Positions 1-59,809 of a stretch of DNA of 59,809 nucleotides are shown one piece after another; the stretch's first letter is position 1, and each line of letters begins with the position of its first letter. Source of the stretch: Planctomycetota bacterium (GTDB lineage: Bacteria > Planctomycetota > UBA8742 > JACQVU01 > JANLHZ01). The translations under genes were made by a program, and so were the position numbers. The stretch spans positions 1 to 59,809 of the forward strand of contig JANLHZ010000171.1 in assembly GCA_024653775.1 (NCBI GenBank), in the 5' to 3' direction. Under the pieces are notes generated by a model. It did no database searches and was not told where the DNA came from. It saw only the letters and a list, made by a program, of their open reading frames with translations.

Positions 1-91
1 CGATTTACAAAAGCGACAACTCGCAAGCTCGCGGTCGCGCGCCAAAGATGTGCTTTGCGCAAAGGATGGCGGAAACAATTTCACAGCATCC

Positions 92-110
92 CACGGGCAA
101 GATGCCCGTG
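92..110. repeat. GGGC/GCCC hairpin of the dispersed hairpin family
   Basis: A perfect 19-base hairpin (CACGGGCAAGATGCCCGTG) is followed by CCACGTGTTTCACCGAA. The same hairpin words and the same trailing CACGTG-TTCACCGAA motif recur near 43464-43534, and the hairpin recurs inside the gene at 54513. The rest of bases 1-259 shows no gene; it is the upstream region of the tRNA cluster. Confidence 0.6.
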
Positions 111-259
111 CCACGTGTTTCACCGAACCGATACCGAATTTCGTCAGTTTTGTCTGACTACTGACAACCGACTACTGACTACTATTTTTTTTAACTGAAC
201 CTTTTCAATTTCGCGGCGGTATCGTTAAACTGTCCGCCCGATTCAAGGAACCACAATTC

Positions 260-331
260 TGGCGATTGGTGTAATTGGTAACACAGCGGATTCTGGCTCC
301 GCCATTCAAGGTTCGAGTCCTTGATCGCCAG
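260..331 (+). tRNA. tRNA-Gln (anticodon CTG)
   Basis: A full cloverleaf can be drawn. The acceptor TGGCGAT pairs with ATCGCCA, the anticodon stem GCGGA pairs with TCCGC around loop TTCTGGC (anticodon CTG), and the T arm carries GTTCGAGTC. The discriminator base is G, and no CCA is encoded. It is the first of three closely spaced tRNA genes on this strand. Confidence 0.93.
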
Positions 332-345
332 CAGGTAGTGATGAT

Positions 346-420
346 GGCCCCTTCGTCTAGCCAGGTCTAGGACACAGGGTTCTCATCCCTGCAACAGGGG
401 TTCGAATCCCCTAGGGGTCA
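346..420 (+). tRNA. tRNA-Glu (anticodon CTC)
   Basis: The acceptor GGCCCCT pairs with AGGGGTC (one G-T pair), the anticodon stem CAGGG/CCCTG encloses TTCTCAT (anticodon CTC), and the T arm is AGGGG-TTCGAAT-CCCCT. The layout matches ordinary bacterial tRNA-Glu. CCA is not encoded. It lies 14 bases after tRNA-Gln, so the two are probably co-transcribed. Confidence 0.95.
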
Positions 421-467
421 TTTTCATTTCGGGTTCCAACGAGTCGGCAGTTCAAAAGATTAAGTGT

Positions 468-564
468 TCTGGACAGTCACCACTTTTTAGTAATATTTTA
501 AGGGGCCATAAAATAGAAATTATCGTGCAGGCAAAATATTACGAAAAAGTGGTGACTGTCCAGA
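468..564. repeat. 97-bp palindromic element (MITE or REP-type) between tRNA genes
   Basis: Two arms of about 31 bases face each other (about 468-499 and 533-564). They start with TCTGGACAGTCACCACTTTT and match except for one mid-arm mismatch, with an about 33-base centre holding no ORF. The GTGACTGTCC-type end resembles the ends of REP-like elements mobilised by RAYT/Y1 transposases; that assignment is by resemblance only. It sits exactly between tRNA-Glu and tRNA-Phe. Confidence 0.75.
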
Positions 565-570
565 TACTCA

Positions 571-643
571 GGGGGGGTAGCTCAGCTGGTAGAGCAGCAG
601 ACTGAAAATCTGCGTGTCGGCAGTTCAAATCTGCCCCTCCCCA
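571..643 (+). tRNA. tRNA-Phe (anticodon GAA)
   Basis: The acceptor GGGGGGG pairs with CCTCCCC with one G-T wobble. The D arm contains GCTCAGCTGGTAGAGC, the anticodon stem GCAGA/TCTGC encloses CTGAAAA (anticodon GAA), and the T arm is GGCAG-TTCAAAT-CTGCC. CCA is not encoded. It lies just downstream of the 97-bp palindrome, which separates it from the two upstream tRNAs. Confidence 0.95.
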
Positions 644-710
644 TTACGCTTCGAAGGTCAGGAATTGGAAATCAGGAATGACGGAAATTCCGTTCCATAC
701 TCCCTGACTC

Positions 711-2303
711 TCAACGTGCGCGGAAGACGGTGTACGAAAGCTCCTGGAAGATGCTTCCCGACGCTTCAACCTTCCGCATCCACTCGTGGTCGATCGGTTC
801 GCTTCGCAGCAGGAACCGCTCGATCCGCAGGAAATTCGCAACGTGAGTTTTGAACCTCTTGTGCGCGTAAGGCACGACGGTATCGTTCGTCATTATGAAC
901 GCCCAGTCGCTCGACTGCGCAAGAAGCAGCTCCCGTCCCATCTGGTTCAGAAGTCGGTTTTCCTCGCCGGTCGGATTCTGAAAGCGGATTGCGTGGTGCG
1001 CCATCCTGCGTTCGATTTCGTGCTGGTGTCTGTAAATCCAGTCGTTGGTCTCGTTCAGCCAGACTCCGTGGTAGCCCTGATCGCCCCAGGTCGACGCGGA
1101 CGGAACCCCCTCGCTGCACGGAAGGCCTTCGTTAATGTAGTCGATCGGACTGACGAGGCGAATATCGCGGTACGTAGTACCCGCAAGTTCGAGCACGCTG
1201 TAAAGAAACTCCGGGCCTTCATACCACCAGTGCCCGAAAAGCTCCGCGTCGTAAGGTGAGAGCACCATCGGCGCGATCCTGAGCTTCCCGGAAAGATTTC
1301 GCGCCTGATCGATGCGATCCTGCAAAAACGAATGCGCGTGGGAGACTGTCTGCGCGAGCGCTTCCGACCGGCGGTAGACCTGCTTGTCGTGAAGCTGCAC
1401 CTTCCCCGTCACTTTGTGGTACTTGATGCCGATGTTCCTTCGGACGCCGTCGGAATGCAGGTAAATTTTTATGTACTCGTAATCCGCCTCGTAGCCGAGG
1501 TCCTTGTAGAATTCGCGGTACGAGGGATGGCCCGGGTAGCCGTGGGTCGCGCTCCAGACGCTCGACGAACTTTCCGTGTCGCGGCCAATGCCGAAAGTGC
1601 CGTTCCCGCAGTGCATCGGCGCGTAGATTCCGTATCTCGGCGGGCGCGATCCGAAGAGTATTCCGTGGCTGTCGAGAAGGAAGAACCTTATTCCCAGCCG
1701 CCCGAGGTCTTCCTGGAGTCCCGGATAGAACGCGCACTCCGGAAGCCAGATCCCCCTTGGCGCCCGTCCGAAGTGCTTTTTGTAGTTTTCGACGCCGACG
1801 CCGAGCTGCGCGAGAGTCGCGCCCCGCATTCGAACGAATGGCAGAAACCCGTGCGTCGCGGCGCAGGTGATGATTTCTACGTGGCCGGAGTTCTGGAGGT
1901 CGCGATACGCGCCGAGGATGTTTCCGTCGTTTTCGGAGATGAAGAAGTCGCGGGTGCTATGGAATCGCTGGTAGTAATGGTGCGCGACATCCTCGTACTC
2001 TGTGCCTTTGGTGCGCTCGAGTTCGCTGGCGGAAAGCGAACAAAGCGCGTTGATGTGCCTGACGTACCGCGAACGCAAGACGTGGTCCGCGAGCATCTCG
2101 CACAGCGGCGGCGTCATCGAAAGCGTAACTCGAAACGGAATTCCCTGCGCGCGGAGCTTCCGGAAAAGGATAAGCTGCGGGACGTAACTCTCGGTGATCG
2201 CCTCGAAAAGCCAGTCTTCCTCGAGGAAGTCCGGATACTCCGGATGCTTCACCCACGGCAGATGCGTGTGAAGAACGAGACTCAGATAACACGATGTCGG
2301 CAT
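711..2303 (-). CDS. GH57 1,4-alpha-glucan branching enzyme-type protein
   Basis: A 530-residue glycoside hydrolase family 57 protein, most likely the branching enzyme that makes alpha-1,6 links in glycogen. The N terminus has the family opening SLVLHTHLPWVKHPEYP. The expected nucleophile motif WLPECAF (Glu near 189) and acid/base motif SPYDAELFGHWW (Asp near 352) are both present, and length is normal for the GH57 branching clade. I place the start at the ATG at 2303; a TTG two codons upstream is also open. No signal peptide is seen, so it should be cytosolic. It stands alone: no glycogen synthase or ADP-glucose pyrophosphorylase lies nearby. An alpha-amylase activity within GH57 is the main alternative. 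Confidence 0.88.
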   Translation of the reverse strand: MPTSCYLSLVLHTHLPWVKHPEYPDFLEEDWLFEAITESYVPQLILFRKLRAQGIPFRVTLSMTPPLCEMLADHVLRSRYVRHINALCSLSASELERTKGTEYEDVAHHYYQRFHSTRDFFISENDGNILGAYRDLQNSGHVEIITCAATHGFLPFVRMRGATLAQLGVGVENYKKHFGRAPRGIWLPECAFYPGLQEDLGRLGIRFFLLDSHGILFGSRPPRYGIYAPMHCGNGTFGIGRDTESSSSVWSATHGYPGHPSYREFYKDLGYEADYEYIKIYLHSDGVRRNIGIKYHKVTGKVQLHDKQVYRRSEALAQTVSHAHSFLQDRIDQARNLSGKLRIAPMVLSPYDAELFGHWWYEGPEFLYSVLELAGTTYRDIRLVSPIDYINEGLPCSEGVPSASTWGDQGYHGVWLNETNDWIYRHQHEIERRMAHHAIRFQNPTGEENRLLNQMGRELLLAQSSDWAFIMTNDTVVPYAHKRFKTHVANFLRIERFLLRSEPIDHEWMRKVEASGSIFQELSYTVFRAR

Positions 2304-2453
2304 ACTCAAAGGGTATTAGTTCTAAGCACAGGCTTGCAGTCTTTGCACAAAATTTGTTGAAAGACGCGGCACAGGAGTCGGGTACGATATTACAAACCTG
2401 GAACCTTCCAGGCTTTCAAGTACAGGTCTTAGGAGGCTGAAAAGGAGAATCCG

Positions 2454-3113
2454 ATGCTTCGCGAATCCGTCGTTTTTGTGCTCTGCGTTTCGATGTTCTC
2501 AGGCTGCTGCGCGAAAGAGCCAGCGCGCGACGTCGCTGGTTCGTTGGACCACGAACCAGGCGAATCCGCGGTCCGAGGCTCCGTAACCGTCAGCTTCCGC
2601 GGGCTTGACCAAAACAACCTCGACATCCACGACCAGTACACCATCCGCCTTAATGACGGCGAAGCGATCGAATTTGGCGAAGGCACGCCCGCGATAAGCG
2701 AAGGCGATAACGACGCCTGCTGGGACGACTATTCGTTCACGTTCGGGGCGCGTGACCTCGTCCGCGGCGAGAACACGCTCGAAATCACGCTGCTACCGTC
2801 GGGGGTGGAAGACAAAACCCGCGATAGCCATCTGAACTTCGACTGGTTCCGGCTCGAAACCTCCAGCGGCGAAGTGCTCGCGGACTTCGGGACGCGGGAC
2901 AACTCGCAGGACGAATTCGACCGCGACACCTACGACCCCGTCGAGCCGCAGGTTGCGCTCGTCGATCTCACGAAGGATTTCGATCCGTCCGCGTTCCCCG
3001 CGAACCTCCAGGGTCCAAACTACGGCTCAGGCGAAAATGGCGCTGCCCGCGGCGATGACGACACGGGCTACTACCTCGTTCTGCGCGTCAAGTTCGATTA
3101 CGCGGGAGAGTAA
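2454..3113 (+). CDS. putative lipoprotein, beta-rich, unknown function
   Basis: A 219-residue protein with a short hydrophobic leader ending in a lipobox-like FSGCC (Cys near 22), so probably an anchored lipoprotein. AAGGAG lies eight bases before the ATG. The mature part is acidic and rich in short beta-type segments with aromatic/Asp motifs (DQYTIRLNDGEAIEF, DSHLNFDWFRLE), suggesting a beta-sandwich fold. I recognise no family. It is divergent from the GH57 gene and followed by a long repeat-filled gap, so it appears monocistronic. The function is not known. Confidence 0.75.
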   Translation: MLRESVVFVLCVSMFSGCCAKEPARDVAGSLDHEPGESAVRGSVTVSFRGLDQNNLDIHDQYTIRLNDGEAIEFGEGTPAISEGDNDACWDDYSFTFGARDLVRGENTLEITLLPSGVEDKTRDSHLNFDWFRLETSSGEVLADFGTRDNSQDEFDRDTYDPVEPQVALVDLTKDFDPSAFPANLQGPNYGSGENGAARGDDDTGYYLVLRVKFDYAGE

Positions 3114-3302
3114 CAGTGTCCACACGGTTCCCCTCTCCCTCCGGGAGCACACCTCGCGTGTCGGGCCGGGGTGAGGGCTTTATGACGTCGGGAAAATCTT
3201 TGTAGGAAACAAAGAAATCAGGTGTTAGTAATGCGGAGTTCACCCGCCGGGAAACGCTTTCCGCCACCGAACCTTTGGACCAGCGGAACGACCATCTCCA
3301 CC

Positions 3303-3606
3303 ATCAAATTCAGTTATATAAAATTTTTAATAAAAATTTGTGAGAGAGTATAACAACTGAATTTCGACAACCGAGGCGACACCGGCACAGTCGATTCAAC
3401 TCTTCGCGGCTTTGCGGCTTTGCGCGAGACTCCTCACCGTACACACCATGAGTTGCGGGAGCGACGAGTATCTGTTCACGAATTCACACTAATCTGCACG
3501 AATATTTAATTCGTGAAAATTCGTGCAGATTAGTGAATTGCTGCTTTTTTCGAACGTGAAACGCTCCCCGCGATATTCGACACTGCCGCACTTGGCGGCT
3601 TGGCGT
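3303..3606. repeat. dispersed about 300-bp non-coding repeat (copy 1)
   Basis: Bases 3303-3480 closely match 43003-43180, sharing AGTTATATAAAATTTT, GACAACCGAGGCGACACC and AGACTCCTCACC. Bases 3480-3606 match 43546-43660 (GAATTC, GATTCGTGCAGATT-type, GCTCCCCGCG words). Here the two blocks are contiguous; in the second locus about 365 bp separates them. No ORF explains the block. The rest of 3114-3788 holds only hairpins and the hppA terminator. Confidence 0.7.
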
Positions 3607-3643
3607 GAAGTACGGCAGTAGGGGCGCACTGCGTGCGCCCTTT

Positions 3644-3660
3644 GCGGACGAGACGTCCGC
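3644..3660. repeat. GAGAC-loop hairpin GCGGACGAGACGTCCGC
   Basis: A hairpin with stem GCGGAC/GTCCGC around GAGAC, preceded by a second short hairpin GGCGCAC-TGC-GTGCGCC-like word. It belongs to a family found at 20935, 33255, 43492 and 54804 in which the stem differs and the loop is kept. Confidence 0.55.
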
Positions 3661-3702
3661 GGTCCCAGGCGCACTTCGCGCAAAAACGCGGAGAGGGGGG
3701 AA

Positions 3703-3731
3703 TAAAAAAGGCGCGGACCGAAGCCCGCGCC
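3703..3731 (-). terminator. Rho-independent terminator of the pyrophosphatase gene
   Basis: Read on the minus strand, a GC-only stem GGCGCGG/CCGCGCC with an 8-base loop is followed by TTTTTTATT. It lies about 58 bases after the pyrophosphatase stop codon, as expected for its terminator. Confidence 0.8.
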
Positions 3732-3751
3732 CTTATTTGCAAAACGATTCA

Positions 3752-3782
3752 GGTGCCAGGCACTTCGAAAGTGACCGGCACC
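3752..3782. repeat. GTGCC-GGCAC palindromic repeat (copy 1)
   Basis: An interrupted palindrome whose arms GGTGCCAGGCACTT and AAGTGACCGGCACC surround CGA. Similar copies lie at 19562, 19636 and 45700. It sits between the pyrophosphatase stop and its terminator. Confidence 0.65.
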
Positions 3783-3788
3783 TCGTAC

Positions 3789-6530
3789 TTAGTTGATTCC
3801 AAGCCACGCGCCGATGATGGGCGAGAGCTTGACGATGAGACCCGCGAACACGACGCTGACCATCGACATCAGCTTGATGAGGATGTTCAGCGAAGGACCG
3901 CTGGTGTCCTTGAACGGATCGCCTACGGTGTCGCCTACGACGGTCGCCTTGTGGGGCAGCGAGCCTTTCTTGTAGGGCTGTCCGGTCTTTTCGTCGATGA
4001 GGTTGCCGTTTTCGATGTTCTTCTTGGCGTTGTCCCAGGCGCCGCCCGCGTTCGCCATGAAGATCGCGACCGCGAATCCGGAGACGAGACCTCCCGCGAG
4101 AAGTCCCATCACTCCCGACACGCCGAGCACGAGTCCCACCGCGATCGGTACGACGACGGCCATCAGCGAAGGCACGATCATTTCGCGCTGCGCGCCCGCG
4201 GTCGAGATCGCGACGCAGTGCGCGTAGTTCGGAAGGTCTTCACCGTTAAAATGGACCTGGTCCTGCGGCCACGAGTCCGGATTGTAGGCCTCCTCGGCGG
4301 TCTTTCCGGTGCTGACGACGTACGCGCGGATCGCGGTGAACTGTCTTCGCACCTCGGTGATCATGCTCATCGCGGCTCTTCCGACGGCTTTCATCGTCAT
4401 CGCGCAGAACGTAAAGACGAGAAGCACGCCGAAGAACATTCCGACGAGCACGTTCGGTCTCATCAGGTTGACATCGTAGAAGGTCATGAACTGCCCGAGT
4501 CTGGCGCGCGCCACGTTGATGATTCCGTAGCCCACTGGAACGTTGATTGTCACTTCCTCGCCTTTCTGGTCGAGTCCCGTAAACGGCGTGATTTCGCCCG
4601 TGGCGGTCGGGACGAGTTTCTCCTGCTCGAAAGTGATGTCCCGCGTCGATTCGCCGCGGATAACGAGAAATGACGTTACCTTGTCGAGCGGATAGACTTC
4701 TCCGGTTTTCTTGGCGTCATCCTGAACGTGCGCGAGACGAATCGGACTCTCTGGAGTTCCCTCGACGATGACCCAGGCTCCCACGCCGCCGTGGGTGGAG
4801 GCCGCGTCGCGGGCGTCGCGCTCCTGACCGATGCGGACTTCCTCGATGTACGCCGCGAGAAGCGCGAGCGCGGTGAGCGCCGCGGAACCGATGGCGAAAC
4901 CCTTGCCCGTCGCGGCGGTGGTGTTTCCGAGCGAATCGAGCTGATCGGTCTTCTTCCGGACGGACGGATCGAGATGGCTCATTTCCGCGTTGCCGCCCGC
5001 GTTGTCCGCGATCGGACCGTAGGCGTCGGTGGCGAGCGTGATTCCGAGCGTGGCGAGCATTCCCACCGCGGCGAAACCTACTCCGTAAAGTCCGAGGATC
5101 GGATCGAGGGTCGCTTCGAATCCGCCCGCGAAACCGTAAGCGAGGATGGTTCCGATGCCCACGACGGAGATCGGAATCCAGGTGCTCATCATTCCTTCCG
5201 CGACCCCCGCGATGATGACGGTCGCTTCGCCTGTGATACCCGCCTTCGATATTCGCTGCGTCGGCGCGTACTCATACGCGGTGAAGTATTCGGTGAAGTA
5301 GCCGATTACGCATCCCGCGACGAGTCCGGTCAGAACGGATCCGAATATCCGAAGTCCAAGATTTCCCTCGAAGTTCGGAATATCGATCCCCTTGAAAACC
5401 CAGTCGAGAACGAAAAACGCCGCGACAGCGATTAGTCCCGAGCTTCCATAGATCGCGAGGCGCAGGCTCCAGAGGAGATCGTTCAGACTCGCGCCTTCCT
5501 TCGTGCGGACGAAGAACACTCCGACCACGCTGAGCAGGATTCCGACCGCCGCGAGAATGAGCGGCGCGAGCAGGAACCGGACAGCGACTCCGTCGCCCAG
5601 TTCCAGCATCTGCGCGGCGCTGACTCCGAGCGCAGCAGTGGCGAGAATCGAGCCGCAGTAGCTCTCGTAGAGGTCCGCGCCCATTCCCGCGACGTCGCCG
5701 ACGTTATCGCCGACGTTGTCCGCGATGGTCGCGGGGTTGCGGGCGTCGTCCTCCGGAATCCCGGCTTCGACCTTTCCGACGAGGTCCGCTCCGACGTCCG
5801 CGGCTTTCGTGAAGATTCCGCCGCCTACGCGGGCGAACAGAGCCTGACTCGACGCGCCCATTCCGAAGCAGAGCATCGTCACGGTGATCTCGACGAGTCC
5901 CATTTCCGGGAAACCGAAGTAGAGCACGCCGAACCAGATGGCGATGTCGAGGAGTCCAAGGCCGACGACGGTAAGCCCCATCACCGCGCCCGAGCGGAAC
6001 GCGATCTGAAGGCCCTGGTTGAGGCTCTTCTGCGCTCCCGCGGCGGTGCGGTTCGACGCCCAGGTCGCGGTGCGCATTCCGAAGAATCCCGCGAGACCGC
6101 TGAAGAACCCTCCCGTCAGGAACGCGAACGGCACCCAGCGCGACTGCGCGTCGAGTCCGAACGCGACGAACGCGAGGATCAGCGCGACGACGACGAAGAA
6201 CACCGACACGACTTTGTACTGCTGTTTAAGGTACGCCATCGCTCCGGCTTGTACGTGGCCTGCAATCCTGATCATTCTCTCGTTGCCCGGGTCCTGCTGT
6301 TTCATCCACGAAAAGAAATACGCGGCGACGCCCAGCGCGATAACCGACGCGGTGAGCACGAACATCCAGGAATACTGCACCGGAAATGCGTTTTTCTCGG
6401 CGGTAGAAGCAGCGTCCTCCCCGAAAATGTTTGTCGCGCATATTAGTAACGCGCCGATTGTGAGGAGGCTTAATACTCCCAGTCGTCCCATGAAATGCGG
6501 GACGATGCCCTTGATTCGATTCAGCAACAT
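3789..6530 (-). CDS. hppA: membrane-bound proton/sodium-translocating pyrophosphatase, K+-dependent type
   Basis: Hydrolyses cytosolic pyrophosphate and pumps H+ and/or Na+ across the inner membrane. The 913-residue protein has many hydrophobic helices, the substrate-site signature DVGADLVGKVE, and a second acidic cluster VVGDTVGDPFKDTSGP near the C terminus. The motif GNTTAATGKG has Ala where K+-independent enzymes carry Lys, indicating the K+-dependent class. I start at the ATG at 6530, preceded by GGAAAGGAG; an earlier in-frame start would add 28 polar residues. The protein is longer than usual (about 670-770) because of an N-terminal extension and an about 125-residue hydrophilic insert near residues 562-690, which by family topology would face the periplasm. 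A hairpin terminator follows at 3703-3731. Confidence 0.93.
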   Translation of the reverse strand: MLLNRIKGIVPHFMGRLGVLSLLTIGALLICATNIFGEDAASTAEKNAFPVQYSWMFVLTASVIALGVAAYFFSWMKQQDPGNERMIRIAGHVQAGAMAYLKQQYKVVSVFFVVVALILAFVAFGLDAQSRWVPFAFLTGGFFSGLAGFFGMRTATWASNRTAAGAQKSLNQGLQIAFRSGAVMGLTVVGLGLLDIAIWFGVLYFGFPEMGLVEITVTMLCFGMGASSQALFARVGGGIFTKAADVGADLVGKVEAGIPEDDARNPATIADNVGDNVGDVAGMGADLYESYCGSILATAALGVSAAQMLELGDGVAVRFLLAPLILAAVGILLSVVGVFFVRTKEGASLNDLLWSLRLAIYGSSGLIAVAAFFVLDWVFKGIDIPNFEGNLGLRIFGSVLTGLVAGCVIGYFTEYFTAYEYAPTQRISKAGITGEATVIIAGVAEGMMSTWIPISVVGIGTILAYGFAGGFEATLDPILGLYGVGFAAVGMLATLGITLATDAYGPIADNAGGNAEMSHLDPSVRKKTDQLDSLGNTTAATGKGFAIGSAALTALALLAAYIEEVRIGQERDARDAASTHGGVGAWVIVEGTPESPIRLAHVQDDAKKTGEVYPLDKVTSFLVIRGESTRDITFEQEKLVPTATGEITPFTGLDQKGEEVTINVPVGYGIINVARARLGQFMTFYDVNLMRPNVLVGMFFGVLLVFTFCAMTMKAVGRAAMSMITEVRRQFTAIRAYVVSTGKTAEEAYNPDSWPQDQVHFNGEDLPNYAHCVAISTAGAQREMIVPSLMAVVVPIAVGLVLGVSGVMGLLAGGLVSGFAVAIFMANAGGAWDNAKKNIENGNLIDEKTGQPYKKGSLPHKATVVGDTVGDPFKDTSGPSLNILIKLMSMVSVVFAGLIVKLSPIIGAWLGIN

Positions 6531-6854
6531 CTCTGTGGTGCTCCTTTCCTGTTTACCTCTTGAACTTGGAATTCTTTTTTCTGGGGATTTGAAACCGAGA
6601 TAATTTCTACCCACCCGGCTTTAGAGGCTGTAATTATTGGTCAAAACCCGGCAAATTCAAGGGCGCCGTCGATTTTTGATTTTCGATTTTTATTTTTTTG
6701 ACTTCGCTTTTGCCGAGGAGACAACGAGATCAAGGTTCTGGTCCTCCGATCCACGAGACGTAAGTCATAATAGACCTGTATGCAAAGTCCTTTAATATTG
6801 CGTCTATCGACGCGGGGCTCAAGATTGGCCATTCTTGCGTCGAAATAACTAATG

Positions 6855-6880
6855 TAAGCTGAGTAATCGTCTGACAATAA
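6855..6880 (+). promoter_or_regulatory. possible sigma-28 (FliA-type) promoter of the protease flagellin
   Basis: TAAGCTGA, 10 bases, then GACAATAA resembles the FliA consensus (TAAA, about 15 bases, GCCGATAA). It lies about 78 bases before the flagellin start. The rest of 6531-6957 is AT-rich with no gene. No equally good match was seen ahead of the second flagellin. Confidence 0.4.
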
Positions 6881-6957
6881 CATTCCGGGAATTATTGCCC
6901 TGCACGGATGCGCGGTGCCCCGGCTGTTATCACGCTATCCAAAGGTGAGTCTCAAGG

Positions 6958-9855
6958 ATGGGACTTCGGATAAACACAAATTCCAGCGCGCTTTCGACCC
7001 TGTACCGTCTTTCGCAGACACAGGCGCGAATCGGGAAGTCCCTCGAAAAGCTAGGCACCTCACTCGGAATCAACCGCGCCGCGGACGATCCGTCCGGACT
7101 GACGATCAGCGAGCAGCTTCGCGCGCAGGTCGCGGGAGTGCGGGTGATGATCAAATCGACCCAACGCTCGATAAACATGATCCAGACCGCGGAGAGCGCT
7201 TTGAACGAAATCTCCGGGCTTCTTGTCGGCATGCGCGAGAAAGCCGTGAGCGCGGCGAACTCGGGAGGGTCCGGACGGGAACAACTCGAGGCGGAACAGT
7301 TCGTCATGGACAAGATGATCGCGTCCATCGACCGTATTTCGCAGACCACGAGATTCGGGAGCAAATCCCTTCTGAATGGCGCGCACCGCACCGAGACCGA
7401 CACCACGGACGGCATCGAAAGCGTGATAATCCGCACCGCGAATTTCAATTACGAAACCACGCGCACCTTTAACGTAAGGGTTTTGCAGAACGCGGAAAAG
7501 GCGCAAATCGACGTCAGCGCGAACAATTCTGGTACGACCCGCCTTCGAATCACCGGAAACCTCGGAAGCGAAATCGTCACCGTCGAAGGCGCGCACACCG
7601 TCAGTCAGATGGAGGACATCGTCAACGATCTGAGCGCGTTCACCGGAGTCGACGCCGCGAACGGAAAATACCAGAGCCAGACGTACGGCTCGAAGTCGTT
7701 CGTCCGTGTAGAACTCGTCAGCGGCGACGATTACGCCGGGCCGGACGACGCGCAGGACTACGGCAAGGACGTTATCGCGTTCGTAGGCGGCTCGCTCGCC
7801 CAAGGCGACGGTCTCAAAGCCACGGTTTCGTCGAGCCAGTTCGACGGCGACGTCTACTTCGCGCCGGGCGCGTCGTACCTCCAGCAAATCCAGCTTACGA
7901 AACACACGATCGAACTAAACCCCGGACTCGGCCCGAACGCGATCACTATCGCGCTTCCGTCGCTTAGCGCCGGAAATCTGGGGCACGTGACTTCGACGCG
8001 TCAGAGTCTTCCGGACGTGAGCACATCCATCCCCGCGACGAACTCCGGCTCGAACTCCGGCCCAGGCCAAGGCGAAGGCGTGCTCACGCTCAATAACATC
8101 CCCGCGGACCTGAACGGCGCAACCTACGGCGCGTACCTTCTCGTCCCGAGCGACAACTACACCATCGACTTCAGCTTCGACAACAGCGAAGCAGGCGTGA
8201 ATCTCGACGGCGCAACGCTTTCCATCACCGCGGACAGGACCGTAAACGGCGTCGCAGCCGGGGGGAACCTTGTGACTGTGCCTCCCGTCTACGCGAGCGA
8301 TACAGACAGCTTCAGCCTCGCGGTGACTGCGAGCGACGGAGGGACGATCAAACTCACCGCTTCAATCAGCGACACGAACGGCGATCTCGTGGCGGAGCGC
8401 ACATACACCTACAGCTCGAAAGCCGCGACGGCGTCCGATACTCCGTTCGAAGACCTTCCGGGCGCGTCACAGGATTTCCGGCTCGTGTTCGACCGCGACC
8501 AGGTGAATATAAACATCGGCGCCGCGACCATCGCGGCAGGCGCCAACGGCGAGGAAGACTTCTTCGAGGACCTCCAGCTATGGGGACTCCGCAGCGCGGG
8601 AGGCGACGCCGCGGACGCAAGCGCGCTCGCCCAGATCAAGACCGCGATTTTTGGCAAGCTGAACACGTTCTACGCCGGGGCGAACGTCAACTTCGGCGAA
8701 GAGACGATGGCGAACGTCACCGCGGACTGGGGCGCGACGGAGTACGATTCACAGGGCGGAGGCTCCGACCCCGGCTACAGCACGATGGCCGTCGGGGGCG
8801 CGAGGCTCGTCAGCGGCGCGGTCGATTCGTCCAGCTACGTCATCGGCTACGCCCAGACAGACCCCGGCGCGAACAACCTTCAGAACAACAACACGGCGGA
8901 AATCCTGGGAGTGTTCCCGGCGCGATTGTTCCAGCTCGAAAAAAGTTTCAATGACGCTGCGTTTCGGGCGATCTTCGACGAGTTCGCGCCGAGCCTGGGA
9001 GGCACCGCCATAGGCGAATGGACCTCGCTTGGAGGAGTGACGGATAACGATCTGCTTACGGGGACTCCGCCCGGCGCGCCGGACGAAACCGCGAGACTAA
9101 GCGCGTTGAACTCCGCGATTCAGGCGTACGCGAACGCCGCGGGCGCGATCATCGCCCACGAGGTCGGGCACTCCCTCGGACTCGTCCCGAACGGTGCGCC
9201 TCCAAAGGGATTCTTCGGAGAATCGAGCGATTTCAGCGGCTCGACCTCCGCGCACCTGAATTACAACTCGAACGGCATCGTCGGAGTGATGAATCCGAGC
9301 GCGTCATGGAGCGCGATGCAGGGAACCGCGATTCAGTTCAATCCTCTCGACAAGGCGTACTTGCAGGGGAAGCTCCTTTTCAACCAGAGCTATACCGAGG
9401 GCGCGCTTCCGCTCTTCGCTAATTACGAATGGAACGCGTTCCAGACCGGCGCGCCGAAACTCGCGGCAAGCGAAACGTCTCTCGCCGACCTCGACTATCA
9501 AACCGCGCTCGCGGAAGGCGTCTCAGGAAGTCTCTCGGACCTGAAATCCGGCGGCCAGTACAACATCTTGGACGATCCGTACAGCGCCATGTCGATCATC
9601 GACGAGGCGCTTTCGCAGGTGAACGCGCTCCGCGGATTCCTCGGCGGACTGACGAGCAAGCTCCTCCAGCCGATGATCGAGTCGCAGACGGTCCACGCGG
9701 AAAACCTCACGAAGAGCGAAAGCACGATCCGCGATCTCGACTACGCGGCGGAGGCGACGAACCTCGTCAAGCAGCAGGTGCTGTTCCAGTCGAGCGTAAG
9801 CATACTTCAGCAGGCGAATCTGATCCCGCAGACGGTGCTTTCGCTGCTCGGATAA
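6958..9855 (+). CDS. flagellin with inserted metalloprotease-like domain (flagellinolysin-type)
   Basis: A 965-residue flagellin; ordinary ones have about 270-500. Residues 1-145 form the D0/D1 filament core (INRAADDPSGLTISEQLRAQ, SINMIQTAESALNEI) and about 870-965 the C-terminal core (STIRDLDYAAEATNLVKQQ). The central insert has beta-rich segments (about 160-480), then a zincin-like region with HEVGHSLGL (H734, E735, H738) and a Met-turn-like GVMNP (M778). This matches the published idea of proteolytic flagellins, but the residue where a classic metzincin has its third His is Pro744; the next His is H766. AAAGGTGAG upstream supports the ATG. It would be exported and built into the filament. 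No other flagellar gene is nearby. Confidence 0.9.
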   Translation: MGLRINTNSSALSTLYRLSQTQARIGKSLEKLGTSLGINRAADDPSGLTISEQLRAQVAGVRVMIKSTQRSINMIQTAESALNEISGLLVGMREKAVSAANSGGSGREQLEAEQFVMDKMIASIDRISQTTRFGSKSLLNGAHRTETDTTDGIESVIIRTANFNYETTRTFNVRVLQNAEKAQIDVSANNSGTTRLRITGNLGSEIVTVEGAHTVSQMEDIVNDLSAFTGVDAANGKYQSQTYGSKSFVRVELVSGDDYAGPDDAQDYGKDVIAFVGGSLAQGDGLKATVSSSQFDGDVYFAPGASYLQQIQLTKHTIELNPGLGPNAITIALPSLSAGNLGHVTSTRQSLPDVSTSIPATNSGSNSGPGQGEGVLTLNNIPADLNGATYGAYLLVPSDNYTIDFSFDNSEAGVNLDGATLSITADRTVNGVAAGGNLVTVPPVYASDTDSFSLAVTASDGGTIKLTASISDTNGDLVAERTYTYSSKAATASDTPFEDLPGASQDFRLVFDRDQVNINIGAATIAAGANGEEDFFEDLQLWGLRSAGGDAADASALAQIKTAIFGKLNTFYAGANVNFGEETMANVTADWGATEYDSQGGGSDPGYSTMAVGGARLVSGAVDSSSYVIGYAQTDPGANNLQNNNTAEILGVFPARLFQLEKSFNDAAFRAIFDEFAPSLGGTAIGEWTSLGGVTDNDLLTGTPPGAPDETARLSALNSAIQAYANAAGAIIAHEVGHSLGLVPNGAPPKGFFGESSDFSGSTSAHLNYNSNGIVGVMNPSASWSAMQGTAIQFNPLDKAYLQGKLLFNQSYTEGALPLFANYEWNAFQTGAPKLAASETSLADLDYQTALAEGVSGSLSDLKSGGQYNILDDPYSAMSIIDEALSQVNALRGFLGGLTSKLLQPMIESQTVHAENLTKSESTIRDLDYAAEATNLVKQQVLFQSSVSILQQANLIPQTVLSLLG

Positions 9856-9860
9856 AAGCA

Positions 9861-9895
9861 TACGTTTTATTCGTACCGTCTACGAATTATTTGTA
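9861..9895 (+). repeat. gene-tail hairpin (copy a), after the protease flagellin
   Basis: Core ATTCGTACCGTCTACGAAT with AT-rich outer arms, starting six bases after the flagellin stop. Orientation is the same as in all other copies relative to the preceding gene. It could act as a terminator or a 3'-end stabiliser. Confidence 0.75.
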
Positions 9896-9997
9896 AGGCC
9901 GTGTGTGTTCGAAGAACCAAGTCCCTATTTTTGACGCATTTGGAGCGATGAACGTAAGTTCAGCTTTGGGATGCTCTGCGTCGATGAAACGTCTTTG

Positions 9998-11734
9998 CTA
10001 CCTCTCCGAACTCTCCGGCGCGTTCTGCCCCGCGGCAGGGTTCGGAGCCTGCGCGTCCTGCGGGCCCGGTTCGTTTTCGCCAGCGGGTGGTTCCTCAGGC
10101 GACTGCTCCGAAGAGTCCGTTTCCTCCTGCGCGTCCGCGGCGTTTCCATCGTCCTGCGGCTCCGACTCCTCCGCCCGTGCGACGCGATCGACCGCGCCAA
10201 TCGCTCGGCGCTCCGGACCATCCCAGCCGTAGTGTCTCGCGCGGACGCTGGTCGTCTCCGCGCGACCGCCTTCGACCATTCCGAAAATGAGGTCGAGGTT
10301 TTCGAATCTCATTCCCTGGAATTTCGCCTGCACGAATAGCCCTCCTTCATTCGAAACGTAAATCGGCCGCGGCGGGTTTTGATCCTGGTTCGTAGTATCA
10401 GTCTGCGCGGCCTGCTCGGAAAGCTCCGCGATTTCTTCCTCGCTCCGCAGGAACGCTTTCCGCATATAATCTTCGAGGCCGTCGTTTTCGAAGGTCATCA
10501 CGCCGTTCCCGATTTCCGCGGCGCGGAGTTTTTCGATGAAATCGAGGAAGATCTGGTTAGTGCGAAGGTTGTTAAGATCGCCGTCCTCCATAATCCAGTC
10601 GATCTCGCGATAACCCGAGTTCACAGCCCGTTTCAGGTACGCGACCGCGAGTTCCGGCCTTCCGCTCTTCGAATACGCGCACGCCATGTTGAAAAACGTA
10701 ATCCGCGGCGAACTCGTCCCGGGATCAAGCTCGAGAATCATCGAACGGAACGTCTCTATGGCTTTGCGATACTCCCCGATGTGGAGGTAAATCCGCGCGA
10801 GTTCGTCGTTCGAGCTGGCGCCGCCCATCCCCGCCATACGCATATCCTGGGCACCGCGGGAAATCAGCGCCTGAATGAGTTCCTGGACTTGACCTTCGCT
10901 TCCGTGGCGATACAGCGAGCACGCGATCGCACGGACAAGCGGTCCTCCACCGCTCGAGTACCTACCGGTGCTGTACATCCGCCAGCAGTTTTCAAGCTCC
11001 GGAAGCGCAGCCTCGTGGCGGACGTCCCCAAGCGCCTCCGCCGCCGCGACCATGAGACCATCGGCAGAAAAGGTGAATTCGCGCCGCACTATCTTCCCAA
11101 GAATTTCCGCTGAAATTTCCCCGAACTTTGCCGCCTCCGCGAACTGGTATTCGAACGTTCCCCTGGAAGCCCCGAGCGGATTCAGACGACTTTCGAGCGC
11201 CGCGACGACGATCTCGACCGCGATTCCGTAAACTTCTTCGCGGTACTGGTAGCCATCCGCGCGGAGCCGGTTTTCGATAACCACGTGCCCTCGATGCCCG
11301 GAAACCGAAAGACTCCTCCCGGCTTCGTACCGGACCCAGCGGTTCGAGTCGTCGAGGAAGGCGTCGAGGAAGGAGTATTTCCCCCCGTCGTTCCAGTTTT
11401 CGACGACCTTGATTATCGCCATCTTTTCGCGGACGTTCGCCTCTCCCGCGATCTGCTCCAGCACGGGCGCGTAAGCCGAAATGTTCGCGCGCAGTTCCCG
11501 TTCGGCCTCCAGCCGTTCGTGAAAGAACGGACTCGCCGAGAAAACCCGCAGCAGGTCGCGGACCTTAGCCTCCACACCATTCGAGTCTGTGGCCTGTCCG
11601 TCCTGAGCGTCCCCACCCGGAACGCCCCCACCCGGAACGCCCCTGCGAGGAACGACCTCCGCGTTCGCAGTTCCAGCAAAGGAGAGCGTGACGATGAGGC
11701 ACAGTACGAATCTGATAATGGATCGCGCGTTCAT
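9998..11734 (-). CDS. exported HEAT-like/TPR repeat protein
   Basis: A 578-residue protein beginning with a Sec signal peptide (residues 1-26, cleavage near ANA-EV). Residues about 60-330 contain HEAT-like helical repeats; a TPR-like segment follows (LARIYLHIGEYRKAIETFRSM, FNMACAYSKSGRPELAVAYLKRAV). The last about 60 residues are rich in Glu, Pro, Gln and Ala and are probably disordered. I use the ATG at 11734, which puts the signal peptide at the start; upstream in-frame codons add only an AT-coded tail. Likely a periplasmic or surface scaffold; no enzymatic motif is visible. It follows csm5 on the same strand with a 150-bp gap, but its exported nature makes a shared role with the Csm proteins unlikely. 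Confidence 0.75.
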   Translation of the reverse strand: MNARSIIRFVLCLIVTLSFAGTANAEVVPRRGVPGGGVPGGDAQDGQATDSNGVEAKVRDLLRVFSASPFFHERLEAERELRANISAYAPVLEQIAGEANVREKMAIIKVVENWNDGGKYSFLDAFLDDSNRWVRYEAGRSLSVSGHRGHVVIENRLRADGYQYREEVYGIAVEIVVAALESRLNPLGASRGTFEYQFAEAAKFGEISAEILGKIVRREFTFSADGLMVAAAEALGDVRHEAALPELENCWRMYSTGRYSSGGGPLVRAIACSLYRHGSEGQVQELIQALISRGAQDMRMAGMGGASSNDELARIYLHIGEYRKAIETFRSMILELDPGTSSPRITFFNMACAYSKSGRPELAVAYLKRAVNSGYREIDWIMEDGDLNNLRTNQIFLDFIEKLRAAEIGNGVMTFENDGLEDYMRKAFLRSEEEIAELSEQAAQTDTTNQDQNPPRPIYVSNEGGLFVQAKFQGMRFENLDLIFGMVEGGRAETTSVRARHYGWDGPERRAIGAVDRVARAEESEPQDDGNAADAQEETDSSEQSPEEPPAGENEPGPQDAQAPNPAAGQNAPESSER

Positions 11735-11884
11735 CGAAGTTCTTTCCGGAAGTGTTTTATAGAGTATAAATCGAGGATTCAAAAACATGAAGAACTTTTC
11801 TGCCTCGAGTCGGCATTTCGAACGATTTTTTGGACTCCGGATTCATTTAGTCCCGCGAGCCACGGGGATTTACGAGGCAAAAAA

Positions 11885-13087
11885 TTATTTCTTCCTCGAG
11901 AATTCCGCCCAGCCGATCAGGTCGGAGACCTGCTTCCCCTTGCCCGGATAAACCGCGCGTCGGGTTATCGGGAAGCTGAGCCAGTGGGAGTGGTCTTTTC
12001 TCGGGAGTTTCAGTTCGTGTGCGTCGTTATCCGAGATCGCGCCGCCCGTGATTCCGCGGAACCCGATTCCCCACCCTATCGGGATAACGAAACTTCCCTC
12101 CGGCAGTTTCGCGATTCGATCCCTCAGCGCGGCGCAGCGTCTTTCGAGGCTTTCAGCGCCCGCGAGTTTGTAGAAATGCTCTTCGAGGGTCAGCAGCTCG
12201 CTCGAATGATAATTTATCGCCTTCGGGAGGTTCTCCGGCTCGATCGCCGCGCGGGAGTCCCTTGGCGGATCGAAGCGATGGCCCTTCTTTCCGGATGTAT
12301 CTATGAGGAACTTGTCCAGAGTGAGGCGCACTTCGAGCTGCGCGCCCTTCGAAAGCGCCTCGAGGAACGTTCCGTCCGCGTCGAAAGGATCTCGCACCGA
12401 ACGATCCCGCTTTTTGAAAACGTGTCCCCGGTATGACCCGTCCGGCTGCCCCTGCCTCAGCAGCACGGTGTGGACAAGCGACATCCTCGAAGCGTCGGTC
12501 GCAGACGCGTCGCTGACCCTGATCGCCCGCGTAACGCGCGAAAGATTCTCGCGATCGCTGACTCCCGATTGCCCGAGGTAGTGGGCGAGTAGATCGTGAT
12601 GGCCGCGCGCATGTATCAGCCTGCGCAGCGGATCTTCGTCCTCCGCCTGGAACTTTTCCAGTCGTTCGAGATAGCCGAGAATCGCCGTCGTAAGCGCGCC
12701 CTTGATGCTCGATCCGGGAATCACGGGTCTCTGGAAAATGTCTTTCTGCTGCTCGCGGACTTCCTCGCCCCGGGCGATTCCTTCCGTGTCCGTGGGGCAG
12801 TAATACGTCGAAATCGACTTCGGCGGAACCCTCATGGCCTGAAAGAAATCTTCGTATGTGTTGAACGGATTCGAAAGGAACTCTTCTAGCGGCATGTTCA
12901 TTTTTTTGAACGCCATGCTCGCTTGACTCGAAACTTCCGCAAGCTTACGCGGGTCGATTCGATAATAGTTGCTTCCGACGATCACGTATTCCGACGGCGC
13001 GAGCGCTTTGCCTGTGCCGACATGCACGGGAGTCAGGCACGTCATCCTGTATTCGAGCGTCGTGTGCAGCGCGGCCTTCGTCGTCAT
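11885..13087 (-). CDS. csm5: type III-A CRISPR RAMP protein Csm5
   Basis: A 400-residue RAMP-superfamily protein that in type III-A complexes caps the crRNA 3' end of the backbone. The first strand/turn EYRMTCLTPVHVGTGKAL, the RAMP signature QRPVIPGSSIKGALTTAILGYLE (about residues 137-158) and the glycine-rich GWGIGFRGITGGAISD near the C terminus are all typical of Csm5. The start codon overlaps the csm4 stop (ATGA), with AGGAG just upstream, so translation is coupled. It is the last gene of the csm3-csm4-csm5 run. The family call is strong; activity is uncertain because no Cas10 gene is found in the window. Confidence 0.88.
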   Translation of the reverse strand: MTTKAALHTTLEYRMTCLTPVHVGTGKALAPSEYVIVGSNYYRIDPRKLAEVSSQASMAFKKMNMPLEEFLSNPFNTYEDFFQAMRVPPKSISTYYCPTDTEGIARGEEVREQQKDIFQRPVIPGSSIKGALTTAILGYLERLEKFQAEDEDPLRRLIHARGHHDLLAHYLGQSGVSDRENLSRVTRAIRVSDASATDASRMSLVHTVLLRQGQPDGSYRGHVFKKRDRSVRDPFDADGTFLEALSKGAQLEVRLTLDKFLIDTSGKKGHRFDPPRDSRAAIEPENLPKAINYHSSELLTLEEHFYKLAGAESLERRCAALRDRIAKLPEGSFVIPIGWGIGFRGITGGAISDNDAHELKLPRKDHSHWLSFPITRRAVYPGKGKQVSDLIGWAEFSRKK

Positions 13088-14007
13088 TTCGTGAACTCCT
13101 TCGCGTGAAGCGAAAGGAAGACCGCGTATCCGCTTCGATATACCCGGTGTTCGAGATAATGCGTGCTCTCCGACGGCGCAAGAACCTCCTTCATCGCGCC
13201 CTCGATTCCCGCCCCGTGGATGACGCTTCCTTCCATGATCGCTCGCACAGGCCTTGCGGGATACGCTCCCGCGCCCTGCTGCGTTACGTACGAAAGCCTC
13301 CTCTCGATGCGTATTCGGTTCACGTCGTCGATGAGACTCAGGAATTCATTTTCTGTCGGAATCAGCAGCGAAAGCAGGAGCTTCGGGCCGTCCGATTTTT
13401 CGAGGGCGTATTCGCTCGCGCTTTCGATTTCGAACCGCCCCCGGCCAAGCTTCCCGCGACCGCCGATTCCGGTTTCGCCGAGGGCTTCGAGCACGACCTC
13501 GACCTTCTTTCTGACGTCGTCGTCCTTGAATCCCGCGAGGAAATGAAAGTCGATTCCCGCCGCGAAAAGATCGTAACTGACGAAGTTGCGCATCCCTCCG
13601 CCGAAGCGACCTTCGAGGCCCCCCGTCACGGGTTCGACGGTGATCCGCGCGTCTAAGTGCTCTTCGCGAAATTCGTCCTTCGAAAGCAGCATCGTCATCC
13701 CCGCGCCTGGAGTCAGGCCTGCGTCATCTTCCCGCGTCCCGCCCGCAAGGACGCTTTCGCTGACGTACGCAATTTCGTCCCTCATCGAAACCGGGGCGGG
13801 AAAAAACAGCACGTTTCCAAGCCTCGGGAACACAGAGCTGAAAATCGCGTGCCTTCCGCCGAGAATATCGCCGACTTCATTACCCGTAACGATTTCGTAA
13901 AGCGCGCATACCGCGGAAAACAGCGTGTCCGACCTGGGCAGAGGCTGAGCTATGTCGCTGACGCTGAGCGGAGATGTAAGTCTTATTTTGTAGCTGTAGA
14001 ATTTCAC
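13084..14007 (-). CDS. csm4: type III-A CRISPR RAMP protein Csm4
   Basis: A 307-residue RAMP protein of the Csm4 (Cas5-like) group, which normally binds the crRNA 5' tag and contacts Cas10. Visible features are the N-terminal strand FYSYKIRLTSPLSVSDIA, a helix after LPRSDTLFSAVCALYEIV, and the glycine-rich loop GETGIGGRGKLGRGRFEIE around residue 195. The start is GTG. It lies 41 bp after csm3 and overlaps csm5 by four bases. Its presence without Cas10, its usual partner, is the odd point of this locus. Confidence 0.85.
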   Translation of the reverse strand: MKFYSYKIRLTSPLSVSDIAQPLPRSDTLFSAVCALYEIVTGNEVGDILGGRHAIFSSVFPRLGNVLFFPAPVSMRDEIAYVSESVLAGGTREDDAGLTPGAGMTMLLSKDEFREEHLDARITVEPVTGGLEGRFGGGMRNFVSYDLFAAGIDFHFLAGFKDDDVRKKVEVVLEALGETGIGGRGKLGRGRFEIESASEYALEKSDGPKLLLSLLIPTENEFLSLIDDVNRIRIERRLSYVTQQGAGAYPARPVRAIMEGSVIHGAGIEGAMKEVLAPSESTHYLEHRVYRSGYAVFLSLHAKEFTK

Positions 14008-14048
14008 GGGGTAGTGGTCAGTGGTAAGAAACTCTTAACTCTTAACTC

Positions 14049-15068
14049 TTAACTCTCCGCCGACGGCTCATCCTTTTTCTCGGCGTTCTCCGCCTCGGCT
14101 GCGCCCTCGGCTTCCGTGGATTCAGTGGGAGTCGCTTCCGCCGGTGCCTCCGGAGTCTCTTCCGCTGCTTCTGCCGGCTCGTCCTTCTCATCTGCGGAAT
14201 GATCTTCCTGCGCCTGGGGGCGCGCGCTCTCCTTGACTTTCACGTTCCGAAGATGATGTTCGAGCGCCTTGTCCGCGTCGACTCCGAGCAGCGCGAGACT
14301 ATCTTTACAGGCGCTTAGCTGCTTCGGGATTTCGACTCTCGTGAACGCCGTCAGCCCGCCTCCCGTGCGGTAATCGTCCACCGACTTGTGAAGCAGCGGA
14401 AGCAGGTGGAACTTCACCCGGCCGTAGCCGCGGGTGCCAGAACTTCCGATGAAATCGTCCTCGATCATCGCGAGCGCGAAGAAAATCGATTCGAGGAGGT
14501 CCTTTGCGCTGTCCTGCCTGCCGTCGATCGTGTAGAGCGAAAGAATCCAGTCGATCGAGAACACCGCGCCCGCCGGGACGCGCTCGATGTGCCGAAGCGT
14601 GCCCGCGGTCTGACTGGTGACTCGGTCGAGGCTGACCTCCGCCTTTACCTCCGCGTACGGAAGGTCCAGCCCGACGCCGCGGGTGTCGATGAACTCCGCG
14701 TTTTCGAGCAATCCGTCGCTGACGGAAAGCCGCGCCTGGTTGAACTTCCGCGCCTTCGGGTCAGCGGGCGCGCCGAACAGCGCGACGACCGACTTCCCGA
14801 TCTCCGTCTGCGGCTCGAGGGTCTGTATCGGACCCGCGAAGCTCCGCCCGTGGGACGAGTACTCTCCCGCGCTCTTTTCCATCAGCGCGCGCATCTTGCC
14901 CTTTAAGCTCGATGCGGGAATGTACGGCTCGAGCGTAATCGGGTTGCGCACGATTGTTTTGTCGAGTCCGGTGTACGCGAACGCCGACCCTGCGCCGCCT
15001 ATGGAGGTGCCGGTCATGATCTCGATGAATCCTCTGATGAAGATTTTTCCGGTGAGTCTGCTTTTCAT
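14049..15068 (-). CDS. csm3: type III-A CRISPR RAMP nuclease subunit Csm3 with acidic C-terminal tail
   Basis: Csm3 is the repeated backbone subunit that cuts target RNA at six-base steps. The 339-residue protein shows GTSIGG, then YTGLDKTIVRNP, then YIPASSLKGKMRALME; Asp36 aligns by motif with the catalytic Asp of known Csm3 proteins, so cleavage chemistry may be retained. I start at the ATG at 15068, preceded by GGGGA; codons further upstream (to 15269) do not look like Csm3. After about residue 275 comes a low-complexity Glu/Ala/Pro tail of about 64 residues that ordinary Csm3 (about 210-260 residues) lacks. It is the first gene of the cluster; nothing cas-like lies upstream. Confidence 0.9.
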   Translation of the reverse strand: MKSRLTGKIFIRGFIEIMTGTSIGGAGSAFAYTGLDKTIVRNPITLEPYIPASSLKGKMRALMEKSAGEYSSHGRSFAGPIQTLEPQTEIGKSVVALFGAPADPKARKFNQARLSVSDGLLENAEFIDTRGVGLDLPYAEVKAEVSLDRVTSQTAGTLRHIERVPAGAVFSIDWILSLYTIDGRQDSAKDLLESIFFALAMIEDDFIGSSGTRGYGRVKFHLLPLLHKSVDDYRTGGGLTAFTRVEIPKQLSACKDSLALLGVDADKALEHHLRNVKVKESARPQAQEDHSADEKDEPAEAAEETPEAPAEATPTESTEAEGAAEAENAEKKDEPSAES

Positions 15069-15285
15069 TGTGTCCCCGATCTTGTCGGTAAGAGAATTGA
15101 AGCGCCAATGCGCCGCGGAAGGCCCTGATTCAAATGAATCGATGAACGTAACATTCTGAACCCTTGCGCGGCTGCGCGCAACAGCCTGTATTCGTTTTAT
15201 TCCGAAGCCCTGGATCGCCGCCGTCCGCCATTTCCGGAATGCGACTTCGGACCGAGCGAGCCGCCGCATGCAAATACATTATTGT

Positions 15286-15366
15286 CGATTACATTGTTTC
15301 GCTATCGCTCATGGGCGTTTTTTGCGGCTATTTTTCTCTCTGTTAACTCTGTGTCCTCTGTGGTTA
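15286..15366. repeat. island-border repeat copy 1 (TTTCGCTATCGCTCA / CTCTGTG-CTCTGTGGTT)
   Basis: Contains GATTACATTGTTTCGCTATCGCTCA and further on CTCTGTGTCCTCTGTGGTT (read in shorter pieces). Related text, inverted, is at 18403-18466 and, direct, at 19128-19196. It fills the gap between csm3 and the hydantoinase gene; 15069-15412 holds no other feature. Confidence 0.5.
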
Positions 15367-15412
15367 AATATAATCAAAAATCATCATTCGAAAATCAAAA
15401 ATAGGAACTCCA

Positions 15413-17083
15413 ATGACCGCCACCGATCCCGTACTCGTCTCGATCATCTCCCGCGCGCTCAAAGCGATCACCGACGAAATGAGCATCACGATGGAAAAAA
15501 CCGCCCGCTCGCCGATTCTGTGCGAGGCAAAGGATTACGTCACAGGTCTCTACGACGAGGAAGGCAGGATGCTCGAACAGACCGAGAACCTGCCGATCCT
15601 GAGCTTTTCGCTGTCGCCCGTCTGTCAGATGATAAAGAAGAAGTACGAAGGAAATCTCTTCGAGAATGACGTCATCTTCCATAACGACGTCTTTTCCCTC
15701 GGTAACCAAAACAACGACGTCGCCGCGTTCAAACCAATCTTCGTCGATGGCGTCCACGTCGGATTCAGCGCCACGAAAGGGCATCAGGCCGACATAGGCG
15801 GCGCCGTCCGCGGCGGATACAACCCGAACGCTACGGAAGTCTTCGAGGAAGCCATCCGCATCCCCGCGGTGAAGGTCTTCGAGAAAGGCAAAATCCGCAA
15901 GGACGTCTGGGATCTTATTTTCGCCAACATCCGCCTGAAGATCGTCGAGGAGGACATGCGCGCGGAAATCGGCGCCTGCACCATAGGCGAGCGCAGGCTC
16001 GTGTCGCTCATCAAAAAGTACGGCATCGAGAGCTTCCGCGCCCACAAGGAGGCGCTTTTCGACGCCACGCAGAAGATGATGGAGAACGAAATCCGCACCA
16101 TCCCGGAGGGCACTTACCAAGGCGAGGCAAACGTCTACTACGACGGAAAGAACGAGGGAAGCGTCTACACCATCCGCGTCACGATCATCGTGAAGGACTC
16201 TCGCGTGATTTTCGACTTCAGCAAAACCGACGCGCAGACAAACGGCTTCGTCAACGGCACCTACACCTCGAGCGCGTCGGCGGTGGTGCTCACGTTCCTG
16301 CAGATGGTCAACCCGAACATGCCCCATAACGACGGCATGATCCGTCCGCTGACGATCGACATTCCCGCGGGCACGATCCTGAACGCCGCGTATCCGAAGG
16401 CGACCACGTTCGGGAACCACCTCTGCCCGCCAATTGCGGACGCGATCATCCGCGCGCTCTCGCCCGTGATTCCGGATCGCGTCAGCGCAGGCTGGAACCA
16501 GCTCCTCTGCTCGCTCACCACTGGCCCAGACCCGCGCAGGGACGAGCCTTACGTCGATATCGGCTTTATTGGGCTTAAGGGCGGCTCCGGAGCGCTCGCG
16601 GACGTCGACGGCTACGACCACATCGGGATGATCGACGCTTCGGGAGGCGTTCTCGACCAGGATTACGAAATGTTCGAACACACGACGCCTCATTTGCTCA
16701 TCAAGCACGAATACTGGACCGACTCCGCGGGCCCGGGCAAGCACCGCGGCGGCCTCGGCGTCGAGACGCGCTTCATAATCGGAAGCGACGAAACGCAAGT
16801 AGTCACCTTCGGCGATGGCGACGTGGAAGGCGCGTTCGGCCTCGATGGCGGGAAAGGCAGCACGCTAAACAGTATCGAACTGAAATACCCGGACGGACGG
16901 ACCGAGAAACTCCTTTCGAAGGATTTGATCAAAAACGTCCCCAAGGGCACCGAATACATCCAGTTCGCCGGCGGCGGCGGCGGCCACGGCGACCCGAAAC
17001 TCCGCGATAGAAAAAAACTCGCGGAAGAAGTCAAAGGCGGGATCATCTCGAAAGAATCCGCGAAACAAGACTACGGAATGTGA
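15413..17083 (+). CDS. hydantoinase B/oxoprolinase family protein
   Basis: A 556-residue member of the HyuB family (hydantoinase B, 5-oxoprolinase C-terminal half, acetone/acetophenone carboxylase subunit). Typical stretches are ISRALKAITDEMSITMEKTARSP at the N terminus, GHQADIGG near residue 125, HNDGMIRPLTIDIPAGTILN in the middle and AGGGGGHGDP near the C terminus. AGGAAC precedes the ATG. These enzymes act with an ATP-binding HyuA-type partner on cyclic amides or on ketones to be carboxylated; no HyuA lies next to it, so substrate and partner are unknown. Cytosolic, probably a single-gene unit. Confidence 0.88.
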   Translation: MTATDPVLVSIISRALKAITDEMSITMEKTARSPILCEAKDYVTGLYDEEGRMLEQTENLPILSFSLSPVCQMIKKKYEGNLFENDVIFHNDVFSLGNQNNDVAAFKPIFVDGVHVGFSATKGHQADIGGAVRGGYNPNATEVFEEAIRIPAVKVFEKGKIRKDVWDLIFANIRLKIVEEDMRAEIGACTIGERRLVSLIKKYGIESFRAHKEALFDATQKMMENEIRTIPEGTYQGEANVYYDGKNEGSVYTIRVTIIVKDSRVIFDFSKTDAQTNGFVNGTYTSSASAVVLTFLQMVNPNMPHNDGMIRPLTIDIPAGTILNAAYPKATTFGNHLCPPIADAIIRALSPVIPDRVSAGWNQLLCSLTTGPDPRRDEPYVDIGFIGLKGGSGALADVDGYDHIGMIDASGGVLDQDYEMFEHTTPHLLIKHEYWTDSAGPGKHRGGLGVETRFIIGSDETQVVTFGDGDVEGAFGLDGGKGSTLNSIELKYPDGRTEKLLSKDLIKNVPKGTEYIQFAGGGGGHGDPKLRDRKKLAEEVKGGIISKESAKQDYGM

Positions 17084-17125
17084 ATCCTCCTCACTGGGAT
17101 AGAATTACATTGGTGGCATTCAACG

Positions 17126-17593
17126 ATGAAAAAACTGCGAATCTATACAGATACCTCTGTTATCGGAGGCTGTCTCGACGACGAATTTGAAGAAGCGTCT
17201 CTGAGGCTTTTTGAGTGTTTCAGAAGCGGCCTATTCACAATCGTCATTTCAGACCTCACGGAAATCGAGCTTCTCGGCGCTCCGACTGAGGTGAGGAAGA
17301 TACTTGACGACCTTCCAGAATCGGCAAAGGAGACGCTCGAGTTCACGGCTGAATGTAAGGAACTGGCAGATCGGTATATTTCTGAAGGAGTCATTGTAGA
17401 AAGCAAAAGGATGGACGCGCAGCACATCGCCACTGCGACGGTTCATAAAGCGGATGTTTTGGTTAGCTGGAACTTCAGGCATATTGTAAACTTGGGTAGG
17501 ATTCACGGGTACAACGCGGTGAATATGAAGCTGGGTTATCCGGTGCTCGACATTAGAAGTCCGTGGGAGACGCTTATTTATGAAGAAGACTGA
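17126..17593 (+). CDS. PIN-domain toxin-like ribonuclease
   Basis: A 155-residue PIN-fold protein. The first conserved Asp is in RIYTDTSVIGG (D9), acidic residues follow in LTEIELLG (about 50) and KRMDAQHIATATV (about 97-109), and WNFRHIVN near 120 carries the last polar site. PIN proteins of this kind are usually toxin endoribonucleases. The overlapping downstream ORF of 47 codons has the look of the small antitoxins that go with this subgroup. It opens the 17.1-19.0 kb island, which is less GC-rich than its flanks. Confidence 0.82.
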   Translation: MKKLRIYTDTSVIGGCLDDEFEEASLRLFECFRSGLFTIVISDLTEIELLGAPTEVRKILDDLPESAKETLEFTAECKELADRYISEGVIVESKRMDAQHIATATVHKADVLVSWNFRHIVNLGRIHGYNAVNMKLGYPVLDIRSPWETLIYEED

Positions 17594-17723
17594 GAAAACA
17601 TTCGATGCGGTGAAGTCCATGCGCGAAATTAGGGACAACCTGAGCGCTAAAATCAAAAACATGAGCTTCGAACAGCAAAAAAAATACTTCGCTGAACTAA
17701 GAAAATCGGGACGTTCAAAATGA
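17580..17723 (+). CDS. small antitoxin-like protein overlapping the PIN gene
   Basis: A 47-residue Lys-rich protein starting at the ATG at 17580, overlapping the last 14 bases of the PIN gene and ending in TGA at 17723. The sequence runs MKKTEKTFDAVKSMREIRDN, then a segment with MSFEQQKKYFAELR. This layout (short N-terminal part, MRxIR helix, then SFEEQxxYF) resembles the small proteins encoded next to PIN toxins. The overlap implies translational coupling. Toxin first, antitoxin second is a less common gene order. Function is inferred from position and pattern. Confidence 0.65.
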   Translation: MKKTEKTFDAVKSMREIRDNLSAKIKNMSFEQQKKYFAELRKSGRSK

Positions 17724-17843
17724 ACAAAACGACCCGAAACTCCGCGAACGCAAAAACTCGCATTCGTTCATTCGTACGGCATTGCCTTGACCAAACACGG
17801 TGCTTGGACTACACTTTGATTGGTTATTAAAAGGAGCAACTGA

Positions 17844-18056
17844 ATGGAAATCATAGAGGCGGAAGTTATCGATTCTACGCATCTGGAACTTAAGTCACCC
17901 TTGAATGCCCCGAAAGGATCGAGGATCAGGATTTCCGTCTCCGATTCGGACGAAGAATGGTACAAGTTGTCCTTGCAAGGACTCGAACGGGCATACGGAC
18001 CGGATGAACCCGAGTATTCCGTCGATATGATCAAATCTATTAATCCGGACTGCTAA
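17844..18056 (+). CDS. putative antitoxin of MazF-like pair
   Basis: A 70-residue protein preceded by AAGGAGCAACTGA. The N-terminal half (MEIIEAEVIDSTHLELKSPL, then PKGSRIRISV) looks like a short beta-rich domain such as those in small antitoxins; the C-terminal half is acidic and likely unfolded until bound to its toxin. It ends two bases before the next gene, which encodes a PemK/MazF-like protein, so the two form a tight operon. The antitoxin role rests on this position. Confidence 0.65.
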   Translation: MEIIEAEVIDSTHLELKSPLNAPKGSRIRISVSDSDEEWYKLSLQGLERAYGPDEPEYSVDMIKSINPDC

Positions 18057-18058
18057 AA

Positions 18059-18403
18059 ATGAACGAAGGCGACATCCCGCTTGCGCCAATCCAGCAATCG
18101 GACGGACGTGTAAAAAATCGCCCGGTTGTTGCGCTTCGAAAATTTCCGCCATTTGGCGATATTCTCGTTTGCGGCGTCAGCACACAGTTGAATCAGCAGG
18201 TTCCAGGCTTTGACGACTCGATTTCAACAAGCGATCCAGACTATTCGCAAAGCGGGCTTGTTTCGGATTCGATTATCCGCTTGGGTTTTCTCGCGGTTAT
18301 CCCGGTAAAGACTGTTCTCGGCGGCATTGGTTCCATTTCTCCAGTGCGTCATGAAAAACTGCTCAAGCGACTATCGAAATTTCTGACAGAGAATATCCCC
18401 TGA
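18059..18403 (+). CDS. PemK/MazF-like toxin
   Basis: A 114-residue protein with the PemK/MazF barrel pattern: NRPVVALRKFPPFGDILVCGVST near the N terminus, then SGLVSDSIIRLGFLAVIPVKTVLG, and a final helix RHEKLLKRLSKFL. MazF-type proteins cut mRNA at short motifs and are held in check by the antitoxin encoded just upstream. The usual Arg and Ser/Thr of the active site could correspond to R27 and S55, but I cannot confirm this without alignment. The stop runs straight into an inverted copy of the island-border repeat. Confidence 0.75.
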   Translation: MNEGDIPLAPIQQSDGRVKNRPVVALRKFPPFGDILVCGVSTQLNQQVPGFDDSISTSDPDYSQSGLVSDSIIRLGFLAVIPVKTVLGGIGSISPVRHEKLLKRLSKFLTENIP

Positions 18404-18466
18404 GCGATAGCGAAACAACGTAATCAATAATTAAAAATAGCCACAAAGAACGCAGAGAACACAGAT
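18403..18466. repeat. island-border repeat copy 2 (inverted)
   Basis: TGAGCGATAGCGAAACAACG followed later by GCCACAAAGAACGCAGAGAACACAG is the reverse complement of words in copies 1 and 3. It begins at the toxin stop codon and ends just before the next gene. Confidence 0.5.
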
Positions 18467-18469
18467 TTT

Positions 18470-19027
18470 ATGGAAGCTATTTTTCAAATGACTAGATTCG
18501 AAAACCTAACCGAACAGCAGCTAACCAGAACCTTAAGTTATGCAGGATTTATTCTGCTATCATATGAGCTGGTAAAAAGATTGCTCGTTTCCCCAATCAA
18601 GGCATTCTATTGGAATACGACATTCGGAGACGATTCCTATTTTAAGTCTTACGAAGAAGATGTGCTTACCCGGCATAAAACAGAATTTGAAGCATGTTTG
18701 CTATACCTTCGAGACTTTATGAAAGCCTTGAATTCTGATGATGTGCTTACGATTCAAGGTCTTCGGGAGCATAGAAATAAAATAGCCCATGAGTTACCGG
18801 ATCTTTTGGAAATTGACCTGACGCAGTATCGTGGTTTGCTTGAGAAGGTCGACATTGCACTATTTAAACTGAGCAACTATCGGACTATAATGGAAATTGG
18901 TGCAGATCCTGAATTCCAAGACGTTGGAATAGATTGGAATACGACCTACGGTTTAGAATATATGATGTTCAAAGAGATCGTGAGTAAGGTCAAAGCGATT
19001 CAAGGAGAAATGGATTGCGGCTTTTAA
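18470..19027 (+). CDS. HEPN-like helical protein, unknown function
   Basis: A 185-residue, largely helical protein with lower GC than the flanking genes. The segment GLREHRNKIAHELPDL contains RNKIAH, an R-x4-H motif as found in HEPN ribonucleases, followed by a possible long helix. HEPN proteins often serve as toxin or anti-phage nucleases, which fits the position directly beside two toxin-antitoxin pairs. No minimal nucleotidyltransferase partner is visible. Start choice is weak: an ATG at 18488 (MTRFEN) is equally possible, and no clear ribosome site is present. The family assignment is tentative. Confidence 0.6.
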   Translation: MEAIFQMTRFENLTEQQLTRTLSYAGFILLSYELVKRLLVSPIKAFYWNTTFGDDSYFKSYEEDVLTRHKTEFEACLLYLRDFMKALNSDDVLTIQGLREHRNKIAHELPDLLEIDLTQYRGLLEKVDIALFKLSNYRTIMEIGADPEFQDVGIDWNTTYGLEYMMFKEIVSKVKAIQGEMDCGF

Positions 19028-19127
19028 CATACACTTTGACATTTGCATTTTCTAATCCGTGTCCATCTGTGTTCATCTGTGTGAATTTGTGGATAAATAA
19101 GTAGGGAGAAGGGAGCAGGAGACAGAT

Positions 19128-19196
19128 ATTTTCTCTGTGACCTCTGTGTTCTCTGTGGTTTAGTTTTCGATTATGTTGCTTCGCTACCGCTCAGGG
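19128..19196. repeat. island-border repeat copy 3
   Basis: Contains CTCTGTGTTCTCTGTGGTTT and GTTGCTTCGCTACCGCTCA, matching the words of copies 1 and 2. The surrounding gap 19028-19284 holds no gene. Confidence 0.5.
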
Positions 19197-19284
19197 GGTT
19201 AAAATTCTGTCGCTACGCCGGTCGTGGTGGTATAATCTCTTTCGTTCAAAACCTTATTGCTTGTTCTGTGGTCATAGGGGTGCG

Positions 19285-19554
19285 ATGGCGCTCGTGCGAT
19301 TTACAGCGAATTTGCAGCAGCATCTTGCCTGTCCCGAGGTTTATGCCGAAGGGGGGACGGTGATCGAAGTGCTCGAAAGCGCGTTCAGGGAAAATCCGCG
19401 CGTTCGCGGGTACGTGCTCGACGATCGGGGGGTGCTCCGGAGGCACATGACCGTTTTCGTGAACGGTTCGAACATCCGCGATCGCGAAAAGCTGAGCGAT
19501 CCCGTTCCCGATGGCGCAGAGGTTTACGTTATGCAGGCTTTATCAGGAGGGTGA
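19285..19554 (+). CDS. MoaD/ThiS-family ubiquitin-like sulfur carrier protein
   Basis: An 89-residue beta-grasp protein ending in Gly-Gly, the residue pair that is adenylated and converted to a thiocarboxylate in MoaD/ThiS carriers. Typical segments are VRFTANLQQHL at the N terminus, a helix EVLESAFRENPRVRGYV, VFVNGSNIRD, and PVPDGAEVYVMQALSGG at the end. I choose the ATG at 19285; an in-frame ATG eight codons earlier would add a non-family start. No MoaE, ThiG or cysteine biosynthesis gene is near, so the sulfur acceptor is unknown. The next gene downstream encodes a BNR-repeat protein, a pairing I recall from other genomes. Confidence 0.85.
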   Translation: MALVRFTANLQQHLACPEVYAEGGTVIEVLESAFRENPRVRGYVLDDRGVLRRHMTVFVNGSNIRDREKLSDPVPDGAEVYVMQALSGG

Positions 19555-19561
19555 AAACGAG

Positions 19562-19591
19562 CGTGCCAGTCACTTCAAAGTGCCTGGCACG
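19562..19591. repeat. GTGCC-GGCAC palindromic repeat (copy 2)
   Basis: Arms CGTGCCAGTCACTT and AAAGTGCCTGGCACG form a hairpin eight bases after the MoaD/ThiS-like stop codon. Could also act as a terminator. Confidence 0.6.
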
Positions 19592-19635
19592 TGTATTCAG
19601 ATACAGAAAATTCGTGCAGTGGTATGGCTAACAAG

Positions 19636-19668
19636 ACGTGCCGGGCACATTCAAAGTGACCGGCACGT
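19636..19668. repeat. GTGCC-GGCAC palindromic repeat (copy 3)
   Basis: Arms ACGTGCCGGGCACATT and AAAGTGACCGGCACGT; it lies 45 bases after copy 2 and directly before the BNR-repeat gene. Confidence 0.65.
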
Positions 19669-19688
19669 GCAATTTTGAAAGGACCAAC

Positions 19689-20795
19689 ATGTCAGATCGA
19701 ATTCTCGCGGCTACACGTAAAGGACTTTTTACAATCGAACGCGCCAGCTCCGGCTGGAAGATCGCCAACGCGCAGTTCCTCGGCTCGACCGCCGGACTGG
19801 TTCACCGCGACGAGCGCTCAGGCGAGCTATACGTAGCACTCGGGCACGGGCACTTCGGCGCGAAGCTGCACAAGTCGACCGACGACGGCAAAACGTGGGT
19901 GGAAATCGAATCTCCCAAGTATCCGGAGAAGCCGGAGGGCGAGGAAGACAAGGACGGGATGGGCCGGGACATCAAGTGGGCGACGGAAGCTATTTGGGCA
20001 ATGGCGAGCGGAGGCGCGGACCAGCCCGGACTGCTGTGGGCGGGGACGATTCCCGGCGGGCTGTTTCGCTCGCAGGACGCTGGCGCGAGCTGGGAGCTTA
20101 TGCGCAACCTTTGGGACAATCCGCTTCGCAAGGAATGGTTCGGCGGCGGCGCGGAGGGCGCGGGCATCCACACGATTTGCGTCGATCCGCGGGATTCGAA
20201 GCACGTCGTGATCGCGGTTTCCTGCGGCGGCGTATGGGCGACGTCCGACGGGGGCGAAAGCTGGGAACTCCGCGGCGAGGGAATGCGCGCGGAATTCATG
20301 CCCGAGGACAAGATCCACTATCCGAACACGCAGGACGCGCACCAGATCGCAATGTGCCGCGCGAATCCGGATACGATCTGGCTGCAGCACCACAACGGGA
20401 TTTTCCTTTCCCGCGACGCCGGGCGGAACTTCACGGAGATCGCGAATGTGCAGCCGAGCGTGTTCGGCTTCGGGGTGGCGGTGCATCCGAACGATCCGAA
20501 CCGCGCGTGGTTCGTCCCGGCGCGCAAGGACGAATACCGCTACGCGTGCGAAGGGCAGGTGGTCGTGACGCGCACCCGCGACGGCGGCAAGAGCTTCGAG
20601 GTTCTGCGGGAGGGGCTCCCGCAGGAGCACGCGTACGATATCACGTACCGCCATGCGCTAGCGATCGACGACTCGGGCGATCGTCTTGCGTTCGGAACGA
20701 CGACGGGCAGTCTTTGGGTCACTGAAAACCAGGGCGATTCGTGGCATACCGTCGGCGAACACCTGCCGCCGGTGTACTGCGTGAGGTTTGCGTAG
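19689..20795 (+). CDS. BNR/Asp-box repeat beta-propeller protein (sialidase-like fold)
   Basis: A 368-residue soluble protein with recurring Asp-box motifs typical of BNR propellers: KSTDDGKTWVEIE, RSQDAGASWELM, ATSDGGESWELR, LSRDAGRNFTEI, RTRDGGKSFEVL and VTENQGDSWHTV. The opening DRILAATRKGLFTIER matches a widespread WD40/YVTN/BNR-like family annotated as exo-alpha-sialidase, but true sialidase catalytic residues are not evident. There is no signal peptide, so it should be cytosolic. The ATG at 19689 follows AAAGGACC; the frame is open upstream through a palindromic repeat, which I exclude. It lies 134 bp after the sulfur carrier gene. Confidence 0.85.
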   Translation: MSDRILAATRKGLFTIERASSGWKIANAQFLGSTAGLVHRDERSGELYVALGHGHFGAKLHKSTDDGKTWVEIESPKYPEKPEGEEDKDGMGRDIKWATEAIWAMASGGADQPGLLWAGTIPGGLFRSQDAGASWELMRNLWDNPLRKEWFGGGAEGAGIHTICVDPRDSKHVVIAVSCGGVWATSDGGESWELRGEGMRAEFMPEDKIHYPNTQDAHQIAMCRANPDTIWLQHHNGIFLSRDAGRNFTEIANVQPSVFGFGVAVHPNDPNRAWFVPARKDEYRYACEGQVVVTRTRDGGKSFEVLREGLPQEHAYDITYRHALAIDDSGDRLAFGTTTGSLWVTENQGDSWHTVGEHLPPVYCVRFA

Positions 20796-20934
20796 GATCG
20801 AGGGTGTAGGGAATGCCCCTCACCAGCGCTTCGGGTGCCATTTCCCGACTTTCGATTACCCCCAAATCTTGTTCGGCTTTGGAGTGCTCCGCGTCTGGGA
20901 GTGCAGATGTCCCGTCTGCGCATTATCTTTTGTT

Positions 20935-20995
20935 GTAGGCGAGACGCCTACAGTCCCGTGGCAAACGTCCCCGCATTTTTGAAAATGCCGGGGAC
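20935..20995. repeat. GAGAC-loop hairpin plus a GTCCCC-GGGGAC hairpin
   Basis: GTAGGCGAGACGCCTAC (20935-20951) is a perfect hairpin with GAGAC in the loop; CGTCCCCGCATTTTT with its mate AAAATGCCGGGGAC (20966-20995) forms a second. Either may end transcription of the BNR gene. The motif TTCACCGAACGTTCAC follows. The gap 20796-21067 has no gene. Confidence 0.55.
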
Positions 20996-21025
20996 ATGGT
21001 TCACCGAACGTTCACTGATAATCGT

Positions 21026-21058
21026 ACATTAAATTCGTAGACGGCACGAATATAATGT
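21026..21058 (-). repeat. gene-tail hairpin (copy b), after the NHL lipoprotein gene
   Basis: Read on the minus strand, ACATTATATTCGTGCCGTCT followed by ACGAATTTAATGT gives a 13-bp stem and 7-base loop. It begins nine bases after the stop codon of the NHL-repeat gene. Confidence 0.8.
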
Positions 21059-21067
21059 TCATCGCGA

Positions 21068-23404
21068 TTACGGCGAAGGCGGGCTGAACCGAAGAACGCG
21101 GTTGTTCTTCGAATCCGATACCCACATCGTTCCGGAGTAGATCGTGACGTCTGCCGGAGTGTTGAAGTTGTTCTGAGCCGCGGCGTCGCCTTCGCCCGTG
21201 GCGACCGGGCTTGCCGGGGCGGAAACCATATCCGCGAAACCGAGCACGTTTTGCGCTGGCTGGAGATCGATCGACGGAACCACCGCGTAGATCATAACTC
21301 TGTGGTTTCCAGTGTCGGCAATCGCGAGGTGGGTACCGTCTGAGCCGACGCCCCAGGGCTGGAACAGATAGTAGCTTGTGTCGAGTCCGGTCGATCCGGT
21401 CTTGTTCGCGGTGGTTTCGACCGGGGGATTTTCCTTCGCGCTTGGCGACGCCTGCCCGATGACGGTGTTGGCGCTTCGCGAGGAGGTTGGAGCCGGGTTC
21501 CAGATGAGGAGGCGGTTGTTCGCCGAATCTGCAACGAACAGACGTGAGCCGTCGGTCGCGATCTGGTGCGGATCCTGGAAGACCGATCCGCTGAGGCCGC
21601 TGAGCAGTCCTCCGTTCGCCGCGGCCATGCCCCAGTCGTCCTGACCGATCTGGAAGTCGGGCATGATCGGAGTGGGTAACTGCGTCGACATATCTGCGTT
21701 GACGATGTTGACGATGTTGTACCCGACGACGCGGTTGTTGCCCTTGTCGCAGACGTATACCCAGTCGCCGATGCGGACGACGCTATACGGCTGGTTCAGA
21801 TCGCCTTTGTCCGAGGTCGCAAGCCCGACAAGCTGGAGATCGTTCGTTCCGAGGGCCCACTTCGCGGCCGCGCCGTTGATGTCGGGAACGCCGTCCCAGA
21901 TCATTACGCGGTTGTTCGCGGTGTCGGCAACGTAGAGGTAGCTGCCGTCGAAGTAGACGCCGTTCGGGTTCGAAAGTCCGCTCGTTCCAGCGACGACGCG
22001 GCCGTTAAGCTGCGCGTTAGAGCCGCGGTTGGCGGTGGTCTGCGAGAAATCGTTCTGTCCGAGGACGAGCGCGTCGACGTTCTTGTCGAAGTTTTCGACG
22101 ACGTTCGCCGTCGGGAGGTTCCTGAAGATCACGACGCGGTGCTGCTGGCTGTCGGCGATGATGAGCCTGACTCCGTCGGAATAAATTCCGGTTGGGAAGT
22201 TGAGCTTGCTCTTGGGCGCGGTTCCCGGGCTGTCGCCGTAGCCGGTGACGTAGTCGGGCTGGCCTACGACCTGATCCGCGTTCATTCCGTTGGTGACCGG
22301 CTCGTTGTTGACGGAGATGAGCAGCGCGGAATCCGTTCCGATCGGAGAAACCGCCGGCTTGATCGCGTAGTTGAAGTTTTGTGCGCCTGTGATGAGTCCT
22401 TCGTTCAGTGCGCTGGGCGGGGTGCCGTTGTTCGCGGCGATGATCCGGATTTCGATGTTCGAGCCGGCGTTGATGTACCCGTGAACGACCGAAGTTCCGG
22501 GCGTGCCGACGGACGCGGCGGGACCGAAGGTGCATCCACCGAAGTCGGTGATCGTATCCCACACGAAGACGTGCTCGACGCCGCCGCCGGGAGCCGCGTT
22601 CAGCCCGGTGGTTCCCTGACTTCCGACGTCTACCGCTTCAGTCATATCGAACCAGCCGTTCGCGTCGACATTCGGGCTTTGGAGGTCGTAGGCGCCGCCG
22701 ACGTCACGCCACTGCGGGCGGATGGAGATGTTGTCGATTCCGGAGTGCGAGGTCTGAGTGAGCGTGTAGCGAATGCGGACGTTTCCGCGGTAGGCCTGCC
22801 CGTTCGTCGGCGTGACAAACGCGATCACCGGAGCGGAGGGCACAAGGCTCAGCACTGTGATCGAAAATTCCCGCATCGAGGAAAGTCCGGTAGTCGGTTC
22901 GTCCAGACGGAGCGTGAAGCTGTACACGTCCGGATCGGCGATGACCGCGGCGTTCGCGGTGTCGAGGCCGATTTCGAAAGTCGCGCGTCCGTCCCCGTCG
23001 GGATCGTAAATGTCGAAGGTGATCAATCCTTCGGAGTTCGCCGCGACCTCCTGCAAGGTCGGCGTGAGCGAATCCGAATACGCATAGAACGCGAGCCCCT
23101 GCGGCAGCCTTCCTGAGATCACGGTCGCGGTGATCGGAAAGCGCGCGCTCAGCACGGTGATGACCCCCGTGTAGCTAGGCGCGGAACCCGTGCCAGACGC
23201 CTTGAACGCTATTGGCAGGCTAGAAGTTTCGAACGAAGGCGCACCCGCGTCGACCTGAACCACCGACGCGTCGAGAAACTTGGTCTCGTCGCCTGTATTG
23301 CAGGCAATGGTTGTAAGCAGCGCCGTGAGCGCAAGCAGAATCAGCGGAAAGGCTCCAAAGCCTTGGTGTTTCGCGCTGGACTTCAATACTTTTCTGATAG
23401 CCAT
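21068..23404 (-). CDS. NHL-repeat lipoprotein
   Basis: A 778-residue protein with a long hydrophobic leader and a lipobox-like TTIAC (Cys near 35), so probably a lipoprotein. Residues about 50-350 look like Ig-type or fibronectin-like beta domains (SFTLRLDEPTTG, VTPTNGQAYRGNVRIRYTL). The C-terminal half is an NHL beta-propeller with repeated blades: NFPTGIYSDGVRLIIADSQQ, NPNGVYFDGSYLYVADTANN, NQPYSVVRIGDWVYVCDKGN, DPHQIATDGSRLFVADSANN, QPWGVGSDGTHLAIADTGNH and NTPADVTIYSGTMWVSDSKN. GGGAGG lies nine bases before the ATG. NHL propellers bind proteins or ligands; a cell-surface role is likely. No enzyme motif is seen. Confidence 0.85.
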   Translation of the reverse strand: MAIRKVLKSSAKHQGFGAFPLILLALTALLTTIACNTGDETKFLDASVVQVDAGAPSFETSSLPIAFKASGTGSAPSYTGVITVLSARFPITATVISGRLPQGLAFYAYSDSLTPTLQEVAANSEGLITFDIYDPDGDGRATFEIGLDTANAAVIADPDVYSFTLRLDEPTTGLSSMREFSITVLSLVPSAPVIAFVTPTNGQAYRGNVRIRYTLTQTSHSGIDNISIRPQWRDVGGAYDLQSPNVDANGWFDMTEAVDVGSQGTTGLNAAPGGGVEHVFVWDTITDFGGCTFGPAASVGTPGTSVVHGYINAGSNIEIRIIAANNGTPPSALNEGLITGAQNFNYAIKPAVSPIGTDSALLISVNNEPVTNGMNADQVVGQPDYVTGYGDSPGTAPKSKLNFPTGIYSDGVRLIIADSQQHRVVIFRNLPTANVVENFDKNVDALVLGQNDFSQTTANRGSNAQLNGRVVAGTSGLSNPNGVYFDGSYLYVADTANNRVMIWDGVPDINGAAAKWALGTNDLQLVGLATSDKGDLNQPYSVVRIGDWVYVCDKGNNRVVGYNIVNIVNADMSTQLPTPIMPDFQIGQDDWGMAAANGGLLSGLSGSVFQDPHQIATDGSRLFVADSANNRLLIWNPAPTSSRSANTVIGQASPSAKENPPVETTANKTGSTGLDTSYYLFQPWGVGSDGTHLAIADTGNHRVMIYAVVPSIDLQPAQNVLGFADMVSAPASPVATGEGDAAAQNNFNTPADVTIYSGTMWVSDSKNNRVLRFSPPSP

Positions 23405-23575
23405 TCTCGTGCCTCCCGATATATTTTGCTTTTGCGGTATTTACTTTTTCGAATTTCTCTCAGGAAAAAAGCGTGGCAACCATGTTACCAATTTCAAGTG
23501 TGATTTACATTCAAAAAACCGGGGTTTGGGTTTCTGAAGGAGTTCATGCAAACCCCATACCAAGATGGCCTGCGT

Positions 23576-25762
23576 TTATTCCTTAAGGAAACTCTGATAT
23601 TCGGGGATGTTCGGGATTTCCTCGCCATGCACCTGAGATAGCAGGTGGCGAATCGCGTATTGAAGCTGGTTATCCTCGACGTAGTTTTCTAGGAAGTCCC
23701 GACCGCGGTTGTGGCCGACCACTCTTCGAAGTCCGTTGAGGCGAAGAAATCTGCGGGCTTCATCGCGGGTCAGCCGCGTTTCGAGGGAATCGTACCATTC
23801 GTTGAAACTTGGGTATTTGGAAAGATCGCTGAAGTCGTTTTCCGCGAGTTCCGCAAACAGAGCGGGATTTTCGTCGAAGTGGGCGTCGAGGTAATCGTCG
23901 TCCGCGCGTTTCGCAAGCAGCTTGCGGTACTCCTCGAAAACCAGCGCGCCGAGTTCCTTCGGCTTCAGCACGATTTCTGGAGGCATCCCCACGACGTTGA
24001 AATTGTTCCTACGCGGCGAGAAGTACTCGAAAATCGTGAGTTTCAGAATTCTGAGGTCGTTAAAACCGCTTAGTTCGAAAGTGGTCTGCCCGGTCCACTT
24101 GCCGTAGGAATTCTCGCCGATGACGAGGGCGCGGTTGTTTTCCTTGAGCGCGGCGCTGAGCATCTCGGAACCGGACGCGCTACCCCCGTTTATGAGGCAG
24201 GTCATCGGCGTGGTCACTCCCGGACGGCTAGATGTGTACACCCTCTCGTCGCGGTACGCGTCCCAGCGTCCCTTGGTGCTCGAAATCCTCGCGCCTGCGG
24301 GAAGGAAGAGGTCGGCGATCTGAAGAACCGTGTCGAGCCTTCCACCCGGATTGTTGCGAAGATCGAGGACGATGCTTTCCATTCCCTGCCTCGAAAGCGC
24401 GACGATTGCCTGCGCCATTTCCTGCCCGCTTCGGGTTCCGAATTGATCGAGGAGGATGTATCCAATCTTTCCGGGCATCATTTCGTAGTGGACCGACGCG
24501 ACTTCGATTTGCTCCCGGACGAGGTTGAACACTCTCGGCTGGTCCCAGCCGCGCCTTCGGATGAGGACGTCCACGGGAGTGTTCGGATCGCCTTTCAGCT
24601 TGCTGATGACGTAATCGAGGCTTTCCGTGCGTCCGTCGGGAGTGATCTGATCGAAGCGTTCGCCGTCGGCGCCGAGTATTTCGTCCCGCGGCTGGAGTCC
24701 GGCCTTGTGCGCGGGTCCGCCGTAGAAGACGCTGGTGATGGTTATGTATTTGCCGTCGTTCCATTCCGCGGAAGGAGTGACCCTGGCGCCTATTCCCGCG
24801 TAGGTCCCGGTGATGTCCTCCTTGAACCGTTCTTCCGCCTCGATGGTGTGATACGAGCTGAACGGGTCGAGGCTGCGGATCATCCCGATCGCGAGAATAT
24901 CCTGCATTCGAAGGTCCACGCCGCGTTCGCGCAGCTCTTCGGAGTTGCGGATCGTCTCTTCCTTGAAGTAATACGACTTCGAAAGGTAGATCAACTCTTC
25001 GAGGAAGCTCAGGTTCGTCGGAGACCAGCTCGACGCGGCCTGCTCGCGGCTAGAACTCGTTCTCGAAAGCTCGAGTCGATCGAGCAGCACGGACGCACGA
25101 CTTCCGACGTCCGACGGATCGCCGACCGCGTCCTCGAGTACTTCCTTCAGACTTTCGCCCGTTTCTTCGTCGAAGGAGCAGAGCGTCACCGCGGCGAGGT
25201 GTCTTATCGACGCGCTTTCGTGCGATGTCAGCGCTTTCAGAGCCTCGATCGCGTCGTCGGGACCGAATTCGAGATAAAGCAGCGTTTCGTAGAGCGCGAT
25301 CTTCGAAACCACGTCAGGCGCCGAGTCCAGCTTCCCCCGGACGAGTTCGACGTATCTTTCGTAATCGCCGTCGTCTCCGAAGCGGGTGAAGAGTTTGGCG
25401 CAGGTCTCGATTTCCTTCGCGTCGGTGGATTTTTCAAGCACGCCGCAGATCGTTTCGAACGCCTGTTCCTCGTTCTTTTCGATGGTGAGCAGCGTCGTCG
25501 CGGCGGCGAGCTTTTCGGGCATGTTGTCGCTTGCAAGAGCTTCGGAAAGCGCTGGGATTCCAGATTCCCCAAGCGCGACGAGTTCCGTCACGCGGTCCCA
25601 CATCCCCCCGATGCCCCCGGTCGAGCGGGAAATCCTTCGGAGAATGCGCTGGGCCGCGTCCGTGTCTTCAGCCTGCGCAAACGAAACCTCCGCGAATCCG
25701 GAAATGATCGCCAGGCAGACCAGGACGGAGGTCAGGACGAATTGAAGCGACTTTGATTTCAT
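23576..25762 (-). CDS. S41-family C-terminal processing protease with HEAT-like N domain
   Basis: A 728-residue exported serine protease. A signal peptide (1-30) is followed by HEAT-like helices (about 60-230), a PDZ domain (about 320-420; ITSVFYGGPAHKAGLQPRDEIL) and the S41 core. The Ser-Lys dyad is visible as GGSASGSE (S530) and YGKWTGQ (K555), at the 25-residue spacing seen in Prc/CtpA. The N-terminal HEAT region is not typical of CtpA proteins and makes this longer than usual. Acts in the periplasm, trimming or degrading proteins from their C termini. It starts three bases after the stop of the upstream gene, so the two are an operon. Confidence 0.92.
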   Translation of the reverse strand: MKSKSLQFVLTSVLVCLAIISGFAEVSFAQAEDTDAAQRILRRISRSTGGIGGMWDRVTELVALGESGIPALSEALASDNMPEKLAAATTLLTIEKNEEQAFETICGVLEKSTDAKEIETCAKLFTRFGDDGDYERYVELVRGKLDSAPDVVSKIALYETLLYLEFGPDDAIEALKALTSHESASIRHLAAVTLCSFDEETGESLKEVLEDAVGDPSDVGSRASVLLDRLELSRTSSSREQAASSWSPTNLSFLEELIYLSKSYYFKEETIRNSEELRERGVDLRMQDILAIGMIRSLDPFSSYHTIEAEERFKEDITGTYAGIGARVTPSAEWNDGKYITITSVFYGGPAHKAGLQPRDEILGADGERFDQITPDGRTESLDYVISKLKGDPNTPVDVLIRRRGWDQPRVFNLVREQIEVASVHYEMMPGKIGYILLDQFGTRSGQEMAQAIVALSRQGMESIVLDLRNNPGGRLDTVLQIADLFLPAGARISSTKGRWDAYRDERVYTSSRPGVTTPMTCLINGGSASGSEMLSAALKENNRALVIGENSYGKWTGQTTFELSGFNDLRILKLTIFEYFSPRRNNFNVVGMPPEIVLKPKELGALVFEEYRKLLAKRADDDYLDAHFDENPALFAELAENDFSDLSKYPSFNEWYDSLETRLTRDEARRFLRLNGLRRVVGHNRGRDFLENYVEDNQLQYAIRHLLSQVHGEEIPNIPEYQSFLKE

Positions 25763-25765
25763 TCG

Positions 25766-27496
25766 TTATCTCATCATTTCCTGGGCCTTTTTCGACCACC
25801 AACTCTGCTCGGCCATTTTGACGTATCTTCCGAAGAACTCCCTCGAAAGGTCTTTGCGATTGGCCTTCTTCGAAATAACACCGGCATTATACAATATTTC
25901 AGGATTGGCGTTATCAAGTTTCAGCGCCTTCGTGATGAATTCAAGGGCCTGGTCCGCCTTTTCGTCGAGATAGGAATGGATGATCGCTAGCTTGTGGAGC
26001 GCTTTCGGGTCCTTCTCCCAGCCGTTCTGTTCGACCTCCGTCTTCATCTTCTTCAGGCCGGACGAGTTAAGTCCGCGGATTTCCCGCGGCGTCTTCGGAT
26101 CGCTTTTCGACGGAGCGATCTGCCACTCGAACCAGTTCTTGGTTTCCTTGTCGAGCTTCGGAAGTCCGTACGCCTCCTTCGTCATGAACCCGAGATAGTC
26201 CTTCACGAACTGCTGGCGCACCTTCAGAATCGAGCGGAGTTTCTTGTTCTCCTTGATGTCCTTGCGGAAACTGTTGATCATCGAACGCTCGTTGACCTGC
26301 TGGTCCACGTCGTCGCGGTACATGCATACCGCCGCTGCGACGCTTTCGAGCGGGTCTTTCGGCACCATTAACGGAATGAGAAGACGGTTGTTCTGATAGT
26401 CGTAGACGCCGTTTCCGATGCCGGGGACGAAAATCACCGCCGGCCTCCCGAGTTTTTTGACTTTGCGGTTGTCGTAGAGCCTCGGGTCGAATTCCTCGAG
26501 ATGCTCGAGGTTCTTGAAAACCTGTTCGAGCGTGACGACCTTCGCCGGCTTCAGCGGCGCTCCCGACGGCGTGATCTTGCACTTCCTCGCGCCGAGCGTT
26601 ACGAGTCCCTTTACGTTGTTCAGCGCACCGCGAAGCTCCTCCTTCACCTGCGAAGCGGAAATCGCCTTGACCTCGTTCTTTTCCTTGTAGATGAGGTCGT
26701 CCGTGCGTTCCACGTCCTTCTGAAGCTCCTGAAGCTCTTTATGCTTGTGCTCGATCTTTCCGATGTAATCCTCGATGTGCGCTTTGTGGTCCGGAGCCTT
26801 CGAAAGCGTCGTGCCGATCAACTGCCTCGCCGTGCTGAGATCGTTCTTCAGCTTCGTGAACTTCAGAATCTCTTCGCGTCCGTTCAGACCGATTTCCTTC
26901 GCCTTGCGCTCCATCGCGAGATAAGGCAGGAACAGCCTTTCCCAGTTCTTGAACATATCGACCACCGCTTTGCCCGTCGGCCCAAGGCGCTCCGTGATGA
27001 CGCCGTAGGTTTCCTTCCGCAGCTCTTCGACATCGACGGGGTGGTTCTTGATCGCGTCGGAGGTCCGGGTTTTCTCGGTTTCGAGTTCCTTCAGTTTGTC
27101 GACGCGCTTCGTTTCCCTGTACTGAATCTTGAGCGCGTCAGTCAGGAACAGCACTTTGTAGACGAGACCCTGCTTCTGACACGCGGAGTAGAGCGAGAAT
27201 ACCTTGTCCTTGATCCATTCGCAGTCCGGATTCGGGAACAGACCGAAATTCAGCGCCGGTTCAAGCTCAGGCGGTATGTCGAGAACATCCGGAAGTTCGT
27301 CCTGTACGAGATCGTCGACGATTTTGCTCATCGCGCCCCAGAAACCTCGCTCGACCTTGTCGCGCAGCTCGAACGGCTTCGGGATTCCGAGTTTTTCGAA
27401 ATCGCCTCCGGCAGCCTCCGTCTCCTCAGACTTTTTGAGGAGTGCGAGAATGTCGTTTAATTCCTTGAAATATTTATCGACGCTTCCTGTAGCCAT
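25766..27496 (-). CDS. coiled-coil/TPR protein of unknown function, operonic with the S41 protease
   Basis: A 576-residue cytosolic-type protein without signal peptide or membrane helices. Residues about 125-300 are Lys/Glu-rich and predicted coiled coil (ELETEKTRTSDAIKN, HIEDYIGKIEHKHKELQELQ). A compact domain follows with GRPAVIFVPGIGNGVYDYQNNRLL and ESVAAAVCMYRDD (about 350-400), and TPR-like helices end the protein (LHKLAIIHSYLDEKADQALEFI, PEILYNAGVISKKANRKDLSREF). I do not recognise the family. The protease gene starts three bases after its stop, so they are co-transcribed although they should act in different compartments. Confidence 0.75.
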   Translation of the reverse strand: MATGSVDKYFKELNDILALLKKSEETEAAGGDFEKLGIPKPFELRDKVERGFWGAMSKIVDDLVQDELPDVLDIPPELEPALNFGLFPNPDCEWIKDKVFSLYSACQKQGLVYKVLFLTDALKIQYRETKRVDKLKELETEKTRTSDAIKNHPVDVEELRKETYGVITERLGPTGKAVVDMFKNWERLFLPYLAMERKAKEIGLNGREEILKFTKLKNDLSTARQLIGTTLSKAPDHKAHIEDYIGKIEHKHKELQELQKDVERTDDLIYKEKNEVKAISASQVKEELRGALNNVKGLVTLGARKCKITPSGAPLKPAKVVTLEQVFKNLEHLEEFDPRLYDNRKVKKLGRPAVIFVPGIGNGVYDYQNNRLLIPLMVPKDPLESVAAAVCMYRDDVDQQVNERSMINSFRKDIKENKKLRSILKVRQQFVKDYLGFMTKEAYGLPKLDKETKNWFEWQIAPSKSDPKTPREIRGLNSSGLKKMKTEVEQNGWEKDPKALHKLAIIHSYLDEKADQALEFITKALKLDNANPEILYNAGVISKKANRKDLSREFFGRYVKMAEQSWWSKKAQEMMR

Positions 27497-27753
27497 ATAA
27501 GCCAGAAATTAGTGACGAAAAAAATAGGTGGAGCCGGCCCGAGGGGATAGTTAGGTCCAGCAACGTGAAACGATACCAAAAAATCGATACAAATAATATA
27601 CAAAATACATGCGCCGCACAACACCGATTTTCAGATTGCAGATTTCATGTCCGAACGAGGCTCCATATCGTCAGTTTCGAATCCGGATCGCGCTTATGCT
27701 ACAGAGTCATCGACGGACAGACGCGCTTGCTTTTCAAATCTGAAATCTGAAAT

Positions 27754-28944
27754 CTAAAATCTGAAATCGAAAACACCGAGTCCCTGGTCCAGCACCAGCA
27801 GATTCCTGAATTTCGCCCGCGCGAGCACTTTGCGAACTCCGCCCAGGTTTTCGCCGAAGTAGGAGTACGAAAGTACCAGCGCGAGATCGTATTCCTCCGA
27901 TTCGAACGCCGCGCGATCCTCCAGCGCTAGCGACTCGAATTCATAATCCCAGGACCCGAACTTAATTATCCTGCGGAAATCGTATAGTCCTTCAAGCGAC
28001 TCCTGCGACGTCCGGCTCGTGACGATGTCTATCTCCGGCGCGCCCGGCGACGCGCTGAAGTGTTCGAACGCTGCTGAGAGCGTCCGCGCGGCGTAAGTCT
28101 TGAACGTCAGAATGCTCCTCGGGGACGGGATTCCGCGCTTATCGAGAGCCCCCTCGAACTTCTCCCCGAACCATTTCCGGAAGAATCTGTGGCTCTGGCT
28201 TTTGTCGAGTTCCGCGGTGTACTCCGTGACGATTTTGTTGGTCACTCCGCCGAAGTGATGCACGAACACGCCCTCCGCAATGAACATTCTGCGCCCCGCG
28301 CTCGTAACCCGCGCGCTGAAGTCCATGTCCTCCCAGCCGGAGAAATAGTCCTCGTCGAAGCCGCCAAACTCGTCATGGACCTCGCGCTTCATAGCGAGGC
28401 AGAAGCCGCAGAGATGGCCGGATTCCCGCGCCGCGACGCCAAACTCGGACCAGCGCTTCTCCGCGAAGTCGCGGACGTTCTCGTACGTCGCGTCCTTGTA
28501 ATCGACCGCGACCAGCGCAGCACCGGCGATGCTGTTCGACGTCGGGCCGACAAGGTCCGCCTCCGGACGTCGTTCGAATACCTTTGCGAGCCTCCGCAGC
28601 CAGCTTCGGCTTACCACGATGTCGTTGTTGACAAGCACCAGGTATCTTCCGCGGGATTGCGCGAGTCCCTGGTTGCAGCCTTTGGCGAATCCGAGGTTCC
28701 GTTCGTTGAAAATCGCTTTCGCGGGGAAATTCAGGCCGCGAACCATATCCGCGAGCTTTGTTTTCGTCTCTTCGGACGAGCCGTTGTCGATGACGATCAG
28801 CTCGAATTTCGGAGCGTCGTCATCACGTGCGAGTGAATCGAGAAACTTTTCCGTGTACTCGATCTGATTGTACGACAGCGCTACCAGCGAGAACACCGAC
28901 TCGGGCGGATTCGAAAAGCGATCATTTTCGACGATATTGATCAT
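27754..28944 (-). CDS. family 2 glycosyltransferase
   Basis: A 396-residue GT-A fold glycosyltransferase of the GT2/rhamnosyltransferase-like group. Motifs: SLVALSYNQIEYTEKFLDSL at the start, VIDNGSSEET (nucleotide-sugar site), NLGFAKGCNQGL, LVNNDIVV (a DxD equivalent) and GFDEDYFSGWEDMDFSARV (acceptor/catalytic base region). I start at the ATG at 28944; upstream in-frame codons run through a repeat hairpin. The last codons and stop fall in a run of TCTGAAATCT-type repeats, so the tail may have been altered by that repeat. The acceptor is unknown; flagellin or surface polysaccharide are reasonable guesses. The 27497-27753 gap contains only these simple repeats. Confidence 0.9.
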   Translation of the reverse strand: MINIVENDRFSNPPESVFSLVALSYNQIEYTEKFLDSLARDDDAPKFELIVIDNGSSEETKTKLADMVRGLNFPAKAIFNERNLGFAKGCNQGLAQSRGRYLVLVNNDIVVSRSWLRRLAKVFERRPEADLVGPTSNSIAGAALVAVDYKDATYENVRDFAEKRWSEFGVAARESGHLCGFCLAMKREVHDEFGGFDEDYFSGWEDMDFSARVTSAGRRMFIAEGVFVHHFGGVTNKIVTEYTAELDKSQSHRFFRKWFGEKFEGALDKRGIPSPRSILTFKTYAARTLSAAFEHFSASPGAPEIDIVTSRTSQESLEGLYDFRRIIKFGSWDYEFESLALEDRAAFESEEYDLALVLSYSYFGENLGGVRKVLARAKFRNLLVLDQGLGVFDFRF

Positions 28945-28945
28945 A

Positions 28946-28980
28946 TTACAGATAATTCGTAGACGGCACGAATAAAATGT
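28946..28980 (-). repeat. gene-tail hairpin (copy c), atypically upstream of two divergent genes
   Basis: AATTCGTAGACGGCACGAAT with AT-rich flanks. Unlike the other eight copies it lies directly before the glycosyltransferase start and about 110 bp before the DUF3095 start, in the divergent promoter region. Confidence 0.75.
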
Positions 28981-29087
28981 TAAATTTTTTCTTGCCACCT
29001 CTGCATTTGATTGCACTTCCACGCAGACGCCTGATAGATTCTCTGCATCTTTATCCTTACTCTACATCTTCGCCAGAGAATCACGGA

Positions 29088-30239
29088 ATGACTCCAGAGG
29101 AATCCGAACTATTCTACCAGAATCTGAAAGAGTTCTCGAACTTCGACGGAATTAACGACGTCCACAATTTCCGCAGGGTTCCGGATGACTGGTTCGTTGT
29201 CATTACCGACGTCAAAGGCTCCACAAAAGCCATCGAAGCCGGGAAGTACAAGGATGTCAACACCGTCGGCGCCGCTGCGATCGCGTGCGTTCAGAACGCC
29301 ATGGGCGAGCTTGAATATCCATTCGTCTTCGGCGGCGACGGCGCGACCCTGCTGATTCCTCCGACGTACATCGAAAAGATCAAAGTCGCGCTTTCCGGGC
29401 TGAAGGCGCTGTCGGAGAAGCAGTTCGAACTCGGGCTCCGCGTTGGCGTGGTCCCGGTAAAACAGGTTCTCGACTCCGGCGTCAACATCCTTGTCGCCAA
29501 GTACCATCTCGTCGGAAAGAAATCCGTCGCGATCTTCCGCGGCGGCGGTCTCACCGCGGCGGAAGGGTTTGTCAAAGGCTCGGACACTTATGAAATTCCG
29601 ACTGGCGCAGAGGACGATGCGAGTCTCAAAGGGCTGAGTTGTCGCTGGCAGCCTATCCCGAGCAAAAGCGGTAAAGTATTGTCGATACTCGTCGTCGCGA
29701 GGTCGGCGGACCATGACGCGACTTATAGAAACGTCCTGAAAGAGCTGAACGACGTTTTCGAGGGCAATATAGAGGTCGGAAACCCCGTAAACCTCGACGT
29801 GATGAATTACAAGAGCGTCGGACAGTGCCTTCGGGATGAGAAACGCTATCACGGAAGGAAGTTCACCGCAGGATACATTTGGAGGGTAATCGAGATTTTT
29901 CTCGCGGTGATGATTTTCAAGTTCAAGATTCCGCTTGCGCCTTTTAACCCGAAGAAGTACGCGAACTCGATGCGCACGCATTCGGATTACAGAAAGTTCG
30001 ACGACGCGCTTAGGATGGTTCTCGACTGCACCGAGGCGCAGGTAGAACTGATGCGCGAAAAACTCGATGCCCTTCACGAACGGGGAGAAATCTTCTACGG
30101 CACCCACGAGTCCGACAACTGCCTTATGACCTGCTACGTCCACGACGTCAGCGAGGGCAACCACATTCACTTCATCGACGGCGGTAGCGGCGGCTACGCG
30201 ATGGCCGCGAAGCAACTGAAGGGTCAGATGAAGGGCTGA
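29088..30239 (+). CDS. DUF3095-family nucleotide-cyclase-like protein
   Basis: A 383-residue protein that I place in DUF3095. VVITDVKGSTKAIEAGKYKD has the metal-site Asp (D41) in the position used by class III adenylate/guanylate cyclases, and VFGGDGATLLIPP (D84) supplies the second Asp. The C-terminal half (CTEAQVELMREKLDALHERGE, SCLVH-like CLMTCYVHDV, IHFIDGGSGGYAMAAKQLKG) is less familiar. No signal peptide. I start at the ATG at 29088; the frame is open to 28977 but those codons cross repeat sequence. A cyclic-nucleotide product is an inference from the motif pair, not shown. It is divergent from the GT2 gene and ends seven bases from the convergent sensor kinase stop. Confidence 0.8.
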   Translation: MTPEESELFYQNLKEFSNFDGINDVHNFRRVPDDWFVVITDVKGSTKAIEAGKYKDVNTVGAAAIACVQNAMGELEYPFVFGGDGATLLIPPTYIEKIKVALSGLKALSEKQFELGLRVGVVPVKQVLDSGVNILVAKYHLVGKKSVAIFRGGGLTAAEGFVKGSDTYEIPTGAEDDASLKGLSCRWQPIPSKSGKVLSILVVARSADHDATYRNVLKELNDVFEGNIEVGNPVNLDVMNYKSVGQCLRDEKRYHGRKFTAGYIWRVIEIFLAVMIFKFKIPLAPFNPKKYANSMRTHSDYRKFDDALRMVLDCTEAQVELMREKLDALHERGEIFYGTHESDNCLMTCYVHDVSEGNHIHFIDGGSGGYAMAAKQLKGQMKG

Positions 30240-30246
30240 CGGGTCG

Positions 30247-33039
30247 TCAAATATTGTAAGACGTAACCGCACTGAGTTTATCCAGCATTTTCCCGATCTC
30301 CGCAAGCTGAAACGGCTTCTGCAAAAAGCCCAGGATTCCTTCCGACGCTGTATTGCGCACTTCCGCCTCGGCGCTGTAACCCGTCACGAATACGACTTTG
30401 ACGTTCGGATCGACCTCGCGGAACTTTAAATACGTGTCGCGGCCGTTCATCCGAGGCATCGACATATCGAGTATGACAAGGTCGATTTCGCGGTATTTGA
30501 CCTTGAAATGTTCTAAGGCCTCCATCCCGTCAGCGCACGTAGTGACGATGTTTCCAAGGGACTTCAGATATTCCGAAAGTAGAAGACGTATAACTTCCTC
30601 ATCGTCTACAACGAGCACGCGGAGCGCGGAAACCCTTCTGGCGATAACCTTCGTGTCGGGTTTCTGTTTCGCGGGAGCATCGGTTTCCGGAAAAAACAGC
30701 GAAAATCTGGTTCCACGATTTACTTCGCTGGCGACAAGTACGCACCCGCCGTGCTGTTTCATCGTGCCGTAGACCGCGGCAAGCCCCATTCCTGTTCCTT
30801 TTCCATCTCCCTTGGTTGTGAAGAACGGTTCGAAAATATGTCTCAAGGTTTGTTCGTCCATTCCGATTCCCGTGTCGAAGACGTCAAGACGGATGAAATT
30901 TCCCGGTTTCATTTCGAGAATCTGTTCCCCGCACCACTCCTCTGAAAGGTGGATGGACTCCGTTTGGAACGTCAGACAGCCACCACAAGGCATCGCGTCC
31001 CGCGCGTTGAGCCCGAGGTTCAAAAGCGCGTTTTGCAATTGCGTGGGATCGCCTATGGTAGTCGAAGGCGACGCGCGCTCCCTGCGCACGATGGAAATCC
31101 GCTTGTCCACGCAGCGCTTAAGCAGATCGACCGTTTCTCCCAGGATGCCGTGCAGATCGACAGGTTCCGAAAGAAATTTTCCACGTTTCGCAAACGCGAG
31201 AAGCCGATTCGTCAGGTCCGACGACCGGGATGCTCCCTGCAATATTTTCGAAGCGAAATTCCGCAGCGACGGGTCTTCGAGCCTCGATTCCAGAATTTCG
31301 GCAAGCCCCATGATTCCCTGAAGTTGATTGTTGAAGTCGTGAGCGACGCCGCCGGCAAGTTGTCCGATCGCCGCCATTTTTTCAGCGACGTTCATTCTGG
31401 TTTCGGAGTCTTTCGCTTTCTGCTCGGTCAATTTGTGTTCGATAAGCCCCGAAAGGGAGTGGGCGACGGTTTCGATGAATAATTCCTCTGAGTGTTGACG
31501 CTCATGCCCCGCATCGAGAAAGATCGCTATCATGCCGATGACTTTTGCGCCGGATTTTATTAGCGCGCAATAGTGTCCCTGATTTTCCATTTTGCTTGCG
31601 GAAAAGGCATCGCATTCTTCCACGTATTTTCCGTAGGCAACCTGTCTGCCTGACTCCAAGTCGAAGCAATGGCATTTTCTAATCGAGAACCTGGAGCAGG
31701 CTCCCACGAATTGGGCAGGAAGTCCCCGCGACGCTTTCATTACAAACTCTTCAGGGCTATCTTCAACGAGGAAAATCGCGCCCTTCGGCAGGAAGCGCAT
31801 CCATGGGTACGAAAGTATTACGTCGAGCGCGCGCGCTATCTGCTCCTCCAGCGTCCCGGGGTCGAGCGAAATTTCGAGAAGTTCATTCAGCGCTAGCTGG
31901 CTTTGGAGGCTTCTCCTCAGCATCCGTTCGGACCATTTACGCTCGGTAACGTTGCGGAAGAAGCACCGCATTAAAACAGCCTTGTCGCCTTCGAACTTGA
32001 ACGCGACACTGCCTTCCACCGAAATCCGACTTCCATCCCTGGCAACGAAATTCGCTTCTACGTTCGAAAAATTGGCCTTCTCCTGAGCGCAGGTAAGGAT
32101 TTCGCGGAACTGCTTCTGGCACTCAGGACATATAATGTCTAAGAGGTGGAGTCCACGGGTCTCCTCGACGCTGTAGCCAAGCGTATCCCGCCAGGCTTTG
32201 TTGACGAGAAGTATCTCCCCATCCAGCGTCGCGCTCATTATCAGATCGCTTGCGCTGTCGATCACGTCCCTGAGATTCGTTTCGCTTTCCATGAGCGCGT
32301 CCTCGCTTCGCTTCCGCGCGAACAGATTCGGTATTTCATATTCCACGCCCTGTTTGTGGAAACAGGTTTTCGATTCCGCGACATACATTTCGATCCGTTC
32401 CTCGATTCTGTGCGGCGGAGCCATCACGAACCGACAGCAACAGTCGCCGCGCGCCTGGCATTGAATCTCCGCTGAAACAAGCCTTATGCCGAAGCTCGCT
32501 TCGCACCATCCGGACGAATATCCCGCGTTCATTACGCAGACCGGAAGATCGCTCTTACGCTCCGCTTCTTTCCACGCATGCGCCTCGAACGAATACGGGT
32601 GATCGAATACGATGAAAAAATCGTCGTCAGGCGAAGGACTCGATTCAGGCAAAATATCCACAAAAGCCCATCCGGAGTGCGCAAAGTGAACCGGACCCGC
32701 TGAAAGCATTTCCAGCGGGTCTCGAAGGTTCATCTGCTTATGAAATCTCATTGCGTCGGCTTTCCCGATGGAGTGAGCGATGTCGAAAAGAATGTTTCTC
32801 GAAAACTCATGGGCGTCCTTTTCGTTTCCGGATCCGAAAAGACGCTCGACCGTTTTGAAGAACTCGACCGACAGTGACGCAGCGCGGACGAGAATATACC
32901 GCTCTCCGTCAATGTCGATGGTGCCACGCTCAGGAGCGCGCCTTAATTTTGCGAAGAACGTTCGAACCAATTTTTCGGCATTTTCAAATACAGGTTCGAA
33001 CTCCGTCGGCACACTGACCGTAGAAAGCTTCATATCCAC
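30247..33039 (-). CDS. hybrid sensor histidine kinase (V4R-PAS-GAF-HisKA-HATPase-REC)
   Basis: A 930-residue soluble hybrid kinase. Order of domains: an N-terminal unknown region, a V4R-type domain ending in SAEIQCQARGDCCCRFVMAPP (about 125-225; its Cys/His cluster may bind metal or small hydrocarbons), PAS (about 255-375, LRDVIDSASDLIMSATLDGEI), GAF (about 395-545), HisKA with VAHDFNNQLQGIMG (H567), HATPase (NAGLNARDAMPCGG-like N box, DTGIGMDE, GTGMGLAAVYG) and a C-terminal receiver (VVDDEEVIRLLLSEY, phospho-acceptor D858 in LVILDMSMPRMNG). No membrane helix. It is convergent with DUF3095 and divergent from the giant flagellin, about 590 bp away, so a link to motility is possible but unproven. 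Confidence 0.93.
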   Translation of the reverse strand: MDMKLSTVSVPTEFEPVFENAEKLVRTFFAKLRRAPERGTIDIDGERYILVRAASLSVEFFKTVERLFGSGNEKDAHEFSRNILFDIAHSIGKADAMRFHKQMNLRDPLEMLSAGPVHFAHSGWAFVDILPESSPSPDDDFFIVFDHPYSFEAHAWKEAERKSDLPVCVMNAGYSSGWCEASFGIRLVSAEIQCQARGDCCCRFVMAPPHRIEERIEMYVAESKTCFHKQGVEYEIPNLFARKRSEDALMESETNLRDVIDSASDLIMSATLDGEILLVNKAWRDTLGYSVEETRGLHLLDIICPECQKQFREILTCAQEKANFSNVEANFVARDGSRISVEGSVAFKFEGDKAVLMRCFFRNVTERKWSERMLRRSLQSQLALNELLEISLDPGTLEEQIARALDVILSYPWMRFLPKGAIFLVEDSPEEFVMKASRGLPAQFVGACSRFSIRKCHCFDLESGRQVAYGKYVEECDAFSASKMENQGHYCALIKSGAKVIGMIAIFLDAGHERQHSEELFIETVAHSLSGLIEHKLTEQKAKDSETRMNVAEKMAAIGQLAGGVAHDFNNQLQGIMGLAEILESRLEDPSLRNFASKILQGASRSSDLTNRLLAFAKRGKFLSEPVDLHGILGETVDLLKRCVDKRISIVRRERASPSTTIGDPTQLQNALLNLGLNARDAMPCGGCLTFQTESIHLSEEWCGEQILEMKPGNFIRLDVFDTGIGMDEQTLRHIFEPFFTTKGDGKGTGMGLAAVYGTMKQHGGCVLVASEVNRGTRFSLFFPETDAPAKQKPDTKVIARRVSALRVLVVDDEEVIRLLLSEYLKSLGNIVTTCADGMEALEHFKVKYREIDLVILDMSMPRMNGRDTYLKFREVDPNVKVVFVTGYSAEAEVRNTASEGILGFLQKPFQLAEIGKMLDKLSAVTSYNI

Positions 33040-33212
33040 CTGTATAAAAAGCTATAATTGCGAGTATCGAATTTATAGCGTTAAAATTTGGCGACATCGG
33101 GTTACGCAGTAACTTTATCGTATAAAGTAGGTACGTGCGGATTTTTGTGAGTAAATTCACTTTGACCATAGCTTCGCCGCGAAGGCTCACCAGCGTTCAT
33201 GCCGCTCTTTAT

Positions 33213-33332
33213 CGCTTAGAAACTATCTGAAGTAAGCGACGTCGATAATTCGGAGCCGTCAAACGAGACGTTTGACGGCTTTTGCGGACGAGGACGTCCG
33301 CGGTCCAATGTGCCCACGATAGTTTCTTAGAC
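33213..33332. repeat. about 120-bp palindromic element with nested hairpins
   Basis: Outer inverted arms AGAAACTATC (33218-33227) and GATAGTTTCT (33318-33327) enclose two perfect hairpins, GCCGTCAAACGAGACG continuing TTTGACGGC (33255-33279) and GCGGACGAGGACGTCCGC (33284-33301). The first keeps the GAGAC loop seen elsewhere. The rest of 33040-33628 is AT-rich leader of the giant flagellin with no gene. Confidence 0.65.
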
Positions 33333-33628
33333 GCTGGGAAGAGAAATTTAGCTCTACCCAGAACGTATGGGTCCCCAATTTTGATACCCTGAAAAAAAAA
33401 TCTAAAGTTGTTTTGAATATTAGGGTTGCATGGTCCGACTAGTAGAAAGTGAAGAAATAAGATTATTCTTACAGTACGCTTCACATAAGCTAAAAATTAT
33501 AATCAAAAAGAGGACTTTTTAGCTTTTCTGATCTTTCTAATCGTCATAATCTGGGACAAACGACTTTAAGGGGAAACGGATTTTCCTGAAGTCTAATTTG
33601 TGGGATCACTACGCCAGGGAGGGCGACA

Positions 33629-36600
33629 GTGGCTCTATATCTTTCACAATCAATTAATTCGCACGGGACCCTGAACGCGCTCCGGCAGACAGTCCGGAGA
33701 GAGAATAATTCTCTTGAGCGCCTCGGGAGCGGTTTGCGCATAAATCGCGCGGCGGACGACGTTTCAGGCATGGTTGCTTCGGAGACGCTTCGCGCACAAT
33801 CGGCGAGTCTGTTCCGCGCGAACAAGAATATTCAGAACACTATAAACCTAGCGTCGCTTGCCGAGGGCGCGATGGGGGAAGTTGCGGATGCGCTCGTAAA
33901 TCTGCGGACGTTGGTAATAAAGTCGAAGAATCTCGAAGATCAGACTTCCAGCGAATTCCAATCGAATTCAGCCGAATTCAACGCGCTCCTGAACTCAATA
34001 GATCAGATTTCCAGGACTACGCGCTACGGCAGCAGGAACATTTTCACAGAATACGTTCCCAGGACGGTTACGCTCACCTCCGACCGAGGCGATACGGGAA
34101 TCGACGGAATCACCACGCCGCTTCGAAGCACGATCGAAAACGGAGAGCACACGATCACGACGAGGCAGCAGGCCATCGTTTCCGCGGTGGACGATACCAC
34201 GAACAACACCAGCGAAGACGGCGTAGTCATAAACGCCGCGACGTATCTCGACACGGACACGTTCACGTCTGCGCCGCAGACGGTGTTTTTCGCCGATACG
34301 GGCGCGGACGGCACGGCGGATTTCGCCGGGTACCTCGGCGCAGACAACAGCGCGTATTATGCAGAGACCGTTCGAGGCGAAGCCAGCGCCGACGGGGACG
34401 ACCAGGATGAACTCCTGGCGGCTCTCGCGGGCGCGCCAGTGGCGGGGACGTTCCACGATACCCGCGCGGGTGGCTACGTTTACGAAACCGGAAACGAGGT
34501 TTATTCGAACTCGGGAGCGCTCGGCGTCGCCAACTTCACCGGAACGACTACGAATGTGACCGCTCATCGAATCGACGAGCAGAGCGGTCAGTTCGTCTAC
34601 GATACAGATTCGTCCGGAGCGCCTTCGCCAACGATCGCGACCGGTTCGAACGTGCTTTCACTGACGAATCGTTCCGGAACGGAAACGGTCGTCGCGACTC
34701 TCGCGAACGGAAACATCGTCGAGTACAACGGCACCACGGGCGCGACAATCGCGACATACAGCGCGGCAAATCTTGTGGCTCAGGGCGTATCGGACAACCT
34801 CGTCGGACTGGCGCAGATAGCGGGCAACAACTTCGTCGCGGTCGAGTCTAGCGGAGCGAACACAGGACGTCTCGTGACTCTCACTCTCGATGGCGCGGGC
34901 ACCGCAACCGTCACCGGAGAGTTCGTCATCGACGCGAGCGCGAGCATTTCAGGTTCCAGCTTCCCGAATACGTCGGGAGGTGCCGTAAACCTCGACGGCA
35001 TATCGAGTATTTCCGCGATCAACGACACTGGAAGCTACACGATCACCCTGAAAAACGAGGCGGGAATCGACAATTCAGTCGAATACTCGTACACGGAAAT
35101 TGCGACGGGTCAGAACGGTAACGGCGCTGGCACCGTGAGCCATCTCGGAGTGAACAACACGAGTTTCGACGGCGTGCAGGTCGATATTGCGAACACGCCG
35201 ACGAACGGCGCGCTCCAGAGCGCGGCGGGCGCGCAGACGTTTATCGCCGGCGGCGGCATGAAGTTCGACATCAACCTCGACGGCACGGGCGCCCAGGAAG
35301 TTTATGTCACCGGCGCGGCGGGAACGGGCGCGGCAACCGCGGCGGCGATCCAGACGGCTGTGCGCGCCCTCGGCGCCACGGAAACCTTCACGCAGTTCAC
35401 TGCGACGTTCGCTGGCGGGCAGTATCTGTTCACCTCCGGAAGCGAAGGTCTCGAGAGCGGCGCGCTTTCGAGCGTCGTCGTGACGCAGAGCGCCGCGGTG
35501 CCTTCGCAGGGAACGTTCACCGGCGCGGGAGCGGGGACGACGGCGGCGATTTCGAACGCGAGAGTTCAGATCGACGTCGACGGTGCGGGCGCGCAGGAAA
35601 TAAGGTTCAGTTCCGCGGGAGGATCGTTCGCGGTAGTGGCTAACGACCTCGAGACAGCCATCAACGCCGCGTTCGGCGCGGGTTCGGTCACGGTTACAGA
35701 CGCCGGCGGAGGCGTCTATGAGATAACGAGCACCACGACAGGGTCGTCGTCTTCCGTCGCTCACACGGCTCTCGCCGCGGATTCAGGGTTCTACACGGGC
35801 GCGGGGGTCGGTACTACCGCGGCAATTTCGAACGCCAGGCTTCAGGTCAACATCGACGGAGCGGGCGCGCAGGAAATCAGGTTCAGTTCCGCCGGAGGAT
35901 CGTTCGCAGTCGTTGCGAACGACCTCGAAACCGCGATCAACGCCGCGTTCGGAGCTGGCTCGGTAAACGTCCAGGACGCGGGCGGCGGGGTCTACGAAAT
36001 CGTAAGCACTTCGACCGGATCGACCTCCACCGTGACCCACGCGGCGCTCGCCGCGGACAGCGGATACTTCACAGGCGCCGGCGCGGGAACGACGGGCGCG
36101 ATTGCAAACGCACGTCTCCAAGTCAACGTCGACGGCGCGGGCGCGCAGGAGATCAGGTTCAGTTCCGCGGGCGGCTCGTTTGCCGTCGTTGCGAACGATC
36201 TCGAAACCGCGATCAATGCGGCCTTCGGCGCGGGTTCGGTAAACGTTCAGGACGCGGGCGGCGGCGTTTATGAAATCGTCAGTTCCACTACCGGGTCCAC
36301 CTCGACCGTGACCCACGCGGCGCTCGCGGCGGACTCCGGGTTCTTCACAGGCGCAGGCGCGGGAACGACCGGCGCGGTCAACGCTCACTTTTCGGTCAAT
36401 ATCAATGGCGCGGGCGCGCAGACTGTAACGGTGAATACCGCGGGCGGATCGTTCGCCACGGTTGCCGCGGCGCTCGATTCCGCTATCGAGGCGCAGTTCG
36501 GCGGCGGGAGTGTCACGGTTACAAATGCCGGCGGCGGAGTGTATCAGATAAACAGCAGCGCCACGGGTTCGACGTCCACTGTGACAGTCGCGTCCGTCGC

Positions 36601-39600
36601 CGCGACCGCGGGGGACTACGCCGGAGGCGCGGCGGTTGCCACGGGATCGCAGATCCGTGCGAAATTCAATCTGAACGTCGACGGCGCCGGGCTTACCGAA
36701 GTGACTCTCGACACCGCGGGCACGGATTTCAACACCATCCGCGGAGACCTCGAAGCTGCAATCCAGGGACTGGGCGGAGCTTTCGCGGGCGCTACCGTGT
36801 CTGACGCCGGCGGTGGAGTCCTTCAGATCACCAGTGGGACTACGGGAAGCTCATCGACCGTTGCAGTCGCCGCAGGAACGCCCACCGGAGGAACGAGCGT
36901 CAGCGGCGCGGGGGCGGGAACCACCGTCACCGCAGGCGTGGACGACCAGCTCACTATCGACGTCGACGGCCTAGGCCCGGTTCAGATAACGCTCGGAACA
37001 CAGGGAACCGGCGCGGCGATCGCAGCCGCGATCGAAGCTCAGGTCCTCGGTCTTGGAGGCGGCTACGCGGGGTTCACGGCGAGCTGGGACGGCAGTCAGT
37101 ACACGCTGACCAGCGGGTCTACCGGCACGAGTTCCAGCGTCGTTGTCACGGCGGGAACAAACGACGCCACGGCGATACTGCTTCTCGGCGCAGGTAACGG
37201 CGGCACCGAAGACGTCGGCTACGACGAGGGTCTCGCGGCGCTCAATCTCGCCGGTGGAACCGCGACTCAGGGCCTCGACGACGGGATGGGTGCCGGAGTG
37301 TTCAATCTTACCGGCGGAACCGCGACGCAGGGCGCGGACAACGCGAGCGCGGCTGGAATTCTGAACCTCACCGGCGGAACCGCGACTCAGGGCGCGGATA
37401 GCGGCAGCGGCGCGGGAATCCTGAACCTCACGGGCGGAACCGCGACTCAGGGCGCGGACAGCGCGAGCGTCGCGGGAATCCTGAACCTCACAGGCGGAAC
37501 CAAGGCCGACGGTATCGACGACGGATTCGACGTCTATAACTTCGACGCGGGCACGACTGTGACTACCGCGCTCGACATCGACAGTCAGGGCACCGACTCG
37601 TCATTCACCGTCCAGATCGACGGTCAGCTTAACGGAAACGTCGACAACATCGTCGATGTCGCGTATTCGAGCGGAACTCTGTACGCGATCAACACCGGAA
37701 GCAACACGCTCTGGTCGATAAACACCGCCACCGGAGTTTCGACCGCGGGTAACAACCTCGCCGCTGCCGCGCTTCGCGGAGGCGCGATCGCGATTGCGGG
37801 CGGCATCACGGGAATCGCGAAGGACAACACCCTCGGCGGCAACGTCCTTCTCATCTCCGACGGCGCGAACAACCTCCATCGTTATGACGTTGCGTCCAAC
37901 ACGATTCTCGATACACTGCAGGCCGGCGCCGGAATGAACGCGATAACCTTCGGCGATGGCGAAAACTTTAACGGCGAGCAGGCCTTCGGATACCGCGCCA
38001 GCGGCGGCACGATTACGAGGATCGACCTCCGCGACGCCGGGTATACCTCCGGAGCGTCGAGAGTCACGTCCGACTTCGGGTCGGAGCGCAACGTGAAGAA
38101 TGCCGCGGGGTTCTCGTTCTACGAAGCCGACGGAGGCAGCGGCTCCTACGATCTGCGCATCAGCGCGACGGACGCGACGAGCGGAACGAGGACGATCGTG
38201 GCGACCAGCGGCAACTTCGCGACGACCACAATGGACGCGACAAGCGCCAGCGGAAGTTTCCGCGGTCTGTACGCCAACGCCGCTAGCACCACCGTCACTC
38301 TTATAAACAGCGCGGGAGTCGATCAGGCTGGAGGCGCGATCGCAGGCTACGGCGCAAGGTTCAGTTCCACCGGAACCCACTTTGGCGTCTTCAGCGGCAA
38401 TACCGCCAACGAAACCCTTCAGATCAGACGTTCATCCGACGGCGCGCTCGTCTCGTCGATCAGTAACGTCGACGCGACCAAGGGATTCTCGTTCAACACG
38501 ACGGACTCGCAGATCGCGTTCGTTGGCGGTTCCGGCGCGACCATCGGCGCGGGCGCGCTGAAGAACTATGACGTCAGCGCGGGAGTCGCGACTGCGCCGG
38601 CTCATCCGAATCCGACGATCAGCGGGACGTTCTCCCCGGTCTACACCCAGCCCGGCCCGGCGTCCGGACCAACCATCGACGATACGAATACAATCACAGT
38701 CGAGACGTTCACCGTCGTCATCACCGAGGATCACGACGGCGCCGACAAGTTCACGATCACAGGCAGCGTTTCCGGACTGCAGAACAACGCCCTCGACGGA
38801 AACGCCTACGGATTCGTGGGTTCGGAATTCGTCACCGAGGGTAACGTCGTCAACGGGGTCACGCTCGGCGGAGGACTTCGGTTCACGCTCAGCATGGACG
38901 GTCAGTACGTCGACGCCACCACAGGCGGGGGCAGCGCGTCCACAATCACCATCGACACCGACACACAGCTCGAAACCAGGCTCGATAACGGACCAACCGT
39001 CGTTTTCGAGGAAGGCGACATCATCCAGCTCGAAAACGAGTTCGGCGGCACCGTAGTCGTCGACTTCGCAAACGCGATCCCGAGCAACGAAAACGTCGTG
39101 TCCTTCAAGGTGTTCCCGACGAAAACCGTCCAGATGGGAACCGAGAGCCATCCGTCGGACGCGTTCAACGATCTCATCTTCCAGCCGATGGACACCGACC
39201 GACTGAGGCTTTCCGAAATCACTCTCGCGGACGACTACGATTCCTCGATCTCAGGAGTCACGAGCGACGATACGCTGATCTCGAATAACCTCGTCCTCAT
39301 CGACGGCCCCAGCGGCGTCGGAGTCGGCGGCGGATACATCACCGCAGATAACGAGACCTTCACCCTGACGTTCAACGCCAACGGCACCTACGACGTCTAC
39401 GGCTCGAAATCGAGGACGATCAGCGAAGGAAACGTGTTCTCGATCGACAACACGTCCGTCAATCTCGGCTCGATGACGGAAGACGAACGCAAGGCGTACA
39501 TCGAAAGCCACTTCACCGAGAATCGAATCAACATCCGCGGCATCGAGTTCACGCTCGCGGGTAATCCGACCGCGGGATCGACATTCAGCTTTACTTTCGA

Positions 39601-39898
39601 AGGCAAGGGAAGCCTGCAAAGGATCGACGAGGCGATTCTGGACATCTCCGGGCGCAGAGCAGCGGTTGGCGAGTCGATAAACGCGCTCTCTTCGCTTCTC
39701 TCTTCGCAAGAGCGTCACCTCGATAACCTCATCAAATCCGAAAGCTCGATCCGCGACCTCGACTACGCCGAGGAAAGCGCGTCCCTCGTTCGAAGTCAGG
39801 TTCTGTCGGCAAGCGCGCAGCAGATGCTTCAGCAGGGAATCAACATGTCGAACAGCATCATCGACTTTATGCGCACCTCGATGGGCGTTCTCGGGTAG
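33629..39898 (+). CDS. giant flagellin (2089 residues) with repeat-built central region
   Basis: N-terminal residues 1-135 are clear flagellin D0/D1 (SLERLGSGLRINRAADDVSG, NTINLASLAEGAMGEV); residues about 1990-2089 are the C-terminal core (SESSIRDLDYAEESASLVRSQ). About 1850 residues between them replace the usual variable domain. Seen there: propeller-like beta repeats (about 285-480), 92-residue units of flagellin/hook IN type with DVDGAGAQEIRFSSAGGSF and NDLETAINAAFGAGSV (four close copies near 629-995 plus weaker ones to 1180), five 20-residue units with LTGGTATQGAD (1205-1298), and another propeller-like region (1311-1660). The start is GTG with AGGGAGGGC upstream. No protease motif is seen. 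Chaperone genes such as fliS are absent locally. Confidence 0.92.
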   Translation: MALYLSQSINSHGTLNALRQTVRRENNSLERLGSGLRINRAADDVSGMVASETLRAQSASLFRANKNIQNTINLASLAEGAMGEVADALVNLRTLVIKSKNLEDQTSSEFQSNSAEFNALLNSIDQISRTTRYGSRNIFTEYVPRTVTLTSDRGDTGIDGITTPLRSTIENGEHTITTRQQAIVSAVDDTTNNTSEDGVVINAATYLDTDTFTSAPQTVFFADTGADGTADFAGYLGADNSAYYAETVRGEASADGDDQDELLAALAGAPVAGTFHDTRAGGYVYETGNEVYSNSGALGVANFTGTTTNVTAHRIDEQSGQFVYDTDSSGAPSPTIATGSNVLSLTNRSGTETVVATLANGNIVEYNGTTGATIATYSAANLVAQGVSDNLVGLAQIAGNNFVAVESSGANTGRLVTLTLDGAGTATVTGEFVIDASASISGSSFPNTSGGAVNLDGISSISAINDTGSYTITLKNEAGIDNSVEYSYTEIATGQNGNGAGTVSHLGVNNTSFDGVQVDIANTPTNGALQSAAGAQTFIAGGGMKFDINLDGTGAQEVYVTGAAGTGAATAAAIQTAVRALGATETFTQFTATFAGGQYLFTSGSEGLESGALSSVVVTQSAAVPSQGTFTGAGAGTTAAISNARVQIDVDGAGAQEIRFSSAGGSFAVVANDLETAINAAFGAGSVTVTDAGGGVYEITSTTTGSSSSVAHTALAADSGFYTGAGVGTTAAISNARLQVNIDGAGAQEIRFSSAGGSFAVVANDLETAINAAFGAGSVNVQDAGGGVYEIVSTSTGSTSTVTHAALAADSGYFTGAGAGTTGAIANARLQVNVDGAGAQEIRFSSAGGSFAVVANDLETAINAAFGAGSVNVQDAGGGVYEIVSSTTGSTSTVTHAALAADSGFFTGAGAGTTGAVNAHFSVNINGAGAQTVTVNTAGGSFATVAAALDSAIEAQFGGGSVTVTNAGGGVYQINSSATGSTSTVTVASVAATAGDYAGGAAVATGSQIRAKFNLNVDGAGLTEVTLDTAGTDFNTIRGDLEAAIQGLGGAFAGATVSDAGGGVLQITSGTTGSSSTVAVAAGTPTGGTSVSGAGAGTTVTAGVDDQLTIDVDGLGPVQITLGTQGTGAAIAAAIEAQVLGLGGGYAGFTASWDGSQYTLTSGSTGTSSSVVVTAGTNDATAILLLGAGNGGTEDVGYDEGLAALNLAGGTATQGLDDGMGAGVFNLTGGTATQGADNASAAGILNLTGGTATQGADSGSGAGILNLTGGTATQGADSASVAGILNLTGGTKADGIDDGFDVYNFDAGTTVTTALDIDSQGTDSSFTVQIDGQLNGNVDNIVDVAYSSGTLYAINTGSNTLWSINTATGVSTAGNNLAAAALRGGAIAIAGGITGIAKDNTLGGNVLLISDGANNLHRYDVASNTILDTLQAGAGMNAITFGDGENFNGEQAFGYRASGGTITRIDLRDAGYTSGASRVTSDFGSERNVKNAAGFSFYEADGGSGSYDLRISATDATSGTRTIVATSGNFATTTMDATSASGSFRGLYANAASTTVTLINSAGVDQAGGAIAGYGARFSSTGTHFGVFSGNTANETLQIRRSSDGALVSSISNVDATKGFSFNTTDSQIAFVGGSGATIGAGALKNYDVSAGVATAPAHPNPTISGTFSPVYTQPGPASGPTIDDTNTITVETFTVVITEDHDGADKFTITGSVSGLQNNALDGNAYGFVGSEFVTEGNVVNGVTLGGGLRFTLSMDGQYVDATTGGGSASTITIDTDTQLETRLDNGPTVVFEEGDIIQLENEFGGTVVVDFANAIPSNENVVSFKVFPTKTVQMGTESHPSDAFNDLIFQPMDTDRLRLSEITLADDYDSSISGVTSDDTLISNNLVLIDGPSGVGVGGGYITADNETFTLTFNANGTYDVYGSKSRTISEGNVFSIDNTSVNLGSMTEDERKAYIESHFTENRINIRGIEFTLAGNPTAGSTFSFTFEGKGSLQRIDEAILDISGRRAAVGESINALSSLLSSQERHLDNLIKSESSIRDLDYAEESASLVRSQVLSASAQQMLQQGINMSNSIIDFMRTSMGVLG
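35515..36615 (+). repeat. four tandem about 276-bp coding repeats in the giant flagellin
   Basis: Units begin near 35515, 35789, 36064 and 36340 with GGCGCGGG(A/G)-type starts and share long runs such as GGATCGTTCGC and GACCTCGA. Spacing is 273-276 bp (about 92 codons). Weaker units extend to about 37170. Close DNA-level identity suggests recent duplication. Confidence 0.85.
37241..37520 (+). repeat. five tandem 60-bp coding repeats in the giant flagellin
   Basis: The words CCGGCGGAACCGCGACTCAG (with minor changes) recur at exactly 60-bp steps from 37241 to 37481. Each unit encodes a 20-residue Gly/Thr/Ala-rich segment. Such perfect phase suggests expansion or contraction by slippage or recombination. 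Confidence 0.9.
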
Positions 39899-39914
39899 AC
39901 CAGACCCTTTCGGG

Positions 39915-40043
39915 TAACTGTTCACGGTCTATAGCGGGATTCTGTAGTAGTGTGCTCGTGAGAGCATATTTCCAGATAGTATAGAGGATCGAAGAAACGC
40001 CTTACGGCGCCACTACGAACGCGAATTACACCGTGAACAGTTA
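39915..40043. mobile_element. MITE-like element, TAACTGTTCACGG family (copy 1)
   Basis: 129 bp with inverted ends TAACTGTTCACGG and CCGTGAACAGTTA and interior words GTGTGCTCGTGAGAGCAT and GCCTTACGGCGCCACTACG. Related copies are at 56500 and 59712. It fills most of the gap between the giant flagellin and lpdA; no ORF inside. Confidence 0.8.
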
Positions 40044-40146
40044 GGACGCGCGTCCTTACCTTTTCGAATCCCCGAAAAAAAGGTCCGTCCATTGATCGCG
40101 AATCTGTGCGGCTTAAGATACCTCCAAAGGTTTCATAGGAGTTCGA

Positions 40147-41532
40147 ATGTCCACGGAAAAAGATATCGTCATTATCGGAAGCGGCCCCGGAGGCTACGTC
40201 GCGGCGATCCGCGCGTCGCAGCTCGGAAAGAGCGTTGCACTCGTCGAGGACAAACATCTTGGAGGAATCTGCCTCAACTACGGCTGCATCCCGACGAAAG
40301 CGCTGATTAAAAGCGCGGAACTCCTCGAACATGCAAGGGACGCAAAAAGCTTCGGCGTGAACTGCGGGGATATCACTTTCGATTTCGACGCGATCGTCAA
40401 ACGCAGCAGGGACGTGGCGGATCGGATGTCGAAGGGCGTCGAATTCCTGATGAAGAAAAACAAGATCGAGGTCGTCATTGGACGGGGCACACTCGTCAGT
40501 GCGAACGAAGTCGAGGTGAAGGGCAAGGACAACCGGAAGATCAAGGCGAAGAACGTCATCATAGCGACGGGAGGGCGCCCGCGGGCGATCCCCGAAGCCC
40601 CGTTCAACGGAACGACGATCATCACGAGCAAGGAAGCGATGACGCTGAAGAAACTCCCGAAGTCCATCGCAATCATCGGCGGCGGCGCGATTGGCGTCGA
40701 ATTCGCGTACGTCTTCAATACTCTCGGAGTCGACGTCACGCAAATCGAGATGCTCGATCATCTTCTGCCCGCCTCCGATGAAGACGCTTCGAAGGCGCTC
40801 GAACGGGTGTTCAAGAAGAAAGGCGTCAAACTGAAGCTTGGCTACAAGGTCGCGAAAGTCGAGGACAGGAAGACGAGCGTGAAGGTGACGATCGAAGGCA
40901 AGAAGAAGGAAGAGATCGAGGCAGACCTCGCGCTCGTCGCGATAGGAGTGCAGGCGAACGTCGAAAACCTCGGACTCGAAAAACTCGGAGTCGAGCTACA
41001 CCGCGGATTCATCAAGGTCGACGAGTGCCTTCGCACGAACGTGAAAGGCGTCTACGCCATCGGAGACGTCGCGGGAAGACAGCTTCTTGCGCACAAGGCG
41101 AGTCAGGAAGGCATCAAGGCGGCCCATCACATCTGCGGAGTCGAAAGCGATCCCATAAACTATGACGCGATCCCCGCCTGCACGTATTCGAACCCGCAGG
41201 TCGCGACGGTCGGCGCGAGCGAGGCGGACGCGCGGAAAAAGTCGAAGGAAGTCCTCGTCGGAAAGTTCCCTTTCAGCGCGAGCGGAATGGCCGTCGCGGC
41301 GGGAGACACGGAAGGCTTTGTCAAAGTTGTCGCGGACGGCAAATACGGCGAAGTCCTGGGCGCGTCGATCGTTGGTCCGGAGGCGACCGAACTGATCGCG
41401 GAATTCGTGACCGCGATGCGTAGCGAACTCACGCTCCACGAAATCGACGGCACCGTCCACGCGCATCCGACCCTCAGCGAGGCGTCGATGGAAGCCTCCG
41501 CCGCGGCACTTTCGAAGGTTATCCATATTTGA
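40147..41532 (+). CDS. lpdA: dihydrolipoyl dehydrogenase
   Basis: The E3 flavoenzyme of 2-oxo-acid dehydrogenase and glycine cleavage systems, reoxidising dihydrolipoyl groups with NAD+. The 461-residue protein has the FAD motif GSGPGG (about 11-16), the redox disulfide GGICLNYGCIPTK (C42, C47), an NAD motif GGGAIGVEFAYVF, the second FAD motif YAIGDVAGR and the C-terminal HPTLSE (H440, E445) that supplies the catalytic base. Length is normal. GGAGTTCG precedes the ATG. No E1/E2 or glycine cleavage genes are adjacent, so the complex it serves is unknown. A gene-tail hairpin begins at its stop codon. Confidence 0.95.
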   Translation: MSTEKDIVIIGSGPGGYVAAIRASQLGKSVALVEDKHLGGICLNYGCIPTKALIKSAELLEHARDAKSFGVNCGDITFDFDAIVKRSRDVADRMSKGVEFLMKKNKIEVVIGRGTLVSANEVEVKGKDNRKIKAKNVIIATGGRPRAIPEAPFNGTTIITSKEAMTLKKLPKSIAIIGGGAIGVEFAYVFNTLGVDVTQIEMLDHLLPASDEDASKALERVFKKKGVKLKLGYKVAKVEDRKTSVKVTIEGKKKEEIEADLALVAIGVQANVENLGLEKLGVELHRGFIKVDECLRTNVKGVYAIGDVAGRQLLAHKASQEGIKAAHHICGVESDPINYDAIPACTYSNPQVATVGASEADARKKSKEVLVGKFPFSASGMAVAAGDTEGFVKVVADGKYGEVLGASIVGPEATELIAEFVTAMRSELTLHEIDGTVHAHPTLSEASMEASAAALSKVIHI

Positions 41533-41565
41533 CATTTTATTCGTGCCGTCTACGAATTTACCGTA
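41532..41565 (+). repeat. gene-tail hairpin (copy d), after lpdA
   Basis: ACATTTTATTCGTGCCGTCT then ACGAATTTACCGT; its first base is the last base of the lpdA stop codon. It faces copy e in the convergent gap. Confidence 0.8.
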
Positions 41566-41622
41566 CGATTCCATCTGAATGTTCGGTGAAGCACGTTCGG
41601 CTGACGCCGCCTCTACAATATT

Positions 41623-41653
41623 ACATTAAATTCGTAGACGGTACGAATAAAAA
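41623..41653 (-). repeat. gene-tail hairpin (copy e), after the cation transporter gene
   Basis: On the minus strand, TTTTTATTCGTACCGTCTAC then GAATTTAATGT; it begins about 48 bases beyond the transporter stop. The preceding run of T residues makes it less like a simple terminator. Confidence 0.75.
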
Positions 41654-41701
41654 GATGGATAAAATGAACGGATATGCGTCGCGGCTCTCGTCGCTTTCAA
41701 T

Positions 41702-42922
41702 TCAGTTTTCGCCGGAATCCACCGGCCCAAGGCTTGCGATATTCTTCAGCAATCTTTGGGAACCCCTATCGTCGAGATTCAAAAGAATATCCGCGTTGTC
41801 AACGCCGTTAATGCCCTCAAGGCGTTCGCGTAGTTTGATTGCGATTTCGTTCGACTCGCGAATCGTGAGTTCCGGCCCAAGCTCGACGTGAACCTGGACG
41901 GAAACCCTCCGGCCGAGGTAGTGCGGAAGGATTCGAACTATGCGAAGGCTCTCGCTGATCTCAGCCGCGACGGCGCGGGCCTCGGACTCGATTTCTTCCC
42001 GTGACTTCCAGAGACGAATCGTGTCTACTTCTTCGACGTCCGGCTCCGGATCGATGTGTACTAGGACGTCGCGAACGCTCAGGAAGCTCTCCGTAACCCA
42101 CTTCCGCACGCGTTCAGCCACCTGGTGGCCGTCGCTCACCGTGGTCGAGCCTTCCACCTCGACGTGAAGATCGACGAGCGTATCCGGACCGAGCTTTCTA
42201 ACCCGCAGTTCGTGCAGAGCGACTACGCCGGTGATTCTCGAAACGCCCTCGCGGATTTCGCCGGCGGTTTTTTCGTCGAGAGTGTCCGTGATCTCGCGGG
42301 TGACGTTCGCGAGAATCTGAACCGCGACCTTCGCAATCAGCACCGCGACGATCACCGCGGCTACCGGATCGAGTATCGGGAAGCCGCTCATCGCGCCGAC
42401 GATTCCAAGCAGCGCGGCGATGGACGATACCGCGTCACTTCGATGATGCCAGGCGTTTGCAATGACGAGGTCGCTCTGATGTTTCTTCCCCGCGCGTAAC
42501 GTGTACTGAAAAAGCAATTCCTTGCTTACGATGCTTACCGCCGCCGCTATAACTGCTATCCCGCCCGGGACTTCAGTGGTGTCGAACCTCCCGATGGCGC
42601 TGTACACAATTCCGGCTGCCGTGACAAGCAGAATGATCGCGAGTACCATCGCGGAAAGCGTTTCGAATCTGCCGTGGCCGTACGGATGATCGTCATCCCT
42701 CGGCTTCGAAGCAATGCGAATTCCGAGAAGCGTCACGAAATCGGTCGCGAGGTCGGAGAGTGAATGAACCGCGTCTGCGATCATCGCTGCGGAACCTGCA
42801 ATCACCCCCACGATCATCTTGCCGATCGTCAGTATCACGTTAACGATCGCGCCGATGACGGTGATGGACGTTATGGCACGTTCTCTTTTAGCCCCTCGCC
42901 CGTTTGCGCTTTTCTGCTCCAT
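41702..42922 (-). CDS. cation diffusion facilitator family transporter
   Basis: A 406-residue inner-membrane exporter of divalent metals (Zn2+, Fe2+, Co2+ or similar) driven by proton exchange. About six hydrophobic helices lie in residues 15-215. The metal site is visible as MIADAVHSLSDLATDF in helix 2 and NAWHHRSDAVSSI in helix 5, the D-x3/H-x3-D pattern of the family. The C-terminal half holds two CDF-type ferredoxin-like cytosolic domains (RVSRITGVVALHELRVRKLG; then RIVRILPHYLGRRVSVQVHV), more than the single domain in short members. It is convergent with lpdA and has a tail hairpin downstream. The exact metal cannot be told from sequence. Confidence 0.92.
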   Translation of the reverse strand: MEQKSANGRGAKRERAITSITVIGAIVNVILTIGKMIVGVIAGSAAMIADAVHSLSDLATDFVTLLGIRIASKPRDDDHPYGHGRFETLSAMVLAIILLVTAAGIVYSAIGRFDTTEVPGGIAVIAAAVSIVSKELLFQYTLRAGKKHQSDLVIANAWHHRSDAVSSIAALLGIVGAMSGFPILDPVAAVIVAVLIAKVAVQILANVTREITDTLDEKTAGEIREGVSRITGVVALHELRVRKLGPDTLVDLHVEVEGSTTVSDGHQVAERVRKWVTESFLSVRDVLVHIDPEPDVEEVDTIRLWKSREEIESEARAVAAEISESLRIVRILPHYLGRRVSVQVHVELGPELTIRESNEIAIKLRERLEGINGVDNADILLNLDDRGSQRLLKNIASLGPVDSGEN

Positions 42923-43002
42923 TTCAAAAAGATTATCACTTCAAACGGATACTTGCCCTGAGAATTTGAATTGTGCTGAATTCGCCCGGTATTTCACTCC
43001 GC

Positions 43003-43180
43003 CATCAAGATCAGTTATATAAAATTTTAATAAAAATTTGTGAGAGGGCGTAACAACTGAATTTCGACAACCGAGGCGACACCGACATAGTTGAATGAAC
43101 TCCTTGCGACTTCGCGACTTTGCGCAAGACTCCTCACCATACACACCGTAAGTTGCGGGAACAACGAATATCTGTTCACG
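43003..43180. repeat. dispersed about 300-bp repeat (copy 2, first block)
   Basis: Matches 3303-3480, including AGTTATATAAAATTTT, GACAACCGAGGCGACACC and ACTCCTCACC. The gap 42923-44098 carries this block, hairpins, the second block and a MITE, but no gene. Confidence 0.7.
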
Positions 43181-43463
43181 TGAACGTTCGGTGAACCACG
43201 TTTCTTGCGGATCGAGTACCTACCTTGTCCGTGATCTACATTAGTGACGCGGACACCGCCGTGATCAGTCAAAAACCTTCTGGACAGAGACGCTTTTGAA
43301 GTCTGATTTAAGTTTTGATTTCAACTAAGCCTTAGTCGTAATCTTTTAAGCCGCTTTATTATTATATTAAGTTTTGTTATTCGCGTATTACTATTATTTT
43401 AAAGCCAATAAAATGTATGCGTTCGATAAACCACGTTGATAGAAGCCTACGAAAGTTTTTGCG

Positions 43464-43534
43464 CGTGGCACGGGCATCTTGCCCGTGGAAACACGGACGA
43501 GACGTCCGTGCCACGTGGTTCACCGAACGTTCAC
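43464..43534. repeat. paired hairpins CACGGGC.../CACGGACGAGACGTCCGTG and TTCACCGAAC motif
   Basis: GTGGCACGGGCATCTTGCCC followed by GTGG, then CACGGACGAGACGTCCGTG (43492-43510), then CCACGTGGTTCACCGAACG. Nearly the same hairpin pair is found inside the gene at 54513 (bases 54774-54826). Confidence 0.75.
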
Positions 43535-43545
43535 CTATTCACGAA

Positions 43546-43660
43546 TTCAGACGAATCTGCACGAATATTTGATTCGTGCAGATTCGTGAACCACTGACTT
43601 TTTCGAATGTGAAAACGCTCCCCGCGGCATTCAGCATTGCCGTACTTGGCGTGTTTGGCG
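43546..43660. repeat. dispersed about 300-bp repeat (copy 2, second block)
   Basis: Matches 3480-3606 (GATTCGTGCAGATTCGTGAA-type text, TTTTTCGAA, GCTCCCCGCG, GTACTTGGCG). In copy 1 it directly follows the first block; here about 365 bp intervenes. Confidence 0.65.
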
Positions 43661-43789
43661 GTAAGACGCGGATAGGCTAAGACGCAAAGACATTCGGCGT
43701 TTTCGGTTTAAAATAAGTGGCGTTACCTGGCGGGAGAGGGGAATTGAAGCCCGTCGATTTATGCAACAAAGCCGTTCCGCGTCATTAAC

Positions 43790-43967
43790 GACGTGTAAAA
43801 TAATAACTTACCGATCTCGCATCACATCTTCGCGCCACTTTCACATCGCGCTCAGTCGTCAAATCCTCATCGGAACTATGGCTACGACTCCGGTTTGACT
43901 CTATCGCGCAATGCGAACCTGACACAAATCTGAGCGCGATTTTCGGTAACTTATTATTTTACACGTC
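43790..43967. mobile_element. about 180-bp MITE (family TTAGGA..GTAAAATAATAAC, copy 1)
   Basis: Inverted ends of 25 bp (GACGTGTAAAATAATAACTT and its mate) with one mismatch enclose an AT/GC-mixed centre including GGAACTATGGCTACGACTCC. Two more copies: 51775-52433 (interrupted) and 54103-54287 (opposite orientation). No ORF inside, so non-autonomous. Confidence 0.85.
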
Positions 43968-44098
43968 CTAACTGCGCGTACGTATCCGAATCTGTGGATC
44001 GTGCCAATGCGCCAACAGAAAATTCCGTAACGATCTTGTTAGCGTCGGGATCGATGGTACACTTTGATCTTTTTCAAATTCAGTCGAGCGAGGATCTC

Positions 44099-45640
44099 AT
44101 GGCAAGCCATGAACGCGTCGCTATCGTTGACCTCGGAAGTCAGTACACTCAGTTGATTGCGAGGAAGGTCCGGGAGCAGAAAGTGTTCTGCGAAATCTTC
44201 ACCACGCTGACTCTAGAGGACGCAAGAGCCCTTGGCATAAGCGCGATCATACTTTCCGGCGGGCCATCTTCCGTCTATGACTCCGGCTCGCCGACCATCG
44301 ACGCCGAACTGCTCGAAAGCGGAATCCCGATACTTGGCATCTGCTACGGTCTCCAGCTCGCCGCGAGCCTCCTCGGCGGGAGCATCCGGAAAGCCGGGAG
44401 CCGCGAGTACGGTCGCAAGGAGATCGAAAGAAATAGTCATGATGACGATCTGCTCGCTGGACTTCCAGACAGAAGCGTGGTTTGGATGAGCCATGGCGAT
44501 CAGATCGACGCAGCGCAGGATTTCATCACCCTCGCGTCCACCGATACCTGTCCCGCGGCGGCTTCGATGCACCGCAGCCTTCCGATCTACGGCCTTCAGT
44601 TCCATCCGGAGGTCCACCACACCGAGTACGGCACCACGATCCTTTCGAACTTCCTTCGCGGCATCTGCAAGCTGAGCGGAGACTGGGAGACTCCGTCGAT
44701 CGCCTTGTCGATGGTTGCGGACATCTCGCGGACGCTTGGTACGGACAGAGTCATCTGCGGACTTTCCGGAGGCGTGGATTCTTCCGTCGTCGCGGCGCTG
44801 ATAGCAAAAGCCGCGGCGGACCAGCTCACATGTATCTTTGTCGATACCGGACTTCTGCGGGAAGGCGAGGCGACCCAGGTCGAGGAAGTTTTCCGCGGCC
44901 ATTTCGGCGTGACGCTGAAGAAAGTCGACGCGTCGGAACGGTTTTTCAATAAGCTCGCTGGAATCACAGACCCCGACGAGAAACGCAAGCGCATAGGCCA
45001 CGAGTTCATCGCGGTGTTCGAAGAGGAAGCCGCGAAGGTCGGCGACGTCAGGTTCCTCGCGCAGGGGACGCTGTACCCGGACGTCGTCGAAAGCGTAGCG
45101 GCCCACGGCGGTCCAACCGCGAAAATCAAACGCCACCACAACGTCGGCGGACTTCCCGAAAAACTCGGCTTCGAGCTGATCGAACCGCTACGGTTCTGCT
45201 TCAAGGATGAGGTGCGCGACATCGGGAGGGAACTCGGACTTCCGGACGCGATCATCGAACGCCATCCGTTTCCCGGCCCAGGACTCGCGGTGCGCATTAT
45301 AGGCGAAGTAACGCGGGAGCGGGTGCAGGTGCTCCAGAAAGCCGACAGGATTTTCATCGACGAAATCCACGCCAGCGGACTGTACAAGGAAATCTGGCAG
45401 GCTCTCGCGGTGCTGCTTCCTGTGAAGAGCGTCGGAGTGATGGGCGACGCGCACACCTACGAGGAGACCATCGCGCTCCGTGCAGTGACGAGTGTCGACG
45501 GAATGACCGCGGACTGGTATCGTTTTCCGTATGACGTGCTCGCGAAGATTTCGAACCGCATCGTCGGCGAGGTGCAGGGCGTCAACCGCGTGGTTTACGA
45601 CGTCAGCTCGAAACCGCCCGCGACGATCGAGTGGGAATAA
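44099..45640 (+). CDS. guaA: GMP synthase (glutamine-hydrolysing)
   Basis: Converts XMP to GMP with ATP and glutamine-derived ammonia. The 513-residue protein is of the single-chain type: a GATase domain with SGGPSSVYD and the nucleophile ILGICYGLQ (C82), the His-Glu pair in LQFHPEVHH, then the ATP-pyrophosphatase loop LSGGVDSSVVAALI (about 221-234), and the C-terminal dimer/XMP domain ending KPPATIEWE. Earlier in-frame codons exist, but the ATG at 44099 with AGGA nine bases upstream matches the family N terminus. No guaB beside it and no riboswitch-like leader recognised; a MITE lies just upstream. Confidence 0.97.
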   Translation: MASHERVAIVDLGSQYTQLIARKVREQKVFCEIFTTLTLEDARALGISAIILSGGPSSVYDSGSPTIDAELLESGIPILGICYGLQLAASLLGGSIRKAGSREYGRKEIERNSHDDDLLAGLPDRSVVWMSHGDQIDAAQDFITLASTDTCPAAASMHRSLPIYGLQFHPEVHHTEYGTTILSNFLRGICKLSGDWETPSIALSMVADISRTLGTDRVICGLSGGVDSSVVAALIAKAAADQLTCIFVDTGLLREGEATQVEEVFRGHFGVTLKKVDASERFFNKLAGITDPDEKRKRIGHEFIAVFEEEAAKVGDVRFLAQGTLYPDVVESVAAHGGPTAKIKRHHNVGGLPEKLGFELIEPLRFCFKDEVRDIGRELGLPDAIIERHPFPGPGLAVRIIGEVTRERVQVLQKADRIFIDEIHASGLYKEIWQALAVLLPVKSVGVMGDAHTYEETIALRAVTSVDGMTADWYRFPYDVLAKISNRIVGEVQGVNRVVYDVSSKPPATIEWE

Positions 45641-45641
45641 C

Positions 45642-45674
45642 ACATTATATTCGTGCCGTCTACGAATTATTTGT
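45642..45674 (+). repeat. gene-tail hairpin (copy f), after guaA
   Basis: ACATTATATTCGTGCCGTCT then ACGAATTATTTGT, starting two bases after the guaA stop. It forms a facing pair with copy g. Confidence 0.8.
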
Positions 45675-45699
45675 GCTATTTATTTCGCCGCTCAAAAAC

Positions 45700-45728
45700 G
45701 TGCCGGGCACTTTCAAAGTGCCCGGCAC
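45700..45728. repeat. GTGCC-GGCAC palindromic repeat (copy 4)
   Basis: A perfect palindrome: GTGCCGGGCACTTTC followed by AAAGTGCCCGGCAC. It lies midway between hairpins f and g in the convergent gap. Confidence 0.7.
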
Positions 45729-45744
45729 AGGTCTGATTAATCGT

Positions 45745-45778
45745 ACAGTAAATTCGTAGACGGCACGAATATAATGTA
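45745..45778 (-). repeat. gene-tail hairpin (copy g), after the TonB receptor gene
   Basis: Minus-strand reading: ACATTATATTCGTGCCGTCT then ACGAATTTACTGT, ending the stem about ten bases after the receptor stop. Confidence 0.8.
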
Positions 45779-45788
45779 CGGTATATTC

Positions 45789-48227
45789 TCAGTAGTCGAT
45801 CACGATTTCGAGGCCGATGTCAGTCCCCATTGCGGGAGCGCGTGAATGCGCACGTCGGTACTCGACGTTCGCGATGTTGTTAACGTAGCCGTTTACGCGC
45901 ACGTTCTCGTTGAAACGATAGCCGTAGCGGAAGTTCAGGACCGAGTAACCCGGAAGCTCGCCGTCTTTGCGGATCAGTCGCGGCGTCGTCTGTCCGAATG
46001 CCGCGGGATCGTCATAGACGTCGGGATCGGTTCTGTACGACGGATCAGCGTGAATCCTCGACTGCGGAGCACGGGTATAGCGGTAGACCATCTCCACGAG
46101 CGGCTCCATCCAGAAGCCGTTCATCTCCGGATCGCCCATTCGAAGCGCGATCACGCCCCTTGCCGGCTGCGTGAACCTTATCGGAGTGCGGAACCCGCCA
46201 TTCGTTGTGTACTGGTCCGGATCGACGCGCGACGGGTTGCTCTTTCCTTCGCGGTGCTGCTCGACTCCTATGCTGTAGTCGAACATTCCGCGGAGAACCC
46301 ATGTATCGTCCACAGAGTCCGTGAGCGTGTTGAGGCGCAGGTTTCCCTCGGCCTCGATTCCGTAGACGTACGCCCATCCCTGTGAGTGCAGCACAAGGAC
46401 CTGATCGTTCGTTCCGTCGCCGTCGAAGTCGTAGTAGCTCTGTCCCTGGTATGTGCCGGGGATGGAATCCTCGCTAAACCCGTCGAATCGGGTGCGCCAG
46501 AAATCGACGGTTCCCCAGGAATCTTCCAGGTCCCAGCGGTAGCCGACTTCCCAGGTGTACGAGTAAATCGGATCGTCTGCCTGTGACGGAACGCGCCATC
46601 CCTGTCCGACCTGCGCGAGCGAGAAGGACGGGGAGCGCTCGCGGAACCCGCGAGAAAAGCTGCCGTAGACGAGCTGGTCGGCGGCGAACTCGTAGCTCGC
46701 GCCGATCGCACCAACGATTGCGTTCGTGTTGTTCGATATTTCGAGGAGATCAAGACTCGATCCCGGCTGACGGTCGGCGTAGACGTCGGGATCGGTCTTG
46801 TAATGGAAGCTGTCGTAGCGAGCGGACCCCTGCATCGAAAGCCCTCCTCCAATGGTCCACTCGTGCTGGACGTAGAAGCCGTTTCCGTACCATGTCGCGT
46901 CAGGCGAGGCTTTGACCTTAAGTCCGTTCGCGGAGTACGTGAACTCCTCGTCGTCGGGACTCTCTCCAACGTCATATTCGAGGTCCCAGCCGAGAATGGT
47001 CTTGTGGCTCTCCCCAAAGCGAAGGTGAACGCGAACGCCGGGATTTATGGTGGTGGTCTTTGCGACGCCGGTCGGATTGACGAGCGCTCCGTAGAGCTGG
47101 GTTCCCTGTGTATCTCCGTTCATCCAGTACCTTGTCTCTTCCTTGTACTGATAGGACGCGCCTACGTGAATCTTCTCGACGAAATCGCCCAGGTCCTCGA
47201 TGGTGAGGTGAGTCTGATAACTGAACCAGTCGTTGTCGTTAGACTGGAACGGCCTATAGAACCTGTGCTGGTTTCTTCTGCGAACCTGCTGGATGCTCGC
47301 GTCGAGATACATTCCGTCGGCAAGTTTGAATTCGAACGCGCCGTCGAAATTCTTGTCCCTGCCGCTTGTCGGGTCGAGAACGCCTCGATCGCGTCCGCCC
47401 TGTATATCCCCCACGCTCGCGTAAGTTCCTCCCAGGTGGAATCTGAAGAAGTCCGTCGCGCCGAAAGCCTCCTGACGGAAGCGCTGCTCGTTCGCGTTCG
47501 TTCCGTAGCTGAGCCTGGTTCTTCCGCCCATCTCGAATCCGCCCGGCGTATAATCGATCGGAATTTCGTTGGTGACGAAATTGATCACGCCGCCCATTGC
47601 GCCTGAGCCGTAGAGCACGCTCATCGGGCCTCGGATCACCTCGATGCGCTCGACGCTGTACGGATCGACCTTGCCGTACTGGTCGTCGCCTCCGTCCGCT
47701 CCTTCGCCCCAGAGCGTCGTCAGAGAATGGCCGTTGACGGTGGCGAGAACGTTACGTCCCGAAAGCCCGCGCATTACAAGTGTCGAAGTCGTCGATCCCC
47801 GGCGTTCAAGCCATATCCCAGGCGAATGGGAAAGACGATCGAGCGCGACGCCCCACTGTTCGTTGTCCATCCTGGTTTTGTTCACGAGGTTTGTCGACCT
47901 CGGCAGGTTGAACGCATTGAATCCGGATCTCGCCGCGGTGACGGACTCGGACGCGAGATTGTATTCTGCGCGATCCTCCGAAGACTCTTCCGAAGGCTCC
48001 TCCATCTCCTCCTCAGATTCCACCGGGGTTGTTTCCGACTCCTCCGGCGACTCCTCCTCCGACGATTCTTCTTCGGAGTCCTCGTCGGTTTCATCCTCCG
48101 ACACCTCTTCGTCTACCGCGGATTCCTCCGCCGGAGTTTCTTCATCCGCAGCTTCCCCGGCGATCGCCGGATAACAAAAGCCCGCCATTATCAAAAGGCA
48201 GACCGTGACCATCGTCATGTCTTTCAT
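45789..48227 (-). CDS. TonB-dependent outer-membrane receptor with acidic N-terminal linker
   Basis: An 812-residue outer-membrane transporter. A signal peptide (1-23) is followed by a 70-residue stretch made almost entirely of Glu, Ser, Asp and Pro (about 24-95), then the plug domain (TTSTLVMRGLSGRNVLATVNG, SVERIEVIRGPMSVLYGSGA, GGVINFVT), then a 22-strand-type barrel with aromatic-rich strands, ending in an aromatic Tyr as outer-membrane proteins do. AGGA precedes the ATG. The ligand is unknown; siderophore, vitamin or sugar uptake are all possible. No TonB/ExbBD gene is close. The acidic linker is unusual, as the position normally carries a TonB box or signalling domain. Confidence 0.92.
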   Translation of the reverse strand: MKDMTMVTVCLLIMAGFCYPAIAGEAADEETPAEESAVDEEVSEDETDEDSEEESSEEESPEESETTPVESEEEMEEPSEESSEDRAEYNLASESVTAARSGFNAFNLPRSTNLVNKTRMDNEQWGVALDRLSHSPGIWLERRGSTTSTLVMRGLSGRNVLATVNGHSLTTLWGEGADGGDDQYGKVDPYSVERIEVIRGPMSVLYGSGAMGGVINFVTNEIPIDYTPGGFEMGGRTRLSYGTNANEQRFRQEAFGATDFFRFHLGGTYASVGDIQGGRDRGVLDPTSGRDKNFDGAFEFKLADGMYLDASIQQVRRRNQHRFYRPFQSNDNDWFSYQTHLTIEDLGDFVEKIHVGASYQYKEETRYWMNGDTQGTQLYGALVNPTGVAKTTTINPGVRVHLRFGESHKTILGWDLEYDVGESPDDEEFTYSANGLKVKASPDATWYGNGFYVQHEWTIGGGLSMQGSARYDSFHYKTDPDVYADRQPGSSLDLLEISNNTNAIVGAIGASYEFAADQLVYGSFSRGFRERSPSFSLAQVGQGWRVPSQADDPIYSYTWEVGYRWDLEDSWGTVDFWRTRFDGFSEDSIPGTYQGQSYYDFDGDGTNDQVLVLHSQGWAYVYGIEAEGNLRLNTLTDSVDDTWVLRGMFDYSIGVEQHREGKSNPSRVDPDQYTTNGGFRTPIRFTQPARGVIALRMGDPEMNGFWMEPLVEMVYRYTRAPQSRIHADPSYRTDPDVYDDPAAFGQTTPRLIRKDGELPGYSVLNFRYGYRFNENVRVNGYVNNIANVEYRRAHSRAPAMGTDIGLEIVIDY

Positions 48228-48428
48228 GATGCTTCCTCCACAGAAATTTTAAGTGAGCGCCCAAAGCCGGCATTCACTGCTCAAATTCTGTGCCAGCGAA
48301 GCAAGCAATCGAACACACGGTTTTAATCGGACATTAGTGATGAATTCGTGACGCCGATCCCGTGGGGGTGACGTACGTTCATCGGTCTGTAGAATCAGAA
48401 TCGCTACAGTGTTTCGTTCCGGCTACAG

Positions 48429-49466
48429 TCAGTTCGCCTTCTTGTCCTTTTCGCCCAGGACGACGGTGTCGCCCACGAGGCCGTCCTTTTCGTCGTCGGG
48501 CGCGCCCGTCGAAGCGGTGCCCGGAACCGCGAGGTTCGGGAAGAAGCCGTGGACGTACTTCTCCATAGTGACGATCGTCGGGCCGTAGCCTTTGTGGTAC
48601 ATGTAGTATTCGAGATCGTAACCCATCTTGCCAGCGTCCTGATACCTCGTGGCGAGGTCCCGCTCGAGACTCTTTTTCAGAATCTTCTCGAGCATGGGCG
48701 GAATCTCCGGACAGAACTGTCTTATATCCGCAAGCGGCGCACGCACGACCTTGTCGAGAATGACCGAAGTCTCCGCGTCCTCGAAAAGTTCCCGCATTCC
48801 GAGGAGTTCCCACATCACGACTCCAAGCGAGAAAAGATCGCTGCGTCTGTCGGTCTGTTCGAAGCGCGCCTGCTCCGGACTCATATACTGGACCTTTCCC
48901 ATCAGCACTTCGCCTTCGCGGTTCTTCATCAGGTTGAACGCTTTCGCGATGCCGAAGTCGGTGATTTTGATTTCGCCAAGCGCGGTGATCATAATGTTCT
49001 TCGGACTAATGTCGCGGTGGACTACGCCGAGGTTGACGCCTTTTCTGTCGGCCTTCTTATGGGCGTACTCAAGCCCCCGGCAAACGCGCGACGCGATGTA
49101 CGCCGCAATCTCTATCGGGATTCGCTTCCCGAGTTCGTGGTGCTTTTCGAGGAACTGCTCGAGGTTCACGCCATGCACGAACTCCATCAGGATGTAGTAA
49201 ATCTTGTCCTGCTTCCCGAGATGATACACCTGCACGATGTTCTGGTGGATGAGGTCCGCGACGAGCTTCGCCTCGCCTATGAACATGTCGACGAATTCCT
49301 CGTCGCTCGAAATATCCGGAATGATCGTCTTCACCGCGACAGTCTTTTCGAAGCCCTCCTCGCCCTCGAGAAGACCCTCATAAACCGCGCCCATGCCTCC
49401 CTCCGCGATTTTACGGGTGAGCCGGATATTGTGAACATGATTGATGGTTGTAAGATTGTTGCTCAC
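48429..49466 (-). CDS. eukaryotic-like Ser/Thr protein kinase
   Basis: A 345-residue Hanks-type kinase. Gly-rich loop AEGGMGAVYEG (about 21-31), ATP-binding Lys in VAVKTI (K46), alphaC Glu in IGEAKLVADL, catalytic VVHRDISPKNIMIT (D152), metal-binding DFG (D170-G172), and VQYMSPEQARFEQTDRRSDLFSLGVVMWEL in the activation/APE region. The HRDISPKN form is common in myxobacterial and planctomycete kinases. The C-terminal about 50 residues are charged with no membrane helix or sensor domain, so it is a soluble kinase. The start codon is GTG. It is divergent from the lipoprotein gene that follows; targets are unknown. Confidence 0.93.
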   Translation of the reverse strand: MSNNLTTINHVHNIRLTRKIAEGGMGAVYEGLLEGEEGFEKTVAVKTIIPDISSDEEFVDMFIGEAKLVADLIHQNIVQVYHLGKQDKIYYILMEFVHGVNLEQFLEKHHELGKRIPIEIAAYIASRVCRGLEYAHKKADRKGVNLGVVHRDISPKNIMITALGEIKITDFGIAKAFNLMKNREGEVLMGKVQYMSPEQARFEQTDRRSDLFSLGVVMWELLGMRELFEDAETSVILDKVVRAPLADIRQFCPEIPPMLEKILKKSLERDLATRYQDAGKMGYDLEYYMYHKGYGPTIVTMEKYVHGFFPNLAVPGTASTGAPDDEKDGLVGDTVVLGEKDKKAN

Positions 49467-49561
49467 TTTTTTGACCGTTCTCTGGTTTTCGCGGATATGG
49501 AACTCTAACTTCCATTTATCAGATCGTTATACGCATAGTCAATCAAAAACCGGACGCCCTA

Positions 49562-50470
49562 ATGGGATTGCTCTCACACCGAAACAAGGTTCCGCCGATG
49601 TACGTTTGCGGATCGCTGCTCGTTCTCGCATTCGCGCTTGCCTGCTCGGGTTGCGAAACCGTTCTCGGCCCGAAAGAACCGATAGACGAATTCGCGGAGA
49701 TTTTCGAGGCGCCTGCGAACACGGGCTTTCGAATCCACGAAGACGCCAAGATCGGCGATTACGCAGCGTTCAGCACCGACGGCATTGAAACGTACTTCGC
49801 AATCGTGGGCGTATCTGGTGGCGACTACGTGGTCGAAGTGAAATCGCCCTTGCAGGTGATACGCAGGGTGGCAAGCGAGGCGGGGACGTCCCGCGAAGAT
49901 ATCCTCGCCGCGAGACTCGCGGAAATCGAGGCGCGGGCGAACGCGGAAGGCTCGGTCGGCTCCGGTTCGAGTCGAAGCGGTTCCGACGCGCGGCTCGAGC
50001 GAAGCCAGTTGCTCTACACCCTCGTGTACGTCGTCGATTCCGCTGCGCGTCCAACAAAAGCGTTTATCGCGGAGCGTCCGATGCCTGGGAAGGAACTCCC
50101 CCTCGCAAGACGAGTGGAGTTTCGCGGAAGCCGTCCCGATGACGGCTTCGGAACGATGCTCACAGACCCGAGGTCGGAACTCGCGGAGTTCTACGAACCT
50201 GCCCCCGGCCCGCTTCGGAAAGCTGAAACCGTCGTCTCCGACGAACCCGTCCGCGGCGGCATGTCGATCGCCGGGGTTTCTTTCCGCGAGGTCAGACATC
50301 TTCAGGTCGACATTCGTTCGCCACGAGGATCGCTCGTCGAGCGATACGTCACAGGCGATGTGTTTTTTGAACCGGACGGACTGGTCCTCGAGACCTACGA
50401 AGGCCGAACTACGTTCGAACTTGTATCGATGGGATCGAACGCGGGACCTTCGTGTCGCCTGCCGGAGTGA
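49562..50470 (+). CDS. putative lipoprotein, unknown function
   Basis: A 302-residue protein with a leader ending in lipobox ACSGC (Cys near 31). The mature part starts with a DEFAEIFEAPANTGF segment and contains beta-type strands (YFAIVGVSGGDYVVEVKS) and an Arg/Glu/Ser-rich helix (about 100-140). I see no known domain. An alternative ATG at 49598, with AAGG upstream, would give a leader lacking positive charges. It is divergent from the kinase gene and convergent with the next lipoprotein gene. The gap to that gene holds a tail hairpin. Confidence 0.72.
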   Translation: MGLLSHRNKVPPMYVCGSLLVLAFALACSGCETVLGPKEPIDEFAEIFEAPANTGFRIHEDAKIGDYAAFSTDGIETYFAIVGVSGGDYVVEVKSPLQVIRRVASEAGTSREDILAARLAEIEARANAEGSVGSGSSRSGSDARLERSQLLYTLVYVVDSAARPTKAFIAERPMPGKELPLARRVEFRGSRPDDGFGTMLTDPRSELAEFYEPAPGPLRKAETVVSDEPVRGGMSIAGVSFREVRHLQVDIRSPRGSLVERYVTGDVFFEPDGLVLETYEGRTTFELVSMGSNAGPSCRLPE

Positions 50471-50475
50471 TACGG

Positions 50476-50504
50476 AAAATTCGTAGACGGCACGAATTTA
50501 ATAT
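50476..50504 (-). repeat. gene-tail hairpin (copy h), after the thioredoxin-like lipoprotein gene
   Basis: Minus strand: TATATTAAATTCGTGCCGTC then TACGAATTTTCCG. It starts directly after the TAA stop of the gene at 50506-51672. Confidence 0.75.
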
Positions 50505-50505
50505 A

Positions 50506-51672
50506 TTATTTTCCGAGAAGGTCTTTCACGATCGTCTCGTAGCAAGATGGCGCGGGGTTCACTCCCTGAATCATGTGGTCGCGATCGATGAAGAAAACCT
50601 GGGCGCCGGGATTCTCGGGACGAATGTCCCACATTTCCTGAACGTTCGAAGGAACCTTCGAAATCGTAAAAGGAAGCGCGCACATCGACTTTACCAATTC
50701 GAGTTCCGCATCCGAAAAATCGATGTAGAACCCGATCGCGTGAAAGTCCGGCGAGATGTTTCTGACCTTCAGTTCGCGCAGTTTTTCGACGCAGGGATCG
50801 AGCGGATCGAAGTCCTTTCGCATGAAATAGACCGCAAGAACCGACCCCTGAAATGACGCGAGATCGACGATTTCCGATTCCGAGATTTCGCCCACCAGGC
50901 CGGGCGCGCCGACATTCTGCCACGAGCGCAGGTAGAACAGCGCGTCGGAAGTTTCGTTCACGATTCTGCGCCAGACCCTCGACTCTTCGGGAGCGAGGTT
51001 GTCGACCTTCTCGCGAAACACGTTGAAGCCGTCGTGGGCCGCGTCGATGTTGCCCGTGCCGAGCGCGTTGTAGAATTCGGCCTGAAGGATTTCGAGGTAC
51101 GCATTACCGGAGCCGAGCGCGTCGAGAGCCTCGCCGACCACTTTCGCGCTGTCTTCGATTCCTTTCTGCGCCTCGAACGCCACGTCCCGCAGCAGCATCA
51201 CCGCCGAGGCGTATTCCGATGAATCCTTCAGTTCCTCCGCCGCGTTCACCGCGTCCACTGCCCATTTGAACGCGTCGTCGTAGCGCCTTGCCTGAAGGTA
51301 ATTGAACGCGACCATCTGAAGCACCGCGGTATTCTTCTCGCCCGTGCGCTGTACGTAAGTCCGAAGCCTCGTTGCGTACCGTCTCGAAGCGTCCGTGAGG
51401 TCCTGCGCAAACCTGACCCACTCCATCCTCGGCGCGCCGCTCTCGATCATCGAAGCGCGTCTTGCCCGTACTTCGCCAATCTCCCTGCTCGAAATCTCTT
51501 TAATCTGATCGAGAGTCAGTCCGCCTTCCGCGCTCAGATCTTCGTCCTGCGAACTCTCCGCGGCGAGCGAAGATTCACCGTTTTCGCCCGCTGGTCCGTC
51601 CGGCTTTTCCTCGGGACCGCAGTTCGCAGCGAAGAGCAGCATAAAAGCCGCAACCAATTTTGAATACTTCAT
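50506..51672 (-). CDS. putative lipoprotein with helical repeats and a thioredoxin-like C-terminal domain
   Basis: A 388-residue protein with lipobox FAANC (Cys near 18) and an acidic, Gly/Ser-rich linker. Residues about 80-240 are helical with TPR-like character (YLQARRYDDAFKWAVDAVNAA). The last about 120 residues look like a thioredoxin/AhpC fold (SVLAVYFMRKDFDPLDPCVEKLREL, then a KVPSNVQEMWDIRPENPGAQVFFIDRD end), resembling TlpA/ResA proteins, but no CxxC motif is present, so a redox role is doubtful. A tail hairpin follows immediately. Probably exported and anchored in the outer membrane. Confidence 0.72.
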   Translation of the reverse strand: MKYSKLVAAFMLLFAANCGPEEKPDGPAGENGESSLAAESSQDEDLSAEGGLTLDQIKEISSREIGEVRARRASMIESGAPRMEWVRFAQDLTDASRRYATRLRTYVQRTGEKNTAVLQMVAFNYLQARRYDDAFKWAVDAVNAAEELKDSSEYASAVMLLRDVAFEAQKGIEDSAKVVGEALDALGSGNAYLEILQAEFYNALGTGNIDAAHDGFNVFREKVDNLAPEESRVWRRIVNETSDALFYLRSWQNVGAPGLVGEISESEIVDLASFQGSVLAVYFMRKDFDPLDPCVEKLRELKVRNISPDFHAIGFYIDFSDAELELVKSMCALPFTISKVPSNVQEMWDIRPENPGAQVFFIDRDHMIQGVNPAPSCYETIVKDLLGK

Positions 51673-51774
51673 CGTGAATCCAAATCCGTTTTGAGTAGAT
51701 TCCGAGAGTAACCCCGAACTCTTTGTTTTTCAAGGCACCCGGTGCAAACGTATTCGCAAGCGCTTCAGTATAAT

Positions 51775-52433
51775 TAAGGACGCGCGTCAAAATAAGTTGA
51801 CGTTTTCACACAATAGTGTTCGGCACGCCTCCTGCGGTGAATTTTGTCGTTTGCGCTTTTGTTCAGGATTGCCTGCCAACCCTGACATGAAGGCATCTAA
51901 ACGCCATCATGATATGACCCGAAGGTAATGCCACCTGACATACAGGAAGTTCACAGTGACCAGGTCAGAAAGAAGTTGACGGAAAGATGATTGCATTCGG
52001 GCGATATTCTTGTTAATCTGTAGACAATGAAAATGATAGACGAAGATTCAGCTTATAGATATATATGCAATATTATTTAAGAATTATCAATATAATTCAC
52101 TATGAATTGTATTTGTAACTCTTAAAATACAGTACATATAGATTAGCTAATATAAATGCCAACCTTCCAATTTTGGCGTTAGCGTTAAGTGAAACCAGTC
52201 ACCGGGTTTTCCCGGACGACCCAATAGTGTTTAGCGCCGATCGTGCCGAACACTATTGCGTTTTCACATCACATCTTTACGCCATCTTCGTTCCGCTCTC
52301 GGTCGCCCCATGACATCGAGGTAAGGGCTCACCGGAACTAAAGCTACACCTGCGGTTTGACTCAATCGTGCGAATCGAACCTGACGTAAATCTGATCGCG
52401 ATTTTAGGTAACTTATTATTCTACGCCTCCTTA
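51775..52433. mobile_element. about 180-bp MITE (copy 2) interrupted by a 448-bp element
   Basis: The left end TAAGGACGCGCGTCAAAATA and right end TTATTATTCTACGCCTCC-TTA match the ends of the MITE family; the interior 52259-52420 matches copy 1 (GGAACTAAAGCTACACCTGC, GCGATTTTAGGTAAC). The left 36 bases and the rest are separated by the insertion at 51811-52258. Confidence 0.75.
51811..52258. mobile_element. 448-bp insertion element with 16-bp inverted ends, no transposase
   Basis: Ends are CAATAGTGTTCGGCAC and its exact complement GTGCCGAACACTATTG. The 10-bp word CGTTTTCACA lies on both sides (51801-51810 and 52259-52268) as a target-site duplication. The interior is AT-rich with no sizeable ORF, so it is a non-autonomous or decayed insertion sequence. 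A further CAATAGTGTT near 52221 suggests internal rearrangement. Confidence 0.8.
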
Positions 52434-52482
52434 GCGTAGCAGTCCCGCCAGCAAGACTCCTACTGCCCGAGAGAACACAATT

Positions 52483-54084
52483 CTACAGGCTCGATACGCC
52501 GGTCATCCGCGCTAGGCCGCGAAGGTGCGGGCCGCCGTTTCCGACCTTCATGGCCTGCATAGGCGCACCTTTGCCGCAGTTCGGGATGGGGTAGTTCTTG
52601 AAGTCGTTCCCCACGGCGTCAATGGACGTGAGGAAATCCTTCGAATCCGCGGTGATTCCTCCCGAGCGGTAAAGCTGCCCGATCTTGCCGTTCTCGATCT
52701 TGTACACGAGTTTCGCGGTGATGCGGAAGTTCTCGCGGCTTTCCGAGATCGATGGAATCTTGTTGCCCTTCACGTAGAAGCCGTCCTCGATTTCCGAGAT
52801 CATCTTTTCCGGGTCGTAGCTCCCGCCGAGGAAGACGACGTTGTTCATCCGGACGAGGGGGACGTAGCTCGCGTTCACCGCGCGCATGCATCCGTTTGGC
52901 GCGCCGCCCGCGGTTCCGTCGAACGCGCTCGAAAGGCGGTTCGCGGTTTCCCGACTGTTCTGGAAATCCACGAGCTTTCCTTCGTCGATCAGCAGCGTTC
53001 GCCTTGCGAGGGTTCCTTCCGCGTCGTACTTGTAGCCGCCGTAGCCGCCGATGGTGGGGTCCGCGGCGACGCTGATCAGCGGACTCGCGACCTGATGCCC
53101 GATCTGATTGTCCGCGAACGATCCGAAGAACCAGCTTCTTCCCGCGTACGCTGTTTCCATCTTGAGAATGCGGTCGGCCTCCGTCGGATGGCCGCAGATT
53201 TCGTGGACGAGGAGGGCGTTATACTGCGGGTCCGTGACGACGGGATACAGCTTCGACGGATCGATCCGAAGCGGCGGCGCCGAGCTTAGGAGCACCGTTT
53301 CGTCCGTGATTCTTAGCGCGAAGGTGCGGAAGTCCTCGCCGTACGGATTGACGCCGTGGAGTACCTCATAGCCCCTGCGGTCGCCGATGACGTCCCAGCT
53401 CGCTTCGCCGTTTTCGCCTGCGACGACGTACACGAGTCCCTGGGTCAGCGCGTATCCCTCGTCGATGTTCGCGCCCTCGGTGCTCTGGAATAGATCGCGG
53501 GTGCGTTGCAGCGTCACCTCGGCGACGTTGAACTTCACCTTCGGACTCCTGCGCATCATCTCCTTCGATACTTCCCGCGTAAGGTCCATCAGTTCGCCGT
53601 CGCTGATCGAATCCGGGTCGATGTCGAACGCCGCTGGGACGATCTCCTGGTGGATTTCCACCGGCGCAAGTTCAGAACTGACGATGCTGTCGGCGAGGCC
53701 TGGAAGACTTTCGCGGAAAATCTCTTTTTGCCTAGCTGAACTGCTTGCGCGGACGTGCGCGGTCGCGAGTCCTTCGGAAAGCAGGGACGCGACGTCATCC
53801 AGATCGACAATGCCGAAGTTCTGGCCAAAGAACCCCTGCGCCTTGACTCCGAGCCTGGAATTGGCGTTACCCGAAATCACGCGAATCCCGGCGTTGAGCG
53901 CCACGTCGTGCCGGAGTTCCTTCTCCTTGCCGCATTCGGCGAGCGCGCTTCGCTGGCTCGTCATCGAAATTCGAATGTCCGCGTAAGAAAGCCCGGCGTA
54001 TTTCGAGGGCGCTTCCGCGAGAAGGTGCGCGACGGTCTGTTTGGCATCGTCAAGGAGTTCGACGCTTTCGATGGAATCGTTCAT
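52483..54084 (-). CDS. tldD: TldD/PmbA-family metalloprotease, TldD-type
   Basis: A 533-residue cytosolic protein. The zinc motif HEICGHPTEAD (H294, E295, H299) is the HExxxH pattern of TldD; the remaining features (GTLARRTLLIDEGKLVDFQNSRETA, NGCMRAVNASYVPLVRMNNVVF, EMISEIEDGFYVKGNK) match the TldD C-terminal region. TldD forms a dimer with PmbA/TldE to degrade unfolded peptides or mature peptide antibiotics; no PmbA is adjacent. GGAAACA upstream gives a weak ribosome site. Two MITE copies flank this gene closely, one at each side. Confidence 0.93.
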   Translation of the reverse strand: MNDSIESVELLDDAKQTVAHLLAEAPSKYAGLSYADIRISMTSQRSALAECGKEKELRHDVALNAGIRVISGNANSRLGVKAQGFFGQNFGIVDLDDVASLLSEGLATAHVRASSSARQKEIFRESLPGLADSIVSSELAPVEIHQEIVPAAFDIDPDSISDGELMDLTREVSKEMMRRSPKVKFNVAEVTLQRTRDLFQSTEGANIDEGYALTQGLVYVVAGENGEASWDVIGDRRGYEVLHGVNPYGEDFRTFALRITDETVLLSSAPPLRIDPSKLYPVVTDPQYNALLVHEICGHPTEADRILKMETAYAGRSWFFGSFADNQIGHQVASPLISVAADPTIGGYGGYKYDAEGTLARRTLLIDEGKLVDFQNSRETANRLSSAFDGTAGGAPNGCMRAVNASYVPLVRMNNVVFLGGSYDPEKMISEIEDGFYVKGNKIPSISESRENFRITAKLVYKIENGKIGQLYRSGGITADSKDFLTSIDAVGNDFKNYPIPNCGKGAPMQAMKVGNGGPHLRGLARMTGVSSL

Positions 54085-54102
54085 TGTTTCCGCCGTTCGT
54101 TT

Positions 54103-54287
54103 AAGGAGTCGTAAAACAATAACTTGCTAAATATCGCGCTCAGAGTTGCGTCAGGTTCGCATTGCACGAGGAAGCCAAACCGGAGTCGTAGCCATAGTTC
54201 CGTCGAGGATTTGGCGACCGAGAGCGATGTGAAAATGGCGTGAATATGAGATGCGAGATTTGGTCAGTTATTGTTTTACGACTCCTA
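54103..54287. mobile_element. about 180-bp MITE (copy 3, inverted)
   Basis: Ends TAAGGAGTCGTAAAACAATA and TATTGTTTTACGACTCCTAA. Read on the minus strand the interior aligns with copy 1 along its whole length (GGAACTATGGCTACGACTCC shared). It lies 18 bp upstream of the tldD start, so it could carry or alter its promoter. Confidence 0.85.
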
Positions 54288-54512
54288 AGAATGATCAAGG
54301 TTATATTGTCCAGATATTAACGAAGAACACAAAATTTTATCAGCGGATTCCGGTGAACGCATTAGAAAGTACAAATTTGATTTACGAAGCCCGCAGGCGA
54401 TCTGTATCTGTAAGGATGGAATTGGATCGTCATCGGACTCGATTTCGATTGGTATCGAGTCTTTGGAAACCGTCGATTTCCGTCTGCCAATATTTGCGAA
54501 TTTCGTGGTTCA

Positions 54513-55439
54513 ATGAAGGAAGCTGAAGTCATTATCGTCGGCGCGGGACCTGCAGGAGTGGCCTGCGCAGTGCAACTCAAACGAACCTCATTCGATGTCC
54601 TCGTCATCGAAAAGCGCAGGGTCGGCGGTCGAGCGTGGCAGGCGGGCGCGGTCGAAAACCTCGCAGGCTGGACGAGCCTTCCCGGCGAGCAGATCGCCGC
54701 GCAGATGAACGATCAGCTTGCGCACTGGAAAATCCCCGTGGAGTTCGCGGAGGTGACTAAAGTGACCGGAGATCGTGGCACGGGCATCCTGCCCGTGGAA
54801 AATCACGGACGAGACGTCCGTGCCACTCGCTACATTTTGCACGCCGAGGACGGTCCGGCGTTCGAGTCGAAGGTGGTCGTCATCGCAACGGGAGTCACGC
54901 CAAAGGTGCCGGAGGTCGCTCCGCCGCTAGACCCGGACGCGCGTCGCGTCTACTATAACGTCCTCGACATCCCGTACTGCGAAAACAAGCGCATCGGCAT
55001 AATCGGCTCGGGCGACGTCGCGTTCGATTACGCGCTCAGCGTCTGCGATAGGCACAATGTCACGATCCTCGTCCGTAGCGAGCGCCTGTCAGCGATCCCG
55101 CTGCTGATCGAGCGCGCGGAATCGAAGCCCGGTATCGAAATCCTGCGAAACCACGCGTCGAACAGAATCGAGCCGTTCGCGGAGAAAGTCGAGGTCGAAA
55201 TCGCGCAGACCGGCAAGACGCTTACATTCGATTACCTTGTAATCGCGATCGGAAGTGAAGCATCGTTGCCGTTAATCGAAGGAATTGACAGAATACCGGG
55301 GGACGAGCTGCGATTGGCTCCGTCGCTTTACGTGATCGGGGACGCGGCTCACATAGGTTTCAGGCAAATTTCAATCGCAATGGGTGACGGCCTCAGGGTC
55401 GCGATGACGATTACGGAGAACAGGACAAGACATGGATAA
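54513..55439 (+). CDS. thioredoxin-reductase-like flavoprotein without CxxC, carrying an in-frame repeat insertion
   Basis: A 308-residue FAD/NAD(P)-dependent reductase of the thioredoxin reductase/FNR-like fold: FAD motif VGAGPAG (about 9-15), GGRAWQAGAVENLAG, an NAD(P) motif IGSGDVAFDYA (about 164-174) and a C-terminal FAD motif VIGDAAHIG. The CxxC pair of true thioredoxin reductases is missing (LDIPYCENKRIG holds a single Cys), so it more likely passes electrons to another protein. At residues about 88-105 the peptide GTGILPVENHGRDVRATRY is encoded by a palindromic repeat inserted in frame. GGAAG upstream supports the ATG. Its last codons overlap the radical SAM gene by eight bases. Confidence 0.85.
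   Translation: MKEAEVIIVGAGPAGVACAVQLKRTSFDVLVIEKRRVGGRAWQAGAVENLAGWTSLPGEQIAAQMNDQLAHWKIPVEFAEVTKVTGDRGTGILPVENHGRDVRATRYILHAEDGPAFESKVVVIATGVTPKVPEVAPPLDPDARRVYYNVLDIPYCENKRIGIIGSGDVAFDYALSVCDRHNVTILVRSERLSAIPLLIERAESKPGIEILRNHASNRIEPFAEKVEVEIAQTGKTLTFDYLVIAIGSEASLPLIEGIDRIPGDELRLAPSLYVIGDAAHIGFRQISIAMGDGLRVAMTITENRTRHG
54774..54826. repeat. hairpin-pair repeat inserted in frame within the flavoprotein gene
   Basis: CGTGGCACGGGCATCCTGCC then CGTGG and CACGGACGAGACGTCCGTG (54804-54822): the same hairpin pair as at 43464-43527. Here it is read through in frame and adds about 18 residues between two strands of the FAD domain. Confidence 0.85.
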
Positions 55440-56391
55440 TGTTGTCAAACTCAAATGGCAGGAAGATCTGGCGACCCTGTATCTGGGCGAATTCCGCAAG
55501 GATGGAGATCCGAACGCGGAACCCGACGTGATCGAATTCGTGGAATCGCGCCAGCCGCCGAAGACGAAGGCGGAGAAGTGGGTGCTCATCATCTCGACGA
55601 TGGCGGGATGTCCGGTGAAGTGCAAGTTCTGCGACGCCGGAAGCTACTTCCGAAGGAACCTCACCTCCGCGGAAATCATCGAGCAGGTAGACTACCTCGT
55701 CAGCGAGCACTATCCAGATTGGCACGTTCCGGCGAAGCAGTTCAAAATCCACTTCGCGCGGATGGGCGATCCGATCCTGAATAACGATATGCTCGAAGTG
55801 CTTCGCGTCCTTCCCGGAAGGTATAACGCGCCAGGGCTGTTCCCGAGCCTTTCGAGCGCGGGTCCGTGGGCGGATACCTGCGTCAAATGGATCGAGGAAG
55901 TGAAGACGATCAAAGACGAACTCTACGGCAGGAACTTCCAGTTCCAGTTCTCGCTGCACACGACGAACGAAAAGCGCCGCCGAGAGCTGATCCCCGTGAA
56001 GACGATGCCCTTCGAGATGATGGCAGACCTGGGCGCGAAGCTGTTCACGAAAGGCGACCGCAAGATCACGCTGAACTTCGCGCTCATGAAGGACGTTGAG
56101 GTCGAGCCTGCGGTCGTCGCTAAGTATTTCGACCCAGAGTATTTCTACGTCAAGATGACGCCGCTGAACCCGACGAGGAAAGCCGCGGATAACGATCTTG
56201 AAAGCGCGATCACCGAGGAGGATCTCAGTTTCGCGTGGGAGCTTCGCGATGGATTCCGCGCCTACGGATTCGATTCGGACCTTAGCTGGGGCGATAGCGA
56301 GGAGAACCGCCTCGAAACCAACTGCGGGCAGTACGCGACGGAAGTCCAGGAACGACGCGGTCAGCGCGCCCTCGTTGCTGCGACGGTTTGA
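55432..56391 (+). CDS. radical SAM protein related to RlmN/Cfr methyltransferases
   Basis: A 319-residue radical SAM enzyme. The cluster motif is GCPVKCKFCDAG (C60, C64, C67). Around it, RNLTSAEIIEQVDYLV and RMGDPILNNDMLEVLRVL parallel RNLT-x-EII-x-QV and GMGEPLLN of RlmN, and ETNCGQYA (C298) matches the methyl-carrying Cys of the RlmN/Cfr CGQL motif. It therefore probably methylates an RNA or another sp2 carbon, but the short N terminus and altered motifs set it apart from true RlmN. It overlaps the upstream flavoprotein gene by eight bases, implying a reductase partner that could reduce its iron-sulfur cluster. A tail hairpin follows its stop. Confidence 0.85.
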   Translation: MDNVVKLKWQEDLATLYLGEFRKDGDPNAEPDVIEFVESRQPPKTKAEKWVLIISTMAGCPVKCKFCDAGSYFRRNLTSAEIIEQVDYLVSEHYPDWHVPAKQFKIHFARMGDPILNNDMLEVLRVLPGRYNAPGLFPSLSSAGPWADTCVKWIEEVKTIKDELYGRNFQFQFSLHTTNEKRRRELIPVKTMPFEMMADLGAKLFTKGDRKITLNFALMKDVEVEPAVVAKYFDPEYFYVKMTPLNPTRKAADNDLESAITEEDLSFAWELRDGFRAYGFDSDLSWGDSEENRLETNCGQYATEVQERRGQRALVAATV

Positions 56392-56401
56392 GCCAAACAT
56401 T

Positions 56402-56434
56402 ACATTATATTCGTACCGTCTACGAATTTAATGT
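56402..56434 (+). repeat. gene-tail hairpin (copy i), after the radical SAM gene
   Basis: ACATTATATTCGTACCGTCT then ACGAATTTAATGT: 13-bp stem with one T-T mismatch, 7-base loop. It begins ten bases after the stop codon. Confidence 0.85.
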
Positions 56435-56499
56435 AATGTTTTTGTGTCAGTTCACCGAACCTTTGCGATGGTTCTATTGTCGCGCAAATCCATAGATGC

Positions 56500-56639
56500 A
56501 ACTGTTCACGGGGTAGTTCGCAGTCTATAACGGGAATCTGTTCGTAGTGTGCTCGTGAGAGCATGTTTTCCAGATAGTAGAGGATCGAAGAAGCGCCTTA
56601 CGGCGCCACTACGAACGCGAACTACCCCGTGAAACAGTT
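56500..56639. mobile_element. MITE-like element, TAACTGTTCACGG family (copy 2)
   Basis: Inverted ends AACTGTTCACGGGGTAGTTC and its complement (GAACTACCCCGTGAAACAGTT, one extra A). Interior words match 39915-40043. The 8-bp word CCATAGAT flanks both sides (56490-56497 and 56642-56649) and may be a target-site duplication. Confidence 0.8.
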
Positions 56640-56660
56640 ACCCATAGATACAGATAGTTC

Positions 56661-57587
56661 CTACGGCAGTCGGTTGCGCTGGCGGTCTTCACAGCCGGAG
56701 AGTCTTGCTTCGATCGTCGCTTTGAAGTTATCGACGCCCGGGATCTCGCTGTAGTTGCGAAGGATCGTGCGGTACGTATCCCTGGCGCGCTCGACGTCGT
56801 GGAACATTTCGAAGCAGAGACCGAGCCAGTATTCCACCTGCCCGTTCTTGACCACGTCCGCGTCCGGGAAGTGCTCCTTCAGAACCATGAGCCAGACGTA
56901 CGCGTCGCGAGTGTTTTTCATATACTGATCGTTGAAATAAAGATTGATCAGCGCCTGGATGGTAGCGATGTCCTTCGGATTATCCTTCCATTTTCTGAGG
57001 AAGTCGCGCTCCTGATCCGCCGGTGCGCGCCATCCCTGGACCGCGGTGTCGATCTGCTGGTGGGCTCCGCCGCCTGGAGGGATCTTCTGCTTTTCATTGA
57101 CGAGGAATTGAATCCCCGTGTCGGCATCGACGAGGAAATACTGCGCCTTAGCGACGACGAGCACGTCCTTGCGCTGACGAACGCTCGGGTGCTGGACGTA
57201 CTTCGGGTCGGCCATTATGAGCTGAGCTTCTTCGATGGCGTTTTCGGGCTGGCAGGTGTCGAGATAAAGCGCGGCAAGCGCGAACGGATCCGCGGAATCC
57301 TTCTGCGCCATCGCCCACACTATGCAGCGGTTTATCTGTTGTCTCGCGCGGCGGTTGTAATCGCTCACGTATCCGCGCTTCGCCCGCTCGATTTCCTGAG
57401 CGAAAGAGTCCAGAGCTTCCGCGCTCATAGCGACTCTCGCCTCCTCCTCCATCTCGGTTATGGAAGGCGGATTCCAGCGTTCCCTGCGATAGCCGTCTCC
57501 CCGTTCCTCCTCCGCGAGTGCTTCAGCCGCGAAGAAGGCCATGAACAAAATCGCGAACAACGCGGCGGTTTTCGGGGAAAGTCTCAC
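56661..57587 (-). CDS. exported TPR-like protein, unknown function
   Basis: A 308-residue protein with a Sec signal peptide (residues 1-25, cleavage near ALA-EE). Helical pairs in the mature part look TPR-like (PFALAALYLDTCQPENAIEEAQ, KDIATIQALINLYFNDQYMKN, EYWLGLCFEMFHDVERARDTYRT). A Gly/Pro-rich PPGGGAHQQ loop sits in the middle. The start is GTG preceded by GGAG. It lies 32 bp after the lipoprotein gene and is probably in the same operon. Likely a periplasmic scaffold; no catalytic motif is seen. Confidence 0.75.
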   Translation of the reverse strand: MRLSPKTAALFAILFMAFFAAEALAEEERGDGYRRERWNPPSITEMEEEARVAMSAEALDSFAQEIERAKRGYVSDYNRRARQQINRCIVWAMAQKDSADPFALAALYLDTCQPENAIEEAQLIMADPKYVQHPSVRQRKDVLVVAKAQYFLVDADTGIQFLVNEKQKIPPGGGAHQQIDTAVQGWRAPADQERDFLRKWKDNPKDIATIQALINLYFNDQYMKNTRDAYVWLMVLKEHFPDADVVKNGQVEYWLGLCFEMFHDVERARDTYRTILRNYSEIPGVDNFKATIEARLSGCEDRQRNRLP

Positions 57588-57619
57588 GATATGCTCCGTC
57601 GATAAATCGTTTGCGGATT

Positions 57620-58894
57620 TCAGAACTGTGGAACGTATCCTCCGGGCGGAACCGTCCCGGATTTAAGCGCGTTCAAGAGATCCATCTGGGCCTGACTTGT
57701 ACCCATGAATCCGATCCACGCGGCACCTTTCGAGGCGAGAAGATGCGCGACACCGTTGTAAGGCTCGATGCGCGTCGCGCGATAGAAATTGAGCATCATC
57801 GCGCGACCGTCCGCGTCCATCCCGTTCAGCGCGTACAGCGAGTCCAGAACTCCGAGGCCGACGTAACCCATCGCGTCGCCGAGGTTCCGGGCGGTTTCGA
57901 GGAAGGTCTTCGCCGTGCCCGGATCGGTGGCGAGGTGAAGCAGCCCCATCGCGGCGTTGAAGCTCTTGTTTTGCGCGTACAGCGCTTCGCCCGTTTTCAG
58001 GAACTGGATCGCCTGACCGACGTTGTTCGCGTCGAAGTTCTGCGCGAGCATGTTCGCGGTGTCCCTGATTTTGGCTGAAAGGCTCGCGTCGATGTCGGGA
58101 CGGGCGACGATCGCGCGGAGTCCCTCGCGGATCGCGACGCTATACGCGGTGGTCCACGCCTCCGCGCTGATCGCGGCTGCGTCGAAAGCGACCTCGACGC
58201 CGTCGTCGAAAAGGAATGCACGGGCGAAATCTACCGCGGCCTTGTCGATCTTTCTCTGCGCCACATAGAGCCGTCCACGGGTGCGAAGGAAATCCGGGTT
58301 CGAAACGTTCGCGGCTTCGATTCTGCCGAGGATCTGCTCGGCGCCGACTAGATCGTTCGATGACATACTCGTCTGAGCGTCCTGCAGAGTCGGCGCGGCT
58401 TCCTCCATCTGAAGCGCGTCCAGCTCAGTCGGCCACGCGGGGCAGGGCTGGAATTTCTCGCCTTGCTCCCAGTTGGTGCTTTCGTCCGTTGCAGAGTCAG
58501 TTACTGTCTTGCCGAAGCGCACGCCTTCGTTCGTGAATTCGATACGGAACACGGACTTGTTCTCGAACGGAACCTCGATCTGAACCATCTGGCCCTGAAT
58601 CAGCGCCTTGACGTTGCTAACTCCGTATTTTACCCTCGTAGACCAACTCTGTCTAGCGGGAACCTTCACGAGTTTGTCGCCCATGAATGCGACGTACGCG
58701 TCGCCGTCCGTGTTGTTGACGATGAGCAGAGGGTTGTCCGCCGGATTCTGTGATACAGGTACCGTGGGAACGTTCGCTTGTACACTTGCCGCGGGATTAG
58801 CAGGCGGCGGGGTTTCCTCTTCGCCGCCGAAGATGAAACATCCTGAAAGCGAAAACATGGATGCGAGCACCAGAACCTGGAATTTTGAGTTCAT
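57620..58894 (-). CDS. TPR-like lipoprotein with N-terminal beta domain
   Basis: A 424-residue lipoprotein. The leader ends in lipobox SLSGC (Cys near 18), followed by a Pro/Ala-rich linker. Residues about 55-130 form a beta-rich domain (PLLIVNNTDGDAYVAFMGDKLV, SVFRIEFTNEGVRF); the rest are TPR-like helices (RGRLYVAQRKIDKAAVDFARAF, AQNKSFNAAMGLLHLA) and a Gly/Leu-rich end. I start at the ATG at 58894, which has AGAGG upstream and puts the lipobox in place. It is followed by the TPR-like exported protein 32 bp on, so the two probably act together at the envelope. Confidence 0.78.
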   Translation of the reverse strand: MNSKFQVLVLASMFSLSGCFIFGGEEETPPPANPAASVQANVPTVPVSQNPADNPLLIVNNTDGDAYVAFMGDKLVKVPARQSWSTRVKYGVSNVKALIQGQMVQIEVPFENKSVFRIEFTNEGVRFGKTVTDSATDESTNWEQGEKFQPCPAWPTELDALQMEEAAPTLQDAQTSMSSNDLVGAEQILGRIEAANVSNPDFLRTRGRLYVAQRKIDKAAVDFARAFLFDDGVEVAFDAAAISAEAWTTAYSVAIREGLRAIVARPDIDASLSAKIRDTANMLAQNFDANNVGQAIQFLKTGEALYAQNKSFNAAMGLLHLATDPGTAKTFLETARNLGDAMGYVGLGVLDSLYALNGMDADGRAMMLNFYRATRIEPYNGVAHLLASKGAAWIGFMGTSQAQMDLLNALKSGTVPPGGYVPQF

Positions 58895-59318
58895 AATAAC
58901 CTCTATATCGGCGACCGGAGATTCCGGTCTCATAATGGGGAGACTGTTTTCAGCGTCCAATGACCTTCGAAGTTTAACAGTTTTCAGAAATCCATGCAAC
59001 GTCATAATAATCGAACGCGGCGCAGAACTCGAACCACGAGTATTTCGGTTGCGGATTCAAGTTCGACGGTTGGAATGGCTGGAATCTCGCAGATCAACTG
59101 TCGACGGGACAGTTTTGCCTCGCATTGAGAACGGGGTTGATTAGGTCAAGCAACTCTAACATACATTACAAGATAGCGTTTTTTATAATAATTATTATAT
59201 ATGTTTTACTACAAGACTTATATTGAAATTATCAGTAAATCTATTTTATCGACACTATATTTACTATTATGTATGTTTAGTGATGCATTTTTACTGGAAA
59301 ACTGATGTTGTCCGACGT
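58895..59318. other. AT-rich intergenic region, no gene seen
   Basis: The first about 260 bases are ordinary upstream DNA of the TPR-like lipoprotein gene; 59155-59280 is strongly AT-rich (TTTTTTATAATAATTATTAT). I see no tRNA, ORF or hairpin that I can support here. Confidence 0.5.
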
Positions 59319-59555
59319 TTACGTCGAATGATCCGTGAGCCTGATGTAGCTTCTTCTCAAATTTGCTGCGAAGGATTTATCGAGCAATTCCAGCAGGCTG
59401 TAGATTTCTGGATCGTTATTGCGAACGCTTTCGAACTCGTAGCGTTCGACTCTGAGTTGATCCTCGTCCATTTCCGCAATGTCGAAAACGATGTCCCTGA
59501 ACTCGTCGTTCGCGAGCATTTCTTCAATAACCGAATTTCCGCTGAATAGAAACAT
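59319..59555 (-). CDS. small acidic protein, unknown
   Basis: A 78-residue acidic, largely helical protein (VIEEMLANDEFRDIVFDIAE, then NDPEIYSLLELLDKSF). AAGG lies six bases before the ATG, which is the best support that it is real. I know no family. A plus-strand ORF (59223-59549) overlaps it almost fully but has a composition more like an antisense shadow. Confidence is limited by the small size. Confidence 0.45.
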   Translation of the reverse strand: MFLFSGNSVIEEMLANDEFRDIVFDIAEMDEDQLRVERYEFESVRNNDPEIYSLLELLDKSFAANLRRSYIRLTDHST

Positions 59556-59711
59556 GGCGCACCTTCATAGAGTCTGGTGGTGATAACGATTCGTAACCGA
59601 TTAATTATGATATGCGGTTAGTCTATTACGAAGTGATGCCGAAGTCCAGCAAAATCCTGACCCGGGTACATTCCGACTCATTCGACTTTGGGGACGGCCA
59701 ACAGATTTAGG

Positions 59712-59809
59712 GTAAGTGTTCACGGGGTAGATCGCAGTCTATAGCGGGATTCTGTTCGTAGTGTGCTCGTGAGAGCATATTTTCGCGGTGTGGTGGATCA
59801 AAGAAACGC
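59712..59809. mobile_element. MITE-like element, TAACTGTTCACGG family (copy 3, cut by window end)
   Basis: Begins GGTAAGTGTTCACGGGGTAG and continues with GTGTGCTCGTGAGAGCAT, matching copies 1 and 2. The right inverted end would lie beyond the window. Confidence 0.75.

Follow-up and report, generated by a model that had tools for sequence, protein, structure and literature searches.

A predicted 2089-residue giant flagellin of Planctomycetota with tandem repeats and putative propeller-like regions in its insert

The window analysed here, a stretch of 59,809 nucleotides forming one contig of a 5.4-Mb, 331-contig draft genome, carries at positions 33629..39898 of the forward strand an open frame of 6.3 kb, hereafter P1, with 2089 codons free of internal stops plus the stop codon, a GTG start and, by direct reading, a Shine-Dalgarno-like GGGAGGG (33617..33623, +) located 5 nt upstream of the GTG. 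An earlier note on this DNA had placed a 2089-residue flagellin at 33629-39898, and its coordinates, strand and length were exact. The predicted protein (209 kDa) is acidic (pI 4.1) and devoid of cysteine; inspected by eye, it begins like an ordinary flagellin and shows no signal peptide. When the regions preceding the 11 flagellins of this genome, P1 among them, were scanned for sigma-28 and sigma-54 consensus sequences, the results were no better than those for shuffled sequences; that no known flagellar promoter motif was seen before P1 counts against the favoured reading given below.

Both ends of P1 were recognised as flagellin. The N-terminal D0/D1 filament core (residues 1-140; 33629..34048, +) matches Flagellin_N (PF00669) over residues 9-141 (E = 3e-21, 76.4 bits against a cut-off of 26.6) and PDB flagellins with E-values from 6.6e-23, and is followed by a post-D1 segment (residues 141-173; 34049..34147, +) that alignments indicate to be conserved among giant flagellins. 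The C-terminal D1/D0 core (residues 1995-2089; 39611..39895, +), divergent and with a slightly longer C-terminus, matches Flagellin_C (PF00700) over residues 1996-2080 (E = 1.9e-8, 34.9 bits, cut-off 23). About 1,854 residues lie between the end of Flagellin_N at 141 and the beginning of Flagellin_C at 1996, in agreement with the approximately 1850 inserted residues proposed before, and the total of 2089 aa with flagellin ends takes P1 beyond the 1,000 aa that define a giant flagellin. Among the NCBIfam models, P1 scored 97.4 bits with the polar flagellin model and 42.5 bits with TIGR02550 (FlgL), none of its scores reaching the curated whole-protein cut-offs, while the FlgL of the same genome showed the reverse preference (116 bits with the FlgL model). 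The assignment of P1 as FlgL was ruled out on this difference (97 bits for flagellin versus 42 bits for FlgL).

The core of P1 is recognisable and clearly diverged, especially at the C-terminus of D0: of 61 highly conserved D0/D1 columns, 38 are identical and 51 identical or similar, compared with 46-57 identical columns in other flagellins that this genome encodes. In place of the LIPQxVLSLL with which D0 ends, P1 has a different, slightly longer sequence. The core ends had been described as intact, which stands insofar as Pfam recognises both but calls for qualification as regards residue conservation and the end of D0. Given the diverged core residues, a standard D0/D1 packing of P1 is not assured. 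Since 38 of the 61 columns are identical against 46-57 in the controls, two readings other than a polymerising giant subunit, namely a minor component of ordinary filaments and an exported protein that does not polymerise, are kept alongside it and weighed below.

The Pfam scan of the insert segments gave nothing above cut-off between the flagellin ends. The best insert match, a CCL2 lectin-like hit to the glycine-rich repeats (0.0003, below cut-off), was taken as compositional, and the phmmer matches of the repeats to acylamino-acid-releasing enzyme (0.015-0.022) were judged likewise. At the DNA level, P1 carries tandem repeats with periods of 276 bp (3.1 copies, score 1020) and 60 bp (4.4 copies). 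Behind a linker defined by its position between recognised segments (residues 461-530; 35009..35218, +), profile search identified seven units of approximately 92 aa at residues 531-1192 (35219..37204, +), corresponding to the 276-bp period, and these are followed by glycine-rich repeats of 20 residues at residues 1193-1302 (37205..37534, +), corresponding to the 60-bp period; the two kinds of tandem repeats announced by the earlier note are thus both present. The last part of the insert, residues 1685-1994 (38681..39610, +), is a C-terminal beta module into which the D1 return segment falls; it was delimited by the alignment of homologues and is diagnostic for the clade described below.

Structure prediction of the segments, which the earlier note had suggested, was informative in part. 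The AlphaFold model of two approximately 92-aa repeats, with P1's own copies as the alignment, reached a pLDDT of 75.6 and gave a beta-beta-alpha-beta-beta-beta order for each unit, while the model of the second propeller plus C-terminal module, built from a two-sequence alignment, stayed at 34.8. The description of the insert as beta-rich is roughly right, except that each approximately 92-aa repeat is predicted to contain one long helix. A Foldseek search with the two-repeat model found no significant match (best E 0.14). The Flagellin_IN motif (PF07196) is present in five other flagellins of the same genome, and hhalign aligned the P1 repeats with these motifs at 36% probability, in register over the strands and the helix, while 20 column shuffles used as control all gave 0.58% or less. 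The P1 repeats differ from the motif in that they have no Pfam match, stand in seven tandem copies and carry an extra N-terminal stretch. The alignment is suggestive, rather than proof, that the approximately 92-aa repeats are Flagellin_IN-like modules.

Comparison of repeats 2-4 revealed about 44-49 synonymous versus 8-19 non-synonymous differing positions (dS about 1.2-1.5, dN 0.04-0.10, dN/dS 0.03-0.08), indicating that the P1 repeats are under purifying selection. This low dN/dS argues that translation of the P1 frame yields a product under sequence constraint and that the insert is not drifting. It also speaks against the reading of P1 as a degenerate or chimeric assembly product devoid of function, for which one could cite the 331-contig draft with repeats inside the gene and the break, likewise at a repeat, in the orthologue from G001, the other genome of the same order (recorded as a groundwater MAG of Planctomycetota, JACQVU010000331.1); but with a 6.3-kb frame free of stops, and an orthologue related at both ends in a separate metagenome assembly, such an artefact is highly improbable.

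Two segments of the insert had been called propeller-like, and they fared differently. The second (residues 1337-1684; 37637..38680, +) appears to be TolB-like at the family level: the profile of its five-member family matched, among PDB entries, TolB (6e-7), acyl-peptide hydrolase (0.0012) and dipeptidyl peptidase IV (DPP IV, 0.0032) and also designed propellers, and three of the five members gave matches to PD40. Unlike TolB and the WD40-like (PD40) propellers, the P1 region is embedded in a flagellin, and its own copy has diverged too far for a match to propellers by itself, so that the TolB match holds for the family only. On the profile of its homologues this region scored modestly higher than by chance, with 30.0 versus a maximum of 25.3 in 1000 composition shuffles, a test that is not specific since P1's own repeats, run as a control, score as high on that profile; for this reason the position within the family carries most weight. 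For the first region (residues 174-460; 34148..35008, +), also a divergent copy in P1, the best PDB profile match was the YjiK protein (E = 0.085), and its score on the homologues' profile was again modestly raised (35.1 versus a maximum of 25.3 in 1000 composition shuffles), values that weakly suggest a propeller-like fold. Further propeller-type proteins are encoded nearby, one with Sortilin/BNR repeats at 19638-20795 (+) and one with NHL repeats at 21068-23404 (-) of the window.

In order of segments, the P1 insert recurs in its homologues. The C-terminal module was strongly matched in 3 of 392 Planctomycetota genomes (P1's own genome, G001 and the distant planctomycetote G055), with two genes in each, and weakly and partially in two more planctomycetote genomes; within the class, it was found in both genomes of the order and in none of the 18 others. 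In a tree built from D0/D1 only, six giants, i.e., P1, its paralogue on contig C53, the orthologous partners of both in G001 and two proteins from G055, grouped together with 97% ultrafast bootstrap on a long branch, the pairs P1/G001 and C53/C515 each receiving 96%. The paralogue (contig C53, L019 5514-10679), which gives this genome two giant flagellins, measures about 1,660 aa when counted from the probable start, and its orthologue in G001 has an open frame of 1759 aa. In G001 the P1 orthologue is divided between two contigs that share an exact overlap of 113 bp, and it would be about 2541 aa long if they abut, a length that is provisional because the contig break falls inside a repeat. 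The approximately 92-aa repeats number seven in P1 against one or two in C53 and G055, and those of G001 are, by eye, related and more diverged. From these comparisons, P1 is placed in an ancient and rare planctomycetote sub-clade of giant flagellins, seen in few uncultured members of the phylum. In a phylum-wide flagellin survey the longest frame, among the matches listed, was 1553 aa; a planctomycetote flagellin with a frame of this length (G293, contig C99, L077) falls outside the P1 clade, so that giant size arose separately there.

Flagellin_N was detected at 12 places in the genome, representing 11 flagellins, P1 included, and one FlgL, which adjoins FlgK (identified by eye); FlhA (export gate) and FliS (chaperone) are each encoded once. 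The search for further flagellins proposed earlier was thus productive, and with 11 of them the cell could build mixed as well as separate filaments; the composite filament with the protease flagellin and the sheath-like layers put forward in the earlier note would be hypothetical arrangements. Five of the 11 have frames of 513-598 aa, and P1 could be a minor or position-specific component, for instance near the base or tip, that sparsely decorates filaments of ordinary 510-600 aa flagellins. The long D0/D1 branch and the altered core residues of the giants would be expected for such a specialised subunit, but both genomes of the order retain the two giant paralogues, each with its orthologue in the other genome, and this fits a dedicated filament too; we regard the minor role as a less probable alternative to a P1 filament. 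With a frame of 918 aa (L021 4350-7103, -), FlgL is unusually large in this genome, and hook-junction proteins may therefore be enlarged as well. Another flagellin, of 965 aa, is encoded at 6958-9855 (+) of the window, and its insert contains a metallopeptidase-like motif, HEVGHSLGLVPNG, and a turn-like stretch, VMNP; this flagellin matched neither the NCBIfam flagellinolysin model at 0.01 nor any PDB peptidase, and for this reason may be an independent protease-bearing flagellin.

The repeat array of P1 and the start of its 20-aa repeats were also found in a 5378-aa protein of the same genome (contig C17, 9176-25309; L042 9176 to L043 5309), P1 residues 641-975 aligning at 39% (7e-25) and residues 830-1276 at 38%. 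This protein starts, by eye, with a lipoprotein-like signal and contains Big (Ig-like), TIG and Lactonase-propeller domains and 12 FG-GAP stretches. Ig-like, TIG and FG-GAP are typical surface modules, and the signal and domain content make the C17 protein a probable cell-surface lipoprotein. Because P1 shares modules with it, the outer domains of flagellins may be drawn from a general pool of adhesin modules. The same sharing, together with the divergent D0 C-terminus, would suit a P1 that is exported by the flagellar apparatus and never polymerises, a large adhesin, released or kept at the surface, whose flagellin ends serve as export signals; such a protein would, however, hardly need a C-terminal core for the secretion signal alone, and both helical core ends are full-length and recognised as flagellin, which leaves this reading improbable.

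Giant flagellins of more than 1,000 aa, with thicker filaments and internal repeats, are already known (Thomson et al. 2018, PMC6248924): filaments measuring at least 30 nm go with the flagellins of Bermanella marisrubri (1,020 aa) and Oleibacter marinus (1,190 aa), and Planctomycetes are among the lineages listed, the advantage of such flagellins being called unclear (PMC6248924). P1 resembles them in its flagellin ends, in an insert that takes the length past 1,000 aa and in the duplication of internal modules, but it is about twice as long, and its insert carries IN-like repeats, 20-aa repeats and a TolB-like propeller; furthermore, the species of that study rely on one flagellin whereas the genome of P1 has 11. 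With flagellinolysins (Eckhard et al. 2017, PMC5595980; PMC7643111) P1 shares a folded non-flagellin domain between conserved flagellin ends, yet it was ruled out as one of them, as the HExxH motif is absent and the NCBIfam flagellinolysin model is unmatched. A literature search covering the top-ranking matches found no paper on propellers in flagellins. The architecture of P1 and its clade look new, while giant flagellins as such are known.

With the flagellin ends, the clade, the repeats, the purifying selection on the repeats and the family-level TolB-like propeller established computationally, we consider it fairly probable that P1 is a genuine giant flagellin that is exported and polymerises via D0/D1, its insert forming a thick brush-like shell for contact as well as swimming. 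P1 would most likely leave the cell unfolded through the flagellar type III apparatus and polymerise by its D0/D1 ends, and the insert of approximately 1,850 residues would then fold outside, in the order propeller-like region, stalk of IN-like repeats, 20-residue repeats, TolB-like propeller and beta module. In this way a whole filament, or part of one, would acquire an outer shell, very thick and brush-like, that might serve for contact with surfaces or other cells in addition to swimming. For a homopolymer of P1, a shell-volume calculation gave an estimated 38-62 nm, with Salmonella (24 nm) and B. marisrubri (30 nm) as calibration points and with a core radius of 6 nm, a rise of 0.48 nm and packing fractions between 0.18 and 0.5 as assumptions; together with the analogy to measured giant-flagellin filaments (PMC6248924), this estimate suggests that a filament, if P1 assembles, would be thick. 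A bolder version, which we hold to be rather unlikely, is that the clade builds a dedicated ultra-thick brush-like filament distinct from swimming flagella, in which the cassette shared with the C17 lipoprotein mediates filament-cell or cell-cell contact, i.e., a flagellin-derived adhesive organelle.

On the favoured reading as a genuine giant flagellin, P1 is a flagellin of approximately 2,100 residues (its relative in G001 perhaps 2,500) with an insert under selection. The clade offers a defined set for testing the limits of export, the thickness of filaments and the function of huge outer domains, and the combination of a conserved propeller with a variable number of repeats may provide a concrete lead on the advantage of giant flagellins, a question left open previously (PMC6248924).
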